Shown here: piece by piece, positions 1-64,000 of the stretch
Layout of the letters: each line of letters starts with the position of its first letter
Numbering within the stretch: the first letter of the stretch is position 1
Source of the DNA: Clostridiaceae bacterium
Lineage (GTDB): Bacteria > Bacillota > Clostridia > Saccharofermentanales > DTU023
Direction of reading: 5' to 3'
DNA: 64,000 nt
Assembly (NCBI GenBank): GCA_012838795.1
Contig: DUOO01000056.1
Coordinates: 1-64,000, forward strand
The notes under the pieces: generated by a model
What the model saw: the letters and a program-made list of their open reading frames with translations, nothing else
What the model was told of the DNA's origin: nothing
Databases searched by the model: none
Made by a program: the position numbers and the translations under genes

Positions 1-145
1 TATAATAATCAAATAATAAACAAAAAATTTTACTTATTTGCGAATAAAGTCAGCAGATTTAGTTTTCAGCAACAGATTAAATAATAATTTGGATAATTTA
101 TTTATTATATAAAAGAAATTATTTATTAAATTTTAGGAGGATTTT

Positions 146-1945
146 ATGACAGAAAGCAGATTAATTGGCGGTTTTCCGGTAATCGGTATTCGCCCGGTAA
201 TTGACGGACGCAGAGGAAAACTCAATGTGCGAGAATCTCTGGAAGATCAAACAATGAATATGGCTAAATCAGCTGCAGAATTATTGAGAAATAATTTGAA
301 ATATTCAAACGGTGAACCGGTGAAAGTAGTAATTTCTAACACAACTATCGGTCGTGTTGCCGAAGCTGCAATGTGTGCTCAGCAATTCAAAGAGGAAGGC
401 GTTGACATTACTTTAACTGTCACTCCTTGCTGGTGCTACACTGCAGAAACTATGGATATGGATCCCATGACAATTAAAGGTGTTTGGGGTTTCAACGGAA
501 CTGAACGTCCGGGTGCTGTATATTTAGCAGCGGTTCTCGCCGCTCATGCTCAAAAAGGATTGCCCGCATTCGGCATTTACGGCAAAGATGTTAAAGATGC
601 CGACGATACGGAAATTCCGGAAGATGTTGCAGAAAAAATGTTGCGTTTCGGCAGAGCAGCTGTCGCAGCAGCTACAATGCGCGGTAAATCTTATTTACAA
701 ATCGGCGCAACCTGTATGGGTATTGCCGGCTCGATGATTGACAATGATTTCTTTGAATCTTATCTCGGAATGAGAACCGAATCCGTTGACGAAGTTGAAA
801 TTATTCGTCGTATGGAATTAGGCATCTATGACAAAGAAGAATATGAGCAAGCATTGGCTTGGGTCAAAGAAAATATCAAAGAAGGTATCGACACCAATCC
901 GCCGGAATTACAAAAATCACGTGAAGTCAAAGATAAAGAATGGGAATTCTCCGTTAAAATGGCTTTGATTATCCGTGACTTAATGGTCGGCAATGATAAT
1001 TTAGGCAAAGGCAACGAAGAAGAGGCTGTCGGTCATAATGCTATCGCAGCCGGTTTCCAAGGACAAAGACAATGGACCGACTTCTATCCGAACGGTGACT
1101 TTGCAGAATCTATTCTTAATACACCGTTTGACTGGACAGGTATACGTGAACCTTATATCGTAGCTACAGAAAACGACACATTAAACGGTGTAGGTATGCT
1201 ATTCCTTAACCTGTTAACCAATCGTTCTCAAATCTTTGCCGACGTCAGAACCTGCTGGAACGGCGATTCCGTAAAACGCGTTACAGGTTATGAGATTTCC
1301 GGTTATGCCAAAGAAGCCGACGGTTTCTTACACTTAATCAACTCCGGTGCGGCAACAATCGATGCTTGCGGTCAAGTTAAAGATGAAGACGGAACACCTT
1401 GTATGAAACCTTTCTGGGAAATGACCGATGAAGATGTTCAAGCTTGCCTCGATGCTACAACATACTGCCCGGCAAATAACGGCTACTTCCGCGGCGGCGG
1501 TTTCTCTTCCCGTTTTGAAACAAGAGCCGAAATGCCTGTCACAATGATTCGTTTGAATTTAGTTAAAGGTTTAGGTCCTTGCTTACAAATCGCTGAAGGT
1601 TGGACAGTAGAGCTTCCGGAAGATGTATCCGACGTATTATGGAAACGTACAGACTACTCCTGGCCAAGCACATGGTTTGCTCCGCGTGTAACCGGAAAAG
1701 CACCTTTCAAATCCGCTTATGATGTTATGAATAACTGGGGTGCCAACCACGGTGTTATCAGCTACGGTCACGTAGGTGCTGATGTAATTACTTTAGCTTC
1801 TATCTTACGTATTCCGATCAGCATGCATAACATTCCTGAAGACGATATCTACCGTCCGGCAGCTTGGAATGCATTCGGTATGGACAAAGAGGGTTCTGAC
1901 TTCAGAGCTTGCAAAAATTACGGACCGCTATACAAACGGATTTAA
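146..1945 (+). CDS. fucI: L-fucose isomerase
   Basis: 599-aa ORF with RBS-like aggagg upstream; N-terminus [33 protein letters not shown] and full-length FucI architecture recognised. Confidence 0.95.
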
Positions 1946-1976
1946 TCTGATTTTTCAGATTAATTTCAAATAAATA

Positions 1977-2025
1977 AAGGACTATCCCGGAAATAAACTT
2001 TTCTCTGAGATAGTCCTTCTTTTTT
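1977..2025 (+). terminator. rho-independent terminator downstream of fucI
   Basis: perfect 10-bp stem AAGGACTATC (1977-1986) / GATAGTCCTT (2009-2018) followed by cttttttg. Confidence 0.85.
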
Positions 2026-2051
2026 GATTGGATTCAAATCGGATTAAATAA

Positions 2052-3083
2052 TTATTTTGTTAATAATAATTCCAAAATATACATCTCGATTGCTTCATAA
2101 TTACCATCTTTGACATATTCATCCACTACTGCCTGATCAAATTTATCTACTTTGTCTTCCAACATTTTGACCACTTTTATTGTATTGGCCAAATGCTCAT
2201 ATGAATGTTCAAAAGATGTTGAGCGCATAGCTTTAACGTCTAAACCAACATACTTGCCTTCTTTGTCATAATCACTATCGCACAGTACTTTAATTTGATT
2301 GAACGCCGATCTTAAGTTTTCAGCTGCAAAAATCTTATCTTGATCATACTTAATACCGTTTTGATCATTTATGTGTACTGACAATAATTTATTTTGTGCA
2401 ATAGCAAAAGCCAAATCATGTGTTGCTTCCAGTCCTACCATTGTTGAATGTGCTGATTCAACCAGTACACCCATTCTGTCCGGATCGATCGTTGCATTTC
2501 CCAAAGCAATCGCATGTCCGACTGTTCCTGCATAAGAACGATCAATCGGTTCATTCGGTTTTGGTTCAATGGCAATTTTAATATTCTCATCGTATTCCAG
2601 CATAAGATTCAAAGATTTTGTCAATTGCTGTATTGTCTCCACAGGAGGTTTGCTTTCCATGCATAATGTACCTTCTCTGGCTAACCATAAAACAATAAAC
2701 TTCGCACCTAAAATATTGGCAATATCGATGGAACGATAAGTACGCCACATGGCATGTTCCCAATTTTCTTTTATTGGTGCAGTGTAAGCACCATCTTTAA
2801 ATTGAGGCTCAAACCAAAGACGCGGTGCAACGAATTCCGCTTCAAGATTATATTCATCCAACAGAGCTTTCAATTCTTTTGCTTCCGCAATGATTTGTTC
2901 TTCCGATTTACTGCTGATATCAGGTACTGCATCATCATCATGGAACTGAATTGCATCAAATCCCATTTCTGCAAACTTTTTGATTTTTTCTTTCATCGGA
3001 ATTTCATCTCTGGTAGGCGGACCATATACATCTACGCCGCTTGCTACATTCCAAGGACCCACGGAAAATTTAAATCTACTCAT
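2052..3083 (-). CDS. xylose isomerase-like TIM-barrel sugar isomerase (short, actinobacterial XylA-like)
   Basis: FHDDDAVPD, IAIEPKPNEP, DQNGIKYDQD motifs shared with XylA; 343 aa. Confidence 0.75.
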   Translation of the reverse strand: MSRFKFSVGPWNVASGVDVYGPPTRDEIPMKEKIKKFAEMGFDAIQFHDDDAVPDISSKSEEQIIAEAKELKALLDEYNLEAEFVAPRLWFEPQFKDGAYTAPIKENWEHAMWRTYRSIDIANILGAKFIVLWLAREGTLCMESKPPVETIQQLTKSLNLMLEYDENIKIAIEPKPNEPIDRSYAGTVGHAIALGNATIDPDRMGVLVESAHSTMVGLEATHDLAFAIAQNKLLSVHINDQNGIKYDQDKIFAAENLRSAFNQIKVLCDSDYDKEGKYVGLDVKAMRSTSFEHSYEHLANTIKVVKMLEDKVDKFDQAVVDEYVKDGNYEAIEMYILELLLTK

Positions 3084-3172
3084 TTTTCACCTCGTAATAC
3101 TCATGCTTTCTTCATGTTTTTTATTGACTATACTTTTAAATAACTATACTATTTATTTTTATTAATAACAAA

Positions 3173-4573
3173 TTAATAAATTTCAATCAATTCTGTGTTA
3201 GTGAATTTTGCAAAGCTTCTGATATCGTCTAAATCCAATGCAGTTGTCAAGACTGAATGATGACCGGCTCCTGCTTCTAACCAAGCCTTTACACCGGTCT
3301 CAAAATCAGGTTTTATTTTCCAGTATAAACTTGCAACAGGAAGTTTCGGTGTTTCTTTGTGAGGATTGATCAATTCAACTTCAGCGGCGATTAATCTGAA
3401 ACGATCACCCAAATCAATCAGACAAATCTGCAATGCATCACCTTCGACCGGTTTAAATTTTAACCTTGCAGGATCTGCTTTTCCGCCAATACCTAAAGGA
3501 TGAACTTCAACAACCGGTTTGTCTGAGGCAAATGCCGGAGGAACTTCCAACATATGAGATCCCATAACAAATTCTTTACCTTCATTCAGGTCATAAGTAT
3601 AGTCCTCCATGAAGCCTGTGCCACCATCTCTTAATCTTGCTATTTCATAAAGAACTGCACCTAAAGCTGCGCTCTTGAAATCGCCTTCAGGACCGAAACC
3701 GACTCCTTTATCCATTAAATTCTGGGCTGCCAGACCCGGTAATTGTTTTAAGCCGTAAAGATCCTGGAAAGTATCCGTGAAGGCACCGACATCTTCTTGC
3801 TCCAAAAACTTATCCATAGCTGCTTCAAATCGAGCGTCTTCATATACTTGGGGCATAGTATCTTCAGGTACAATATATTTTTCTTGGTATTCAGAAATTT
3901 TATTTTTAATTTCTTCTTCAGTCAATTCTTCCATTATTGTAGTAAGATCACCGATAGCATAGTAGTTTACCCGCCAGCCGAATTGAATTTGGCTTTCCAA
4001 GCGGTCTCCGCCTGTGACGGCAACTTCGCGCATGTTATTTCCGAACATTGCAACACTGAGATTATTGGAAAAGGCCACTCCTCTGGCAACATCCATAAAT
4101 TTGTTTATCTTATTAATAACTCTTTCCGATTTATAATAACCAACAACAGTTTCACGTTTGACACCCAGCCTTGTACAAATAAATCCAAATTCGCGATCAC
4201 CATGTGCCGATTGGTTTAAATTCATATAATCCATATCAATCGTATCGAATGGTAATGACTCATGAAATTGCGTGTGTAAGTGAAGCATCGGCTTTCTTAA
4301 AATTTTAAGTCCTTTTATCCACATCTTTGCCGGCGAAAATGTATGCATCCACGTGATAGTCCCTATACAATCCTCATCATCTTCTGCTTGGCGAATTGCT
4401 TTATAAATGCTATCCGGATCAGCTACCGGTTTTACATGAACAATTTCAACTTCATCACAAGTTTTACTATTCAAATATTGAACCATCTCAAGACTTTGAT
4501 CTGCAACTTCCTGTAATGTTTCCGGACCATATAATGGTTGTGTTCCTGTTAAAAAATAAAGTTTTTTCATCAT
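3173..4573 (-). CDS. araA: L-arabinose isomerase
   Basis: 466 aa; MKKLYFLTGTQPLYGPETL and WMHTFSPAKMWI motifs typical of AraA. Confidence 0.9.
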   Translation of the reverse strand: MMKKLYFLTGTQPLYGPETLQEVADQSLEMVQYLNSKTCDEVEIVHVKPVADPDSIYKAIRQAEDDEDCIGTITWMHTFSPAKMWIKGLKILRKPMLHLHTQFHESLPFDTIDMDYMNLNQSAHGDREFGFICTRLGVKRETVVGYYKSERVINKINKFMDVARGVAFSNNLSVAMFGNNMREVAVTGGDRLESQIQFGWRVNYYAIGDLTTIMEELTEEEIKNKISEYQEKYIVPEDTMPQVYEDARFEAAMDKFLEQEDVGAFTDTFQDLYGLKQLPGLAAQNLMDKGVGFGPEGDFKSAALGAVLYEIARLRDGGTGFMEDYTYDLNEGKEFVMGSHMLEVPPAFASDKPVVEVHPLGIGGKADPARLKFKPVEGDALQICLIDLGDRFRLIAAEVELINPHKETPKLPVASLYWKIKPDFETGVKAWLEAGAGHHSVLTTALDLDDIRSFAKFTNTELIEIY

Positions 4574-4613
4574 TAATTCCTTTCTTATTGATATGATTAT
4601 TTCTTTAATATGA

Positions 4614-5525
4614 TTAATTAACCTTGATTAATAGATCATAATTGTCCGCAATTTCTAAATCTTCTTTTATAATCTTGCTGCAAACCTCATACACTCTGTC
4701 TTGGGCCTTAGAAAGATTATTATCATCTCTTAAGGAAAATTCATAAGCCTGCCTTAATTCAGTCGCAATATTCATTTTGGCAATACCTGTCTTCACAGCT
4801 TTCTGAATATAGCTTTTCGGGATGCCTGAACCACCATGTAATACGAGGGGTATTTGAGTAACCTCAAATAATTTTTGCAAATATTCAAGGTCTATTTTTC
4901 CTTCAGGTTTTTTCTGATCCCGCAGACTCTCGGCTACGGCACCATGAATACTGCCAACAGCAACCGACAGCCAATCACAATGACTTTCCGCAGCAAATTT
5001 TTCTGCCTCGTCAACATCCGTAAAACCTATGCGTTTCTCAAAAATTTCCTCATAAGATAATGAGATCGGTTCGTTCTCATGTCCCATTACAGCACCTAAT
5101 TCGGCCTCACAGGCAATATCAAAAGAATGAACATAATCAGCAACTTCCCTTGTAACCGCAATATTTCCTTCCAGATTTAATCTGGATCCGTCAATCATCA
5201 CTGATTCATAACCTACATCGCAAGCACTCTTGATGTAGGTCATGTAATCTACATGCTGATTACTTTCATCAATTACGGGAATATGATCAAGATGCAAGAA
5301 AGTATAGCCCGGTTTTTTATACTTATGATACTCTTTAGCAACATCTTCCAAGCTTTTCGATTGAAAATTTAACCATTCTACACGAGCAACTTGGATCATT
5401 GCTACACTGTTATTATCTTTGATAGCTTCTACGATCGGTTCCACCATCGGAATATGCGGAATATTAAAGGCAGGAATCAGGGTGCCGATTTCTAATGCTT
5501 TTTTAACTAATTCATTTGCTTTCAC
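4614..5525 (-). CDS. class II fructose-bisphosphate/ketose-phosphate aldolase family protein
   Basis: 303 aa; LHLDH, AELGAVMGHE, LHGGSGIP motifs. Confidence 0.85.
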   Translation of the reverse strand: MKANELVKKALEIGTLIPAFNIPHIPMVEPIVEAIKDNNSVAMIQVARVEWLNFQSKSLEDVAKEYHKYKKPGYTFLHLDHIPVIDESNQHVDYMTYIKSACDVGYESVMIDGSRLNLEGNIAVTREVADYVHSFDIACEAELGAVMGHENEPISLSYEEIFEKRIGFTDVDEAEKFAAESHCDWLSVAVGSIHGAVAESLRDQKKPEGKIDLEYLQKLFEVTQIPLVLHGGSGIPKSYIQKAVKTGIAKMNIATELRQAYEFSLRDDNNLSKAQDRVYEVCSKIIKEDLEIADNYDLLIKVN

Positions 5526-5552
5526 GTATTTTCCCTCTCAAAATTAAAGAAT

Positions 5553-7034
5553 TTATTTTTTTATATTTTTAAGCAAATTCAAGTATTCTTCGTATAATTT
5601 TTGATATTGCCGCACTTTATCTTTTTCAGGTTCGAAATATTTTTTGCGGCTGACTAAAGACGCAGAAGCTTCTTCAATGCTTGAAAATACACCCAGTTGA
5701 TGTAATGACATAATGGCAGATCCCAGTGTTCCCGCCTCATTAAATTCTAAAGTTTCTACCGGTAAATTAAAAATATTTGATCGAATTTGCATCCATACAT
5801 CGGATTTTGCTCCACCTCCGACAGAACGCACTTGAGAAATATCAACACCTATGGATTTCACTACCTCTATATTGCGTTTAATGGCAAAACTAATGCCCTC
5901 AAGACAAGCTTTGTAGATGTCATTAACGCTGCTGTTTACTGTTAACCCGGCAATGACCCCGATGTCATTCGGATTCAAATCCGGGGTTCCGGAACCTGAA
6001 AAATTAGGCAAAATAAGAATATTTGACGGCTCTTTCGGTATACTGCTGTCCAGTATTTTCAGCGCATCTTTTTCAGGAGATTTAAAAACTTTGGTAAACC
6101 AATTCAAAATTGCTCCGCCTGTCATGTTAAATGCATAAGAGACGAATAGGTCCGAATCCAAGTAAGGAACACTCGCTAAATTATACTTTGCTAATTCATC
6201 TGCATACTGATCGCCCCGGTAGGTAAAAGTCAAACAGTCTGTAGTCCCTATTGTATTAACCGATTGTCCCGCCTTATATATTCCTCCGCCAACAGCTCCT
6301 GCTACTTGATCATGTCCGCCTATTATCAGCAAAGGATTATTGATCAGACCGAATTGATTCTTCAACTCAGAATTTAATCTGCCTACCGTGCTGCCGGTCG
6401 GGACTAATGACGGCAAAGCGGCCTCGTCTAAACCCACATACTCAAAACATTGTTTCAGCCACTGTTTAGAATGAATATCAAAGGCAAGTGTTCTCGCTGC
6501 TAAAGAATAATCCATAACAACTTCTGCACCCAATCTGAATAGAACGTAAGAAGCTACTGAAAACATTTTTTCAGCTTCCGAGATAACCTGTGGTTTATTG
6601 TCCGCCAACCATTTCATTTTAGACAAGCTGTACATTCCGTTTGTATATGTACCCGCATGTTTTACAAAAAAGTCGTTTCCGAATTGGTCCGCCAAAATCT
6701 CTGCTTCTTTATCACCTCTGATATCCATGTATAAAATCGGATTGAACAGAACTTTATCTTCTTTGTCTATCAGCACAAAAGTCTCGCCGAAAGAAGTGAC
6801 ACATATCGCCGCAATCTCTTTCGTGTTCAATTGATCAATTGTACCGTGAATTGTTTTGATTGCTTGCGTAACTAAAAAATCTATATCTATTTCATAGTGA
6901 TTATTAAATTCATCTTCTTTTATGGGATATTGCTCATATGAATACGCACAAACTTTCGCATTCTCATCAAACGCCGTTGTTTTTACACCTGTAGTCCCTA
7001 AATCTACCCCTAAAACAAACATTTTTCTGCCCAA
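5553..7034 (-). CDS. FGGY-family carbohydrate kinase (xylulokinase-like)
   Basis: GVDLGTTGVKTTAFD N-terminus, GGHDQVAGAVGGG, SVGGGAKSDVWMQI. Confidence 0.85.
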   Translation of the reverse strand: MGRKMFVLGVDLGTTGVKTTAFDENAKVCAYSYEQYPIKEDEFNNHYEIDIDFLVTQAIKTIHGTIDQLNTKEIAAICVTSFGETFVLIDKEDKVLFNPILYMDIRGDKEAEILADQFGNDFFVKHAGTYTNGMYSLSKMKWLADNKPQVISEAEKMFSVASYVLFRLGAEVVMDYSLAARTLAFDIHSKQWLKQCFEYVGLDEAALPSLVPTGSTVGRLNSELKNQFGLINNPLLIIGGHDQVAGAVGGGIYKAGQSVNTIGTTDCLTFTYRGDQYADELAKYNLASVPYLDSDLFVSYAFNMTGGAILNWFTKVFKSPEKDALKILDSSIPKEPSNILILPNFSGSGTPDLNPNDIGVIAGLTVNSSVNDIYKACLEGISFAIKRNIEVVKSIGVDISQVRSVGGGAKSDVWMQIRSNIFNLPVETLEFNEAGTLGSAIMSLHQLGVFSSIEEASASLVSRKKYFEPEKDKVRQYQKLYEEYLNLLKNIKK

Positions 7035-7137
7035 AACTTTCTATATGCAACACCTATAACTTATATAAACAGAAATAAGTGAAAAAAATCCAAAATCGTA
7101 ATAATTGTTTTTATTCTCTGTTCTCTCTCATTATTGA

Positions 7138-8304
7138 TTACTGTTTTTTCTTGTTCGACATCAAATCAAAAGCAACTGCAAGTAACAGAACCAATCCCTT
7201 TATCACTTGTTGCCAGTCAACAGCTACACCTATAATAGACATTCCATTGTTTAAAATACCCATTATTAAGCCGCCAATCATTGTTCCGGCTATCGTACCT
7301 ATTCCGCCGCTGGCCGAGGCACCGCCAATATAACAAGCAGCAATCGAATCCAATTCAAATCCTACTCCTGCTTTCGGAGAACCTGCATTTAATCTGCCTG
7401 CGTAAACAAGCCCGGCAACTGAAGCAATAAATCCCATCGTGACAAATATCATAAAAGTATATTTTTTTGTATCAATTCCGGACAACATTGCAACCTTATC
7501 ATTTCCGCCAACTGCATAAATTCTTCTTCCGACAGTTGTTTTTGTTGTCAAGAAAGAAAAGATGATTATTAATATACCTAATAACACAAGTACCGAAGGT
7601 ATTCCTTGGAAAGTAGCAAAAGAGAAAATCAAAAAGCCGATAAAGATTATGATAAACAATGCTTCAACAAATTCAATCCACAACTTTCTGACAGGTATTC
7701 CGTATTTTTTGCTTTTTCTTCTCGCAAAAACTCTACTCAAAAGAATGAATGCGATTAATGCCAAGCCCACAAAAAGCGACAGCAGATCTATACTATTAAC
7801 CCATATACCCGGTAAAAAGCTTGAACTGACTGCTCTTAACTGATTTGGAAATGGTCCGATGGTTTGACCATCTAAAACAATTATAGCCAAGCCTCTGAAA
7901 ATTAATTGAGAAGCCAGAGTGACAATAAAAGGCGGCACACCGACATAAGCAATCCAAAATCCGTTCCAAGCTCCAATCACCGCTCCGAGTAATAGAAGAA
8001 ATAAAATAACCGGTCCCAGAGGCAATTGCTTTTGTACCAATAACATAGCAGCTACCCCCCCGATGAAAGCACAAATTGAACCTACAGAAAGATCAACTGT
8101 TCCTCTGATAATCACTAATAACATTGCTGTTGACAAAATCAAGATATAACTGTTCTGCTGAACAATATTTGCAATATTTAATGGTTTTAATAAAGAACCG
8201 CCGGTTAATATTTGAAAGAATATGATAATGGCTACTAATGTCAGGATCATTCCATATTTCTTAAAATTTTTCAGGTTACTTCCTTTTATATTAAGTTTAT
8301 TCAT
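7138..8304 (-). CDS. CUT2 sugar ABC transporter permease (XylH-like)
   Basis: 388 aa hydrophobic; RGTVDLSVGS, AACYIGGASASGGIGTIAGTMIGGL. Confidence 0.9.
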   Translation of the reverse strand: MNKLNIKGSNLKNFKKYGMILTLVAIIIFFQILTGGSLLKPLNIANIVQQNSYILILSTAMLLVIIRGTVDLSVGSICAFIGGVAAMLLVQKQLPLGPVILFLLLLGAVIGAWNGFWIAYVGVPPFIVTLASQLIFRGLAIIVLDGQTIGPFPNQLRAVSSSFLPGIWVNSIDLLSLFVGLALIAFILLSRVFARRKSKKYGIPVRKLWIEFVEALFIIIFIGFLIFSFATFQGIPSVLVLLGILIIIFSFLTTKTTVGRRIYAVGGNDKVAMLSGIDTKKYTFMIFVTMGFIASVAGLVYAGRLNAGSPKAGVGFELDSIAACYIGGASASGGIGTIAGTMIGGLIMGILNNGMSIIGVAVDWQQVIKGLVLLLAVAFDLMSNKKKQ

Positions 8305-8385
8305 TTTTATTATGCATTCCTTTCACTATCTTCAAAACACAAAACCGACAACCATGACACCAATATTTCTATTCAAATTCTCTCA

Positions 8386-9903
8386 TTAAATCAGTTGCGC
8401 CATGATTGTTTCCTGCGTTGCATCTTCAGCATCAACACAACCAATGATTTTTCCTTGCGTCATCAGATAGATTCTGTCGCACATACCGAGTAACTCCGGT
8501 AACTCCGAAGATATCATCAGAATAGTCTTACCGCTTTCAGCTAACTGATTTATTATCGAAAAAATCTCGTATTTTGCTCCAACATCAATTCCGCGGGTAG
8601 GTTCATCTAAAAGAATAATATCCGCATCCGAAAAGATCCATTTTGCCAAAGCAACTTTTTGTTGATTGCCGCCACTTAGTGTTTCGACAACCTGTTCATG
8701 TCCTGTACATCTGATAACCAATTGCTCAATCAGTGTATTTACTTCATTGATTTCTTTATCAAAATTAATTCGGCCGTTATTTGAAACGCTTTTTAAATTA
8801 ACCAGAGTCATGTTGTCTTTTATGGTTGACATCTGGATTAAGCCATATACTTTTCGATCCTCGGAAATATAGGCAAAGCCATTCTTTACTGCCATGGAAA
8901 TATTATTATTCTGAATGAGTTCTTGATTTTTATATATTTTGCCTGAAGCCTTCTGACCTTCCCGATAACCGAAAATACTCATGGCCAATTCGGTTCGGCC
9001 TGCTCCCATCAGGCCGGCAATACCAACTACTTCACCTCTCTTAACATCGAAGGATACATCTTTTATGATTTGTTTATCTTCGGCAGTTGAAAAAACATTC
9101 CAATCCTCTACTTTTAATACTACATCCCCTATATCAGAATCTCTTGGAGGATAATAGTTGTTTGCGAACGAACGTCCCACCATACCCTGAACAATTCGTC
9201 CTTCTGTTACTTCGTCAATTCCCCGATACAGTGTTTCGACAACAGCTCCGTCTCTTAATATTGTAAAAGCATCACATACTTTAATTACTTCAGACAGCTT
9301 ATGCGAGATGAGTATGCTGGTTAAACCTTCTTTTTTAAATTCTAAAAGAAGGTTTAATAACTGATTACTCTCATTTTCATTCAAAGCTGATGTAGGCTCA
9401 TCCAGTACCAACAATTCTATGTGTTTAGTTAAAGCTTTGGCAATCTCCACTAATTGTTGCTCAGCAACACTAAGATCACTGACAATTGTTTCCGGCATTC
9501 TGGACAAACCTACACGTTTTAATACCTCTATAGCTTCTTCACGCATTTTATATACGTCATTTACACCAAATTTACTATGTTCATGACCTAAAAAAATATT
9601 TTCTCTGATTGATAAGTACGGAACCAAGGCAAGTTCTTGATGAATTATGGCAATTCCTAAATTTTCACTCTCTTTAATAGTCTTAAACTCGCAATGTTCG
9701 TTTTTGTAGTATATATCCCCTTCATAGTTTCCGGACGTAATAACACCGCTTAAAACTTTCATTAAAGTAGATTTTCCGGCACCGTTTTCACCTACCAAGG
9801 CATGAATAGTTTTATTCTTCACAGAAAAGGAAACATTGTCTAAGGCAACGACTCCGGGGTACCTTTTTGTAATATTTTTCATTTCTAAAATCTTATCCGA
9901 CAC
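8386..9903 (-). CDS. CUT2 sugar ABC transporter ATP-binding protein (XylG-like, two NBDs)
   Basis: GENGAGKSTLMK, LSGGNQQKVALAKW, LLDEPTRGIDVGAK. Confidence 0.93.
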   Translation of the reverse strand: MSDKILEMKNITKRYPGVVALDNVSFSVKNKTIHALVGENGAGKSTLMKVLSGVITSGNYEGDIYYKNEHCEFKTIKESENLGIAIIHQELALVPYLSIRENIFLGHEHSKFGVNDVYKMREEAIEVLKRVGLSRMPETIVSDLSVAEQQLVEIAKALTKHIELLVLDEPTSALNENESNQLLNLLLEFKKEGLTSILISHKLSEVIKVCDAFTILRDGAVVETLYRGIDEVTEGRIVQGMVGRSFANNYYPPRDSDIGDVVLKVEDWNVFSTAEDKQIIKDVSFDVKRGEVVGIAGLMGAGRTELAMSIFGYREGQKASGKIYKNQELIQNNNISMAVKNGFAYISEDRKVYGLIQMSTIKDNMTLVNLKSVSNNGRINFDKEINEVNTLIEQLVIRCTGHEQVVETLSGGNQQKVALAKWIFSDADIILLDEPTRGIDVGAKYEIFSIINQLAESGKTILMISSELPELLGMCDRIYLMTQGKIIGCVDAEDATQETIMAQLI

Positions 9904-9983
9904 AGTTATTCCTCCCTGCTCTAAAAAGATTCATTATCACGGTAAGTATCATCTTTGAATTTCTACTTCATATTCTTGTTATC

Positions 9984-11102
9984 TTACTTTAAATCGTCTT
10001 CTGATAAAATCTTCCATTCAAACAGCAACTCATAATTATCTTTATCAATAGCTGTCGGCTCCAATAAAAACGAATTTATGTTTTTCACGTTGTTATTATA
10101 TGTTGTAGTATCATCAGGTACAGGTTCTTCTCCGCTTGCGATAGTATCTACAATATCTTTCATACAAGCTGCGGAAAGTTCCGTATCCAGGGCAACCGTC
10201 ATACTTTGCTCACCGGCTAAAATCGATTTTACAGAAGCTATTTCAGCATCCTGTCCGGTTACAATCGGGAATTTTTTCCCGCTATCGCCGCCGTAGCCCA
10301 TTGATGATAAGGAAGCTACTACACCTAAAGATAAAACGTCTGCAGCAACTAATGCCGCATCTAAATCGGTGTCACTATAGTAGGCGCTCAGCAAATTATC
10401 CATTCTGGCTTGAGCTATTGCTGCTTCCCAATTCATAGTTCCGGTAACATCCAAAGAAACTTGGCCGCTCTTGCAAACCAATTTCCCTTCTTCAAGATAA
10501 GGATTTAAGACAGACATAGCTCCTTCATAAAAAGGAATACTGTTCGAATCCGCCGGACTTCCGGAAAAAATCTCAAGATAAAAGGGACCGCTTTGATTTT
10601 CCAGATCTAACTTATCTGCAATATACTGTCCCTGCAGCTCTCCGATTTTCACCAAGTCGAAAGCTATATAATAGTCAACTTTCTCTGTGTCCATAATTAA
10701 ACGATCACATGCGATAATAGTTATATCCGGTTTCTGCTGCTTGACTTTATCCATGATGTCCGTCATCGCATAGGTATCAACTGATGTGATAATAAAGAAA
10801 TCAGGTTCGTTAATCATCATGTTTTCAATTTGCGAAATCTGCAAATCTGTTTTGTCTTCTGCAAACTGGATATCAAGTTCATACTCATCACCGGCAAATG
10901 CCTTCTCTATACTGTTACTATATCTTGTCCAAACTGACTGCTCTTTTGTTGGCAACGATACTGCCACTCTGATCTTTTCTTTACCTTTGTCATCCTCTTT
11001 GGCATCTTCTTTGCTGTCATCAGGTTTATTCGAACAAGAGATGCTGCCTAATGCCAACGCTAACAGGAGAACCACAACAAGCATTTTTTTCATTAACTTC
11101 AT
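9984..11102 (-). CDS. sugar ABC transporter substrate-binding lipoprotein (XylF-like)
   Basis: lipobox LGSISCSN; periplasmic-binding-protein fold sequence; adjacent to ATPase/permease. Confidence 0.9.
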   Translation of the reverse strand: MKLMKKMLVVVLLLALALGSISCSNKPDDSKEDAKEDDKGKEKIRVAVSLPTKEQSVWTRYSNSIEKAFAGDEYELDIQFAEDKTDLQISQIENMMINEPDFFIITSVDTYAMTDIMDKVKQQKPDITIIACDRLIMDTEKVDYYIAFDLVKIGELQGQYIADKLDLENQSGPFYLEIFSGSPADSNSIPFYEGAMSVLNPYLEEGKLVCKSGQVSLDVTGTMNWEAAIAQARMDNLLSAYYSDTDLDAALVAADVLSLGVVASLSSMGYGGDSGKKFPIVTGQDAEIASVKSILAGEQSMTVALDTELSAACMKDIVDTIASGEEPVPDDTTTYNNNVKNINSFLLEPTAIDKDNYELLFEWKILSEDDLK

Positions 11103-11220
11103 AAAACTTCCTCCATTTTTTCTTCTTACAAATAGTTCAATACTTTACTTATCAGATATAGAAGACAACTTATTCATTGATTCATAATGAATAAGTTGTG
11201 AATCTGCTATCTTTAATTTA

Positions 11221-14200
11221 CTATAGGATGGTGTCTAATTCAATTTTAACTTTCATGTTGCTGGGATCCAGAGCTAAACTTTCTTCGAAATATTTTTTTG
11301 CTCCTTCCGGATCGGAGAAGAACAATCTGCTATATCCCAGTGCTGCTAAAATTGACGCTTTAGAGATACTTTCCGCATCAGGCACATAAGAAATGGTTAA
11401 ACCTGTTGCAGGATTTTTCTTCATACCGCCTGACTTCAATTCTTCCTCCCATTCACATACGAATTTACTTATATATTTTCTTGCTTTGACTTCATGACCC
11501 ATCAGTTTGTATGCCATTGCCACGAAATACTCTCTTGCCGGACCAAGTCTGAAGACTTGATGGTTTACATTAAACGGTACTACTTTGCCTGCAACTTCTT
11601 TCGCTTCATCAGGCTTATTCATCATCATTAATGTTTCAGCTTCTGCTATCGTTGCATAACAAAGCACTTGTACATCCCACCAGCCGGCATTTAAGTTCTC
11701 AGGTAATTTTTTTGCTGCACGGAAACATTCCAATGCTTCTTCATATTTACCGTTATTTCGCAGCATTTTACCTTTTCCGTATTGCGCAAAGGTATATACC
11801 TCTGTCATATTAATTTCTTGTGTTTCAGCAACGATAAAATCATGATTGCTCATAACATCAATTGCTTTATCATATTCTTGAATATTAAGATAAGCATTAC
11901 CCAAATCCCATACCAGATTGTCAGAAGGTTTTTCCGGCCAATTATCCTTTAAGAAATCCACTTTTTCTTGTCCGTCAACATTAAGATGTGTCATAACAAA
12001 TGCTATCTCGATTAACAATTGATCATCATTCTTTTTAATAGAGCATGCCTTCTTTAATAATTCTAACGCTTCTTCTTTCCTGTCCAGCTTGCTGAAGTAA
12101 GCAACAGCCAGATTCCTGTAAGGAATATAGAATTCAGGAGTTATTTCAATACATTTTTCAAAACAATTCGCCGCTTCTTCATAAAAGGTCTTATCATACA
12201 GAATGCAGCCTAACAAATATATAGCCGTTCCGTCTTGCTGATCGGCCTCTACTGCTCTGCGCAGTACAGCCAGCTCTTCCGGCCTGTACGGGAAAACATC
12301 TACTATATTGATCTTTGTCGCCTCTTTTCTGTTACTTTCCGCTAATTCTTGATTATCGGTTTGTTCATAGATGTCGGCTAAACAATATAATCCCATGGTC
12401 GATAATTCGATGTTTTCTTTTGCGTTTTCAAATAATGAAATTGCCTCATCATAACAGCCTGCATCTACCAAGGAAACGCTTAAATCGATACATGTTTCAG
12501 AAGGATTGCTGCTTAATACTGCATAAAATTCACTCATATCTCCATCTGCATACAAAGCATATAAGAATCTTGCCAAATGGTCTAATTTGTTCGCTGCGAG
12601 AGTTTCTTTGAGTAATTCTAGGGATTTTTCCTTATTCCCCAATTTATATTCTGCAATAGCCAAGTAATTTCTTGCTCGGGAATTTAAACTTTCTTTGGAT
12701 AAAGCAATTAAAGCATTTTCTTTCATACTCGCATAGTTTTTACGCTGACCGTCTATTGCTGCAACATATGTCATTGCCGGAGAGATAACATTATCGCTCC
12801 ATGCCGCTTTGAAAAATGCATTATATGCTTCGTTTACTTTTCCTTTATAATACAAGCATAGTCCCTTTAAATAACTGCAAGTTCCGTCAAAGGGATTTTT
12901 ATCGTAGCGATTAATTACTTTTTCAGCTCTGTGTAAGTAATACAAAGCTTGATCGTATTGGGCATAATCAAAAAGGGATTCGGCTAAACCGAGCAGAGCC
13001 GGAACATAATCCGGTTTCCTTCTTACGGCTTCCTCATAATAATCTTTACCGCTCCATACCGGATTTCTGTATTGATCCAGATGTCTGCCTGCTATAAAGA
13101 CGTCTTGAGCATTGTTTAGTTTATCCGGAGCAGGGGTGCCGGGATTATTATCGGGCATATCAATAATTTCCGGTATATCTTCCAGGTAATCAATCACAAT
13201 TTTTTGACCCATGGTCAACAAAATGTGACATGCATCCTGCGGCAAACTTAAATCATATTCACAATAATCTGATGCTTTCAGATTCAGTTCTTTTTCTATA
13301 AGAACATCTGCATCACATGAGACCACGATTTTCGCATCTTGCAAATCTTGTACCGCAAATATTCTCAGCTTTGATTCTTCTTTGTCTAATCTCACTGCCG
13401 CGTATAAGTTTGCGTAAGTAGGAACTTTTACTTTTTCAATCGGGTACCAGTATTGCTTAAATGTTTTTACTTCATACGGTGCTAAATAGGTGAAATCCGG
13501 CTGATCTGTTGTGAAAGCTCCTGCCATTAATTCCGCATATTGTTTATCTTCATCTGTAGAGGCCATGGCCTCGTTCCAGCCTTTGCCCAATTCATCATGT
13601 CCCCATAAAAATACTTTTTTGCCCGGAACAATATGATGATTCCCGTAGTGAACCGTACCGCATTCTTTTCTATGATCGTAACCGCCGAAGAAATTATATT
13701 TTGACGGTCCGGCAAAAAACGAAGACGAACAAGTATGATTTCGATGCATGCTAATATCTGTTCCGTCTTTAAAATCCGCTGCTTCAAAATATCCTTCCGC
13801 AATCGGGAATGAATTATGATATCTGTGATAATGATGGTATACCCAAGTTACATCTTGCGGGAAGAAATATTGATAATCATCATTAACATTTATTCCGCCG
13901 TTTGCCCACCATAAGAAAGGTCTTTTCACCGATGTTGTATTTTCAACATGAACCAGCGTTTCAAAATATACGGAATCACTGTATAATCTGATTCCATGCA
14001 TTTCTTTCATTCTGTATTGCAACGGAGAATTGGTTGCTTCACTAAGCCAGACAGTTGCAGATCCTTCATCATATTCAATTGTATAATCCGTGGGCATAAA
14101 TGTTGTCGGTCTATGGTGGAAAGGAAAATTAAATTCTAAGCCTCCGCCTATAAAATCACCTAAATTTCCAATAATTACCGGTTTTATTGCATCATTATCA

Positions 14201-14484
14201 TAGAAAAAATGATAATCTGTTTTCTTGTAAATCGCTTTCCAAATTCTTCCGCCCAATTCCGGCAAAATAATCAATTTAACGTAGTCATTCTCCAAGATGA
14301 CAGCATCATATTCTTTATCTGCCAGAGTTTCTCTTTCCAATCCTGTATTAACACGACTGGGATATGCATATCCTATAGTATCCTGATGTTGTTTATACTC
14401 GGAATACATCGGCATCTCTTCGTGTTTTTTTGACAAATATGTCGGAATTATCATTCTCTCACTTCTACATTCTACTTTACCCAT
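11221..14484 (-). CDS. DUF5107-type N-terminal domain with C-terminal TPR repeats
   Basis: 1087 aa; N-terminal GGRIWKAIYKKTDYHFFY and FLWWANGGINVNDDYQYFFP carbohydrate-processing-like region; multiple TPR-like repeats in C-terminal half. Confidence 0.75.
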   Translation of the reverse strand: MGKVECRSERMIIPTYLSKKHEEMPMYSEYKQHQDTIGYAYPSRVNTGLERETLADKEYDAVILENDYVKLIILPELGGRIWKAIYKKTDYHFFYDNDAIKPVIIGNLGDFIGGGLEFNFPFHHRPTTFMPTDYTIEYDEGSATVWLSEATNSPLQYRMKEMHGIRLYSDSVYFETLVHVENTTSVKRPFLWWANGGINVNDDYQYFFPQDVTWVYHHYHRYHNSFPIAEGYFEAADFKDGTDISMHRNHTCSSSFFAGPSKYNFFGGYDHRKECGTVHYGNHHIVPGKKVFLWGHDELGKGWNEAMASTDEDKQYAELMAGAFTTDQPDFTYLAPYEVKTFKQYWYPIEKVKVPTYANLYAAVRLDKEESKLRIFAVQDLQDAKIVVSCDADVLIEKELNLKASDYCEYDLSLPQDACHILLTMGQKIVIDYLEDIPEIIDMPDNNPGTPAPDKLNNAQDVFIAGRHLDQYRNPVWSGKDYYEEAVRRKPDYVPALLGLAESLFDYAQYDQALYYLHRAEKVINRYDKNPFDGTCSYLKGLCLYYKGKVNEAYNAFFKAAWSDNVISPAMTYVAAIDGQRKNYASMKENALIALSKESLNSRARNYLAIAEYKLGNKEKSLELLKETLAANKLDHLARFLYALYADGDMSEFYAVLSSNPSETCIDLSVSLVDAGCYDEAISLFENAKENIELSTMGLYCLADIYEQTDNQELAESNRKEATKINIVDVFPYRPEELAVLRRAVEADQQDGTAIYLLGCILYDKTFYEEAANCFEKCIEITPEFYIPYRNLAVAYFSKLDRKEEALELLKKACSIKKNDDQLLIEIAFVMTHLNVDGQEKVDFLKDNWPEKPSDNLVWDLGNAYLNIQEYDKAIDVMSNHDFIVAETQEINMTEVYTFAQYGKGKMLRNNGKYEEALECFRAAKKLPENLNAGWWDVQVLCYATIAEAETLMMMNKPDEAKEVAGKVVPFNVNHQVFRLGPAREYFVAMAYKLMGHEVKARKYISKFVCEWEEELKSGGMKKNPATGLTISYVPDAESISKASILAALGYSRLFFSDPEGAKKYFEESLALDPSNMKVKIELDTIL

Positions 14485-14767
14485 ACTAGTTATCCTTTCT
14501 TTGTGTAGAGACTCAAGTTTATCAAGTTTTTGTTATCGGATTGTGTATAATGACAATTTCTCATTCTACACTTCATATGTTTATTATATAATCTCCATAA
14601 ATTCAATGCCTTGATATATTCATTGAAAAGATGCGACAATTTAATGATTTTAGACCTGAAAGTCACAAAACTGCAAATGTAACTTAAACCGGATTTTTCA
14701 GATTATTAAATTTCATTTCATATCCTCGGATTCTAAAATATAATCAATAATCAAATTGAACATTATT

Positions 14768-15805
14768 TTAATCTCTTATACGAAATTTAAACCTTGTTTC
14801 AAACTGTTGAGCAGCATCTTTCGTCACAATAGGTTGTGGGAACTCAGGATGATTTAGAGAATCCGGATAAAATTGAGTTTCTAAACAAAAACCGCTCCTC
14901 TGTTTATATTCTCTGCCGTTTTTTCCTATTAATCCTTCTCCCATAAGATTTGCTGTGTATAGTTGCATTCCGGGACTGTCAGACGATACTTCAAGTTCTA
15001 TTCCTGATTCAGGAGAATACACTATGGCAGCTATTTCCAATCCTTCCGATAAAACATAGTTATGGTCATATCCTCCGGTAATCAGAAGTTGATCATAATC
15101 AGCATCGATATCCCGACCGATAGTCTTAAAAGTTCTGAAATCCATAGGTGTATTGTCTACTGACAAAAGCTTTCCTGTAGGAATGTAATCAGGCGCTATT
15201 TCTGTAAAATAATCAGAATTAATTTTTAAATAATGATTCAGTACACTATCCGAACCGTCACCGTTCAAATTGAAATAACTGTGATTTGTAAGATTTGCCA
15301 TACTTTCAGAAGGTGTCGTGACCTTGTATTTAATAATTAATTCGTTATCTTCAGTCAGGATATAACTCACATAACATTCTATTTCTCCGGGATAATTTGA
15401 ATCTTTATCCGGACTGTTAATTTTAAAAATCAATCGGCCTTCATCTTCAATACATTCCCAGACCCTGCCCCAAAAACCATTAGTGCCGCCATGCAGATGA
15501 TCATTCCCGCCATTTATTTCCAACTCAATTTGCTTCCCTTGCCAGCAAAAACGGCCTTTAGCAATTCTATTGCTGATACGGCCGATAACTGATCCGAAAA
15601 AGGCCGGGTTTGAAAAATATTGCATCGGATCCTTATACCCCAAAACAACATCCTTTAATTCCCCGTCACGATCCGGCAACTTAAGAGAAACTATTGTACA
15701 TCCGAGGTCCAAAACCTCTACGCTCATTCCGGCGCTATTATTGAGAATATATTTGTTGACTTTGTTTTTTCCGCAATCAATATATTTTTCTTTTGTTATT
15801 TTCAT
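14768..15805 (-). CDS. galM: aldose 1-epimerase
   Basis: GSVIGRISNRIAKGRF, TNHSYFNLNG, SGFCLETQFYPDS motifs. Confidence 0.9.
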   Translation of the reverse strand: MKITKEKYIDCGKNKVNKYILNNSAGMSVEVLDLGCTIVSLKLPDRDGELKDVVLGYKDPMQYFSNPAFFGSVIGRISNRIAKGRFCWQGKQIELEINGGNDHLHGGTNGFWGRVWECIEDEGRLIFKINSPDKDSNYPGEIECYVSYILTEDNELIIKYKVTTPSESMANLTNHSYFNLNGDGSDSVLNHYLKINSDYFTEIAPDYIPTGKLLSVDNTPMDFRTFKTIGRDIDADYDQLLITGGYDHNYVLSEGLEIAAIVYSPESGIELEVSSDSPGMQLYTANLMGEGLIGKNGREYKQRSGFCLETQFYPDSLNHPEFPQPIVTKDAAQQFETRFKFRIRD

Positions 15806-15834
15806 AACCGGACCGGTCCTTCCTCCTGATCTTA

Positions 15835-16554
15835 CTAAGGTAACAATGATCCTGCACGTACCGCGTTTGCATTATCGGCAAGACGGAATGCCTCAGCATA
15901 TCTTACACGAGACTGAATTCCGCGAAAACGTGATGTGATTATGCTATTGATGAAAAAATCCTCACCTTCCTCAGGAACAAATTGTGTATTATCTTGCATC
16001 CATGCTATTTGACTGACATGTTCACTGCACATTTTTTTCTTCACTTCAATAAAATCTGTTATATCAACATAATGTGTCGGCAGAAAACCGTGACCATGAG
16101 CAGGTTCCCAGTGGTATATTGCAGGAATTACATCATGAGGTTTTGATTCGGTTTTCAGCTTGGCTATCGGTATCATCACCGTAATGTCCCTGACAATTTT
16201 TGCTGTGAGTTCATGGTCAGGATTATAATCGACAAGACTATGGGTTAATATCACATCCGCCTTACAATATCTGACCAGATTAATGAAAGCTAGCCGCGCC
16301 TCTCGGCTTTCAAAAAACATCTCATCGTCATAATCCAGGCAAATATACTCGGCATTAATATGGGCTGCCGCCTTCCTCGCTTCTTCTTTTCTGACTCGTG
16401 CAATCTCCTCCATTGACAGTGTTGCAGAGCCGATATTGCCATTGGTTGCTGTAGCAATAAACACTTTGTGACCTAAGCTGTTGTACTTGGCTAATGTTCC
16501 TCCTGCGCTGATTTCCACGTCATCCGGATGTGCTCCGATTGCCAAAATATTCAT
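15835..16554 (-). CDS. PIG-L family deacetylase, tandem copy A
   Basis: AIGAHPDDVE and NPDHEL motifs; ~239 aa; near-identical to copies B-D. Confidence 0.92.
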   Translation of the reverse strand: MNILAIGAHPDDVEISAGGTLAKYNSLGHKVFIATATNGNIGSATLSMEEIARVRKEEARKAAAHINAEYICLDYDDEMFFESREARLAFINLVRYCKADVILTHSLVDYNPDHELTAKIVRDITVMIPIAKLKTESKPHDVIPAIYHWEPAHGHGFLPTHYVDITDFIEVKKKMCSEHVSQIAWMQDNTQFVPEEGEDFFINSIITSRFRGIQSRVRYAEAFRLADNANAVRAGSLLP

Positions 16555-16658
16555 TATTATAATCTCCGTTTCTTTTATATGCTTAATTTTTTCTTTTTAA
16601 GTTAGAGCAAATACCGCAATATACCTACGGCAATATATTGTCGCACATGAGAGCAGTC

Positions 16659-17378
16659 TTAAGGCAACAATGATCCGGCACGTACCGCATTTGCATTATC
16701 GGCAAGACGGAATGCCTCAGCATATCTTACACGAGACTGAATTCCGCGAAAACGCGATGTAATTATGCTTTTGATGAAAAAATTCTCACCTTCCTCAGAG
16801 GTATATTGTTTATTGTCTTCCATCCATGCTATTTGACTGACATGTTCATTGCACATTTTTTTCTTCACTTCAATAAAATCTGTTATATCAACATAATGTG
16901 TCGGCAGAAAACCGTGGCTTTGAGAAGGCTCCCAGTGGTATATTGCAGGAATTACATCGTGAGGTTTTGATTCGGTTTTCAGCTTGGCTATCGGTATCAT
17001 CACCGTAATATCCCTGACAATTTTTGCTGTGAGTTCATGATCAGGGTTGTAGTCGACAGGATTATGGGTTAATATCACATCCGCCTTACAATATCTGACC
17101 AGATTAATGAAAGCTAGCCGCGCCTCTCGGCTTTCAAAAAACATCTCATCGTCATAATCCAGGCAAATATACTCGGCATTAATGTGAGCTGCCGATCTTC
17201 TGGCTTCTTCTTTCCTCACTCGTGCAATCTCTTCCATTGATAATGTCGCAGAGCCGATATTGCCGTTGGTTGCTGTAGCAATAAACACCTTATGACCTAA
17301 GCTGTTGTACTTAGCCAATGTTCCTGCTGCATAAACTTCCACATCATCCGGATGTGCTCCTATTGCCAAAACATTCAT
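16659..17378 (-). CDS. PIG-L family deacetylase, tandem copy B
   Basis: same motifs and length as copy A; 824 bp offset. Confidence 0.92.
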   Translation of the reverse strand: MNVLAIGAHPDDVEVYAAGTLAKYNSLGHKVFIATATNGNIGSATLSMEEIARVRKEEARRSAAHINAEYICLDYDDEMFFESREARLAFINLVRYCKADVILTHNPVDYNPDHELTAKIVRDITVMIPIAKLKTESKPHDVIPAIYHWEPSQSHGFLPTHYVDITDFIEVKKKMCNEHVSQIAWMEDNKQYTSEEGENFFIKSIITSRFRGIQSRVRYAEAFRLADNANAVRAGSLLP

Positions 17379-17484
17379 TTTATAATCTCCTTAGAATATT
17401 TTTTCATTAATATCGCGGCGTATAAGCTGCAAATCACTGCAGTGAATCCGGAAAACTACCATACTGTCATCGATAAAAGCAGAC

Positions 17485-18204
17485 TTAAGGCAATAATGAT
17501 CCTGCACGTACCGCATTTGCATTATCGGCAAGACGGAATGCCTCAGCATATCTTACACGAGACTGAATTCCGCGAAAACGTGATGTGATCAAGCTTTCCG
17601 AGAAAAAGTTTTCGCCTTCTTCAGGGATGAATTGATGATTATCTTCTACCCAAGCTATTTGACTGACATGTTCACTGCACATTTTTTTCTTCACTTCAAT
17701 AAAATCTGTTATATCAACATAATGTGTCGGCAGAAAACCGTGACCATGAACGGATTCCCAGTGGTATATTGCAGGAATTACATCATGAGGTTTTGATTCG
17801 GTTTTCAGCTTGGCTATCGGTATCATCACCGTAATATCCCTGACAATTTTTGCTGTGAGTTCATGGTCAGGATTATAGTCGGTAAGATTATGAGTCAATA
17901 TCACATCCGCCTTACAATATCTGACCAGATTAATGAAAGCTAGCCGCGCCTCTCGGCTTTCAAAAAACATCTCATCGTCATAATCCAGGCAAATATACTC
18001 GGCATTAATGTGGGCTGCCGCCTTCCTCGCTTCTTCTTTTCTGACTCGTGCAATCTCTTCCATTGACAGTGTTGCAGAGCCGATATTACCATTGGTTGCT
18101 GTAGCAATAAATACCTTATGACCTAAGCTGTTGTACTTGGCTAATGTTCCTCCTGCACTGACTTCCACATCATCCGGATGTGCTCCGATTGCCAAAACAT
18201 TCAT
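17485..18204 (-). CDS. PIG-L family deacetylase, tandem copy C
   Basis: ORF trimmed to internal ATG (MNVLAIGAHPDDVE) to match copies A/B. Confidence 0.92.
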   Translation of the reverse strand: MNVLAIGAHPDDVEVSAGGTLAKYNSLGHKVFIATATNGNIGSATLSMEEIARVRKEEARKAAAHINAEYICLDYDDEMFFESREARLAFINLVRYCKADVILTHNLTDYNPDHELTAKIVRDITVMIPIAKLKTESKPHDVIPAIYHWESVHGHGFLPTHYVDITDFIEVKKKMCSEHVSQIAWVEDNHQFIPEEGENFFSESLITSRFRGIQSRVRYAEAFRLADNANAVRAGSLLP

Positions 18205-18309
18205 TTTATAATCTCCGTTTCTTTTATATGCTTTATTTTTTAATTGGATATAATACCGCAAAAATAGTCATACATCTGCGGCAATATGTTGTCGCACATA
18301 AGAGCAGAC

Positions 18310-19029
18310 TTAAGGCAACAATGATCCGGCACGTACCGCATATGCATTATCGGCAAGACGGAATGCCTCAGCATATCTCACACGAGACTGAATTCCGCGA
18401 AAACGCGATGTAATCAAGCTTTCTGAGAAAAAATCTTCGTTTTCATCAGCAACAAATTGTTTATTGTCTTCCATCCATGCTATTTGACTGACATGTTCAC
18501 TGCACATTTTTTTCTTCACTTCAATAAAATCTGTTATATCAACATAATGTGTCGGCAGAAAACCGTGGCTGTGAAGAGGCTCCCAGTGGTATAGTGCAGG
18601 AATTACATCATGAGGTTTTGATTCGGTTTTCAGCTTGGCTATCGGTATCATCACCGTAATATCCCTGACAATTTTTGCTGTGAGTTCATGATCAGGGTTA
18701 TAGTCGGTAAGATTATGTGTCAATATCACATCCGCCTTACAATATCTGACCAAATTAATGAAAGCTAGCCGCGCCTCTCGGCTTTCAAAAAACATCTCAT
18801 CGTCATAATCCAGGCAAATATATTCAGCATTAATATGGGCTGCCGATCTCCTGGCTTCTTCTTTTCTGACTCGTGCAATCTCTTCCATTGACAGTGTTGC
18901 AGAGCCGATATTGCCATTGGTTGCTGTAGCAATAAATACCTTGTGACCTAAGCTGTTGTACTTAGCCAATGTTCCTGCTGCATAAACTTCCACATCATCA
19001 GGATGTGCTCCGATTGCCAAAATATTCAT
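18310..19029 (-). CDS. PIG-L family deacetylase, tandem copy D
   Basis: ORF trimmed to internal ATG (MNILAIGAHPDDVE); the longer ORF would overlap the permease 3' end. Confidence 0.92.
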   Translation of the reverse strand: MNILAIGAHPDDVEVYAAGTLAKYNSLGHKVFIATATNGNIGSATLSMEEIARVRKEEARRSAAHINAEYICLDYDDEMFFESREARLAFINLVRYCKADVILTHNLTDYNPDHELTAKIVRDITVMIPIAKLKTESKPHDVIPALYHWEPLHSHGFLPTHYVDITDFIEVKKKMCSEHVSQIAWMEDNKQFVADENEDFFSESLITSRFRGIQSRVRYAEAFRLADNAYAVRAGSLLP

Positions 19030-19057
19030 TTTATAATCTCCGTTTCTTTTATATGCT

Positions 19058-20035
19058 TTATTTCTTTTCTTTCTTAGTTTGAGCAAGTACTGCAATAAAT
19101 AGTAATATACCTATGGCAATATACTGGTAGAAATCAGGCATTCCGATCATTATTAAACCATTTTTGAGCATGTAGACGATCATAACACCGAAGAAGGTCA
19201 TCCCTATACTTCCCTTGCCTCCTTCCATGGCCGTACCGCCCACGAGTGCAGAGGCTATTCCTTCCAGTGCATAAAGTTCACCGACAAAAGGTTGTTGCGA
19301 CCCCGTTCGCATCGAAACCAACATACCCGCTGTAGCAGCCAAAAAACCGGACGCCATAAACATAAATAATCGAATGTTTTTCACATTAATTCCGCTGATA
19401 TAGGCTGATTTATGATTGTGTCCGACCAAATATATTGAACGTCCAACTCTGTGATATTTCATAAAAAGAGCAAAAATTATGTAAATAACGATCATAATTA
19501 TGACAGGAAGTTGTACATTGCCACCCAGCACTTTTTCTTGTCCTATTCTCACATAAGGCTTATAAATTTCTCCCACCATCGCACGCGGCATTCCTTGGGT
19601 CCATATAAAAATTAAACCCCTGTATATTTGTTGCAGAGCGTAGGTTGTTATAAACGCATTCATGCCCAGTCGGGATACTGCCATTCCTGCAATAAATCCT
19701 GAAAATAATCCGACCAACCAGCCTACCAATATAGAGACGACAAGCGGAGCACCTTGCTCTATGGCAACGGCAGCAAAAAGTCCTGCAAACGAGGCAACCA
19801 TGCCTACCGACAAATCAATAAAACCACCTATAATACATATACATTCACCTATCGCAATCAGACCGACTTGAACAGACGTCAGCAAGATGCTATGAAAATT
19901 CGAATAGGAGAGGAATGTAGAACGCATACTCGTAAATATAATTATTTCAACAATCAGAATCAGGAACGTCATTACTTTATCTAAAGAACCACGCTTCATT
20001 CTTTCCAAAATGTATAAATCTTTATTCTTAGACAT
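19058..20035 (-). CDS. CUT2 sugar ABC transporter permease
   Basis: GGFIDLSVGMVASFAG, LVGGTAMEGGKGSIG. Confidence 0.9.
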   Translation of the reverse strand: MSKNKDLYILERMKRGSLDKVMTFLILIVEIIIFTSMRSTFLSYSNFHSILLTSVQVGLIAIGECICIIGGFIDLSVGMVASFAGLFAAVAIEQGAPLVVSILVGWLVGLFSGFIAGMAVSRLGMNAFITTYALQQIYRGLIFIWTQGMPRAMVGEIYKPYVRIGQEKVLGGNVQLPVIIMIVIYIIFALFMKYHRVGRSIYLVGHNHKSAYISGINVKNIRLFMFMASGFLAATAGMLVSMRTGSQQPFVGELYALEGIASALVGGTAMEGGKGSIGMTFFGVMIVYMLKNGLIMIGMPDFYQYIAIGILLFIAVLAQTKKEKK

Positions 20036-20056
20036 TGTTTTTCCTCAAGTTTTCTC

Positions 20057-21022
20057 TCAATTTTGTCGACTCGTTTGAAGCATGACAGCTATAAACAATA
20101 TTAATCCCGATGCTATATATTGATAAAAAGCAGGAAGACGAATCATATTCAGACCGTTCTGCATACCTACCATGATCAGAACTCCAATAAAAGTCATGGC
20201 TATATTGGCTTTTCCGCCTCCCATTTTGGTCCCGCCGACAACTGTAGCTGAAATTGCCTGCATTGCATATAATTCTCCGATAATCGGATTAGCAGAAGCC
20301 GAACGTGAAGCAAAAACCAGACCGCCCAGAGCAGCCATACCGCCGGACAGAACAAAACAAAAGAACTGAATCGACTTAACCGGAAGACCGGCATTCTTTG
20401 CTGCTTCAATATTTCCGCCTACAATAAACAATGATCGTCCGAACTTGGTATATTTGAATACAAAATAAACTATGACATAGATAATGATCAATAATAATAT
20501 CGGCAGTGTAATGCTATTTGTAATTTTCGTCTGTCCTAACACTTTAAATTCCGGATACGCAGACATATTAATTGCTTTTCCCCCAGTTATAATCATGATA
20601 ACACCACGCCAGATTTGCATTAGGGCATATGTCGACATCCAAGCAGGCATCATGAACCATGCTGTTGAAACACCCGCTATCGCTCCGGAAAAAAGACCGA
20701 AAAACAACGCTATAGCAAAGGCCAGCCAGGTATTCATTCCGAACTGAGTAATTAAGGTTGCCCAAATTACCCCGGCTAATGAAGCCACCATCCCGGGAGA
20801 CATGTCAAAAACACCGGTTACCAGACAGGCACATTCTCCGATGGCAATTAGGCCTAACGGAACAGCAGAAATCAGAATTGTTATTATATTATCTTTTTTC
20901 AAAAAATATTCTGAGCCGATTGAAAAAACTAATATCATAATAGTAAAGGCTGCAACGATCAATATTATTTGTTTCACATCAGAAGTTAATTTTATCCTCT
21001 TCTTTTTAGAACTATTCTCCAT
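20057..21022 (-). CDS. CUT2 sugar ABC transporter permease (second subunit)
   Basis: TGVFDMSPGMVASLAG, VVGGTKMGGGKANIAMT; start trimmed to MENSSKKKR overlapping the ATPase end. Confidence 0.88.
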   Translation of the reverse strand: MENSSKKKRIKLTSDVKQIILIVAAFTIMILVFSIGSEYFLKKDNIITILISAVPLGLIAIGECACLVTGVFDMSPGMVASLAGVIWATLITQFGMNTWLAFAIALFFGLFSGAIAGVSTAWFMMPAWMSTYALMQIWRGVIMIITGGKAINMSAYPEFKVLGQTKITNSITLPILLLIIIYVIVYFVFKYTKFGRSLFIVGGNIEAAKNAGLPVKSIQFFCFVLSGGMAALGGLVFASRSASANPIIGELYAMQAISATVVGGTKMGGGKANIAMTFIGVLIMVGMQNGLNMIRLPAFYQYIASGLILFIAVMLQTSRQN

Positions 21023-22559
21023 ATCCACTCTCCTCCAGAGTATCAAAATGAGTATCGAAGGCATATTTAATTACATCTTCTTCTGTCAAATCAATATTTT
21101 CAAGATTACCGGTAACACGTCCTTCACACATTACTATGATCCTGTCGCTGACCCCAAGAATTTCCGGCAATTCGGAACTAACCATAAGAATCGATTTCCC
21201 TTCCTTAGCTAATTTTTTTAATGCATCGTAGACTTCAACTTTCGCTCCTACATCAATTCCCCTGGTTGGTTCATCAACAATAAGAATGTCACAATTAGCC
21301 ATTACCCATTTTGACAAAACAACTTTTTGTTGATTTCCTCCTGAAAGTCCTACAGCCAGCATTTCCCGACCGGATGTTTTTACATCAAATAAAGATATGC
21401 CTTGATCTGCATATGCCTTTTCTTTGTTTAGCATTAAAATATCAAACTTATTCAAAACTTCTGCTAAGTTCGGCATGCTGAGATTCCATGTAAGAGATGC
21501 ATTAAGCATAAGTCCTTCTTCGCGACGATTCTCAGTTACAAATCCCATGCCTAACTTGTTTGCTTCTCTGGGATCACGAATATTTACTTTTTGGTTTTTT
21601 AAGTAAAGAGTACCGGAATCTTTTTTGTCAGCAGCAAACAAGCCTCTGACAAATTCTGTTCTGCCGGCTCCGACCAGACCGTATAAACCAACAATTTCAC
21701 CTTTGCGCAATTCTAAAGAAACATCCTGATAATGATGTCCGCAAGAAAAATTTTCCGCTTTTAACATTATTTCATCTTTGATGTACGATCTGTCTTTCGG
21801 TTCACCAAAGAAATTAATACCGCGTCCAATCATCATCGATACAAGCTCATCGCTTGTAGTCTCGCTTATTTTCTTCGTGTCGACATATTCTCCGTCTTTA
21901 AGAACAGTAACTACATCACAGATGCTGAATATTTCTTTTAGTCTATGACTGACATATATTATTGCCACTCCTTGTGATCTTAAGTCATTAATAAGTTCAA
22001 ACAAACTTTCTGCTTCATCATCCGACAAAGACGATGTTGGTTCATCAAATGCAAGCACTTTGATATTTTCATCAATTAATGCACGCATAATCTCTATCAA
22101 TTGCCAACTCCCCATGCTCAGATCACCGGCCTTTGATTTTACGTTTAAGCTTTGTGCGTGTCTTCCCAACCCTTGTTTTACATTGTTCGCCAGGCTGAAC
22201 ATTTTCTCCCAATCAATCAGTCCCAATTTTGTAGTTGGTTGACTACCCAAAAAGATATTTTCTGCTACAGTTAAGTCTCTCAGTATTTGAATTTCTTGAG
22301 GAACTACATGAATACCATATTTCCGTGCGGACTCAACACTTCGGATATCCGCTTCTTCACCATCTATAAATATATTTCCGGAATCCTTTGAATAGAGTCC
22401 GGTTGCGATTTTTAACAAAGTTGACTTCCCGGCACCGTTTTCTCCGCAGAGACCATGTACTTCACCTTTTTTAATGCTTAAACTGACATCATTTAATGCC
22501 TGAACACCCGGAAATGCTTTATCTATGTGCTTCATCTCTAAAATAATTTGACTATCCAC
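21012..22559 (-). CDS. CUT2 sugar ABC transporter ATP-binding protein
   Basis: GENGAGKSTLLK, LSGGNQQKVVLSKW, VDEPTRGIDVGAK. Confidence 0.93.
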   Translation of the reverse strand: MDSQIILEMKHIDKAFPGVQALNDVSLSIKKGEVHGLCGENGAGKSTLLKIATGLYSKDSGNIFIDGEEADIRSVESARKYGIHVVPQEIQILRDLTVAENIFLGSQPTTKLGLIDWEKMFSLANNVKQGLGRHAQSLNVKSKAGDLSMGSWQLIEIMRALIDENIKVLAFDEPTSSLSDDEAESLFELINDLRSQGVAIIYVSHRLKEIFSICDVVTVLKDGEYVDTKKISETTSDELVSMMIGRGINFFGEPKDRSYIKDEIMLKAENFSCGHHYQDVSLELRKGEIVGLYGLVGAGRTEFVRGLFAADKKDSGTLYLKNQKVNIRDPREANKLGMGFVTENRREEGLMLNASLTWNLSMPNLAEVLNKFDILMLNKEKAYADQGISLFDVKTSGREMLAVGLSGGNQQKVVLSKWVMANCDILIVDEPTRGIDVGAKVEVYDALKKLAKEGKSILMVSSELPEILGVSDRIIVMCEGRVTGNLENIDLTEEDVIKYAFDTHFDTLEESGYGE

Positions 22560-22603
22560 GAGCTGAACCTCTTTTAATCTTCTTTATAAAAAATATAAAA
22601 ATT

Positions 22604-22637
22604 TAAGGCGGAAAGTGAATCTTTCCACCTTAAAAAA
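22604..22637 (-). terminator. hairpin between SBP and ATPase genes (attenuator/terminator-like)
   Basis: 12-bp arms taaggYggaaag / ctttccRcctta with 5-nt loop; minus strand runs into an A/T-rich tract (TTAAATTTTTATA). Confidence 0.65.
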
Positions 22638-22646
22638 TTCAAATAA

Positions 22647-23933
22647 TTATTCTTCTATATAATTATCATAGTATTCTTGAACCGTATCTTCCTTAACAAC
22701 AATCAAATCGTATGGAGAGAAGGCCGGAATCGGTGTTCCATTCTCAAAGAGATCATGTAATAATTCAACCATTCCCACTCCGGAAGGATAAGGCACTAAA
22801 CCATAACCGTAACCCGCTGTTGCAACAGCAGGATCTGCAAGCATTAAATTAATCGGATCCGGCGTAGAGAAGCAATCTAAAATACGTGTATTATTAGCTA
22901 TATCAACACCATTTTCGCTGAAAAGAGTAGCTGTAGGTACTAATGCTGCTGCTCCGCCTGCTACACTGATCCAAACATCAACATCATCTTTATATGCTTG
23001 AATCGTACTTCCCATTTTGTCCAAATGGTCTTCGGTTAAACTGGCACCGCAATCCAGCTCTACAATTCGATCTGCCGGAATATCAGGGAAAGCATCCAAT
23101 ATAGCATCCTTTGCACCTACGCAACGATTGTGAATAGCTTCTACAGCCGGGCTATCCTGGATAACTAAGAGGAAATTTGAATAATCTTCATTAACATTAT
23201 CCATAAAGCCGTCTTCTTTCATCTCTTCGCACATGACTTTGGCAGTTTCGTTGGATAACCACCAGTCATATAAGCCCCAATGCGGACTATAAAAGCCGTA
23301 AGAATCCGGACCTGGATCATCTGTGGTCAAATATGCTATTCCTGCCTCTTGCAATTTTGTTACTGCTTCAGGAAGGAGGGAGGTGTTTACCGGAGTCATG
23401 ATAACAGCATCAAAATCTTGGTTAATTATGTTTTCAATTCCGTCTACCCATGCCTGCTCATCAGAGTTTGCATCAATATAGAGATACTCATATCCATATT
23501 TATCACAAGTGTCCTTACATGCTTGATCTTTAGGCGTAAACCATGCACCTGAGAATTTGCAAACAAATGCTACTTTGTATTTACCGTCTGCGCCAAAGTC
23601 CTTGTAATTCGGATAGTTGCTGTAATACCACACATCAGTATCTTCAACATATTCATAACCTGTATAAGGATCCGATTCCAGTGTTCCTGCGTCACGCATG
23701 GCTGCAGCTTCTTCTTCGCTGAGAGGACCATCGGCTTCTTCTGCTTTATCAGGTTCTTCTGCTTTATCAGATTCTTCTGCTTTTTCCGTTTCTTCTGCTT
23801 TCTCTGTTTCTTCTGCTTTTTCTGTTTCTTCTGCTTTCTCTGTTTCTTTGGATTCGTCATCTTTTTTGTCGCCGCAAGCAACTAAGCCGAAGACCATAAT
23901 CAGAGTGAGTAAAATCGCAATGATTTTTTTCAT
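22647..23933 (-). CDS. sugar ABC transporter substrate-binding lipoprotein with acidic repeat linker
   Basis: lipobox LVACG, ETEKAE hexapeptide repeats, periplasmic-binding-protein domain. Confidence 0.88.
   Translation of the reverse strand: MKKIIAILLTLIMVFGLVACGDKKDDESKETEKAEETEKAEETEKAEETEKAEESDKAEEPDKAEEADGPLSEEEAAAMRDAGTLESDPYTGYEYVEDTDVWYYSNYPNYKDFGADGKYKVAFVCKFSGAWFTPKDQACKDTCDKYGYEYLYIDANSDEQAWVDGIENIINQDFDAVIMTPVNTSLLPEAVTKLQEAGIAYLTTDDPGPDSYGFYSPHWGLYDWWLSNETAKVMCEEMKEDGFMDNVNEDYSNFLLVIQDSPAVEAIHNRCVGAKDAILDAFPDIPADRIVELDCGASLTEDHLDKMGSTIQAYKDDVDVWISVAGGAAALVPTATLFSENGVDIANNTRILDCFSTPDPINLMLADPAVATAGYGYGLVPYPSGVGMVELLHDLFENGTPIPAFSPYDLIVVKEDTVQEYYDNYIEE
23739..23846 (-). repeat. 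18-bp coding tandem repeat (6 units of E-x-x-KAE)
   Basis: translated ETEKAE x4, ESDKAE, EPDKAE immediately after the lipobox region. Confidence 0.9.
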
Positions 23934-24110
23934 ATTTTTCCTCCTAGAATTAAGTTTTCCTGTACTTGTCTACAGTACATTTTTGTCTGTTGTTCAGACT
24001 GTCAACCTGTAATTATTTCAGTCGAAATTTCTCTTGACTTTTTATAACCGGTCTCCTGTTACAATTTCTCGTTCTGTTCAAGCTGGAAATTAATATAAAT
24101 TTTCAACTGA

Positions 24111-24143
24111 CATGGTTGATACTTTTACTTACGTGGTTGATAC
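24111..24143. promoter_or_regulatory. direct repeat CAYGT-type half-sites, candidate AraC-family operator
   Basis: catggttgatac (24111-24122) and cgtggttgatac (24132-24143), 21-bp spacing, between araC-type gene and SBP. Confidence 0.6.
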
Positions 24144-24249
24144 ATTAATTTTTTAAAGATTTTTAAGCTTTTAAAAGCTGTATTTTCATTTTTAACCGTC
24201 TTCACTTGTCGGATCTCTCATAGACAGATTTCCGGTCTTCATGCTATCC

Positions 24250-25281
24250 TCAACAAGTTTCATAATGCAGATTTAAATTATTCAGAGCATTTTGTATTAC
24301 ACTGATACTTTCTTCATTGTTTAGGATTTTCAGACTTTGAGGAATAGCCAACTCGTGATTAATACCAATATTTTTCTTTTTCTTGTTTTTTCTATACACA
24401 TTCATGGTATGACCGTAACGTTTTCTAAACATTTGATTTAAATACTTCGGATCTGAAAAACCGCTCTCTAAGCAGATATCAACCAGACTCCATTCTGTAT
24501 TCTCAATTAAGTTTAACGCCTCTTCAAATCGCAAGTTTTGCACATACTCCTGAAATGTAACCCCTATGTTATCGACAAACCAATTCGATAAATACGAATC
24601 CGTTAACTGCACCTTCTCGGCAACATCCGAGAGACGTATCTGTCTTTTAAAATTGTTTTCTATGTAATTTAAAATTGTTTCAATCCTATTATTCTTCTTG
24701 CCTTTAGATACCAATTTCAAGTCATCTAATTGTTCATGAGGAACGTTTTTCAACAAGATATAGAATAATTTGCAGATATCGCTCATCAATAGGAAGTCTT
24801 CACATTTTTGCTTCTCAAATAATCCTGTTTTGAAATATGAAATGGCTGTGACCAATATTTGTTTTTGCATATCCAAGACTTCTTCTTCCAGCATGTCATT
24901 TATACAAAAATCCGGAACTTTAAATTCTATATTTCTCAAAACCTTGGTATATTCTTCGCAATATTTATCCGAGAACACAATCGATAAAGTAACCAGAGAT
25001 TGATTGTTCGGGCAAATAAAATCATGAAGGACAAAAGAATTTAATATTAATATATCACCTGATTTGATTTTTGCTTCATTTGCTTTTGTCCTGATTATGC
25101 CCTCGCCCTCCAAAACCAACAACAATTCCAGTTCCTTATGGACATGCCAATTTCTGTGATTTACCTCTGCAACAATTAATTTTATTTTTTTAATTGTTTC
25201 ATATGAAAAAGTTTCAAACTCTTCTTTTGTTGTCAGTCCGGTTCCAAGCATTTTTGATATTACTCTGTCTGGTCTATGCAC
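24250..25281 (-). CDS. AraC-family transcriptional regulator
   Basis: N-terminal cupin-like region (NWHVHKELELLLVLEGEG) and C-terminal two-HTH AraC domain (ICLESGFSDPKYLNQMFRKRYG). Confidence 0.9.
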   Translation of the reverse strand: MHRPDRVISKMLGTGLTTKEEFETFSYETIKKIKLIVAEVNHRNWHVHKELELLLVLEGEGIIRTKANEAKIKSGDILILNSFVLHDFICPNNQSLVTLSIVFSDKYCEEYTKVLRNIEFKVPDFCINDMLEEEVLDMQKQILVTAISYFKTGLFEKQKCEDFLLMSDICKLFYILLKNVPHEQLDDLKLVSKGKKNNRIETILNYIENNFKRQIRLSDVAEKVQLTDSYLSNWFVDNIGVTFQEYVQNLRFEEALNLIENTEWSLVDICLESGFSDPKYLNQMFRKRYGHTMNVYRKNKKKKNIGINHELAIPQSLKILNNEESISVIQNALNNLNLHYETC

Positions 25282-25284
25282 AAT

Positions 25285-26430
25285 TTAACTATTGCCTATT
25301 AATGCACTCTCTTCTTTACGTGTCCAAGTCCCGTCTCCGATATACGAACCGGGAAGTGGGTCGGGAATTACAAAATCCGATTTTAATGTGTACTCTTTTC
25401 TTTCTTTTGAACTGATCATAATTCCATGCATCATTTCAAAAATATGGAAAGCCATTTCTTTACTTGCTCTATGCTCACGACCCTTTAAAATAGCCCATGC
25501 CATTTCCGCTGCTCCCAACCCTCTTGAATTCTCTTGATATCCGTGAGTAAAAGGTATCAGCAACTCATCGCCTGACTCTTTTTGAAGATAAAGCTCCGGG
25601 CCGAACAAATTCGGATCACCCATAATAAGAATTCCATCTGTACCATATATTTCAAGATTAGTTTTTTCTTTCAAAATGCTGTCTGAGTTCATATGCAATG
25701 TGCCTAAGACACCATTTTTATATTTCAACAAGGCTGTCAGCACATTCGGTACTTCTATTTGATATTCTTGATCAAAACCGGATTCACCTATCCTCGTATT
25801 CCGTCTTATAGGTTTGTGAATCGATGTATATCCGTAAACAGATTCAACCGGTCCCAAGATGGAAGCCAAAGCTGTCAGATAATAACCGCCCATATCAAAC
25901 CCTATACCTGCTCCTTCTTTGTGAAGATGTGGTAAAAACTCGCCAAAAGCACCATAATCACGACTTACAGAAGCACGACAGGATATCGGTTCTCCGATCA
26001 GGCCGGCATCAACAACATATTTTGCAGTCTGGATGCTCGCCCCCAAAAAGGTATCCGGAGCAACTCCCAGATGCAATTTTTTTTCATTTGCAAGAGCTAC
26101 TAACTCTTCACCTTCTTCTAAATTCACAGCTATCATCTTTTCGGACCAAACATGTTTGCCGGAAAGAAGGCTTTGTTTAGTAATACTATAATGTGCATTA
26201 GGTGTTGTAAGATTGATCACTAATTCAATCTCGGAATCGGCACAAATTTCCTCAAAAGTCATTGCCTTTATATTGTATTTCTGAGCTTTTTCTTCCATTC
26301 GGTCTTTATCAAGATCACTGCAGCCTATTAACTCAATTACAGTAAATTTACCGCTTGTAAAATTACTCATATAGATATCACTGATACTACCGCATCCTAC
26401 TATTGCAGCTTTGATTTTATCCATTTTCAT
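25285..26430 (-). CDS. Gfo/Idh/MocA-family oxidoreductase
   Basis: N-terminal AAIVGCGSISDIY nucleotide-binding motif; SEKMIAVNLEEGEELV. Confidence 0.88.
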   Translation of the reverse strand: MKMDKIKAAIVGCGSISDIYMSNFTSGKFTVIELIGCSDLDKDRMEEKAQKYNIKAMTFEEICADSEIELVINLTTPNAHYSITKQSLLSGKHVWSEKMIAVNLEEGEELVALANEKKLHLGVAPDTFLGASIQTAKYVVDAGLIGEPISCRASVSRDYGAFGEFLPHLHKEGAGIGFDMGGYYLTALASILGPVESVYGYTSIHKPIRRNTRIGESGFDQEYQIEVPNVLTALLKYKNGVLGTLHMNSDSILKEKTNLEIYGTDGILIMGDPNLFGPELYLQKESGDELLIPFTHGYQENSRGLGAAEMAWAILKGREHRASKEMAFHIFEMMHGIMISSKERKEYTLKSDFVIPDPLPGSYIGDGTWTRKEESALIGNS

Positions 26431-26482
26431 GTTCTCCCGATACAGTTCTTTCCTATATTCTTGAAACCGGTATCCGGTCTAT

Positions 26483-26513
26483 GTCTTGTTAGAATAAATT
26501 ATTCTAACAAGAC
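26483..26513. promoter_or_regulatory. perfect inverted repeat in the DegT-Gfo/Idh intergenic region
   Basis: gtcttgttagaata-aat-tattctaacaagac. Confidence 0.6.
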
Positions 26514-26547
26514 TCAAAACTTCCAAGAATACTCAAATTCAATTTAA

Positions 26548-27777
26548 TTATAAACTTTCAATTATCTCTCTGATCTTAGTTGCAGTATCATTAATATCAT
26601 CCAATGAGGAGTTAATGTTGACACCGACACCGGATCCTAACCCTTTGTCTACAACTCCAATTGAAATATTCACCGCTCTGTCCAATATCGAATCTGTTTG
26701 AGGAAGCATATGTTTATGATACTCACTCTTTACAACATACTTCGGACAATCATAAGGACAATTTGCCTCTGTGGCAGTTATTTTGTTCAGAATTTGTTCC
26801 ATATTATTGTAAACATGCCATCCTGAATGAGATATAGGTACTGAATTAATAGCTTCACAGAACTTGTCGGCATACTCTTTCGTATCAAATATCAGTGTCA
26901 GTAACGTTGCACATTCATTTTCATCATTAATTGTCCGGAAGGAAAATTTCGACAAATCACTGAGTTTGTTCTTAAGTATAGATTTGTTATTTCTTAACTT
27001 CTCCAAAATTCCATCTAACTTTCGTCCTTGAGCTAAAGCAACAGCACCGGATAATTCGTTCATCCTCAAATTCATACCGACGATAGAGCGATTGCCGACT
27101 TCCACACCCATGCGATGCGGTTTATGTCCCTGGTCATGATAACCGAAAGCTCTCTCATATAAATTTTGATCCGAAGTACCGACAAAGCCGCCATCTCCGG
27201 TCGTTATCGTCTTAAAAGTATTCAGGGAGTAGGCGGCTATATCTCCGATCGTACCCAAACGCTTGCCTTTATATGCGGCACCTACCGCTTGACAACAATC
27301 TTCAATCACATACAAATTATGTTTTTTTGCAATTTCCATGATGGGATCCATATCACACGGATTTCCTAACATATGGACCGGCATAATAGCTTTTGTCCGA
27401 TCTGTAATCAATTCCTCGATCCTTGCAGGATCAATAGTCAAAGACTCATCGATTTCAGCCAGAACGGGAATCGCATTTGCTAAAATAATAGATGACATCG
27501 AGGCAATGAATGTATATCCGGGAACAATGACTTCATCACCTGCTCCTATTCCCAAAGCCGCCAAACAACATAACAAAGAACCTGTACCTGAACTTGTGGC
27601 AACTACATATTTATGACCTAAACGTTCTGCCATTTCAGCTTCAAAACTTGCAACTTTTCCCAGAAAACCGTCAACACCTATCGTTCCGTATCTGAACAGA
27701 TTTCCACTCTCAATTACATCCATCAATTCTTTTTTCTCTTCTGCTCCAAAAACATATGAACCAGGACCACCAGCCAT
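26548..27777 (-). CDS. DegT/DnrJ/EryC1/StrS family PLP-dependent aminotransferase
   Basis: TSSGTGSLLCCLAALGIGAGDEVIVPGYTFIAS; IEDCCQAVGAAYKGKRLGTIGDIAAYSLNTFKTITTGDGG with PLP lysine. Confidence 0.9.
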   Translation of the reverse strand: MAGGPGSYVFGAEEKKELMDVIESGNLFRYGTIGVDGFLGKVASFEAEMAERLGHKYVVATSSGTGSLLCCLAALGIGAGDEVIVPGYTFIASMSSIILANAIPVLAEIDESLTIDPARIEELITDRTKAIMPVHMLGNPCDMDPIMEIAKKHNLYVIEDCCQAVGAAYKGKRLGTIGDIAAYSLNTFKTITTGDGGFVGTSDQNLYERAFGYHDQGHKPHRMGVEVGNRSIVGMNLRMNELSGAVALAQGRKLDGILEKLRNNKSILKNKLSDLSKFSFRTINDENECATLLTLIFDTKEYADKFCEAINSVPISHSGWHVYNNMEQILNKITATEANCPYDCPKYVVKSEYHKHMLPQTDSILDRAVNISIGVVDKGLGSGVGVNINSSLDDINDTATKIREIIESL

Positions 27778-28100
27778 AAAATTCTCTCCTTTCAAAAAAA
27801 GACTATTTCATTAAACCTATCTCTCTAATCTTTGATTTACAAAAATACTATTTAATTAAAACTTTTTTACTAAATTTAAATTCATTACAAGGACAAAACT
27901 GCCGGAAAATTTAACACCGAATTTATTCTTAACATTCTTTAATGATTGATATTAAGCTAATAATTAAAATCCCATAAAATTGTCCAAACTAAAGAACAAA
28001 CGATATTCCAAAAAAATTACGAATAAATAAACTATGACAAATTACAATTAATTGTTTAATTATTGTAAAATAATTAGACAATTATTACAAACAATTTTCT

Positions 28101-28156
28101 GACAAATTAATGATCCGAATACGACAAGTTAATGATACGGAGACGACAATTTAATG
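28101..28156. repeat. three 22-bp-period direct repeats (GACAAnTTAATG core)
   Basis: gacaaattaatg at 28101, gacaagttaatg at 28123, gacaatttaatg at 28145. Confidence 0.8.
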
Positions 28157-28226
28157 TTTTGCTATTCGTCATCAGATAATTGGATATTCGTCGTTCAGAT
28201 GATTTAATTTAAAAACGAATTTGAGA

Positions 28227-28886
28227 TTAATCTTCTGAAATTAATTTTTTGATCAGCTCTTTCAGTTGAGCAAAATTATCAACAACATAGTCCGCTCCTG
28301 CAGCAAGCAGACCTTCTCTGCTGACTGCTGATGTAAAACCGATAGTTGTCATGCCGGCAGCATTTCCGGATTCAATGCCTGCTGTTGCATCTTCCACGAC
28401 TATGCAATTGGCAGGTTCAACTCCGATTTTTTCTGCTGCCAAAAGATAAATGTCCGGAAACGGCTTTTTTCTTTCTATATCACTTCCGGTAATAATTGAG
28501 TCAAAATCATTAAAACCGAGCGCTTTTAAATTCGCTTCGACTTTTATTAAATCCGCTGCGCTGGCAACGCCCATCTTTATATCTTTAGATTTTATTCTGT
28601 TTAATAAATCCAGAGTTCCGGGAAATGTTCTTACATATTTTTCGGCTTCTTCTTTATAGCGATCATATACTTTAAGTTTTATTTCAGGATCATATTCTTG
28701 TCCATACTTACGAAAAACTTCTCCAAGATAAGTATCCTCTCCCATACCGATATATGGTGCAAAATCCTCGGGATTTGCCGGAATATCGATCTCTCGAAAG
28801 ACTTCAGATGAAACTTGGGCCAAGGCCGGTTCTGAATCTACCAATACACCATCCATATCAAATAAAATTGCATGTTCTTTTTTCAT
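28227..28886 (-). CDS. HAD-superfamily phosphatase/beta-phosphoglucomutase-like
   Basis: LFDMDGVLVDSEP, VASAADLIKVEANLKALG, VVEDATAGIESGNAAGM. Confidence 0.88.
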   Translation of the reverse strand: MKKEHAILFDMDGVLVDSEPALAQVSSEVFREIDIPANPEDFAPYIGMGEDTYLGEVFRKYGQEYDPEIKLKVYDRYKEEAEKYVRTFPGTLDLLNRIKSKDIKMGVASAADLIKVEANLKALGFNDFDSIITGSDIERKKPFPDIYLLAAEKIGVEPANCIVVEDATAGIESGNAAGMTTIGFTSAVSREGLLAAGADYVVDNFAQLKELIKKLISED

Positions 28887-28945
28887 TATTTCCCCTTTAT
28901 TATTGTGTATCTGTTACTATTATCTGATTGCACATCTCGATACGC

Positions 28946-31876
28946 TTATTTGATTGTTTCTCCACATGTTCTGCAATATTTGTCATTTGCCTTAAGCTTA
29001 TTGCCGCAATTTTCACAAAAACAAATTCGTTGTTCGTTGGTTTCTTGATCCGATTGCGATTGTTGAACTGCTTTCGATACATTTTGTTTGCTTGTATCAG
29101 GTTTTAACCTTGATTGTTGAACTGTTCGGGAATTATTATCGTGACCTGCAGTTTGATTTACAGCTGTCTTCTGTCCTTTTACTTTTATCTGTGCTTGTTC
29201 CTTTAATTCTTTTTGTTGTTTTTTAGCCTTTTTAACACGTTTTTCAATTAATATTTTCTTATTATAATCTTTGACTAACTGACGACGATCAGATTTCTTA
29301 GGATAAACAAATTTAATCAAAGAACGTTTTTTGAGTAAAGATAAAACTACAAACAAAAGGGTTATCAGTAATACAACAATAACAGCCAACAGAATATAAA
29401 TATAAGTATTCGAGATGTACTTGATAATTGTTGTCAACAAAACGCCTGACGTTGACATATTCATAACTCCTCCTGTTTCTGAAATACTGATTGTTCCTTT
29501 AGCCATTCCGCACTGCCAATGGTAATAGCTGCCACTTGATAAATTATCGAATTGAACTATGCCCTCATCTGATACCGGCGCACTGGAAATAATAGTGCCT
29601 TGTCCGTCAAGAATACTTACTGAATATCCGCTCAATCCTTTGTCCAACATTAAAGTGGTTGCTGCATCTTCTTTAATTTCAAAAGAATCAACTGTTTCAA
29701 TAATCGCACTTGAAACTTCAGATGATTCCGTAACTTTTTTAAAGGATCCTCCGGTATCTTCCGCCAAGTTTTTCAAAAAAGCCAAGGCATCCGTATCTTC
29801 ACCGATTGCAATCGAATACACCGACCAAAAAGCTTGATCCGGCAAAACAGTATCAACTGTAGAATGTTCCCGATCAATCGATATTGAATTGGCTTTTAAA
29901 ACATTTAAGATATCATCATAAGTATAGTTGGTATTCGGTTCAGGATCCAGAGCAGGTGCATCACCCATCAGGATAATAAACCTGGAGCTGTTGTCGCGCC
30001 AATTCATTTTGCAAGCCGTCATTAATCCGGAAAAGACTGTTTCCGCATCATCTCCTCCATATCCTAAACCTACATCGTCCAAACTTTTGGAAATTTCTTC
30101 AGCATTATTCGTGAACGGCATTAATATTTTCGAAGGATAATCTGCCGGGTCATACGTCCTTTCGGGGAAATCACGATAAGATACAAATGCAATTCTATAG
30201 TTTTCAGATTTATTTTGAACTGCTGTAATAATATCCGAAATACTTTCTTTTACATCTGCGATATCATCTTCCATAGAGTTGGTCGTATCAATAACAAAAC
30301 ATAAATCCAAACCGGATTTCGGACCTGATACTATCGGAATATTGTCTTCACTCTCCACATTAAGTGCAATGTCAGCTGCGGCATCGGCTTGTATTAACGG
30401 TTTGCCATGTGTGTCATCGTATTTATAGTCACCGGCAGCTGAATTAACAATGATATTTTTTAGTTGAGGTCCGGTTAAATCCGGATTAAGTTGCAACAAT
30501 AATCCTGCTAAGCCGCTGACATGCGGCGCAGCCATAGATGTTCCGCTATTGGATACAATTTTACCATCCCAAGATAAACTATAAATCTGCTCGCCCGGAG
30601 CTACAACATCGACTCTTTCTCCAATTTCTGAAAAACTTGAATAAACCGGTGCGGAATTCTGATCAAGGCCGACCGAACCTACCACAATAATTCGTGATCT
30701 TACAACTTCATCGGTTATTCCGCTAAATGAACTACCCCATTTTGCATCAGATAAAATCGATTCCAGTTTTTGAGAATTGTATTGAGGCGGAACATCTCTT
30801 TCATCATAAATCGTATAACCGTATTCATTGCTTTCATCTTCAAAGAATTTCATATTTGATGTATTCCCGGCTGCAACGCAAAGCAAAAAATCATTACCGT
30901 TCTCTACCAAATTTTTCAAACCTTTTTCAGCCTGACTTTGTGCAGAATTGATCATATCTATTGCATTTGTTAAACCTTTTTGTGCAGCAAAAATTAATTC
31001 ATACGGGTAACCGGCGGAATAATTAATAACTTTTACTTTTTCTTCTGTTACCATTTTATTAATTAGTTTTAAATGATCAAAAGCTGAGCTGTTAAGCTTG
31101 CCGCTAATTAATTTATTATTGGTACAAACTCCTGAAATACCCTTTTTATTATTAAATGTTGCCGCCATCGTACCGGCGACATGCATACCGTGGTTGCATG
31201 TCGAACCTTTATGATCCGTTACTGCTTGTTCCAGATGAACCACTTCTTTTAAATCCGCAGGATTACTTTCTAAAGGTGAATCAATTATACCTAAACTGAC
31301 TTTCGTTTCACCTTCAATTTTCGCCCATGCTTGAGGGCAACGAATCAGCTCTACGCTCCAATTTCTGCCTTTAGGCTTTTCCGTCCATTCTTCTTGAATC
31401 GTGTCATCCTCATGCCACGGATCATTGGGAATCAAGAACTTCGTTTCATACTCAATCACTTCATTGAGATTCACCATGTCAAAAAGATTAGAATTATTCA
31501 AAATGGTCAATAATTGATCTATTGCCGCATAATCCTCGTAATCTGAAAAAGAAATTCTGTATAGCTGCATCTCTTCCAGATGCTCTATAATTTCACCATT
31601 ATATTGGGATATAAGATCTTCAACCTGTTGCTCAGACGTATTTTTTTTAGAGAACAGCAGTATTTCCCCTTTCAAAAATTTACGCCCGCTTACCGGATCT
31701 TCTATTATATTTTCTTCTGACGGGAGCTCCGAACGATAATGCTGATCAGCTTCACTGTTGTAAACAATTGCTTGTGAACTGGCAGGACCATAATCTTTCA
31801 ACATAAAATGAGCAAGGGTTATACATAGCAAAAAAATTATCAGTAACATCAAAATTACCATAAGAACTTTTTTCAC
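28946..31876 (-). CDS. membrane-anchored S8 (subtilisin) peptidase with vWA domain, C-terminal TM and zinc ribbon
   Basis: triad motifs IIDS, NHGMHVAGT, SGTSMAAPHVSGLAGL; vWA MIDAS-like VIDTTNSM; TM ILLAVIVVLLITLLFVVLSLL; C-terminal CENCGNKLKANDKYCRTCG. Confidence 0.85.
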   Translation of the reverse strand: MKKVLMVILMLLIIFLLCITLAHFMLKDYGPASSQAIVYNSEADQHYRSELPSEENIIEDPVSGRKFLKGEILLFSKKNTSEQQVEDLISQYNGEIIEHLEEMQLYRISFSDYEDYAAIDQLLTILNNSNLFDMVNLNEVIEYETKFLIPNDPWHEDDTIQEEWTEKPKGRNWSVELIRCPQAWAKIEGETKVSLGIIDSPLESNPADLKEVVHLEQAVTDHKGSTCNHGMHVAGTMAATFNNKKGISGVCTNNKLISGKLNSSAFDHLKLINKMVTEEKVKVINYSAGYPYELIFAAQKGLTNAIDMINSAQSQAEKGLKNLVENGNDFLLCVAAGNTSNMKFFEDESNEYGYTIYDERDVPPQYNSQKLESILSDAKWGSSFSGITDEVVRSRIIVVGSVGLDQNSAPVYSSFSEIGERVDVVAPGEQIYSLSWDGKIVSNSGTSMAAPHVSGLAGLLLQLNPDLTGPQLKNIIVNSAAGDYKYDDTHGKPLIQADAAADIALNVESEDNIPIVSGPKSGLDLCFVIDTTNSMEDDIADVKESISDIITAVQNKSENYRIAFVSYRDFPERTYDPADYPSKILMPFTNNAEEISKSLDDVGLGYGGDDAETVFSGLMTACKMNWRDNSSRFIILMGDAPALDPEPNTNYTYDDILNVLKANSISIDREHSTVDTVLPDQAFWSVYSIAIGEDTDALAFLKNLAEDTGGSFKKVTESSEVSSAIIETVDSFEIKEDAATTLMLDKGLSGYSVSILDGQGTIISSAPVSDEGIVQFDNLSSGSYYHWQCGMAKGTISISETGGVMNMSTSGVLLTTIIKYISNTYIYILLAVIVVLLITLLFVVLSLLKKRSLIKFVYPKKSDRRQLVKDYNKKILIEKRVKKAKKQQKELKEQAQIKVKGQKTAVNQTAGHDNNSRTVQQSRLKPDTSKQNVSKAVQQSQSDQETNEQRICFCENCGNKLKANDKYCRTCGETIK

Positions 31877-31907
31877 TATAACCCCCGCTCAATACAAGGT
31901 CTGTTAA

Positions 31908-31946
31908 GATATTACATTTTAATCAATTAATGTTTAATGTAATATC
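31908..31946 (-). terminator. inverted repeat between dehydrogenase and S8 peptidase genes
   Basis: gatattacatt (31908-31918) / aatgtaatatc (31936-31946). Confidence 0.45.
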
Positions 31947-31962
31947 AGATTATTCGGCATCT

Positions 31963-33231
31963 CTAGATTGCAAAGTTATCTAAAACGTATTTTTCGGCTT
32001 CGGCATTCCAAATTTGATTGCTTCTTTCCATGATTTCTGCCAGGTCAGCAAATCTCTTATCAGTTTTGCCTTTCTCAGCAAAATCTTCAATCGCGGTTAA
32101 TTCAATTTTGCAGTGCGGATATACCAGTTTTTTACCACCCGGAATAGCCGGCACATTGTTCGTGACATACGCTACATCATCAAGACCTAAAATGTGAGTA
32201 ACCATCGGTGCAGCATCAAGTTTTCCTTCAGAAATCAATCTGGTCGCTTCACGCAAATCTTCATTGTTGCCACCCGAATTGCCGACTAAATGATGATTAT
32301 TATAGTGAATATCATACATATTGATCGGTACTGAAAATGAAGTGTCGGTAGGACCGGAGAAGAAATTAATGCATCCGTCATAACGCAACATAGATTGAGC
32401 TTGTTGAATTAAAACCGGAACCGGTGCAAAAACAATCATATCATCATAACCTTCATCATCGGTAAATGCCATCATTCGTGCCACAGCATCATCTCCTGAA
32501 GTATTCATATACTTCAATTCAAAGCCGAGTTCTTTCGCTGATGCCGGTGTATAAATACTCTCTGCCCGATCAAGTCTTGCCTGATTAATATCCGTAATCA
32601 AAACACGTTTAGCTTTTTTGCCTTCTCTGGCCATTGCAAAAACATAAGCTATTGCCGATAAACCCATCGGACCGACTGAAGCAATCAGTGCTAAATTGCC
32701 ATCTTCTTTCATTCCCATTACATGATCATATGAACCTTTTTCAGTATGATGATAAAGAGAATTGAAACCGCCGATAACCGTACTTACCGGTTCAGTCAAA
32801 GAGCCCATGAAGAAAGCTTCACCGTTATACGGTAATAAGCAGTTCATTTCCATGATTTCAGCAGGCATATTTCCGTATGTAGCATCACCGCCGTATTGAG
32901 TATAGGAATATCCGGGAGCTTCGAGTGAACCGTTTTTATTGTGAGCAGGCTGAACAACAAATTTATCGCCTACACGGTATTGACCTTCCCAATCTTTTCC
33001 TACTTCAAGAATTTCACCACAAATCTCATGACCTATGATAACCGGATTTTCCGCAATATCTTGCGGCACACGCACATGTTCCGGACCTTGATTCGCTGCT
33101 TTATACGTGCTCATACAAATACTGTCGGTCACATTTTTAACTCTGATTTCATTATCTTTTAGAGGAGCCAATTCAAACTCTTCCAATCTCAAATCATTTT
33201 TTCCATACATACGAACAGCTAATGTTTTCAT
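31963..33231 (-). CDS. zinc-type alcohol/sugar (sorbose-phosphate reductase-like) dehydrogenase
   Basis: GHEICGEILEVG MDR motif; ASVGPMGLSAIAYV; start trimmed to MKTLAVRMYGKND. Confidence 0.78.
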   Translation of the reverse strand: MKTLAVRMYGKNDLRLEEFELAPLKDNEIRVKNVTDSICMSTYKAANQGPEHVRVPQDIAENPVIIGHEICGEILEVGKDWEGQYRVGDKFVVQPAHNKNGSLEAPGYSYTQYGGDATYGNMPAEIMEMNCLLPYNGEAFFMGSLTEPVSTVIGGFNSLYHHTEKGSYDHVMGMKEDGNLALIASVGPMGLSAIAYVFAMAREGKKAKRVLITDINQARLDRAESIYTPASAKELGFELKYMNTSGDDAVARMMAFTDDEGYDDMIVFAPVPVLIQQAQSMLRYDGCINFFSGPTDTSFSVPINMYDIHYNNHHLVGNSGGNNEDLREATRLISEGKLDAAPMVTHILGLDDVAYVTNNVPAIPGGKKLVYPHCKIELTAIEDFAEKGKTDKRFADLAEIMERSNQIWNAEAEKYVLDNFAI

Positions 33232-33530
33232 AAATCCTCCTATAATTACCACCATATTATTATAGTTTCTGCAGTTTTTCAGAATTATCTTAAGAAAAAC
33301 TTATTGTGTTAAAAACATATTTAATTGTAGCACACAAAGCTTTAATTTAATAGATAACGAATCATGACAGCAGCATTCGTTAATATAAATTTTCTTTGTT
33401 TCCTGCTGATGAAGAGACCTGAACTGTCCTTTCTATAGCGGTAATTATTTTATATAAAATAATTGTACCAAGTCATCAAGGGTTTTCAGATTTCTCCTTT
33501 TATATTCCCTGCAAAGAATGGCAAATTTAT

Positions 33531-35135
33531 CTATTTTAATGCGTCGATTGCTGCTCTTTGAATGGATAAGGATGCTTTGTATTTGTCTAAGAATTGATCG
33601 AATCCTTGCATATCTTCCTCATTCGGTTCAATTGTCAAGGATTTTTGTTTGCTGAATACCAGTTCTTCCAGGAATTCTTCCAAAGTCCTCACGGTCTTAT
33701 CTTTTGATTGACTTTCAATTAAATATAATGCTAATAGTGCCATACCCCATGCACCGCCTTCTCCGGCACTTTCCATAACAGAAATCGGCGTTTTAAGAGC
33801 ATTTGCCATCAAAGTCTGGCCTACACGTTCAGTCTTAAATAAACCGCCATGGCCCAGCATTTTATCTATATGAACATCTTCTTCTTCGGTCAGAATATCC
33901 ATACCGATACGCAAAGTAGCCATTGTTGAGTTCAACATTGCCCGCATGAAATTTGCAAGATTAAAGTTGGCATCAGGTGTTCTGACCACTAAAGGTCTGC
34001 CTTCTTCAAATCCCGTGATATGTTCGCCTGATACATAATTGTGAGTAACGATACCGCCGCAATCTTTATCGCCTTCCAATGCCGAGAAATATAATTCATC
34101 ATAAAGTTTTCCCTTAGATACATCCAGACCCAGTCTGACGATAAGTTGATCCAATACTCTGACCCAGGCATCAAAATCACTTGTGCAATTGTTGCAATGA
34201 ACCATTGCTACAGGCGAACCGCTTGGTGTAGTTACCATATCAATTTCTTCATGAACTTTTTTTAATGAATGTTCCAGAACTATCATAGCAAAGATTGAAG
34301 TACCTGCACTGATGTTGCCGGTACGTTTTAAAACGCTGTTGGTTGCTACCATACCGGTTCCGGCATCGCCTTCCGGCGGAGCCATCGGGATTCCTGCTTC
34401 AAGTTTACCGCTCGGATCCAGCAATTTTGCTCCGGCTTCCGTTAAATATCCTGCATTTTCACCTGCGCATAATATCTCAGGCAAAATGTCTGATAACTGC
34501 CATGAAAAATTTTGATCAGCAATCAAAGCATCAAATTTTTCAATCATTTTTTGATCATAATCATTTGTAGAATCGGAAATCGGGAACATACCGGAAGCAT
34601 CACCTATACCCAGTACTTTTTCACCTGCAAGCTGCCAATGAACATAGCCCGATAAAGTCGTAACATAATCAATATTCTTAACATGGCTTTCTTGATTCAA
34701 AATTGCATGATAAAGATGGGCAATACTCCAACGTTGCGGAATATTAAAATTAAATTCCTGAATTAATATTTTGACAGCGTCTTCCGTCATCGTATTACGC
34801 CAAGTTCTGAAAGGAGTTAACAATTCGTTATTTTTATCAAAAGGCAGATAGCCGTGCATCATGGCTGATATACCGATTGAACCGAAGGTTGTCAATTCGA
34901 CATCATATTTGTTTTTCACATCTTTGGCCAAATTTTGATAACTGTCTCTAATGCCTGTCCAAACATCAGATAATGCATATGTCCAAATTCCGTCAACTAG
35001 TTGATTTTCCCATGAATGATTACCCTGAGCCAAAATTTGACCGTCGAAATCTACCAGTACCGCTTTAATTCTTGATGAACCGAGCTCTATTCCTAAAGCC
35101 GTTCTGCCGGTTTTAATGTCGTTGATTGTACCCAT
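33531..35135 (-). CDS. FGGY-family carbohydrate kinase
   Basis: ALGIELGSSRIKAVLVD, GISAMMHGYLPFD, GHGGLFKT. Confidence 0.83.
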   Translation of the reverse strand: MGTINDIKTGRTALGIELGSSRIKAVLVDFDGQILAQGNHSWENQLVDGIWTYALSDVWTGIRDSYQNLAKDVKNKYDVELTTFGSIGISAMMHGYLPFDKNNELLTPFRTWRNTMTEDAVKILIQEFNFNIPQRWSIAHLYHAILNQESHVKNIDYVTTLSGYVHWQLAGEKVLGIGDASGMFPISDSTNDYDQKMIEKFDALIADQNFSWQLSDILPEILCAGENAGYLTEAGAKLLDPSGKLEAGIPMAPPEGDAGTGMVATNSVLKRTGNISAGTSIFAMIVLEHSLKKVHEEIDMVTTPSGSPVAMVHCNNCTSDFDAWVRVLDQLIVRLGLDVSKGKLYDELYFSALEGDKDCGGIVTHNYVSGEHITGFEEGRPLVVRTPDANFNLANFMRAMLNSTMATLRIGMDILTEEEDVHIDKMLGHGGLFKTERVGQTLMANALKTPISVMESAGEGGAWGMALLALYLIESQSKDKTVRTLEEFLEELVFSKQKSLTIEPNEEDMQGFDQFLDKYKASLSIQRAAIDALK

Positions 35136-35219
35136 ACTTCACCTTTTTCACCTTTCTATGGTTTGTTTAAGATTGATTGACAATCAATCATAAAGATTGG
35201 ATTCCACAATATCCATTCG

Positions 35220-36212
35220 CTAATATTTATTATAATAAAAATTTATTTCGGTTGAAATTTCACTGCTTTTTACTTTTTTATTATGCATTAAATCAAATAA
35301 CATCTTATAAGCCGTTCCTGCTATTAGATTAATTGGCTGATCTGCAACAATAATGCTATATTCGACATTTTTTTCAATAAATTTTCTACCTTCGAAATCT
35401 TCAAGTCCGACAATCGATTTGATGTTTAATTTGAAATCATCAATTGCCTGTACAATACCATAAATAAAATGATTTGTAGTTAAAAAAAATGAATCATAGA
35501 TAAATTTGTCCTGCTCGATCAAATCTTGAATTTGATTATAAGCATCTTCATTACTGTAAACATCCAATATTTTATTTACACCGCTATCCGAGTTTTTGGA
35601 ATGGAAAACAGAATTCAAGCCTTCATATCTTTTGACAATTGTACTGTCATATGCATTTCCGCCCATAAACAAGGGTTTTGTTGCTCCTTGTTCTCTGAGT
35701 ATTAATCCTAGTTTGTTTGCTATCTCATAATTACTTAGTGTCAGAGAAGGAATTTTGTCATTTGCAGACTTTCGGTCAAACGTTACAGTTGGCGGTAATT
35801 GTGAAATATTATCTAAAGAAGATTTATAAGATACGGGAGAGATGATTATACCGTCAACCATTCTGCTTCTTAACATCAATAATATCCTCTGTTCTTTTTC
35901 CACGTCTTCTTCAGTTATACAAACCATTAAATTGTAATTATCTTCTTTCGATAAACTTTCAATTTTTTTTATCAAATGGGCATAATAAGAATTTCTAATA
36001 TCAGGTACAACAATTGCAATCGTTAAAGTTTTTCCTGTTTTTAACGATGCAGCCACATAATTGGTCACATATCCCAATTCATCAGCAGTCTCAATTACAG
36101 ATTTAATCGTTTCTTCTTTATATGAATAAACATCCGTGTGACCATTTAATATATTCGAAACAGTTGTTCTGGAAACACCTATTTTATCAGCAATATCTTT
36201 CATTGAAACCAT
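35220..36212 (-). CDS. LacI-family transcriptional regulator
   Basis: MKDIADKIGVSRTTVSNILNGHTDVYSYKEET HTH. Confidence 0.92.
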   Translation of the reverse strand: MVSMKDIADKIGVSRTTVSNILNGHTDVYSYKEETIKSVIETADELGYVTNYVAASLKTGKTLTIAIVVPDIRNSYYAHLIKKIESLSKEDNYNLMVCITEEDVEKEQRILLMLRSRMVDGIIISPVSYKSSLDNISQLPPTVTFDRKSANDKIPSLTLSNYEIANKLGLILREQGATKPLFMGGNAYDSTIVKRYEGLNSVFHSKNSDSGVNKILDVYSNEDAYNQIQDLIEQDKFIYDSFFLTTNHFIYGIVQAIDDFKLNIKSIVGLEDFEGRKFIEKNVEYSIIVADQPINLIAGTAYKMLFDLMHNKKVKSSEISTEINFYYNKY

Positions 36213-36286
36213 TCTGTATGAACACCCATCCTTTATAAAATCTTAACATGAATAGCCTGTTAAATACAATTTACCGACTCTTTTAA

Positions 36287-36310
36287 AAGAGGCACAGATC
36301 TGTGCCTCTT
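36287..36310 (-). terminator. 24-bp palindromic hairpin downstream of the M24 gene
   Basis: AAGAGGCACAGATCTGTGCCTCTT followed by TTTT on the minus strand. Confidence 0.75.
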
Positions 36311-36366
36311 GATGATTCTACGATTATTACTATGTTAATTAATATATGGTCTATCTTCAAAATATT

Positions 36367-37545
36367 TTATATTATTTCGATCAAACCATTCTTTGCATTA
36401 CCAAATACTTCAACACCATCTGAATTAATAACAAATCCATCCTCGACTCTGATGCCTATTTTTTTCTCATCATTTCCTAAATATAAACAAGTACAGAAAG
36501 TCATATTCTCCCGGAATTGATACTCTGAATTAGATTCGACCCATGGATGCTCATTTTCCATTAATCCTGTTCCATGTGCAGGTCCGTATAAAATGTGGTC
36601 TGCAAATCCTAATTCATTTAAGGTGTTATAATGCAAATCGCTGATTGCTTTAGCTTCTACACCGGGCTTGATTGCCTCAAGCATTCTTTCTTGAACCGTA
36701 TAGCCTGCTTCAACTAATGCCTTCTGCTCAGGTGTCGCTTTCCCCATAACAATAGGTCTGCCTATTGAAGCTACATATCCTTCATATCTTGCGGCGACCT
36801 GTGCCTGTACTAAATCACCTGCTTGAATAACCTTATTGCGAACTCTGCTGACTGCCTGATTTGAATCTTCACCGGTCAATATCCAAAAAGGATACCCCTC
36901 TGCTTCTGCACCTTCTGCCAATATTCTTTCCAGTGCTATCCCTTTTACTTCATTTTCCGTCATACCTACCTTAATCTTTTCAATCACTTTATTCATAGCT
37001 ACACTTGCTATTCTATAAGCTTCCTTAAGGCACGCTATTTCCATGGGAGATTTCTCTATACGGATTTTCGAAACTACATCATCAGCATTTACAATTTCTT
37101 TTGCTCCAAGATCTGACATAGCAGTTTCAAAATCTTCATATATTTGGTGTGTTATCAAACCGTATCCTGCTATGCCCACTTTATTTACAGATTCCAGATC
37201 AAGATCATTTTTTAAGATAGATGCATATGTGTCTAAATCTGCTCCAGGATAATCAGGATTAGAAGATTCTCTAAATGCTAATAATCTTCTTATTATTTGA
37301 ATTGAAGAAACATGTTTGGCATAAGTCATACTTTCAGGTCCAATCAACAAAATTGCATCGCCTTGTTGAGGAATTAAAAGCCCGGCAAATTCGAATGAAG
37401 GCCAATAATTAGAATAATATCTGACAAATTGAGGTTCAGCTTCATTTGAAAAACATAATAATAAATCCAAATTCTCCTTTTTCATCTCAATTTGAGTCCT
37501 GGTGACTCTCTCTTTAAACTCTTGTTGTGAAATTCTGGGTTTCAT
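36367..37545 (-). CDS. M24 (creatinase/prolidase-fold) family protein
   Basis: AHGTGLMENEHPW, IGIRVEDGFVI C-terminal pita-bread motifs. Confidence 0.83.
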   Translation of the reverse strand: MKPRISQQEFKERVTRTQIEMKKENLDLLLCFSNEAEPQFVRYYSNYWPSFEFAGLLIPQQGDAILLIGPESMTYAKHVSSIQIIRRLLAFRESSNPDYPGADLDTYASILKNDLDLESVNKVGIAGYGLITHQIYEDFETAMSDLGAKEIVNADDVVSKIRIEKSPMEIACLKEAYRIASVAMNKVIEKIKVGMTENEVKGIALERILAEGAEAEGYPFWILTGEDSNQAVSRVRNKVIQAGDLVQAQVAARYEGYVASIGRPIVMGKATPEQKALVEAGYTVQERMLEAIKPGVEAKAISDLHYNTLNELGFADHILYGPAHGTGLMENEHPWVESNSEYQFRENMTFCTCLYLGNDEKKIGIRVEDGFVINSDGVEVFGNAKNGLIEII

Positions 37546-37630
37546 TAAATCCTCCTAAATTAAATTTTTAACCATCTTCTATAAAATTATTTCTATTAAT
37601 ACTTAGCTCGCACTACATATATTAATTAAC

Positions 37631-38692
37631 TTAATGTTCTTTTTTCATTTCCATATTTAAAGAAATTCTATCTTTTATTTTTTGTTGATAGATATCAAAA
37701 ATGACTGCAACAATTACCACTATACCAGTTATTACTTTTTGCCAAAACTCTGAAATACCGACCATTACCATTCCATCATTTAACACGGTTATAACAAATA
37801 ATCCGATAACCGTACCGCCTACTTTACCGGTACCGCCTGACATCGATGTACCGCCTAAAACAGTCGCGGCAATTGCATAAGTTTCCCACGTTTCTCCGGT
37901 TGCAGGATGGGATGCTACTAACTGCGAAGCTGCAACCATACCTGTAACGGCCGCCAATGCGCCGGAAAATCCATACACGAAAAATAGAACTTTAGACGTC
38001 TTGATACCTGATAATCTTGCAGCTTCCAGATTTCCGCCTACTGCATAAATATGGCTGCCTAGAACAGTTTTGTTCAAAATAAAAGCTCCGATACAAATCA
38101 TTAGAATCATTATCCATATCTGAACCGGAATATTTAACCATTTTCCTGTGCCTAAAATTTCAAATCCTTTATTGCCATGTTCTTCCGTACCTGCCAAATT
38201 TGGAAAAGTAAGTCCGCCGGAAATTAAATTAGCAAATCCGCGTGCCATATACATCGTTCCCAATGTTGCGATGAAAGGGGGCATCTTTAGAACACCAACT
38301 AAAAGTGCGTTAAACATTCCGAATAAGGCACCGACAATCAAAGTAATCAAGATAACGATTGGAGCTGCAAAATATACCGTACCTCCTAAAGCAGGTACAT
38401 GAATACCGCGATTTATTAAAAAACCCGCAATCATTCCGCTTAATCCGGCTATCGATCCAACAGACAGATCAATCCCGCCCGTAATGATCACAAAAGTCAT
38501 TCCTATACCTATAAAAGAATAAAGAGCAACATGTTTCATTACTAAGATTGCATTGTTTAAGGTGAAAAACGTATCACTAATGATACCGAAAACAGCTATT
38601 AATATTAACAAAACCAAGATTGTTCTCAGTCTGATAATTAAATCAACAATCGAATTCTTTGTAAAAGATAAAGATTTATTTGTATTATTCAA
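37631..38692 (-). CDS. CUT2 sugar ABC transporter permease (RbsC-like)
   Basis: TGGIDLSVGSIAGLSG, VLGGTSMSGGTGKVGGTVIG. Confidence 0.9.
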   Translation of the reverse strand: MNNTNKSLSFTKNSIVDLIIRLRTILVLLILIAVFGIISDTFFTLNNAILVMKHVALYSFIGIGMTFVIITGGIDLSVGSIAGLSGMIAGFLINRGIHVPALGGTVYFAAPIVILITLIVGALFGMFNALLVGVLKMPPFIATLGTMYMARGFANLISGGLTFPNLAGTEEHGNKGFEILGTGKWLNIPVQIWIMILMICIGAFILNKTVLGSHIYAVGGNLEAARLSGIKTSKVLFFVYGFSGALAAVTGMVAASQLVASHPATGETWETYAIAATVLGGTSMSGGTGKVGGTVIGLFVITVLNDGMVMVGISEFWQKVITGIVVIVAVIFDIYQQKIKDRISLNMEMKKEH

Positions 38693-38742
38693 AATGTACT
38701 CCTTCTGTATGCTTTCACCATATCGAAATTCATTCGCAATAT

Positions 38743-40254
38743 TTACTTTGCAGAAGCCGCTCGTAAAATATTCTCTTTAGTCATATTTTCACCTTCGTAC
38801 ACTCCGGAAATTTTCCCTTGTGCCAGAACAACAATCCTGTCACTAACTGATAAAATTTCTTCTGTTTCAGAAGACACGAAGATAATGCTTAATTTTTGCT
38901 CAGCAGATAGTTCACTTATGATCTTATATAATTCGTGTTTTGCCCCAATATCTACACCTTTTGTCGGTTCATCCAGTAACAAAACGGAAGGATTCGTTAA
39001 CAATCCTTTTCCTATTACAACTTTTTGTTGGTTACCGCCACTTAAAGATATAATCAAGTCATTTGTTTTGCCTATTTTAATTTGCAAATCTTCAATTATA
39101 TTATCAATTGCCTGTTCACGTTTTCTGTTCGAAATTATACCTGCTGTTGCATAATTAGATTCACTGGATAAAGATAAGTTTTGCAAAATAGATCTGGTCT
39201 TGATCAATCCTTGACCTTGTCGATCTTCCGGAACCATATAAAATCCTCTGCTGATTTGATCACAGATATCAAAGTTCTTTATTATCTCATCTTTATAAAA
39301 AATATTTCCCGTAATGCCATTTCTCAAACCCATCAAACATTCTAAAACTTCTGTCCGTCCTGATCCCAGCAAGCCAAAAAAACCAAGAATTTCACATTCT
39401 TTCAGCTCAAAGCTAACATCTTCAAGAATTTTTCCTCGTTCCGGTTCGAATAAAGATAAATTTTGCACTTCCAGAATATTTTTACCGATTTGTTTATCCG
39501 AATTTCGATAATTTTTTTGCCCTTGTTTACCGATCATTTTCTCAGCTATCCATTCCAGATTAATTTGATCAGCTCTTTCATGTGCAACCAGTTTTCCGTC
39601 GCGTAAAACTGTCACATAATCTGAAATTGATAAGACTTCTTCAAGTTTATGAGAAATATACAGGATAGTAATACCCATCTCTTTCAGATCCCGGACAATG
39701 TCCAGTAAAACTTCTACCTCCGCATTACTTAAAGAAGAAGTTGGTTCGTCCATAATCAATATCTTGAGATCTTCTTCGGCTAAAGCCTTGGCGATCTCTA
39801 CAATTTGACGTTCACCTACTTTTAATTCAGAAACCTTTTTCGTCGGATCAATAGGATAATTTAATTTATCCAGAATTTTTGAAGCTTCTTCGATGTACTT
39901 CTTTCTATCAACAATTATTTTATTTTTGCTCGGTTTACCGATAAAGATATTTTCACTTACTGTTAAATTCGGAAATAAATTTAATTCTTGATGTATAATG
40001 CAAATTCCACATTTTCTGGCATCATCAACATTATTCAATTCAACTTTTTCACCTTGAACATAAATCTCTCCCGCAGATGCATTAATATTGCCTGCAAGAA
40101 TTTTCATCAAAGTTGATTTTCCTGCTCCGTTCTCTCCAACAATCGCATTTACTGTACCTGTTACGGCATGAAAATCTACATTATCCAAAGCTTTCGTTCC
40201 GGGATATTGTTTTGTCAATTTCTTTGTTTCTATACAATAATCTGAAGAGACCAT
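38743..40254 (-). CDS. CUT2 sugar ABC transporter ATP-binding protein (RbsA-like)
   Basis: GENGAGKSTLMKILAGN, LSGGNQQKVVIGKGL, LLDEPTKGVDIGAK. Confidence 0.93.
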   Translation of the reverse strand: MVSSDYCIETKKLTKQYPGTKALDNVDFHAVTGTVNAIVGENGAGKSTLMKILAGNINASAGEIYVQGEKVELNNVDDARKCGICIIHQELNLFPNLTVSENIFIGKPSKNKIIVDRKKYIEEASKILDKLNYPIDPTKKVSELKVGERQIVEIAKALAEEDLKILIMDEPTSSLSNAEVEVLLDIVRDLKEMGITILYISHKLEEVLSISDYVTVLRDGKLVAHERADQINLEWIAEKMIGKQGQKNYRNSDKQIGKNILEVQNLSLFEPERGKILEDVSFELKECEILGFFGLLGSGRTEVLECLMGLRNGITGNIFYKDEIIKNFDICDQISRGFYMVPEDRQGQGLIKTRSILQNLSLSSESNYATAGIISNRKREQAIDNIIEDLQIKIGKTNDLIISLSGGNQQKVVIGKGLLTNPSVLLLDEPTKGVDIGAKHELYKIISELSAEQKLSIIFVSSETEEILSVSDRIVVLAQGKISGVYEGENMTKENILRAASAK

Positions 40255-40256
40255 CT

Positions 40257-40844
40257 TTAATCACCCTCAACACTTATCGATGTCGGTGTTATCATCAATT
40301 CATTGTTGCTGACATATAAAAAGCCTTGTATGTCTATGGTTTTTCCAACTACTTCAACAGGATCAAATTCTTTAAGAATTTCATTTACCAAGTATTTATG
40401 CAGTTCACTGGAAACCGAAGCAAATTCGATTTGATTCTTAAAATGGTCTGCTTCAATAAAAGTAAGCCCGTCTCTTAAAGCAGTTCCTTTAAATATCGGT
40501 CCTATTTGAATTTTCAATGTCGGATTTTGATAATCAGAGACAATTAGACATTTATTCTGTGACGAATCATCAAATTCTTCAATTATTAATTTGTCATGAA
40601 TACAGTGTATTTTCTTACTATCGTCATGCAGTGCTTCTTCTATTGAAACGGAATTCTCGGATACAAAATCCGGAATTTCTTCTTCCCAATATTTTTTTAC
40701 TAAATTCACAATATCACCATTATCAGATTGTTCACCGTTTTCTTCATTAATATCCTTATCCGGTACTATTGTGCAAGAAGATAATATACTTATGAATACT
40801 ATGATAACAGCTAGTTTCAGCAATACTTTTTTCAAGCAATTCAT
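40257..40844 (-). CDS. DUF2291-type lipoprotein
   Basis: lipobox LSSCT; KIQIGPIFKGTALRDGLTFIEADHFKNQIEFASVSSELH pattern recalled for DUF2291; adjacent to rbsA-like gene. Confidence 0.72.
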   Translation of the reverse strand: MNCLKKVLLKLAVIIVFISILSSCTIVPDKDINEENGEQSDNGDIVNLVKKYWEEEIPDFVSENSVSIEEALHDDSKKIHCIHDKLIIEEFDDSSQNKCLIVSDYQNPTLKIQIGPIFKGTALRDGLTFIEADHFKNQIEFASVSSELHKYLVNEILKEFDPVEVVGKTIDIQGFLYVSNNELMITPTSISVEGD

Positions 40845-40994
40845 TTTTACCTCTATTTTCGATATGCGGAAAATATTCCTATACCCTACAGAATAATGTT
40901 CTTCGATCTAAATTCTATAAAGTTGTTATTAATACCACAGACATATATTTTCTATTAAAGTTTTCAAGATGTAGTAAATCATACAATTAATCGA

Positions 40995-41022
40995 GTTATG
41001 CGAGGTTTTCCTCGCATAACTT
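40995..41022 (-). terminator. hairpin downstream of SBP gene
   Basis: 12-bp perfect arms agttatgcgagg / cctcgcataact with 4-nt loop. Confidence 0.6.
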
Positions 41023-41067
41023 GATATTTAATAAACATTAAAAATTCATAAATTGTTTCTGACTTGA

Positions 41068-42198
41068 TTACTCAATAATTGCAAAGTCTTTTACATTATC
41101 TACATTGTCTTTAGTTATTAACAAACAATCTACAAGCTGCTTTTCAGGTTGTCCGGTAGAACCGGTTTTAACAAATAAATCCATTTGGTCAACACACATT
41201 GTTGCGCTGGTACTTACCAGATCCATAGCCGTAGCTACAATCTCACCGTTTCTGATACCTTCCAAAACTTCATCTATTCCATCAAAGCCCGCTATAACTA
41301 TATCCTCTTTACCTGCAGCTTTTGCGGCAGCTAAAGCTCCAAGAGCCATGTCATCATTACCACAAATTATGCCTTTGATATCGGGATTTTCTTGCAGGAC
41401 TGATTCTACTTTAGCAAAAGCTTCATTACGATCCCAATTTGCACTTTGTTGAGAAACTAACTCGAGATCCGGATACTGACTCAATACTTCCGCAAATGCG
41501 TCAGATCTGATCTTAGATTGAGTATCAGATTCTTTACCGACTAATTCAGCATATTTGCCTTCTTCACCCATTCCTTCTGCAAAAGCCATCGCTACTTCGC
41601 TTGCTCCTGAATAATTATTAGCAGTAATTTGGGTTATTGCTATACCGTTTTCATTGATTTCACGGTCAAGTAAGAATACGGGTACACCTGCATCAGTTGC
41701 TTTTTTTACCGACTCGATAGATGCATCTGAACCGGCGTTATCACAAATAATTGCCAGTGCTTTATCCGAAATTGCCGAATCAAACAATTGACTTTCTTTT
41801 TGTGCATCATCATCATGCGATACTAATTTTGCTTCATAGCCTAATTCAACTAATCTTTTTTCTGAAAAATTATAAATTGCATCAAAATATGCGTTTTCTC
41901 TGGAAGCTGCAATTACATATACCAGTTTGCTATCCGGATTTGCTAATTCAAATGCTGCATCTGAAGGCTCTTCTTCCACTTCTTCAACTTCTTCTTCAGC
42001 TTTTTCAGTTTCTTCTTCTTTAGCTTCTTCAGTTTCTTCTGCTTCTTCTTTACCTGCATCTTCTGCAGCTTCGGTTTTTTCTTCAACCTTTTTGTCTGAA
42101 TCTTTCTCAGACTCTTCGTCTTTTCCTTTGCATCCTACTACTGTCAGAAGCATAACAACTACTAATAACAGAGCAGAAATTATTCTTAGTTTTTTCAT
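41068..42198 (-). CDS. sugar ABC transporter substrate-binding lipoprotein (RbsB-like) with acidic linker
   Basis: start trimmed to MKKLRIISALLLVVVMLLTVVGCKG with aggaggaa RBS; YVIAASRENAYFDAIY, ICGNDDMALGALAAA. Confidence 0.9.
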   Translation of the reverse strand: MKKLRIISALLLVVVMLLTVVGCKGKDEESEKDSDKKVEEKTEAAEDAGKEEAEETEEAKEEETEKAEEEVEEVEEEPSDAAFELANPDSKLVYVIAASRENAYFDAIYNFSEKRLVELGYEAKLVSHDDDAQKESQLFDSAISDKALAIICDNAGSDASIESVKKATDAGVPVFLLDREINENGIAITQITANNYSGASEVAMAFAEGMGEEGKYAELVGKESDTQSKIRSDAFAEVLSQYPDLELVSQQSANWDRNEAFAKVESVLQENPDIKGIICGNDDMALGALAAAKAAGKEDIVIAGFDGIDEVLEGIRNGEIVATAMDLVSTSATMCVDQMDLFVKTGSTGQPEKQLVDCLLITKDNVDNVKDFAIIE

Positions 42199-42262
42199 TT
42201 TTCCTCCTATACAATATGCACCTATAGAATCGAGTACATAAAAATTCATGCATATTTCTAAT

Positions 42263-42302
42263 AGTATATTCTTTATGTACTTGAGTACATAAAGAATATA
42301 CT
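42263..42302. promoter_or_regulatory. 18-bp-arm perfect inverted repeat upstream of the SBP gene
   Basis: agtatattctttatgtac-ttga-gtacataaagaatatact. Confidence 0.8.
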
Positions 42303-42387
42303 AGATAATAAAACAAGTCAATATGAATTTTTCAATATATTTTTATGTATATAGCACAATCGTTAGTTTCAGCACAGTCACATTTTT

Positions 42388-43623
42388 CTAAAATAAACCT
42401 ATACTAAATAAAACGCCTATCAAAACAGAAATCGGTGCAGTAATAAAACGTGAAAGCAATATAGCAGGTACCGCTATTCTTGACGTATCAGGTTCAGCTT
42501 CCCCCAAGGCTGCGGCTACCGGAATAAAATCACATGCATCAATAACACCGATTGCAAACAGTGCAGGAAGTGCCAGTTGAGGAGACACTGCTCCGTTCGC
42601 TATAGATGTACCGATAAAGATACCTAAAACCGATTGAATCGCCGCTCCTGGCGCAAGCAGAGGAGACAAGACAGGTATACTGATAATTAAGGCTAAAACG
42701 ATTATCCCTATTACTGACCCTGTTAACGGTTCCAGGGAATTAGCAATAAAATTACCAAACCCGGTTTTCGTAATTATTGCAATAATAAGTGAAATGAAAA
42801 CCATAAACGGTAAAACATTTTTTAGCATCATATCAATGGCATCACGAGCTCCTTGGTAAAATAAATTAACAATTTTTCCTATTACTCTGCCGATTTTCTC
42901 CATGATTTCTCTTATTGCGCTGGTTAACTTGCTTTCCTTATTTTTTGTTATTTCAGAAGTATCATTGTCAGTTGAAGTATTATCTTCTGTTACGTTAACA
43001 TCCGATGCAGATGCTGTTACATTTTCTTCATCTGTCTGTACGCTGTCATCAGGAGAAATATCAGATACAGAATTGTCCTTATTGCTTATCCCTCTATTTA
43101 CATTAATTTCTTCCTTTTTGGCCATCAAGACCCAAATGGTCTCTGTTACATATGCTCTTATTATTGCTAAAACCCAGCCTCCGATAAAAAATCGGATCGC
43201 TAATGCTGATATTGAATGCCCTAATCTTTGAACACCTTCTGCAATACCTAACCAAATAAAAAGTTCAGCCGGGTTTGCATGTGGAAATAACGATAACATT
43301 GGTCCGTTTGTTGTTGAAACAGCATCTATATATCCTGCCCTCTGTCTTTGAGGCAAAAACTTCGCACCGGAAAAAACCATGGGATTACAAAGGAAGAACC
43401 AGCCTAAAAAAGGTAATACTGTATAAGATAATATTTTATATTTACTTAAAAATTTTGAAATTCGATCCATTCTCTCCTTGCCTATCATGGCTGCAATAGC
43501 ATTAAAACACGTCATTAACACCAACACCATTGGCACTATTCCGGATAACAAATCTACAAAAGTATCACCTGCTTCGCTGAAAATCTCTTGAAATTTATCA
43601 ACAAAGATCGCTACTTTATCCAT
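42388..43623 (-). CDS. glucitol/sorbitol-PTS-like membrane protein: SrlA (IIC) region fused to SrlE C-terminal membrane region, no recognisable IIB
   Basis: N-half LPFLGWFFLCNPMVFS...LFPHANPAELFIWLGIA resembles SrlA; C-half GARDAIDMMLKNVLPFM...SPLLAPGAAIQSVLGIFIG...QLALPALFAIGVIDACDFIPVAAALGEAEPDTSRIAVPAILLSRFITA resembles SrlE; start trimmed to MDKVAIFVDKF with aggaaagg RBS. Confidence 0.8.
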   Translation of the reverse strand: MDKVAIFVDKFQEIFSEAGDTFVDLLSGIVPMVLVLMTCFNAIAAMIGKERMDRISKFLSKYKILSYTVLPFLGWFFLCNPMVFSGAKFLPQRQRAGYIDAVSTTNGPMLSLFPHANPAELFIWLGIAEGVQRLGHSISALAIRFFIGGWVLAIIRAYVTETIWVLMAKKEEINVNRGISNKDNSVSDISPDDSVQTDEENVTASASDVNVTEDNTSTDNDTSEITKNKESKLTSAIREIMEKIGRVIGKIVNLFYQGARDAIDMMLKNVLPFMVFISLIIAIITKTGFGNFIANSLEPLTGSVIGIIVLALIISIPVLSPLLAPGAAIQSVLGIFIGTSIANGAVSPQLALPALFAIGVIDACDFIPVAAALGEAEPDTSRIAVPAILLSRFITAPISVLIGVLFSIGLF

Positions 43624-43852
43624 AAAACAACCTTTCCTCAAAAAATAACATCTCAATTTTTGCAAAAAATTAACGACATATCAATTGTATATGAAATCAG
43701 ATGCGATATCAGCAATATAAAAATTCTTATTAAATATTTCAATTATAAACCTGATAAGTGTTTGGGAACAAAATTCATACTCTTGATAATAAACTCAGAT
43801 TGATAAATAATGTTCCAAAAAAATTTGATTAAATGAAGAAAACCTGAAAAAC

Positions 43853-45064
43853 TTAAGCTATATTTTTGGGACCGTACTTATCAAAGAAGTCAATTAGAAT
43901 ATTAAAGTCCATACCGGAGCGTAAAATATCAATCTGCTCAAGTAATATTATTAAGTGCAGAGAATTCTGTTCTTTATAAAGCAAGGATATTTTTTCTTCC
44001 AGATAACTTTCAATATTATCGAATTTAAAATCTTCACATTTTTCTAAGACTAATAAACCGGCAGCAACTCCTAAAGAAATATGATTCGGACAAATTCCTT
44101 GTTCCAGACACATAAAATAAGCTCCAAAAAATCTGTCTTCCAAACTTAATTTTCTTAACGGATCTTGTCCGACTCTTTTACATGTATCTTGTAAAGCTTT
44201 ATTGCCAAATCTCATTAATAAATTATCAACATGATCTGTTAACCCCTCTATCGGTTCTTGATATTTTTTTGACAATGCAACTGCCGCCTCCAACATTGCA
44301 GCTCTGACAAAATATCTGATTATCGGGTTCATAATTGCTTGCCATATATATTCATAATCAAAATATTGAGCCAAGTATGCAGTCATACTATGTCCCATAT
44401 TATGTAAATATAATTTACGATCGGAATAAAAATCAAAAATAACATTCGGATCCCATATTAATCCGGGTATCTCGGGAATTTTGCCTTTGAGCGCGGAACC
44501 GTCATATGGCAAAAACTTATATTGCTCAACTTTAATTGCAGCAGGATGTATATCTTTGATTTCCGGCGAACTTACCGGAATCATCCTGCCTATTGAAGTT
44601 GAAATAAGTCCGGTTTTTTCATTAAACAAATCAATTTGTGTTTCCGGAATGTATTTAAGCAATAATGATCTCATATATTGATCAACATTGTGATAGTTTT
44701 CACATAAGAAAATATTAACAGGTCTTCCTGTAGTCAATATTCTTGATAAAACAGATTTTGCTAAAACCGGAGCAATCATCGGTAAGGCTTTTGCTCCCAC
44801 ACATGTAGCTATAATATCAGCATCAGTAACTTTTTGAATTACCGATAATTCATCATTGGAATTAATTGCACAGACATTAGTGATCCATTTGATTTGCCTG
44901 TCATCGTTATAAACAGCAATGTGCGGATATTGGTTTTTTTCGTTAATACTTTGAATTATTTCCTCATTAACATCTGCAAAACAAATTTCCAAATCGGCTT
45001 CCGAAAAAAGTTCGCCGATAAACCCTCTTCCGACATTACCTGCACCAAAAATAACTCCCTGCAT
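43853..45064 (-). CDS. mannitol-1-phosphate 5-dehydrogenase-like polyol-phosphate dehydrogenase
   Basis: VIFGAGNVGRGFIG N-terminus; LYLHNMGHSMTAYL. Confidence 0.83.
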   Translation of the reverse strand: MQGVIFGAGNVGRGFIGELFSEADLEICFADVNEEIIQSINEKNQYPHIAVYNDDRQIKWITNVCAINSNDELSVIQKVTDADIIATCVGAKALPMIAPVLAKSVLSRILTTGRPVNIFLCENYHNVDQYMRSLLLKYIPETQIDLFNEKTGLISTSIGRMIPVSSPEIKDIHPAAIKVEQYKFLPYDGSALKGKIPEIPGLIWDPNVIFDFYSDRKLYLHNMGHSMTAYLAQYFDYEYIWQAIMNPIIRYFVRAAMLEAAVALSKKYQEPIEGLTDHVDNLLMRFGNKALQDTCKRVGQDPLRKLSLEDRFFGAYFMCLEQGICPNHISLGVAAGLLVLEKCEDFKFDNIESYLEEKISLLYKEQNSLHLIILLEQIDILRSGMDFNILIDFFDKYGPKNIA

Positions 45065-45076
45065 TGTATACCACCT

Positions 45077-46117
45077 TTAAAATTGCTCAAATCCCGGCCA
45101 AGTTTCCTTCTCCATGCTATTATAAAAATCCCAAATTTCATTTTCCGGTAAAATTCCATTTGTAGGACCTTCTTCAATAATAGATGCATTGGAAGTGCCT
45201 ATTCCTAATTCTACGGATTTCTCTATTGAATAACCTTTCCATGCTCCATACAAAACTCCTGACAGGAAAGCATCTCCTGCTCCGGTTGTTCCCTTTATTT
45301 TTTCAGAAGGAATGTTCAATGCAGGTTTTACTGCAAAATTCCCTTTATTGTCAAGGCCTATTCCGCCTTCTCTGGCATGGATTACAACCCATTCTTTAAC
45401 ACCTAAATCAAATAATTTCTGACATAATTCCTTGCATACATCAACCAGAAGTTGTCCTGATGAATTTCTGACTTCAATGCCGACCGTACGAGAAGCTTCC
45501 TCTTCGTTAAGAATACAGTAATCTGTATATTTCACGGAATGAGGTACTATCTTTTGAAATCTGTCTGATTGCTCAGTCACTACATCAATTGATGTCTTTA
45601 TGCCGGCTGCTTGTGCATCGTGTAAAACTCTTGCCATCTTTGTACCGAATTCGGCATCAAAACTATCCAGTTTATCCAATAATAAAATATACCCGATATG
45701 TAAAATATCGGTTTCAATTTTATCAAAATCGAAATGCTCCGGTCCCAATTCCGAATTTGTTCCTTTAAAGCTGAAAAATGTACGGGTATGGTTGGTAACA
45801 TCTGCAATTACATCTGAAAAAGATGTTTGGGTATTCCCTCGAAATATTTGATCACAATTAATATTGGGATATTTTTTCATTTGGCTTATTATATAATCGC
45901 CGTCAGAATCATTTCCTACTAAACCCAAGGCATGTACCGGCAGATTTTCATCTAATCTGGCCAAACCGATCCCCGAATTACAGACTAAGCCGCCTAACGT
46001 GTCAAATGTTCGATTAATAGAAACAAGAGTAGAATGACCGGGGTATGTATCAACTTCTTTATTATGATCTACTATTAAATTTCCTGCTAATGTGATTCCT
46101 TTTTTCATTTTAGTCAC
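45077..46117 (-). CDS. PfkB-family carbohydrate kinase
   Basis: DTLGGLVCNSGIGLARL; GTTGAGDAFLSGVLYG. Confidence 0.9.
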   Translation of the reverse strand: MTKMKKGITLAGNLIVDHNKEVDTYPGHSTLVSINRTFDTLGGLVCNSGIGLARLDENLPVHALGLVGNDSDGDYIISQMKKYPNINCDQIFRGNTQTSFSDVIADVTNHTRTFFSFKGTNSELGPEHFDFDKIETDILHIGYILLLDKLDSFDAEFGTKMARVLHDAQAAGIKTSIDVVTEQSDRFQKIVPHSVKYTDYCILNEEEASRTVGIEVRNSSGQLLVDVCKELCQKLFDLGVKEWVVIHAREGGIGLDNKGNFAVKPALNIPSEKIKGTTGAGDAFLSGVLYGAWKGYSIEKSVELGIGTSNASIIEEGPTNGILPENEIWDFYNSMEKETWPGFEQF

Positions 46118-46275
46118 CTTTCATTTTTTAATATAAGTCATAAAATTAGTCATACTGATGATAAGCAAAAATCTAGTATATATTATAGCTCAAATTACAC
46201 AAATAATCATAAATTCCAAGGAACAATTACAAAGTATTGGTGTCAAAATCATTTTTTATAGAATTAAATATTAAA

Positions 46276-47046
46276 TCATAATCTTCCGATTTTTTTTCGA
46301 AAATCAATTAAACTATCTAAGATTTTTGATTTGTTTTCATGATCTCCGGAATTGTCAATTTCAAATATTAACATTCCTTTATATGATCTTGCCTTATTAA
46401 TGGAAATTAATTCAAGGATTTGAGCATTGCCAAAACCTAATTCTGTCTCTTCAATTTCAGAACTTGTTTGATCTTTGTCATCAGTTTTTTTCACAATGCC
46501 ATCTTTAAGTAATATTCCTTCAATATAATTTTTATAATTTGCGGGAAAATATGCATTATGTAATGGTAAAAATCCAAATTGCAAAAAATTTACCGGATTA
46601 AATAAAATACCGATATCAAATGGTATTTCGGCTTGAAAAGTATTTTTTAAAACAGTTATCTCATCTAAATCAGCTTGATTTTCAAATAATACTTTTATAT
46701 TGAAGCGGTTCGCCAATCGAACAATTTCTGAAATATCTTTGGCAAAAACTTCTGAAACACAAACTTTGTCAAATAATAAATATTTAACATCCAAAACAAC
46801 TAATTTTTCCATAAGGAGTAAAATATCCGATTTATTATTATCTAAAAACATTTTATACATCGGAATACAGAAGTTGTTCACAACAAGTAATTGATGGATC
46901 TTTTCAATTTCAAACCAAGTTGATTTACAAAGATCAATTTGCTCTTCATGAATATTAAAAGAATTAAACCCTGATTTTTTTGCCAGATAAATATATTCTG
47001 ATATATCTAAAGCATCATTATTTTTAATAGACAAAACATTATACAT
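46276..47046 (-). CDS. sugar phosphate isomerase/epimerase-like TIM-barrel protein
   Basis: start trimmed to MYNVLSIKNNDALD; xylose-isomerase-like TIM barrel pattern; weak. Confidence 0.6.
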   Translation of the reverse strand: MYNVLSIKNNDALDISEYIYLAKKSGFNSFNIHEEQIDLCKSTWFEIEKIHQLLVVNNFCIPMYKMFLDNNKSDILLLMEKLVVLDVKYLLFDKVCVSEVFAKDISEIVRLANRFNIKVLFENQADLDEITVLKNTFQAEIPFDIGILFNPVNFLQFGFLPLHNAYFPANYKNYIEGILLKDGIVKKTDDKDQTSSEIEETELGFGNAQILELISINKARSYKGMLIFEIDNSGDHENKSKILDSLIDFRKKIGRL

Positions 47047-47095
47047 ATTATCAACCTCAATAAAATTTTTAATATATGAAGAAATAAACTTCAAT

Positions 47096-47875
47096 CTACA
47101 TTTTTTCACCTTTTCTGGCTCTGGAACAAAAATCACAGTTCGGATTTTTACAAAGAAAATAATATGGATCTTCTGATAATTTCATCATACAGAAATCATG
47201 CAATTCTTTGGCATTCATCAGCTGAGTTACCGCATTTCCTACCTTACCGTAGCGAATTAATCCGTTTTCCCGAAGATCTGCTGTTATATTAATAAAATTT
47301 CTATGTCCTTCAGGAAAATCCACCAACTGAAATACTCCATTTCCATTGTATGGCGGATACAAGGGAGCCGGAATTTCAAGGCTCATGAAGTAAGACGCTT
47401 TGCTTTCATGTTCAAAAGCATGTAATATTGTGTTCCTGTCTTGATCAACTCCCAGTAATAAAACTTTGCCATTCCACTGCCAAAGTTTATAAAAAGGACT
47501 GCCGGCGCCACATCCGGAAGTGCATTTATCATGATCCGAACAAAATTCTTCTGCTTTATGGCCCAGAGCAACTACTGAATGAACCGGAAACAAACTTCTT
47601 ACTGCGCCTTTTGTGTTACGTAAAGTTTCAGATAATAAGCCAACATTTGATTTAGATGTTAAAGGATCAAACGGATCAAAAGGTGATGTCATTGCAGGCA
47701 TTGCCAAAAGTCCTTGCGGACCAAGTATTTCCATTAACACATCTATTACTGCTTCAGCACCGCCTTGAACTTTTCCGATACTTCCGAAAGCACTGTGAAC
47801 AAAAAGCAAATCACCTTCTTCCACACCGCATTGTCGAAATGAAAAACGTAATTCTTGCAGCCCTATAGTTTTCAT
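47096..47875 (-). CDS. AAC(3)-family (aminoglycoside 3-N-acetyltransferase fold) protein
   Basis: GDLLFVHSAFGSIGKVQGGAEAVIDVLMEILGPQGLLAMPAMTS pattern; Cys-rich tail CKNPNCDFC. Confidence 0.8.
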   Translation of the reverse strand: MKTIGLQELRFSFRQCGVEEGDLLFVHSAFGSIGKVQGGAEAVIDVLMEILGPQGLLAMPAMTSPFDPFDPLTSKSNVGLLSETLRNTKGAVRSLFPVHSVVALGHKAEEFCSDHDKCTSGCGAGSPFYKLWQWNGKVLLLGVDQDRNTILHAFEHESKASYFMSLEIPAPLYPPYNGNGVFQLVDFPEGHRNFINITADLRENGLIRYGKVGNAVTQLMNAKELHDFCMMKLSEDPYYFLCKNPNCDFCSRARKGEKM

Positions 47876-47966
47876 GATATTACCTCAAACTCATATTCTA
47901 AATTCTTTTGCTAAATCATTATTGTTTTAAAATAAAACCACTTGTGTTTTAAGAAATGTCCTTATT

Positions 47967-49241
47967 TCAGAATTCATTATCTCCACGGTATGTCAACATA
48001 AATGAAGATACGGCTTTTGTTACATTTACAAATTCTTTACAGTCAACGAATTCATCTGCTTGATGTGCTCCGCCATATAATGAGAAATCTCTGAGAACAC
48101 CAAATCCGAAGCTGTCTGGTGAACCATATTTTAAAAACAGAGATAAATCACTTAAACATGATCCGCGCTTTTCAACTTTAAAATCAACATATCGTTCCGC
48201 GCATTTTTTCATGTGTGCAACAGCCTTGCTGTCTACAGGAGTTTGTAAATAATGAAAGAATCTTGTTGTCGGGATGGGATCACTGATCACAACAGTATCT
48301 GCCAATACAGAACGTACTTTTGATATATGCTGATTTAATTCTTGCAACGATGCTTCTTTAGTTTTATCGGTATAATAGACGAAATTCAATTCTCCTCTGT
48401 CTACGTTAGTAGCATTATCTCCGATTTTCACATCATAATAACGGAAAGCTGATTTTTCCATATCAGTACCGCTGAATAAAGGATTAATACTCATCGCATA
48501 TCTTTGTTTTTCAGCAAAAATGTCCAGTTCTTTTTTTAATACTAAAATTGCATCTAATATTTTGCCGGAACAGTCTGTAGGCTCAAGAGTTTTTAATTCT
48601 ATTCTGAAGATACATCCACCTAATGATGATACCCATAATTCATAGTTTCCACTATCTAAACTGATCGTATTAACATATTCATTATTTACACTTCCGGCTA
48701 AAGCTCCATTGCCGCCACCGAATTCCTCATCAATATAAGCTAAAAAATCATATGTAAAGTATGGTCGAATATTCAATTCCTGAAACATTCTCGCAATAAA
48801 AATCATTATAGCAATGCCATATTTATTATCATTTGCGCCTCTGCCAAATATTTTTCCTTCTTTGCATAATCCGCCGAACGGATCTACCGTCCAAGCATCA
48901 GGATCACCTACAGGCATTGTGTCTGTATGGGCTGAAACCATTATTTTTTGTGGATTTTTTCCTGCCATGGTTCCGCAGACATTCGGTCTGCGGTCAGTAC
49001 CCCTCCCCGGTAAATAGTCAGGATGATTCGGCAAACTATCAACATCGTCCGGAAAATATATTTCAGCATTCAGACCATATTCTTGAAATTTCTTAAAAAT
49101 GTATTCCTGGCATTCACTCTCATTCCCATGAGTAATAAAATTTTGAGTATCAAATTGAATCAATTTCGAAAGGTCATCAAACAATTCGTTTTTATGAGTT
49201 TCTATATATTCATTTATTATATTTATTTGTTCTGAATTCAT
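47967..49241 (-). CDS. M20-family metallopeptidase/deacylase
   Basis: SAHTDTMPVGD, GRGANDNKYG, YIDEEFGGGNGAL, GGAHQADEFV. Confidence 0.87.
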   Translation of the reverse strand: MNSEQINIINEYIETHKNELFDDLSKLIQFDTQNFITHGNESECQEYIFKKFQEYGLNAEIYFPDDVDSLPNHPDYLPGRGTDRRPNVCGTMAGKNPQKIMVSAHTDTMPVGDPDAWTVDPFGGLCKEGKIFGRGANDNKYGIAIMIFIARMFQELNIRPYFTYDFLAYIDEEFGGGNGALAGSVNNEYVNTISLDSGNYELWVSSLGGCIFRIELKTLEPTDCSGKILDAILVLKKELDIFAEKQRYAMSINPLFSGTDMEKSAFRYYDVKIGDNATNVDRGELNFVYYTDKTKEASLQELNQHISKVRSVLADTVVISDPIPTTRFFHYLQTPVDSKAVAHMKKCAERYVDFKVEKRGSCLSDLSLFLKYGSPDSFGFGVLRDFSLYGGAHQADEFVDCKEFVNVTKAVSSFMLTYRGDNEF

Positions 49242-49304
49242 ATCTGAGATTCCTCTAAATTTTACAAAGATTATAAAACTTATTCAAAGTTCAATCAACA
49301 ATCA

Positions 49305-50774
49305 CTAGCTCCATAGTTCTGACAGTTTTTCTAAAGTTTTTTCCACAAGTAGGTCTCCACCTTCAGGACCACAGACCGTTGAGGCAGGTTTAGAAGAATA
49401 GGAACCACCTTCAACAGCAGCAACCGTAGGAAGATAACCACCACAACCATTAGCCAGCTGAACAATAAACACTTGTTCAGCTTCGGCCCTGGCTTTAATG
49501 CGCTGTCCAAATTCATAATATAGCTCAAACGGATTGGTTGCTACCGCAATATTTCCCAAACGCAAAATATGACTCCGGAAACTATAATCAGGATCAGTAT
49601 TTTGTTGACGATATCGCATGACAACACCCTGAGGCTCAAAAGCCTTTACTAAATCCTCCATTGTCATGGGATTTTCTGCAGAGAAAGTTTCTTGTATACG
49701 TTGGACCTCTATTACAGCTTCCTGATAATCTTCCTCACTGACTTGACGAACAGGAATTTTCATATCGATTATTTCATGTCGGAAGATTGGATTATATTCA
49801 ATATAATTACGAGCAGTACGATAACCTCTGACAACTGCTTCAGAAATACGATCCCCGATAGACTGACACAATAAGGTCATATCAAAATCTCGGAACACTT
49901 CCCTGGTTTGACCGCCCCATACTCTCAATGCCTGTTGATTTGTTTTGGAAAGATGTATCAAATCTACAGGAGCCAAGTCACCGGCAGCACCACACATTGG
50001 CAAAACATAAACATTAGCACCAAGTTTTTCTCGTATACTGTTGCGGGTCGGTGCCCAGAAATCAGCTGTCAGGAAACAATGCAATTCATAAACTTGGGAA
50101 GGACAAGGCACATTGCAAACCACCCCCGTAATCTTGCCGGAATTATCCCACGTAAATAGCAATTCTACCGAATTATCCGTGCCACTCTCAAATCGCTTAA
50201 AGTTTTTTTCAGAACAGTCACCATACATTATTGTTTGCAGTTCGCCATTTATTAAGAACTGCGGACGACGATTGAAAGCTACGACCGCGTAATCATGTGC
50301 ATAACTGATTCCACCGGGATTTTTATTCTCCCAGGCACGTATAATTAAGTCATATAATTTCTCAACAAGCCATCTTTGTCTTTCTTCACCATGTATAAAA
50401 TTCTCAGGAAGCTCAAAGGGAGGCAGAATTGGTTCACCATATACCTGTTTGTTCGCTTCCCGCATAAAATCCTTATAAAAAGAAGTCGAATTATGAGAGT
50501 GTGTTACATTAAAGGAAATACAATCAAACATTATTTCAGAATTGTCTTTAATTTTTTCTCTGAGTAAATCCATTGCATGACTTGGAACTTCAGTCATATC
50601 CAAAGAAACAAATGTTGCTTGTGTATTTCCGTTATCCAATACTAAAGCTGTTGCCATAATCGGATCATGAACATACCTGGAATAACGCTGATACATCTGT
50701 CCTTCCATGAGTACAGAACCATTTGGTGTAATACTGGTCTGTGCCCAACCTACATTCATTTTCCGATTAGTCAT
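49305..50774 (-). CDS. neutral/alkaline ceramidase-like family protein
   Basis: VGWAQTSITP, TFVSLDMTEVP, ISFNVTHSHNS, CGAAGDLAPVD. Confidence 0.68.
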   Translation of the reverse strand: MTNRKMNVGWAQTSITPNGSVLMEGQMYQRYSRYVHDPIMATALVLDNGNTQATFVSLDMTEVPSHAMDLLREKIKDNSEIMFDCISFNVTHSHNSTSFYKDFMREANKQVYGEPILPPFELPENFIHGEERQRWLVEKLYDLIIRAWENKNPGGISYAHDYAVVAFNRRPQFLINGELQTIMYGDCSEKNFKRFESGTDNSVELLFTWDNSGKITGVVCNVPCPSQVYELHCFLTADFWAPTRNSIREKLGANVYVLPMCGAAGDLAPVDLIHLSKTNQQALRVWGGQTREVFRDFDMTLLCQSIGDRISEAVVRGYRTARNYIEYNPIFRHEIIDMKIPVRQVSEEDYQEAVIEVQRIQETFSAENPMTMEDLVKAFEPQGVVMRYRQQNTDPDYSFRSHILRLGNIAVATNPFELYYEFGQRIKARAEAEQVFIVQLANGCGGYLPTVAAVEGGSYSSKPASTVCGPEGGDLLVEKTLEKLSELWS

Positions 50775-50784
50775 TTCATGTACC

Positions 50785-52143
50785 TCACATTAACAGCTCA
50801 ATATCCATAAGCTTGCAAAAGTCTTTCACATATTCAGTATAATCGCCATAAGCAAAAATTACATGCTGAGAGGATACTTGTTGAGCAAAATCTTCCACGC
50901 TGCATGAATCCGGAAATACCTGTAAACTCGGCAGTTGAGGAGCGGGATCATCCCATCCGTATTCATTCCACGCAGGAGGACTTTTCGCCTCGGCAGTATA
51001 GACATGCATTTTGTATTGTCCGTCCAGATAAATCAGGCGGGCACAGGTAACATATCCCGTCTTTGCTTTAGATACATTCAGTAAAGAGCTGTCAAGCAGA
51101 CCGAATTTTGCCGGCAGAACAGTCACAGGTCCTGCGGTAATCGCTTTTGGAATATAGTCAGGAACTCCAATCAACATACTGTCTTCAAAAAACTCGTAAT
51201 ATTCCATATAAGGTACTAATTGATCTGAGAGATACTTCATTATTAATTGAGTTACAGAACCCATAACATCATTCTCAGGAATTGTTAATACATTTGTATA
51301 GTATTCCAATAACATAAATACCATTGCCGGAGGGAATCCTAAAATCTTTTTCATCCCATCCACGTCAATAAGAGTCACAGCTTCCCATCCACGTTCCTTT
51401 ATCTTACGAGATACAGACAGAGCATATTTAACTCCGTTTTCAATAACACTCTCATCGCAAGGTTTCTCGAAAATCCAGTTTTCCTTAACATAACGGACAC
51501 CATCCGCTATCTCATCTGAACTCAGCTGATCCATCGTCTTAATCATTTCCAACATCTCATAGGGTTCTACCTCGACACCCAGATCACGTCGCAGAGAATT
51601 ACCTTCAAATTGAGTGCCATACAGCAACATATCCCGATAACCCATTGTTCCTACTATTGCGGATCGCAATGCTTTCTTTGCAGCCGCAGCTGTTACAAAA
51701 GCATCGATCTTTTTCATGGGCCAAGGCTTATCGATTATATTATATATATATTTGAAAGAATAAGACATTGCTTCAAAAGCAGGGCGTAAGGCAGTTGTAC
51801 CTGCCTGCTCAGCAGTAGTAATAATTCTGCCGTTTTCTTTCCAACCGCACAGACCCCATAACACCATGGGGATATGACTGTAATGATCAGTAACGCGGAT
51901 AACTGCATGAGTTGGAATCCATCCGGCAATACATATAATCAAACTGGACATATCAAAACCACGAAGCTTCTCAATTGCAGCATCTGCAGTTTGATATTCA
52001 GGATCATCTATGACCAGACCGCCGTCCAGCAATTCATAACCCATTTCAGTCAGTGCTGCCAGCGCCTCATCATGCTTCATTTTTAAACGCTCAATAGGGG
52101 TATTAACCTCACCAAAACAAACAAAACCAACACGCTTATTCAT
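50785..52143 (-). CDS. L-fucose/L-arabinose isomerase superfamily protein
   Basis: 452 aa; GFVCFGEVNTPIERLK, IICIAGWIPTHAVIRV, VMGSVTQLIMKYLS pattern. Confidence 0.7.
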   Translation of the reverse strand: MNKRVGFVCFGEVNTPIERLKMKHDEALAALTEMGYELLDGGLVIDDPEYQTADAAIEKLRGFDMSSLIICIAGWIPTHAVIRVTDHYSHIPMVLWGLCGWKENGRIITTAEQAGTTALRPAFEAMSYSFKYIYNIIDKPWPMKKIDAFVTAAAAKKALRSAIVGTMGYRDMLLYGTQFEGNSLRRDLGVEVEPYEMLEMIKTMDQLSSDEIADGVRYVKENWIFEKPCDESVIENGVKYALSVSRKIKERGWEAVTLIDVDGMKKILGFPPAMVFMLLEYYTNVLTIPENDVMGSVTQLIMKYLSDQLVPYMEYYEFFEDSMLIGVPDYIPKAITAGPVTVLPAKFGLLDSSLLNVSKAKTGYVTCARLIYLDGQYKMHVYTAEAKSPPAWNEYGWDDPAPQLPSLQVFPDSCSVEDFAQQVSSQHVIFAYGDYTEYVKDFCKLMDIELLM

Positions 52144-53150
52144 AAATCTTTCCTTTCTATTGATACGGCAGGAACTCCCGTTGACTCCCGAATAATCAAC
52201 CGACTTTGCAATGCAATACTCTGTGGAACAAATTGCTCCGGATTACGGATAGCATCCAGCAATATCTTGACAGATATCGTTCCCATTTGCTCCACCGGAT
52301 TGGCAATTGTAGTAAAAGGTATAGGATAGTAATCATCCATAACAATATTATCAAATCCGATAATGGAAATATCCTGAGGCACATTAATCCCGTTTTCTCG
52401 AAATGCGCACATCGCTCCATAAGCAAGCTGATCATAGCTGGAAAAAATAGCGGTGGGTAAATCTTTTTCCTCAAGAAGTTCTTTAGCTCGTAGATATCCT
52501 CCGTTTTCAAATCTTTCGGAACCGCGTTTGACAAACCTGGGATCTACCTCCATATCTCTTTGTTTCATGCTATTACAAAATAAATTATAGCGACTGTCTG
52601 ACTTATATTCTCCAAGATATCCTATTTTTTTGTGACCTAATTCCAATAGATGGTCTATTGCTTGATCAATTCCGGTATCACTCCGAATATAAACGGAATT
52701 TATTCCATACGGAGGAGAAGATTCTAAATGCAGTACTGCAGGAATCTCTGAAGTTAAAACGTACTGACTGATTTCTTCTGAATTTTTCTCACTGCAACAG
52801 ATAATAATGCCATCTATTTTTTGTTTAAACATATTTTTAACTACGTGTAACTCTTCTTCATTAAAATTCTGATATACACTGGAAATAGTTGAGTAACCAT
52901 ATCTATAAAGTTCTTCACTTAGTGCATGAAAGAACTCGGCATAATAATGACTTCTCACCTCAGGCATTGTCACACCGATAGTCATTGCAGGCATGCGAAC
53001 CCGTTTCTTCCTTGTATATCCCAAACGACTTGCCGTTTCATTTACCAGTGCAATAGTTGCATCACTAATTTCATAACTATTTTTAAGCGCCTTCGAAACA
53101 GTAGATACAGAAACTCCAGTTGCAACAGAAATATCTTTTAAAGTTACCAT
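52140..53150 (-). CDS. LacI-family transcriptional regulator
   Basis: VTLKDISVATGVSVSTVSKALKNSYEISDAT HTH. Confidence 0.93.
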   Translation of the reverse strand: MVTLKDISVATGVSVSTVSKALKNSYEISDATIALVNETASRLGYTRKKRVRMPAMTIGVTMPEVRSHYYAEFFHALSEELYRYGYSTISSVYQNFNEEELHVVKNMFKQKIDGIIICCSEKNSEEISQYVLTSEIPAVLHLESSPPYGINSVYIRSDTGIDQAIDHLLELGHKKIGYLGEYKSDSRYNLFCNSMKQRDMEVDPRFVKRGSERFENGGYLRAKELLEEKDLPTAIFSSYDQLAYGAMCAFRENGINVPQDISIIGFDNIVMDDYYPIPFTTIANPVEQMGTISVKILLDAIRNPEQFVPQSIALQSRLIIRESTGVPAVSIERKDL

Positions 53151-53240
53151 ATAAAAACCTCATAACTGCATAAATGTTGTATTTTATTATACGTTAATTA
53201 TTTAGCTATTTTCCCACAGCACCCGACTATCTCTCATTCT

Positions 53241-54427
53241 TTATTTTCTGTTCATCACATCAAACGCTACTGCAATAATAAAGATGATACCTTTAATGAT
53301 ATATTGATAAGCAATACCTACACCCATTAAATTAAGACCGTTTGTCAGAGACATAATTACCAGAGCACCAATGATGGTATTCGTCACTTTACCGATACCG
53401 CCCGAGGTTGACGTTCCGCCTATGTAGCATGATGCAATAGCATCCAACTCAAAACCGGCACCAGCCGTAGTAGATGCCGACTGCAGACGAGATGCAAAAA
53501 GAATTCCTCCCAGGGCTGTCATCAATCCCATGGACGCGAATACAAACAAGCGAATCTTGTTCACAGAAACACCAGCAAGAGCTGCTGCCTCAGCATTTCC
53601 TCCGACACCGTAAATATAACGGCCCAAACGAGTTTTCTCCATCATGAAATTATATACAAATGTCACTATTGCTACAATTACAATACTCCAGGAAAGTCCT
53701 CTATACTGAGCCAGAACAACTGCAACTACTCCAATCAGCACAGAAATGAAGATCAGTTTTGCAATAAATACAGGCTTCGAAAGCACCTCGAAATTATAAT
53801 GCTGCATATTCTTACGATGTTTTATTTGAGAATAAATTGCCAGAACGATTGCTATCACGCCTACCACAAGAGAAAGAGTATGCATGCCTGCAATTTCTCC
53901 GATATCAGGTACAAAACCGTTGGAATTGCATTGAACGGCTCAACAGCAATAGGAATCGTTCCGGATTCAGATGTAATCAAAGACAACATTCCGCGGAAAA
54001 TGAACTCGAAAGCCAAGGTTGTTACAAATGCCGGCACACCCATTTTTGTTATGACCAGACCTTTGATCAAACCAAAGAATATTCCAAGTATCAACACCAG
54101 AGTAATGGCAATCCACACATTGATATTCAGACGTACCATCATAATCGCAGCTACTGCTCCCAAGAAACCTGCCATATATCCGACAGATAAATCAATTTCA
54201 CAAATAATCAATACCAATGTCATCGCTACTGCCATAACAGCAATATAACCCGTTTGATTGATGAGATTTGTCAGATTTCTCGGTGATAAAAATGCGCCGT
54301 CTGTAAATATCGCAAAAATGATAAATATTACTGCCAGTGCAATGTACATGGCATAATCTCGTACTCTGGTTCTCATCAGGATTTTTATTTCTCCTCCGAG
54401 ACTGCTCTTTCCTGCTGTATTATTCAT
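53241..54427 (-). pseudogene. CUT2 sugar ABC transporter permease interrupted by a 1-nt frameshift
   Basis: N-terminal part in ORF 53861..54490 and C-terminal part in ORF 53241..53885; frames join near 53917-53921 (IPT/GFVPDIGEIAG). Confidence 0.85.
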
Positions 54428-55970
54428 TGTAAGCCTCCTCTGTCTTTGTTGCCATACGCATAATGTTTTGCTCATTAGCCTTTTCAGCACTGACTTCTCC
54501 GGTAATTGTTCCTTCCGCCATAACGTAGATGCGGTCGCTCATCCCCAAAATTTCAGGCAAATCTGAAGAAATCATGATAACCGAATAACCTTCGCCTACC
54601 AGACGATTAATTATGGTATAAATCTCATATTTAGCTCCGACATCAATTCCTCTGGTCGGTTCATCAAGAATCAATATCTTCGGATCTGAAAATAACCATT
54701 TTGCTATCTGCACTTTCTGCTGATTTCCTCCAGAAAGATTTACTACTTTCTGTGCAATAGAGGGTGTTTTGATATTCAGCGAATCCTTATACTCATTTAC
54801 ACGCACTATTTCTTCATTCGCATTCACCACCATCCCGTTTTGAATTGCTTCCAGATTGGTAAGCGACACATTAAACTTGATATCCTGAATAAGAATCAAA
54901 CCGTTACGCTTTCGGTCCTCGGATACATATGCAATTCCTGCTTCCATGGCATCCTTAGGTTCCTTAAAATTCATTTTTTTTCCTTCTATGAAAATTTCGC
55001 CATTTAAAAGTTGGTATTTCGGATTATTGCCAAATACGGACAATGCCAGCTCCGTTCTGCCTGCTCCCATGAGGCCGGATAAACCCACAACCTCCCCTTT
55101 ATGTACTTTTAAACTAACCTTATTCAGAATGACACGTTCAACAGAAGTATCATATACAGTCCAATCTTTAAGCTCCAGGGCTATGTCGCCGATTTTTTTA
55201 TTTTCGCGTTTCGGATATACATTATCTATCTCACGCCCTACCATATACTTAATAATAGTACCTTCTGCAACCTTGCCACCTGCTGCCTCCAGAGAACAAA
55301 TTGTTGCACCGTCACGCAGTACGGTAATGGTATCTGCAATATTTACAACTTCTTTCAGACGATGCGAGATCATGATCGAGGTTACGCCCTCTTCCTTTAA
55401 ATCCCGCAGTAACTGTAAAAGGTTTAAACTGTCATCCTCATTTAATGATGCTGTCGGTTCATCTAAAATTAAGAGTTTTGCTTTTTGAGATAAAGCCTTT
55501 GCAATTTCTACTAATTGTTGCTTCCCTATACCCAGTTCCCAAATTTTCTTAGAGGGATTTACATTCAGATGAATCTGCTCCAACAGTTTTTCAGACTCCA
55601 CAATGGTCTGATTCCAGTTTATCGTCCGACCATTGGTATTCATTATTTCATGTCCGAAGAAAATATTTTCATATATCGTCAAATCGGGAATCAGTGCCAG
55701 CTCCTGGCTGATAATTGCAATTCCGGCAAGCTCAGAGTCCTTAGTAGACATAAACCTTTGTACTTTACCGTTATATATAATATCACCCGAATAATCTCCA
55801 TATTTATATACACCGGATAAAATCTTCATAAGCGTAGATTTACCTGCTCCGTTCTCGCCTACAAGACAATGAATTTCTCCGCGTTTCACTTTGAAGTTTA
55901 CATTATCAAGTGCACGAACACCGGGAAACGTCTTAGTAATATCACGCATTTCCAAAATATAGTCGTTCAA
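54420..55970 (-). CDS. CUT2 sugar ABC transporter ATP-binding protein
   Basis: GENGAGKSTLMKILSGV, LSGGNQQKVQIAKWL, LDEPTRGIDVGAK. Confidence 0.93.
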   Translation of the reverse strand: MNDYILEMRDITKTFPGVRALDNVNFKVKRGEIHCLVGENGAGKSTLMKILSGVYKYGDYSGDIIYNGKVQRFMSTKDSELAGIAIISQELALIPDLTIYENIFFGHEIMNTNGRTINWNQTIVESEKLLEQIHLNVNPSKKIWELGIGKQQLVEIAKALSQKAKLLILDEPTASLNEDDSLNLLQLLRDLKEEGVTSIMISHRLKEVVNIADTITVLRDGATICSLEAAGGKVAEGTIIKYMVGREIDNVYPKRENKKIGDIALELKDWTVYDTSVERVILNKVSLKVHKGEVVGLSGLMGAGRTELALSVFGNNPKYQLLNGEIFIEGKKMNFKEPKDAMEAGIAYVSEDRKRNGLILIQDIKFNVSLTNLEAIQNGMVVNANEEIVRVNEYKDSLNIKTPSIAQKVVNLSGGNQQKVQIAKWLFSDPKILILDEPTRGIDVGAKYEIYTIINRLVGEGYSVIMISSDLPEILGMSDRIYVMAEGTITGEVSAEKANEQNIMRMATKTEEAYNE

Positions 55971-56125
55971 TTTCTCACCTCACATTTGATAGCTACGCTA
56001 TAATATTGAAAACATTTTTCTATAGTATCAATACGACCTTCATTTGTTTTATAAAGCATTTGTATACGAAAACACCACAACCATCAAATTCATTTTTAGA
56101 AACTTCTAAATCATATTACTTAAAG

Positions 56126-56152
56126 AAAGGCGGCTAATTATAAACCGCCTTT
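56126..56152 (-). terminator. hairpin between SBP and ATPase genes
   Basis: aaaggcgg (56126-56133) / ccgccttt (56145-56152). Confidence 0.65.
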
Positions 56153-56181
56153 TCCTTCTATTTCAGCCAAAAGGTTCTGTT

Positions 56182-57321
56182 TTACGGTTTTACGGCATCA
56201 CTAATATTTTCATAGTTAGTATAGTTTTTTGCATCGTATACACCGCCGTCAAAAAATACTTCCACTATATTATCGCGGGTTATCGTTTGAACATCCGATC
56301 TGATAGTAGGAACATCAATAGCTTCATTGTTTACTACTTCAGCTGTTTCAACTTTGTCACCGTTTATAAGTTTTTCTGCCAATTCCATAGCAGAGGTTAC
56401 CAGCATTTCCGGATTACAATAAACTGTCATATCCTGTTTTCCATCAATTAAGTACTGTACTGATCCTTCAACACCATCAGCACCGCAGATACGATATTCT
56501 TCTACATCTGCATCTGCCAGGAAAGCATCCGCAACAGCACGTGCAGTGTTGTCGTCAGGGGCAATGATGAAAGACAAAGCCTTTTCTTCTTTAGTTGCAT
56601 TCGTTAAATCAGCTTCTGCCAGAGTTTTTGCATGAGCCGGATCCCACTCCGTATCTACTGATTGCATTATTTCATACAACTCTTCATAAGAAAGATCCAA
56701 AGTGTCTTTGTATTTCATAGCCACATCTGAATTACGAACAACAAAAGTACCGTCTGCAATCTTCGGCTGCAAAGCATTCCAATATCCTCTGAAGAAAGAG
56801 AAAGAATTGTTATCTGTAAGAGCACCGGAGTATAAGTATAAGTTTAAGTTATCCCCGCCATAAGCTGCTGCCTGTTCAACCAGATACTCACCCATGGCTT
56901 CGCCAATCTTTACACTTTCGAATGCTACGTAGTAATCAATTGCTTCCGTGCCGATAATCAGGCGGTCATATGAAATTACCTGTACTCCTTCTTCTTTCGC
57001 CATCTCAACGGTAGATGCAGCTGCAGGACCGTCAAAAGGACAAATAAGAAGTACTTTTATACCTTTTTCGATCAGAGCCTCAACATTTGCTTTCTCAGTA
57101 GAAGAAGACGCCTGAGAGTACATAATCTCTGCCTTATAGCCTTTCTCTTCGATAATTTCTTTAAACTTTGCCTCATCTGCTAACCATCTGTCTTCATCTT
57201 TGGTCGGAAGTACAATACCGATATCTAATTTTCCCTTGCCTCCGCCGCAGGCGGCCAAACCAATCAGAATGACAAGCAGCAACAATGTTGACACCAATTT
57301 TCTAACGGAATTTTTCTTCAT
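56182..57321 (-). CDS. sugar ABC transporter substrate-binding lipoprotein
   Basis: lipobox GLAACGG; IGIVLPTKDEDRWLADE; adjacent to ATPase. Confidence 0.9.
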   Translation of the reverse strand: MKKNSVRKLVSTLLLLVILIGLAACGGGKGKLDIGIVLPTKDEDRWLADEAKFKEIIEEKGYKAEIMYSQASSSTEKANVEALIEKGIKVLLICPFDGPAAASTVEMAKEEGVQVISYDRLIIGTEAIDYYVAFESVKIGEAMGEYLVEQAAAYGGDNLNLYLYSGALTDNNSFSFFRGYWNALQPKIADGTFVVRNSDVAMKYKDTLDLSYEELYEIMQSVDTEWDPAHAKTLAEADLTNATKEEKALSFIIAPDDNTARAVADAFLADADVEEYRICGADGVEGSVQYLIDGKQDMTVYCNPEMLVTSAMELAEKLINGDKVETAEVVNNEAIDVPTIRSDVQTITRDNIVEVFFDGGVYDAKNYTNYENISDAVKP

Positions 57322-57372
57322 GTGTTTTCCTCCTTAAAAATTTATAATATTAATAATTTAAAATTGATATCT

Positions 57373-58338
57373 TTAGTAACCTACCTTGTCCCAGCAGTCA
57401 AAAGGCGCTGCGATTTCCTCACTGACATATACCTGGGTTTTCATTAATTGCAGCATGGAGCTGGGAATTGAAGGTGTTACCGGTCCGTGCAGTACCAAAC
57501 GAGAAGTCATTCTCTGCCAAGATGAGAACGTGTTGTTAGTCAAAAGAGAATGTACTTCAATACGTTCTTTGGCATTTTTTACATCAATCGGTCCGATTGT
57601 AGCTGCTTTGGGAGGTACATTCGCTATATAACCGGACTGTCCGAATATACCATGCAGGGAATTCTGTGCTACGGTCAACGGATGCAGGGTTACAATACGT
57701 GCCTCCATGTTCAGCCATTTGTCTATATCATCTGACATAAACTCATCTACCGGATCGATAAAAGCCATATGACCGGTCCATCCCGGAGATGAACTGCAGA
57801 TGTCCGCACCGCCCTCACTAATTTCTGTAATCAGCTTGGAGTAATACCCTATATTTTCGTTGGTCGGATAATGAACATTTTCCAAAGGCATACGAAGTTT
57901 CGGATCAATCTGATATACGAAATATTTCAGCAGGGAACGTGCAAAACTGGCTTCATAGGTTATCGGTGCAATATTTCCCTGATCATCTGCCCACTCATCC
58001 ATCGCAAAAAGGTGTAATTTCTTGCAATCTACCTGGAAATAGTTAATCAGCTGAGCCAGAGGAATATAGGTGTCCGGCTCCGGATTGCCAAGAATCATGG
58101 TATATTTTTTATCAGCTTCAGAAGCAGCTTTCAAACGGGAAAACAAGGTCGCAATTAATACCGGATGAGGATTCATCATCACCTTTATTTTAAAATCCGG
58201 ATTTTCATGATTCTCTAAATCTTTTCCGCTGATTTGACGAAGTCTTTCGCATACATCTCGATCTTTGAACGGAACATAATCACCACATTTAAACTCAAAT
58301 TTTGTTGTCGGTTCTAAGATAATATCCTTCATTGCCAT
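57373..58338 (-). CDS. glucosamine-6-phosphate deaminase/isomerase (NagB)-like protein
   Basis: FAMDEWADDQGN, SPGWTGHMAFIDP, NSLHGIFGQSGYIANVPPKAATIG. Confidence 0.8.
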   Translation of the reverse strand: MAMKDIILEPTTKFEFKCGDYVPFKDRDVCERLRQISGKDLENHENPDFKIKVMMNPHPVLIATLFSRLKAASEADKKYTMILGNPEPDTYIPLAQLINYFQVDCKKLHLFAMDEWADDQGNIAPITYEASFARSLLKYFVYQIDPKLRMPLENVHYPTNENIGYYSKLITEISEGGADICSSSPGWTGHMAFIDPVDEFMSDDIDKWLNMEARIVTLHPLTVAQNSLHGIFGQSGYIANVPPKAATIGPIDVKNAKERIEVHSLLTNNTFSSWQRMTSRLVLHGPVTPSIPSSMLQLMKTQVYVSEEIAAPFDCWDKVGY

Positions 58339-58387
58339 ACCTCTCTTTTTATTACTATAATTTTTCGTTTTTTCTTCAATTTTTATG

Positions 58388-58398
58388 CGAAAGTTTCG
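58388..58398. promoter_or_regulatory. palindromic operator-like site CGAAAGTTTCG
   Basis: perfect CGAAA-N-TTTCG palindrome upstream of the NagB-like gene. Confidence 0.6.
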
Positions 58399-58537
58399 TT
58401 TGATTTAATTGATGTTTTAATAGTATCACGTGCTATATTTTATTTCAATTCATCAATAATGCCAAAGTTTTTCTTTATTACTTGGTTATTTCATCAGTTT
58501 TTATCGCAAATTAATTGGCTTCGAGCCTAGTTTTTCA

Positions 58538-58548
58538 CGAAACTTTCG
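58538..58548. promoter_or_regulatory. palindromic operator-like site CGAAACTTTCG
   Basis: second CGAAA-N-TTTCG palindrome exactly 150 bp from the first. Confidence 0.6.
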
Positions 58549-58614
58549 TAAGCTATGTTATGTCGCGAAATTAGTTCTGATTATTGTTTTATTGAGTTGT
58601 CTTAAAAATAAAAA

Positions 58615-58632
58615 AGAGGCCAAAAAGCCTCT
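58615..58632 (-). terminator. rho-independent terminator downstream of the half-size ABC ATPase
   Basis: minus strand AGAGGC-TTTTTG-GCCTCT followed by TTTTTATTTTT. Confidence 0.88.
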
Positions 58633-58706
58633 GATATGATATTTTTGTTATGTTGACTTAATAATTAAAAGATATCTGAAAGCATCCTGTAGAATAAAGA
58701 ACTCAT

Positions 58707-59507
58707 TCAGACTGCAAAACTCATGATTTTTTCTTGATTTATTTCATCGCCTTCTAAAATATTAACAATATGCCCTTCTTTCATTATGGCAACTCTGTCA
58801 CTCATATTGATTATCTCCGGAAGTTCTGAAGAAATTATAATTATCGATGCCCCGGATTTAGCTAAATTATTAACAATATTATATATATCAGATTTAATAT
58901 TTATATCCATACCCTTGGTCGGTTCATCAAGAATCAAAATTAAGGGATTTGTTTCTAGATATTTAGCAATGACAATTTCTTGTTGATTTTCTTCGAAAAA
59001 GTCAAACATTTTTTGTTCAGTGTTGGAAGTATGAATATCCAGCTTGTTTGTTCTTTTCAATAATATTCTTTCTTCTTTATTTTTATTCAAGTAAATAAAT
59101 TTAATAAATGTTTCCAAAATACCTATCTTGGTATTAATACTCACTGAGTTATTAAGGATTAAACTTTCTTCTTTATTTTCCGGAACCAGTACCAGTCCGG
59201 CATTAAGAGAATCTTTCGGACTATGCTTTAAGGGAAGTTCTTCTCCGGCTATTATTATTTCACCTGAATCAGCCAGCTCAATACCGAAGATTGCTTTAGC
59301 AAGTTCAGACCGGCCTGATCCGACCATTCCTGATATTCCCAGTATTTCGCCTTTTTTTAAATCGAAATTAATATCGTTAAAAACCCCTTTTTTTGACAAT
59401 CCTTTGACTTCTAAACAAACTTCAATCCCGGGAACAGAGTCTTTCATGTAGAATTCCTCCAGAGTTCTTCCTGCCATCATAGATGCTAATTTTCTTTTAT
59501 CTGTCAT
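58707..59507 (-). pseudogene. half-size RbsA-like ABC ATPase (C-terminal NBD only), probable remnant
   Basis: 266 aa beginning in the inter-NBD linker (LASMMAGRTLEEFY); Walker A GMVGSGRSEL present; signature LSGGNQQK replaced by FFEENQQE. Confidence 0.7.
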
Positions 59508-59920
59508 TGATATTTTATTTGTCTCTCTTAATTTTTGTTTTTCTCCATTAAGAAATATTTTGCCTTTTTACTTCACTACGATAAAAAAAGAATTTTCAAA
59601 GATTAAAACTATATAGGGCAAAATTTCAAAAATAAAACAAGCATATGTATTCGAAAATTGCCCTATTCAGACAGATCAATATTTACACTGTTTTGTAATG
59701 GTTAATCTACTAGATGAAAACATGACTTATAATTTTAAAACAAGTTTTTAAATTATATTCTCAATCATCTCGAGTATAATCAGAAAGGGTTTCTTTCTTG
59801 ACTATTTTTATTGATACAAAAACTTCTTTTTTCCTCTCCTTTTTTCACAACTTCTAAAACAAGTTAGAAAATCATTAATAAATTAAATTTTTGATTACAC
59901 GAAAGAAAATCTATTTCATA

Positions 59921-60541
59921 TTATCTTTCTTGTTGCAAATCAAAATGTTTCATATATTCTTTTTCTTCCGGCAAATATTTTCTTTTTGTATCGACTACTT
60001 CGCCATTATTCCATTTTCTGTCTTCAACATCATCCGTTGTACCGATTACGGTAATATTGGCCTGGCGGTGTCTGGCTCGAACATGATCCCAATCAATAAA
60101 GTAAATATGAGCAAATTGTCCTTTGTCTAATACAAAATCTTTAATTGTCAAAGTCTCACTACGGCCAAAAAACACGGAACGAAGATGACCATCTGTGTTC
60201 ATACTTGTATAGTCACCCGGTTCGCCGACATATCTGCCAAACTGAGAATGGATAGGACCCGGATGTCTATAATCATTTTCTTCAACATAATCCGGAATAA
60301 GTTCTCTCATAATATCAAGCAAGTCATGTTGTAAATATTCCAAATCAAAACTGTCAATATCATGTGAACATTCTTGAATCATAACTGAACAAGTTGTATG
60401 GTGTGATGCTACAGTGCAAATGCCGTTTTTTATGCCTGATGCTTCAACTATTTCAACTACTTCTTTCGTTATGTCGTGAAATGTCGGTATCCAACCGCGA
60501 GATTCTAATTCTACTTCTTTTTGAAAAACTTTAAACTCCAT
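59921..60541 (-). CDS. YjbQ/UPF0047 family protein
   Basis: GICTVASHHTTCSVMIQE, HDLLDIMRELIP; typical YjbQ motifs though longer than usual. Confidence 0.82.
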   Translation of the reverse strand: MEFKVFQKEVELESRGWIPTFHDITKEVVEIVEASGIKNGICTVASHHTTCSVMIQECSHDIDSFDLEYLQHDLLDIMRELIPDYVEENDYRHPGPIHSQFGRYVGEPGDYTSMNTDGHLRSVFFGRSETLTIKDFVLDKGQFAHIYFIDWDHVRARHRQANITVIGTTDDVEDRKWNNGEVVDTKRKYLPEEKEYMKHFDLQQER

Positions 60542-60613
60542 AGGTCCTCCTGAAAATTATTCTAAACTTAATACTTTTTTATTGTTTGTCTTTCTTCTTG
60601 TTTCTAAATTTAA

Positions 60614-61318
60614 TTATTTATTAATTCTACTTTCCCAACCGCGTCGCACTGCCGAGATCATATCTCTGACAATCGCTTCTTTATCTTCGGCATTCGCAAT
60701 GGCACTTGATGATCCGGTCGCATCTGCTCCGTATTCCATTACTCTAAACACATCATTTCCATCTGAAATTCCTGCAGCCTGCAAAACTAAAATATCCGGA
60801 TTGATGGCATGTATTACTTCAAGTGATTTTTTCATATATGACAAATCACTGGTTTGCCCCGTACCGATCAATTCCGTAGGTTCAGCAACAATGATATCCG
60901 GAGCCAAATGCGCAACTGCTTGGATTTCCGGAATGGAACTTGCACATACGACAGTAAACAGCCCTACCTCTTTCGCACGTTTAATCGTTGCTTCCAATAC
61001 TGAATAGCGCAAAGGTTTTTCCACATGATTCAACATGACTCCGGATACTCCGACAGCTTTCAATGATTCCGGTAAAATGTCCGCCAAGCCTCTTCCGGGT
61101 AAAATAGGATCCATGTGCGGAGCAGTTACCAAAAGATTGCTTGTTCTTTCAACTACTTTTTGAATGTTCACAAAAGGGCATGTGAAAATGACCTGTACAT
61201 CAAATTCGATCGATGCTCTGTCTGCAATTTCGGCCAACTCGATAATATCATCTCCGTACAAATATGATTTGGGACCGATCTCAAAAAACGGTGGTTTTAT
61301 TATTAAATCATTCTTCAT
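60614..61318 (-). CDS. triosephosphate isomerase-family protein
   Basis: GVSGVMLNHVEKPL, IIVAEPTELIGTGQT; archaeal-type/TIM-like short form. Confidence 0.78.
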   Translation of the reverse strand: MKNDLIIKPPFFEIGPKSYLYGDDIIELAEIADRASIEFDVQVIFTCPFVNIQKVVERTSNLLVTAPHMDPILPGRGLADILPESLKAVGVSGVMLNHVEKPLRYSVLEATIKRAKEVGLFTVVCASSIPEIQAVAHLAPDIIVAEPTELIGTGQTSDLSYMKKSLEVIHAINPDILVLQAAGISDGNDVFRVMEYGADATGSSSAIANAEDKEAIVRDMISAVRRGWESRINK

Positions 61319-61322
61319 TTTT

Positions 61323-61925
61323 TCATTTCACCTTATCACCAAGTGTTTCACCTACTGCACCGCCGGGATGAATTAAACCGAATTGTTCAAGTGTAAATCC
61401 TGTTTTTACAATTATTCCCGACAATATCGCATCCAATATTAAACCGACAACTAAATTACTCGTTGTTGCCATAATATTCAGAGGATCACTCTCACGTGTA
61501 ATAGGCATCGGTATAACCACGTCCGAAGCATTGGCTAACACTGAATCAAGATTTTCAGTTAAGCCAATCAAGGTAGCCTCTTTTTTCTTGACTACATCAA
61601 TTATCGGTAAAAGCTCTGCAGTTTTACCTCCTCTTGAAATCATAATCACAACATCATCTTTTTTGATAAATCCTAAACCGCCATGTACAGCTTCAGACGG
61701 GTACATATATTTTGCGGAAATTTCTACGCAACATAATGAATGTGAAAATTTTCCTGCTGCAAAACCGGACGAACCGCTTGCACAAGTAACTACTCTGGGC
61801 GATGAGCTGATCAGATCAATTGCCGCAACCAGTGCTTTTTGGTCAACATTATTCAATACATAATCGACCGCATCCCGTTGAATTTTTATCGAGTCTATTG
61901 CCGCTTCTAAAACTTTGTCTTGCAT
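61323..61925 (-). CDS. SIS-domain sugar isomerase (KdsD/hexuloisomerase-like)
   Basis: CASGSSGFAAGKFSHSL, VIMISRGGKTAELLPIID. Confidence 0.82.
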   Translation of the reverse strand: MQDKVLEAAIDSIKIQRDAVDYVLNNVDQKALVAAIDLISSSPRVVTCASGSSGFAAGKFSHSLCCVEISAKYMYPSEAVHGGLGFIKKDDVVIMISRGGKTAELLPIIDVVKKKEATLIGLTENLDSVLANASDVVIPMPITRESDPLNIMATTSNLVVGLILDAILSGIIVKTGFTLEQFGLIHPGGAVGETLGDKVK

Positions 61926-61926
61926 A

Positions 61927-63087
61927 TTACACTTTCTTTCCTTTAAAAATAATATCCTGCAAATCTATTTCACCGTTTTGTTCGTAATCAAAAACCAATA
62001 AATTTGCATAACGTCCCGGAGAAACTGAGCCGATATCATTCGTCATTCCGATTGCTTCCGCAGGATTGTAAGTAGCCATTCTGAAAGCATCGACCAAACT
62101 TACTCCCGTTTGTCTTCAGACATTGGTAACAGCTTTATCCATGGTTAAAGCACTGCCCATCAATTCACCGTCGTCGGTATAATTAACATCATTGATACCT
62201 TCATAAACCGGCGGGGCTGCGTATTCTGCAACAGTTGAGTCGGTAATAATAATTGTTTTATCAACGCCTTTAATTTTGATGATTAATTTGAGCATGTCAT
62301 ATCTGACATGTGAACCGTGATAATCAACAATAACTTCTGCATAAACACCGTCATCAAGCCAAACACTTTCATCGACACCGATCTCTCTCGTTCCTAAAAA
62401 TTTCGGAGGATCAACAAAACGTCCTGAAGCATTTGTCAAATGAGTTCCGATTTTCAGTCCGCTTGGAAATAATGTACTGATATGTTCACGCGAAGCTTCG
62501 GAATGACCTACTTGAAAAATGGTTTTTCCTTTTGTTGCCGCTTGGATATCCGCAACCATTTGATTAATATTTTCTAATTCCGGAGCTATTGTCCATGTTT
62601 TAATCAAGCCTTTACCCGCTTTAAGATATTCATAGTATTCTTCTCTTTTCGGTATGCGAGAACGATCTCTATATGCCCCATATTTCGGATTCATATAAGG
62701 ACCCTCCATATGAATACCGATGACCGTGGTATCAGGGTCTTCTTCTACACCGTCTGCTATTGCAATAACGGAATCCAGCACTTCTTCATGAGTCGGAAGT
62801 AATCTGGCAGTGGCCATTATACTGGTTGTACCATGGGCAAGATGGGATCTGGAAACGGCTACCGGATCATCATAAAACCAATTGTCTTTATCTCCGTGAC
62901 AATGAATATCCACAAATCCCGGACCTACATATTTACCTTCAACATCGATAATTTTACAATCTGAAGGTAAAGCTACATTGTCATCAGGAAAAACATTAAT
63001 AATTCTGTCATCTTCAATTAATATTGAGTGTTTTTCCAGCATTCTGTCAGGTAAAATCACTCTGGCATTTTTGATACAAGTATACAT
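61927..63087 (-). pseudogene. nagA: N-acetylglucosamine-6-phosphate deacetylase (NagA) with in-frame TGA
   Basis: ORF 62116..63087 has PGFVDIHCHGDKD, HMEGPYMNPKYGAY; same frame continues past TGA (62116-62118) as RQTGVSLVDAFRMATYNPAEAIGMTNDIGSVSPGRYANLLVFDYEQNGEIDLQDIIFKGKKV then TAA. Confidence 0.85.
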
Positions 63088-63114
63088 AGTCTATTCTCCT
63101 TATTACCGCAGATC

Positions 63115-64000
63115 TTAATATTGGAATTCATAATCCGGTACAACCGGTGCTGCAATTGTTTCGGTTACATAAACATCTGCTCCCAACAACTGTAGAATTG
63201 AAGAAGGAACTGAAGGTGTAACAGGCCCGTGAAGTACCAATCTGGAAATTAATCTTTGCCATGCCACAAAAGTTCCGGCTGTTGAAATTCCATGCATTTC
63301 AATTCTTCTCTTTGATGCAGCAACATCACGTGGTCCGATTGTTGCAGCTTTAGGCGGTACATTGGCAATATCACCGCTTGCACCGAAACAGCCATGCAAA
63401 GAATTTTGAGCTATTGTCAAAGGATGTAACGATGTAACCCTGGTACCCATTTTCATAAATTCATCAAGATCACCTGCAAACTCCGGAACATCAGGATCAA
63501 TAAACGCCAAGTGTCCCGACCAGCCGGGTCCGCTGTAACAGACATCCGCTCCGCCGGCTTCTAAAATAAGATCACTATAATGATCGATATTTTCATTTGT
63601 CGGATAAATCAGATTTTCTTCCGGCATTCTCAATTCCGGATCAATATTGCTCAGCAAAAATTTCTTGGTACTGCGAATAAATGAATTCGGATAACTTTCA
63701 TCAGCTATATTGCCGTTTTCGTCCGCCCATTCATCCATGTTAAACGTAATTACGTGTTTGCAATCAATTCTCAGACGATTGATCATCCAAGCTAAATGTT
63801 TATAAGAAGGAGACGGATTAGGAATAATCATTACTGCATTTCTTCCTTCCTCTTTTGCCCGGATAATTGTATTGAGCATATCGGTTACAAAAATCGTATT
63901 CAGCATATCATTCGGAATCACATTGATTTTAAAATCAGGGTTAGAGTGGTTTAAATAATCCTCTCCTTGTAGAGTACGTACACGTTCCAGAACAGATTGA
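63115..64000 (-). CDS. NagB-like protein, 5' end beyond the window
   Basis: FNMDEWADENGN, SGPGWSGHLAFIDP, NSLHGCFGASGDIANVPPKAATIG; frame upstream of the called GTG stays open (QSVLERVRTLQGEDYLNHSNPDFKIN) to the window edge. Confidence 0.82.
   Translation of the reverse strand, partial: QSVLERVRTLQGEDYLNHSNPDFKINVIPNDMLNTIFVTDMLNTIIRAKEEGRNAVMIIPNPSPSYKHLAWMINRLRIDCKHVITFNMDEWADENGNIADESYPNSFIRSTKKFLLSNIDPELRMPEENLIYPTNENIDHYSDLILEAGGADVCYSGPGWSGHLAFIDPDVPEFAGDLDEFMKMGTRVTSLHPLTIAQNSLHGCFGASGDIANVPPKAATIGPRDVAASKRRIEMHGISTAGTFVAWQRLISRLVLHGPVTPSVPSSILQLLGADVYVTETIAAPVVPDYEFQY

Follow-up and report, generated by a model that had tools for sequence, protein, structure and literature searches.

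Four tandem PIG-L genes beside a sugar importer in a Clostridiaceae bacterium, with permease scars between copies and signs of sequence exchange

In the window that we analysed, a 64,000-nt stretch of a contig from a Clostridiaceae bacterium, four PIG-L genes of 720 bp each lie head to tail on the minus strand (15835-19029) as the product of tandem amplification. Scars of the 3' end of the adjoining permease gene are still present ahead of copies A and C, the copies have exchanged sequence, and all four are under constraint. In reading direction the order is permease, D, C, B, A, galM (Table 1), and each gap is named here after the copy that it precedes. We consider it reasonably probable that the array arose by a two-step amplification followed by exchange, and that its products are deacetylases whose substrate range is tuned at the rim of the active site. 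Tandem amplification is well known already, and the array, real and well preserved, is ordinary in kind and not a new kind of system; in the collection of papers that was searched, none dealt with PIG-L tandem arrays.

Table 1. Features of the array and of its neighbourhood. L007 is a comparison locus with a single PIG-L gene.
Feature	Position	Strand	Evidence and remarks
PIG-L copy A	15835..16554	-	Last in transcription order; open 239-aa frame; PF02585 E 6.6e-28
Gap upstream of A	16555..16658	-	Permease 3'-end scar, leader and ribosome-binding site; z 11.5, 0/1000 shuffles
PIG-L copy B	16659..17378	-	Open 239-aa frame; PF02585 E 7.9e-27
Gap upstream of B	17379..17484	-	Without detectable permease scar; probable junction of second duplication
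PIG-L copy C	17485..18204	-	Open 239-aa frame from ATG; PF02585 E 1.2e-27
Gap upstream of C	18205..18309	-	Decayed permease 3'-end scar; breakpoint sequence in common with gap A; z 5.7
PIG-L copy D	18310..19029	-	First, adjoins permease; open 239-aa frame from ATG; PF02585 E 3.9e-26
ABC sugar permease, RbsC/AraH type, source of scars	19058..20035	-	PF02653 E 7.9e-36
Second ABC sugar permease, same importer	20057..21064	-	PF02653 E 3e-32; first start codon uncertain
Sugar ABC importer ATPase, two ATP-binding halves	21012..22559	-	Named by sequence motifs in ORF translation
Sugar-binding lipoprotein of importer	22647..23933	-	PF13407 E 1e-19
Aldose 1-epimerase (galM)	14768..15805	-	Directly downstream of array; NF008277 300.5 bits, cut-off 240
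Gfo/Idh/MocA-family oxidoreductase	25285..26430	-	PF22725, PF01408; 24% identity to L007 gene
DegT-family aminotransferase	26548..27795	-	PF01041; blastp 60% identity to L007 gene adjoining PIG-L
Xylose-isomerase-like TIM barrel	2052..3083	-	PF01261; blastp 57% identity to L007 cluster gene

All four copies match PF02585 with 92-98 bits against a curated cut-off of 28.2, which places them in the PIG-L / LmbE-like superfamily. From copy to copy the spacing is 824, 826 and 825 bp, and the pairwise identity is 91.3-93.6% for DNA and 92-94% for protein, so that the four very similar tandem genes of about 239 aa described in the initial annotation are borne out. Its remark that none of the copies looks dead agrees with the open frames, the conserved motifs and a dN/dS of 0.14-0.22.

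The initial annotation had also read the C-terminus of the upstream permease in the gap between A and B, and a more decayed version of it in the gap between C and D, and both readings hold. The permease gene at 19058-20035 ends in QYIAIGILLFIAVLAQTKKEKK before its stop codon; gap A encodes RQYIAVGILRYLL and gap C encodes RQHIAADV, each again followed by a stop codon. For the alignments of gaps against the permease on the same side, the shared leader was removed first and only the coding tail of the permease was used. None of 1000 dinucleotide shuffles reached the score of either gap A or gap C, and the score of gap B was like chance (z = 0.6). With alternative trimming and mononucleotide shuffles, gaps A and C were still strong and gap B gave z values of 1.1 to 1.9. 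A permease scar in gap B was rejected, there being no signal in local or global alignment. The second permease was rejected as source of the scars, with no clear signal for any gap. Compared with gaps A and C directly, gap B gave a z of about 1-2, and what it has in common with them is limited to the ribosome-binding site and about a dozen bases that follow the stop codon. Gap B, the sole gap without a permease scar, contains a 12-bp perfect palindrome, TCACTGCAGTGA, at 17434-17445. We rejected this as a repeated operator: there is one exact copy in the window, and allowing two mismatches gave no more matches than chance would.

Across the breakpoint, gaps A and C are alike over 29 bp at 93% identity, and the first part of this common sequence is absent from the permease, hence we consider that the two gaps descend from one junction. 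Among the sites that divide the copies two against two, 19 group A with C and B with D, 12 group A with B and C with D, and 6 group A with D and B with C. Because A and C share a breakpoint, gap B is scarless and the AC/BD pattern is the commonest, at least two duplications, of the gene with the permease tail first and of a two-gene block next, fit the data better. Precisely, a single PIG-L (LmbE-like) gene would have stood beside the sugar ABC importer, and a segment from the 3' end of the permease through the deacetylase gene would have been duplicated, leaving the permease scar; the two-gene block would then have been duplicated in turn, with a new junction arising upstream of B. Of the reading in the initial annotation, tandem duplication with permease-tail scars stands. 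A single repeating unit, permease tail plus one gene, is poorly supported, because gap B has no detectable scar. Against the two-step order counts the length of gap B (106 bp), which is near-equal to that of the scarred gaps (104 and 105 bp) and is not predicted by it; the similarity may be a coincidence, or the scar may have decayed or been replaced past recognition.

The 18 minority sites contradict the AC/BD tree. We simulated parallel mutation under this tree with five settings of rate variation and 2000 runs each, and the incompatible sites had a mean of 0.8 to 4.5 and a maximum of 15, so the observed number exceeded the simulated maximum in every rate model. When one informative site per codon was considered, 14 minority sites were left. 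None of the simulations had a 95% bound higher than 8, but the extreme of the harshest one (15) was not exceeded. Since incompatible sites exceed those simulated by parallel mutation, recombination is well supported, and the copies have exchanged sequence, presumably through unequal crossing-over or gene conversion, and all four would have been kept working by purifying selection in the meantime. With one site per codon, the spatial clustering of site patterns was weak (runs p 0.07; neighbour incompatibility p 0.90); as pattern clustering along the gene is not significant, clear conversion tracts cannot be drawn. The array resembles other tandem paralogue arrays with gene conversion (concerted evolution) in its neighbouring copies, sequence exchange and purifying selection, but in this case the exchange is partial, the copies are 6-9% apart and their differences are clustered.

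The comparison of dN/dS between copies, proposed as a check in the initial annotation, gave 0.14-0.22 for all pairs and hence indicates constraint. We found no positive selection: the variable segments, which were delimited with the data in view, also have a dN/dS below 1. The 28 codons with amino-acid changes are not spread along the gene but clustered (dispersion 2.9; 0 of 5000 random placements as clustered), mainly at residues 106-108, 151-154 and 186-205. A mild clustering is seen in the synonymous changes as well (p 0.016), and these tend to lie within three codons of amino-acid changes (permutation p 0.002, rotation p 0.013), the effect being weaker in wider surroundings; this clustering by amino-acid changes is only suggestive, with rotation p from 0.01 to 0.12. 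The synonymous pattern, moderate in effect, is suggestive of what would be expected if exchange homogenises the rest of the gene and selection spares the differing islands. The same islands also vary among single-copy homologues (26 of 47 positions, vs 70 of 192 elsewhere), and relaxed constraint would be an alternative for their amino-acid part. That the variable residues simply lie in loops was rejected, loop enrichment in the model of copy D being not significant (p 0.17). Like the lack of positive selection, this counts against the main reading.

This model, an AlphaFold2 prediction from an alignment of 11 sequences, has a mean pLDDT of 87.6. Its matches in the PDB, 42 with E up to 0.001, are of the PIG-L/LmbE type throughout and include, among the best, diacetylchitobiose deacetylases and BshB. 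The active-site loops of BshB govern access and specificity (review PMC4101496), and the acetyl pocket of Pch-Dac includes Ile46 (PMC9779004). In phmmer alignments the variable residue 15 aligns with this Ile46, and the variable residues 106-108 come ahead of the zinc ligand His114. Within 186-205 the prediction is in part poor (at 191-200 the block mean pLDDT is 54), and the placement of that segment at the rim therefore rests on alignment. The clustered differences, most of them close to loops that presumably form the rim of the active site, would favour a modest diversification of specificity over pure dosage, so that to the question of dosage or diversification posed by the initial annotation they lean to the second, short of proof.

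Pure dosage, in which the copies are equivalent and persist because a large inflow of substrate through the importer makes additional enzyme worthwhile, is possible but somewhat unlikely. It agrees with the intact copies, the protein identity and the low dN/dS given above, with a ribosome-binding site of its own ahead of each copy, and with promoter-like sites that in this region are not in excess of shuffles; it does not account for amino-acid changes that are clustered, some of them at residues aligned with the substrate pocket region. We regard as more doubtful still that the array is a natural library of specificity variants, in which exchange would keep the catalytic core uniform, selection against conversion would preserve four different active-site rims, and one importer would feed four deacetylases, each for one or other of a set of related acetylated amino sugars.

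As for the activity, the zinc ligands His9, Asp12 and His114 and the base Asp11 are invariant in A-D and their homologues, and Arg55 is kept (cf. BshB Arg53). The position of BshB His110, the conserved substrate-binding His typical of LmbE enzymes (PMC4101496), is Asn111 in the array proteins. This substitution, together with the fold that the hydratase GalB shares (rank 19 among the structural matches), would be in line with another PIG-L-fold activity such as that of GalB instead of a deacetylase; we consider this improbable, given the invariant residues just listed and the sugar-catabolic surroundings. The best NCBIfam match of the array proteins is TIGR04001 (BshB1, the bacillithiol deacetylase; PDB 2ixd, 6p2t, 6ull), with which they share the fold, the HxDD...H zinc motif and a similar length. 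They differ from it in the residue at 111, in a context of sugar import and not of bacillithiol synthesis, and in scores of 107-111 bits that stay below the equivalog cut-off of 182.5 bits. The top structural match to the model, with a TM-score of about 0.78, is the N,N'-diacetylchitobiose deacetylase (CE14; PDB 8bgn, 8bgo, 3wl3), which acts on acetylated sugars, as is predicted for the array proteins; it is archaeal, has about 25% identity to them, and has a C-terminal His259. Related enzymes are hexamers (PMC9779004, PMC4101496), and in Pch-Dac the C-terminal extension of a neighbouring subunit gives His259 to the active site (PMC9779004). It is thus conceivable, but quite improbable, that A-D form hetero-hexamers with active sites combining parts of neighbouring subunits, since residue 230 is the single position at which the copies differ in the final 31 residues. 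Although the genome is a draft in 63 contigs, an assembly artefact or a mixture of strains joined into a false array is very improbable, because the copies differ at 6-9% of sites (46-63 of 720 per pair) and the longest exact repeat among them, 121 bp, is shorter than a typical read, so that short-read sequencing of the usual kind could tell the copies apart, and because no two of the gaps are alike throughout.

The company of the genes suggests catabolism of an imported N-acetylated amino sugar, the substrate being a prediction. At L007 the genes that come after PIG-L encode, in a row, a DegT aminotransferase, a Gfo/Idh oxidoreductase and a xylose-isomerase-like protein; in the window, the oxidoreductase adjoins the aminotransferase and is of the same broad family as that of L007. 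The likely route would be import, de-N-acetylation, oxidation, transamination and isomerisation of the amino sugar. The four proteins would act in it as zinc amidohydrolases, removing the N-acetyl group from a set of closely related amino sugars after import and ahead of the last three steps, and the clustered differences near the rim may tune their substrate range.

Other observations concern the sugar genes of the contig at large. Acidic repeat linkers (of KAEETE type and similar) follow soon after the signal peptide in two sugar-binding lipoproteins (23736-23848 and 41969-42087), with a similar linker in a further binding protein at about 70.6-71.8 kb of the contig. A match to Antibiotic_NAT, the aminoglycoside 3-N-acetyltransferase family (PF02522, 171 bits), lies amid sugar-catabolic genes at 47096-47875; it does not reach the cut-offs that NCBIfam sets for named AAC(3) enzymes and so does not imply a role in resistance. 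A sugar ABC permease at 53241-54490 is apparently split into overlapping frames (53241-53885 and 53861-54490), by a frameshift or a sequencing error. Two similar genes resemble glucosamine-6-phosphate deaminase (57373-58338, a weak NCBIfam match, and 63115-63921), and a sugar-importer ATPase of 266 aa at 58707-59507, about half the usual length, is possibly a remnant.

Of the genomes that we searched, only the present one carries the array; the nearest relatives stand at about 65% identity and occur as single copies. No other genome among the 188 searched in the order had a match at E up to 1e-45, and the class sample gave only one relative of the deacetylases, a single copy at 65%. Relatives at 64-65% were present as one copy each in G208 (L009, same class) and, from a pattern scan, at L006 and L007. 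These three, about 65% identical over the full length, likewise stand beside sugar-metabolism genes; they differ from the array in having one close copy per genome and no adjoining importer permease in the stretches read. A-D form one clade with support 100/100, as lineage-specific head-to-tail copies. The array genome has five PIG-L genes, against at most one in any other genome of the genus; the fifth lies at contig position 74.5 kb and has just 38% identity. The permease that left the scars had no close relative in the family or class sample. A pre-duplication version was not found in relatives, the family and order being without a close homologue of deacetylase or permease, and matches in PLSDB plasmids were all below 40% identity.

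The array is a readable record of a metabolic gene amplified beside its own transporter, with the breakpoints still visible. If the copies do not differ in specificity, it is an ordinary dosage array. Their specialisation is plausible, and if they do differ in specificity, the array would show how duplicated enzymes begin to diverge while they still exchange sequence, a phase that is lost in most cases.
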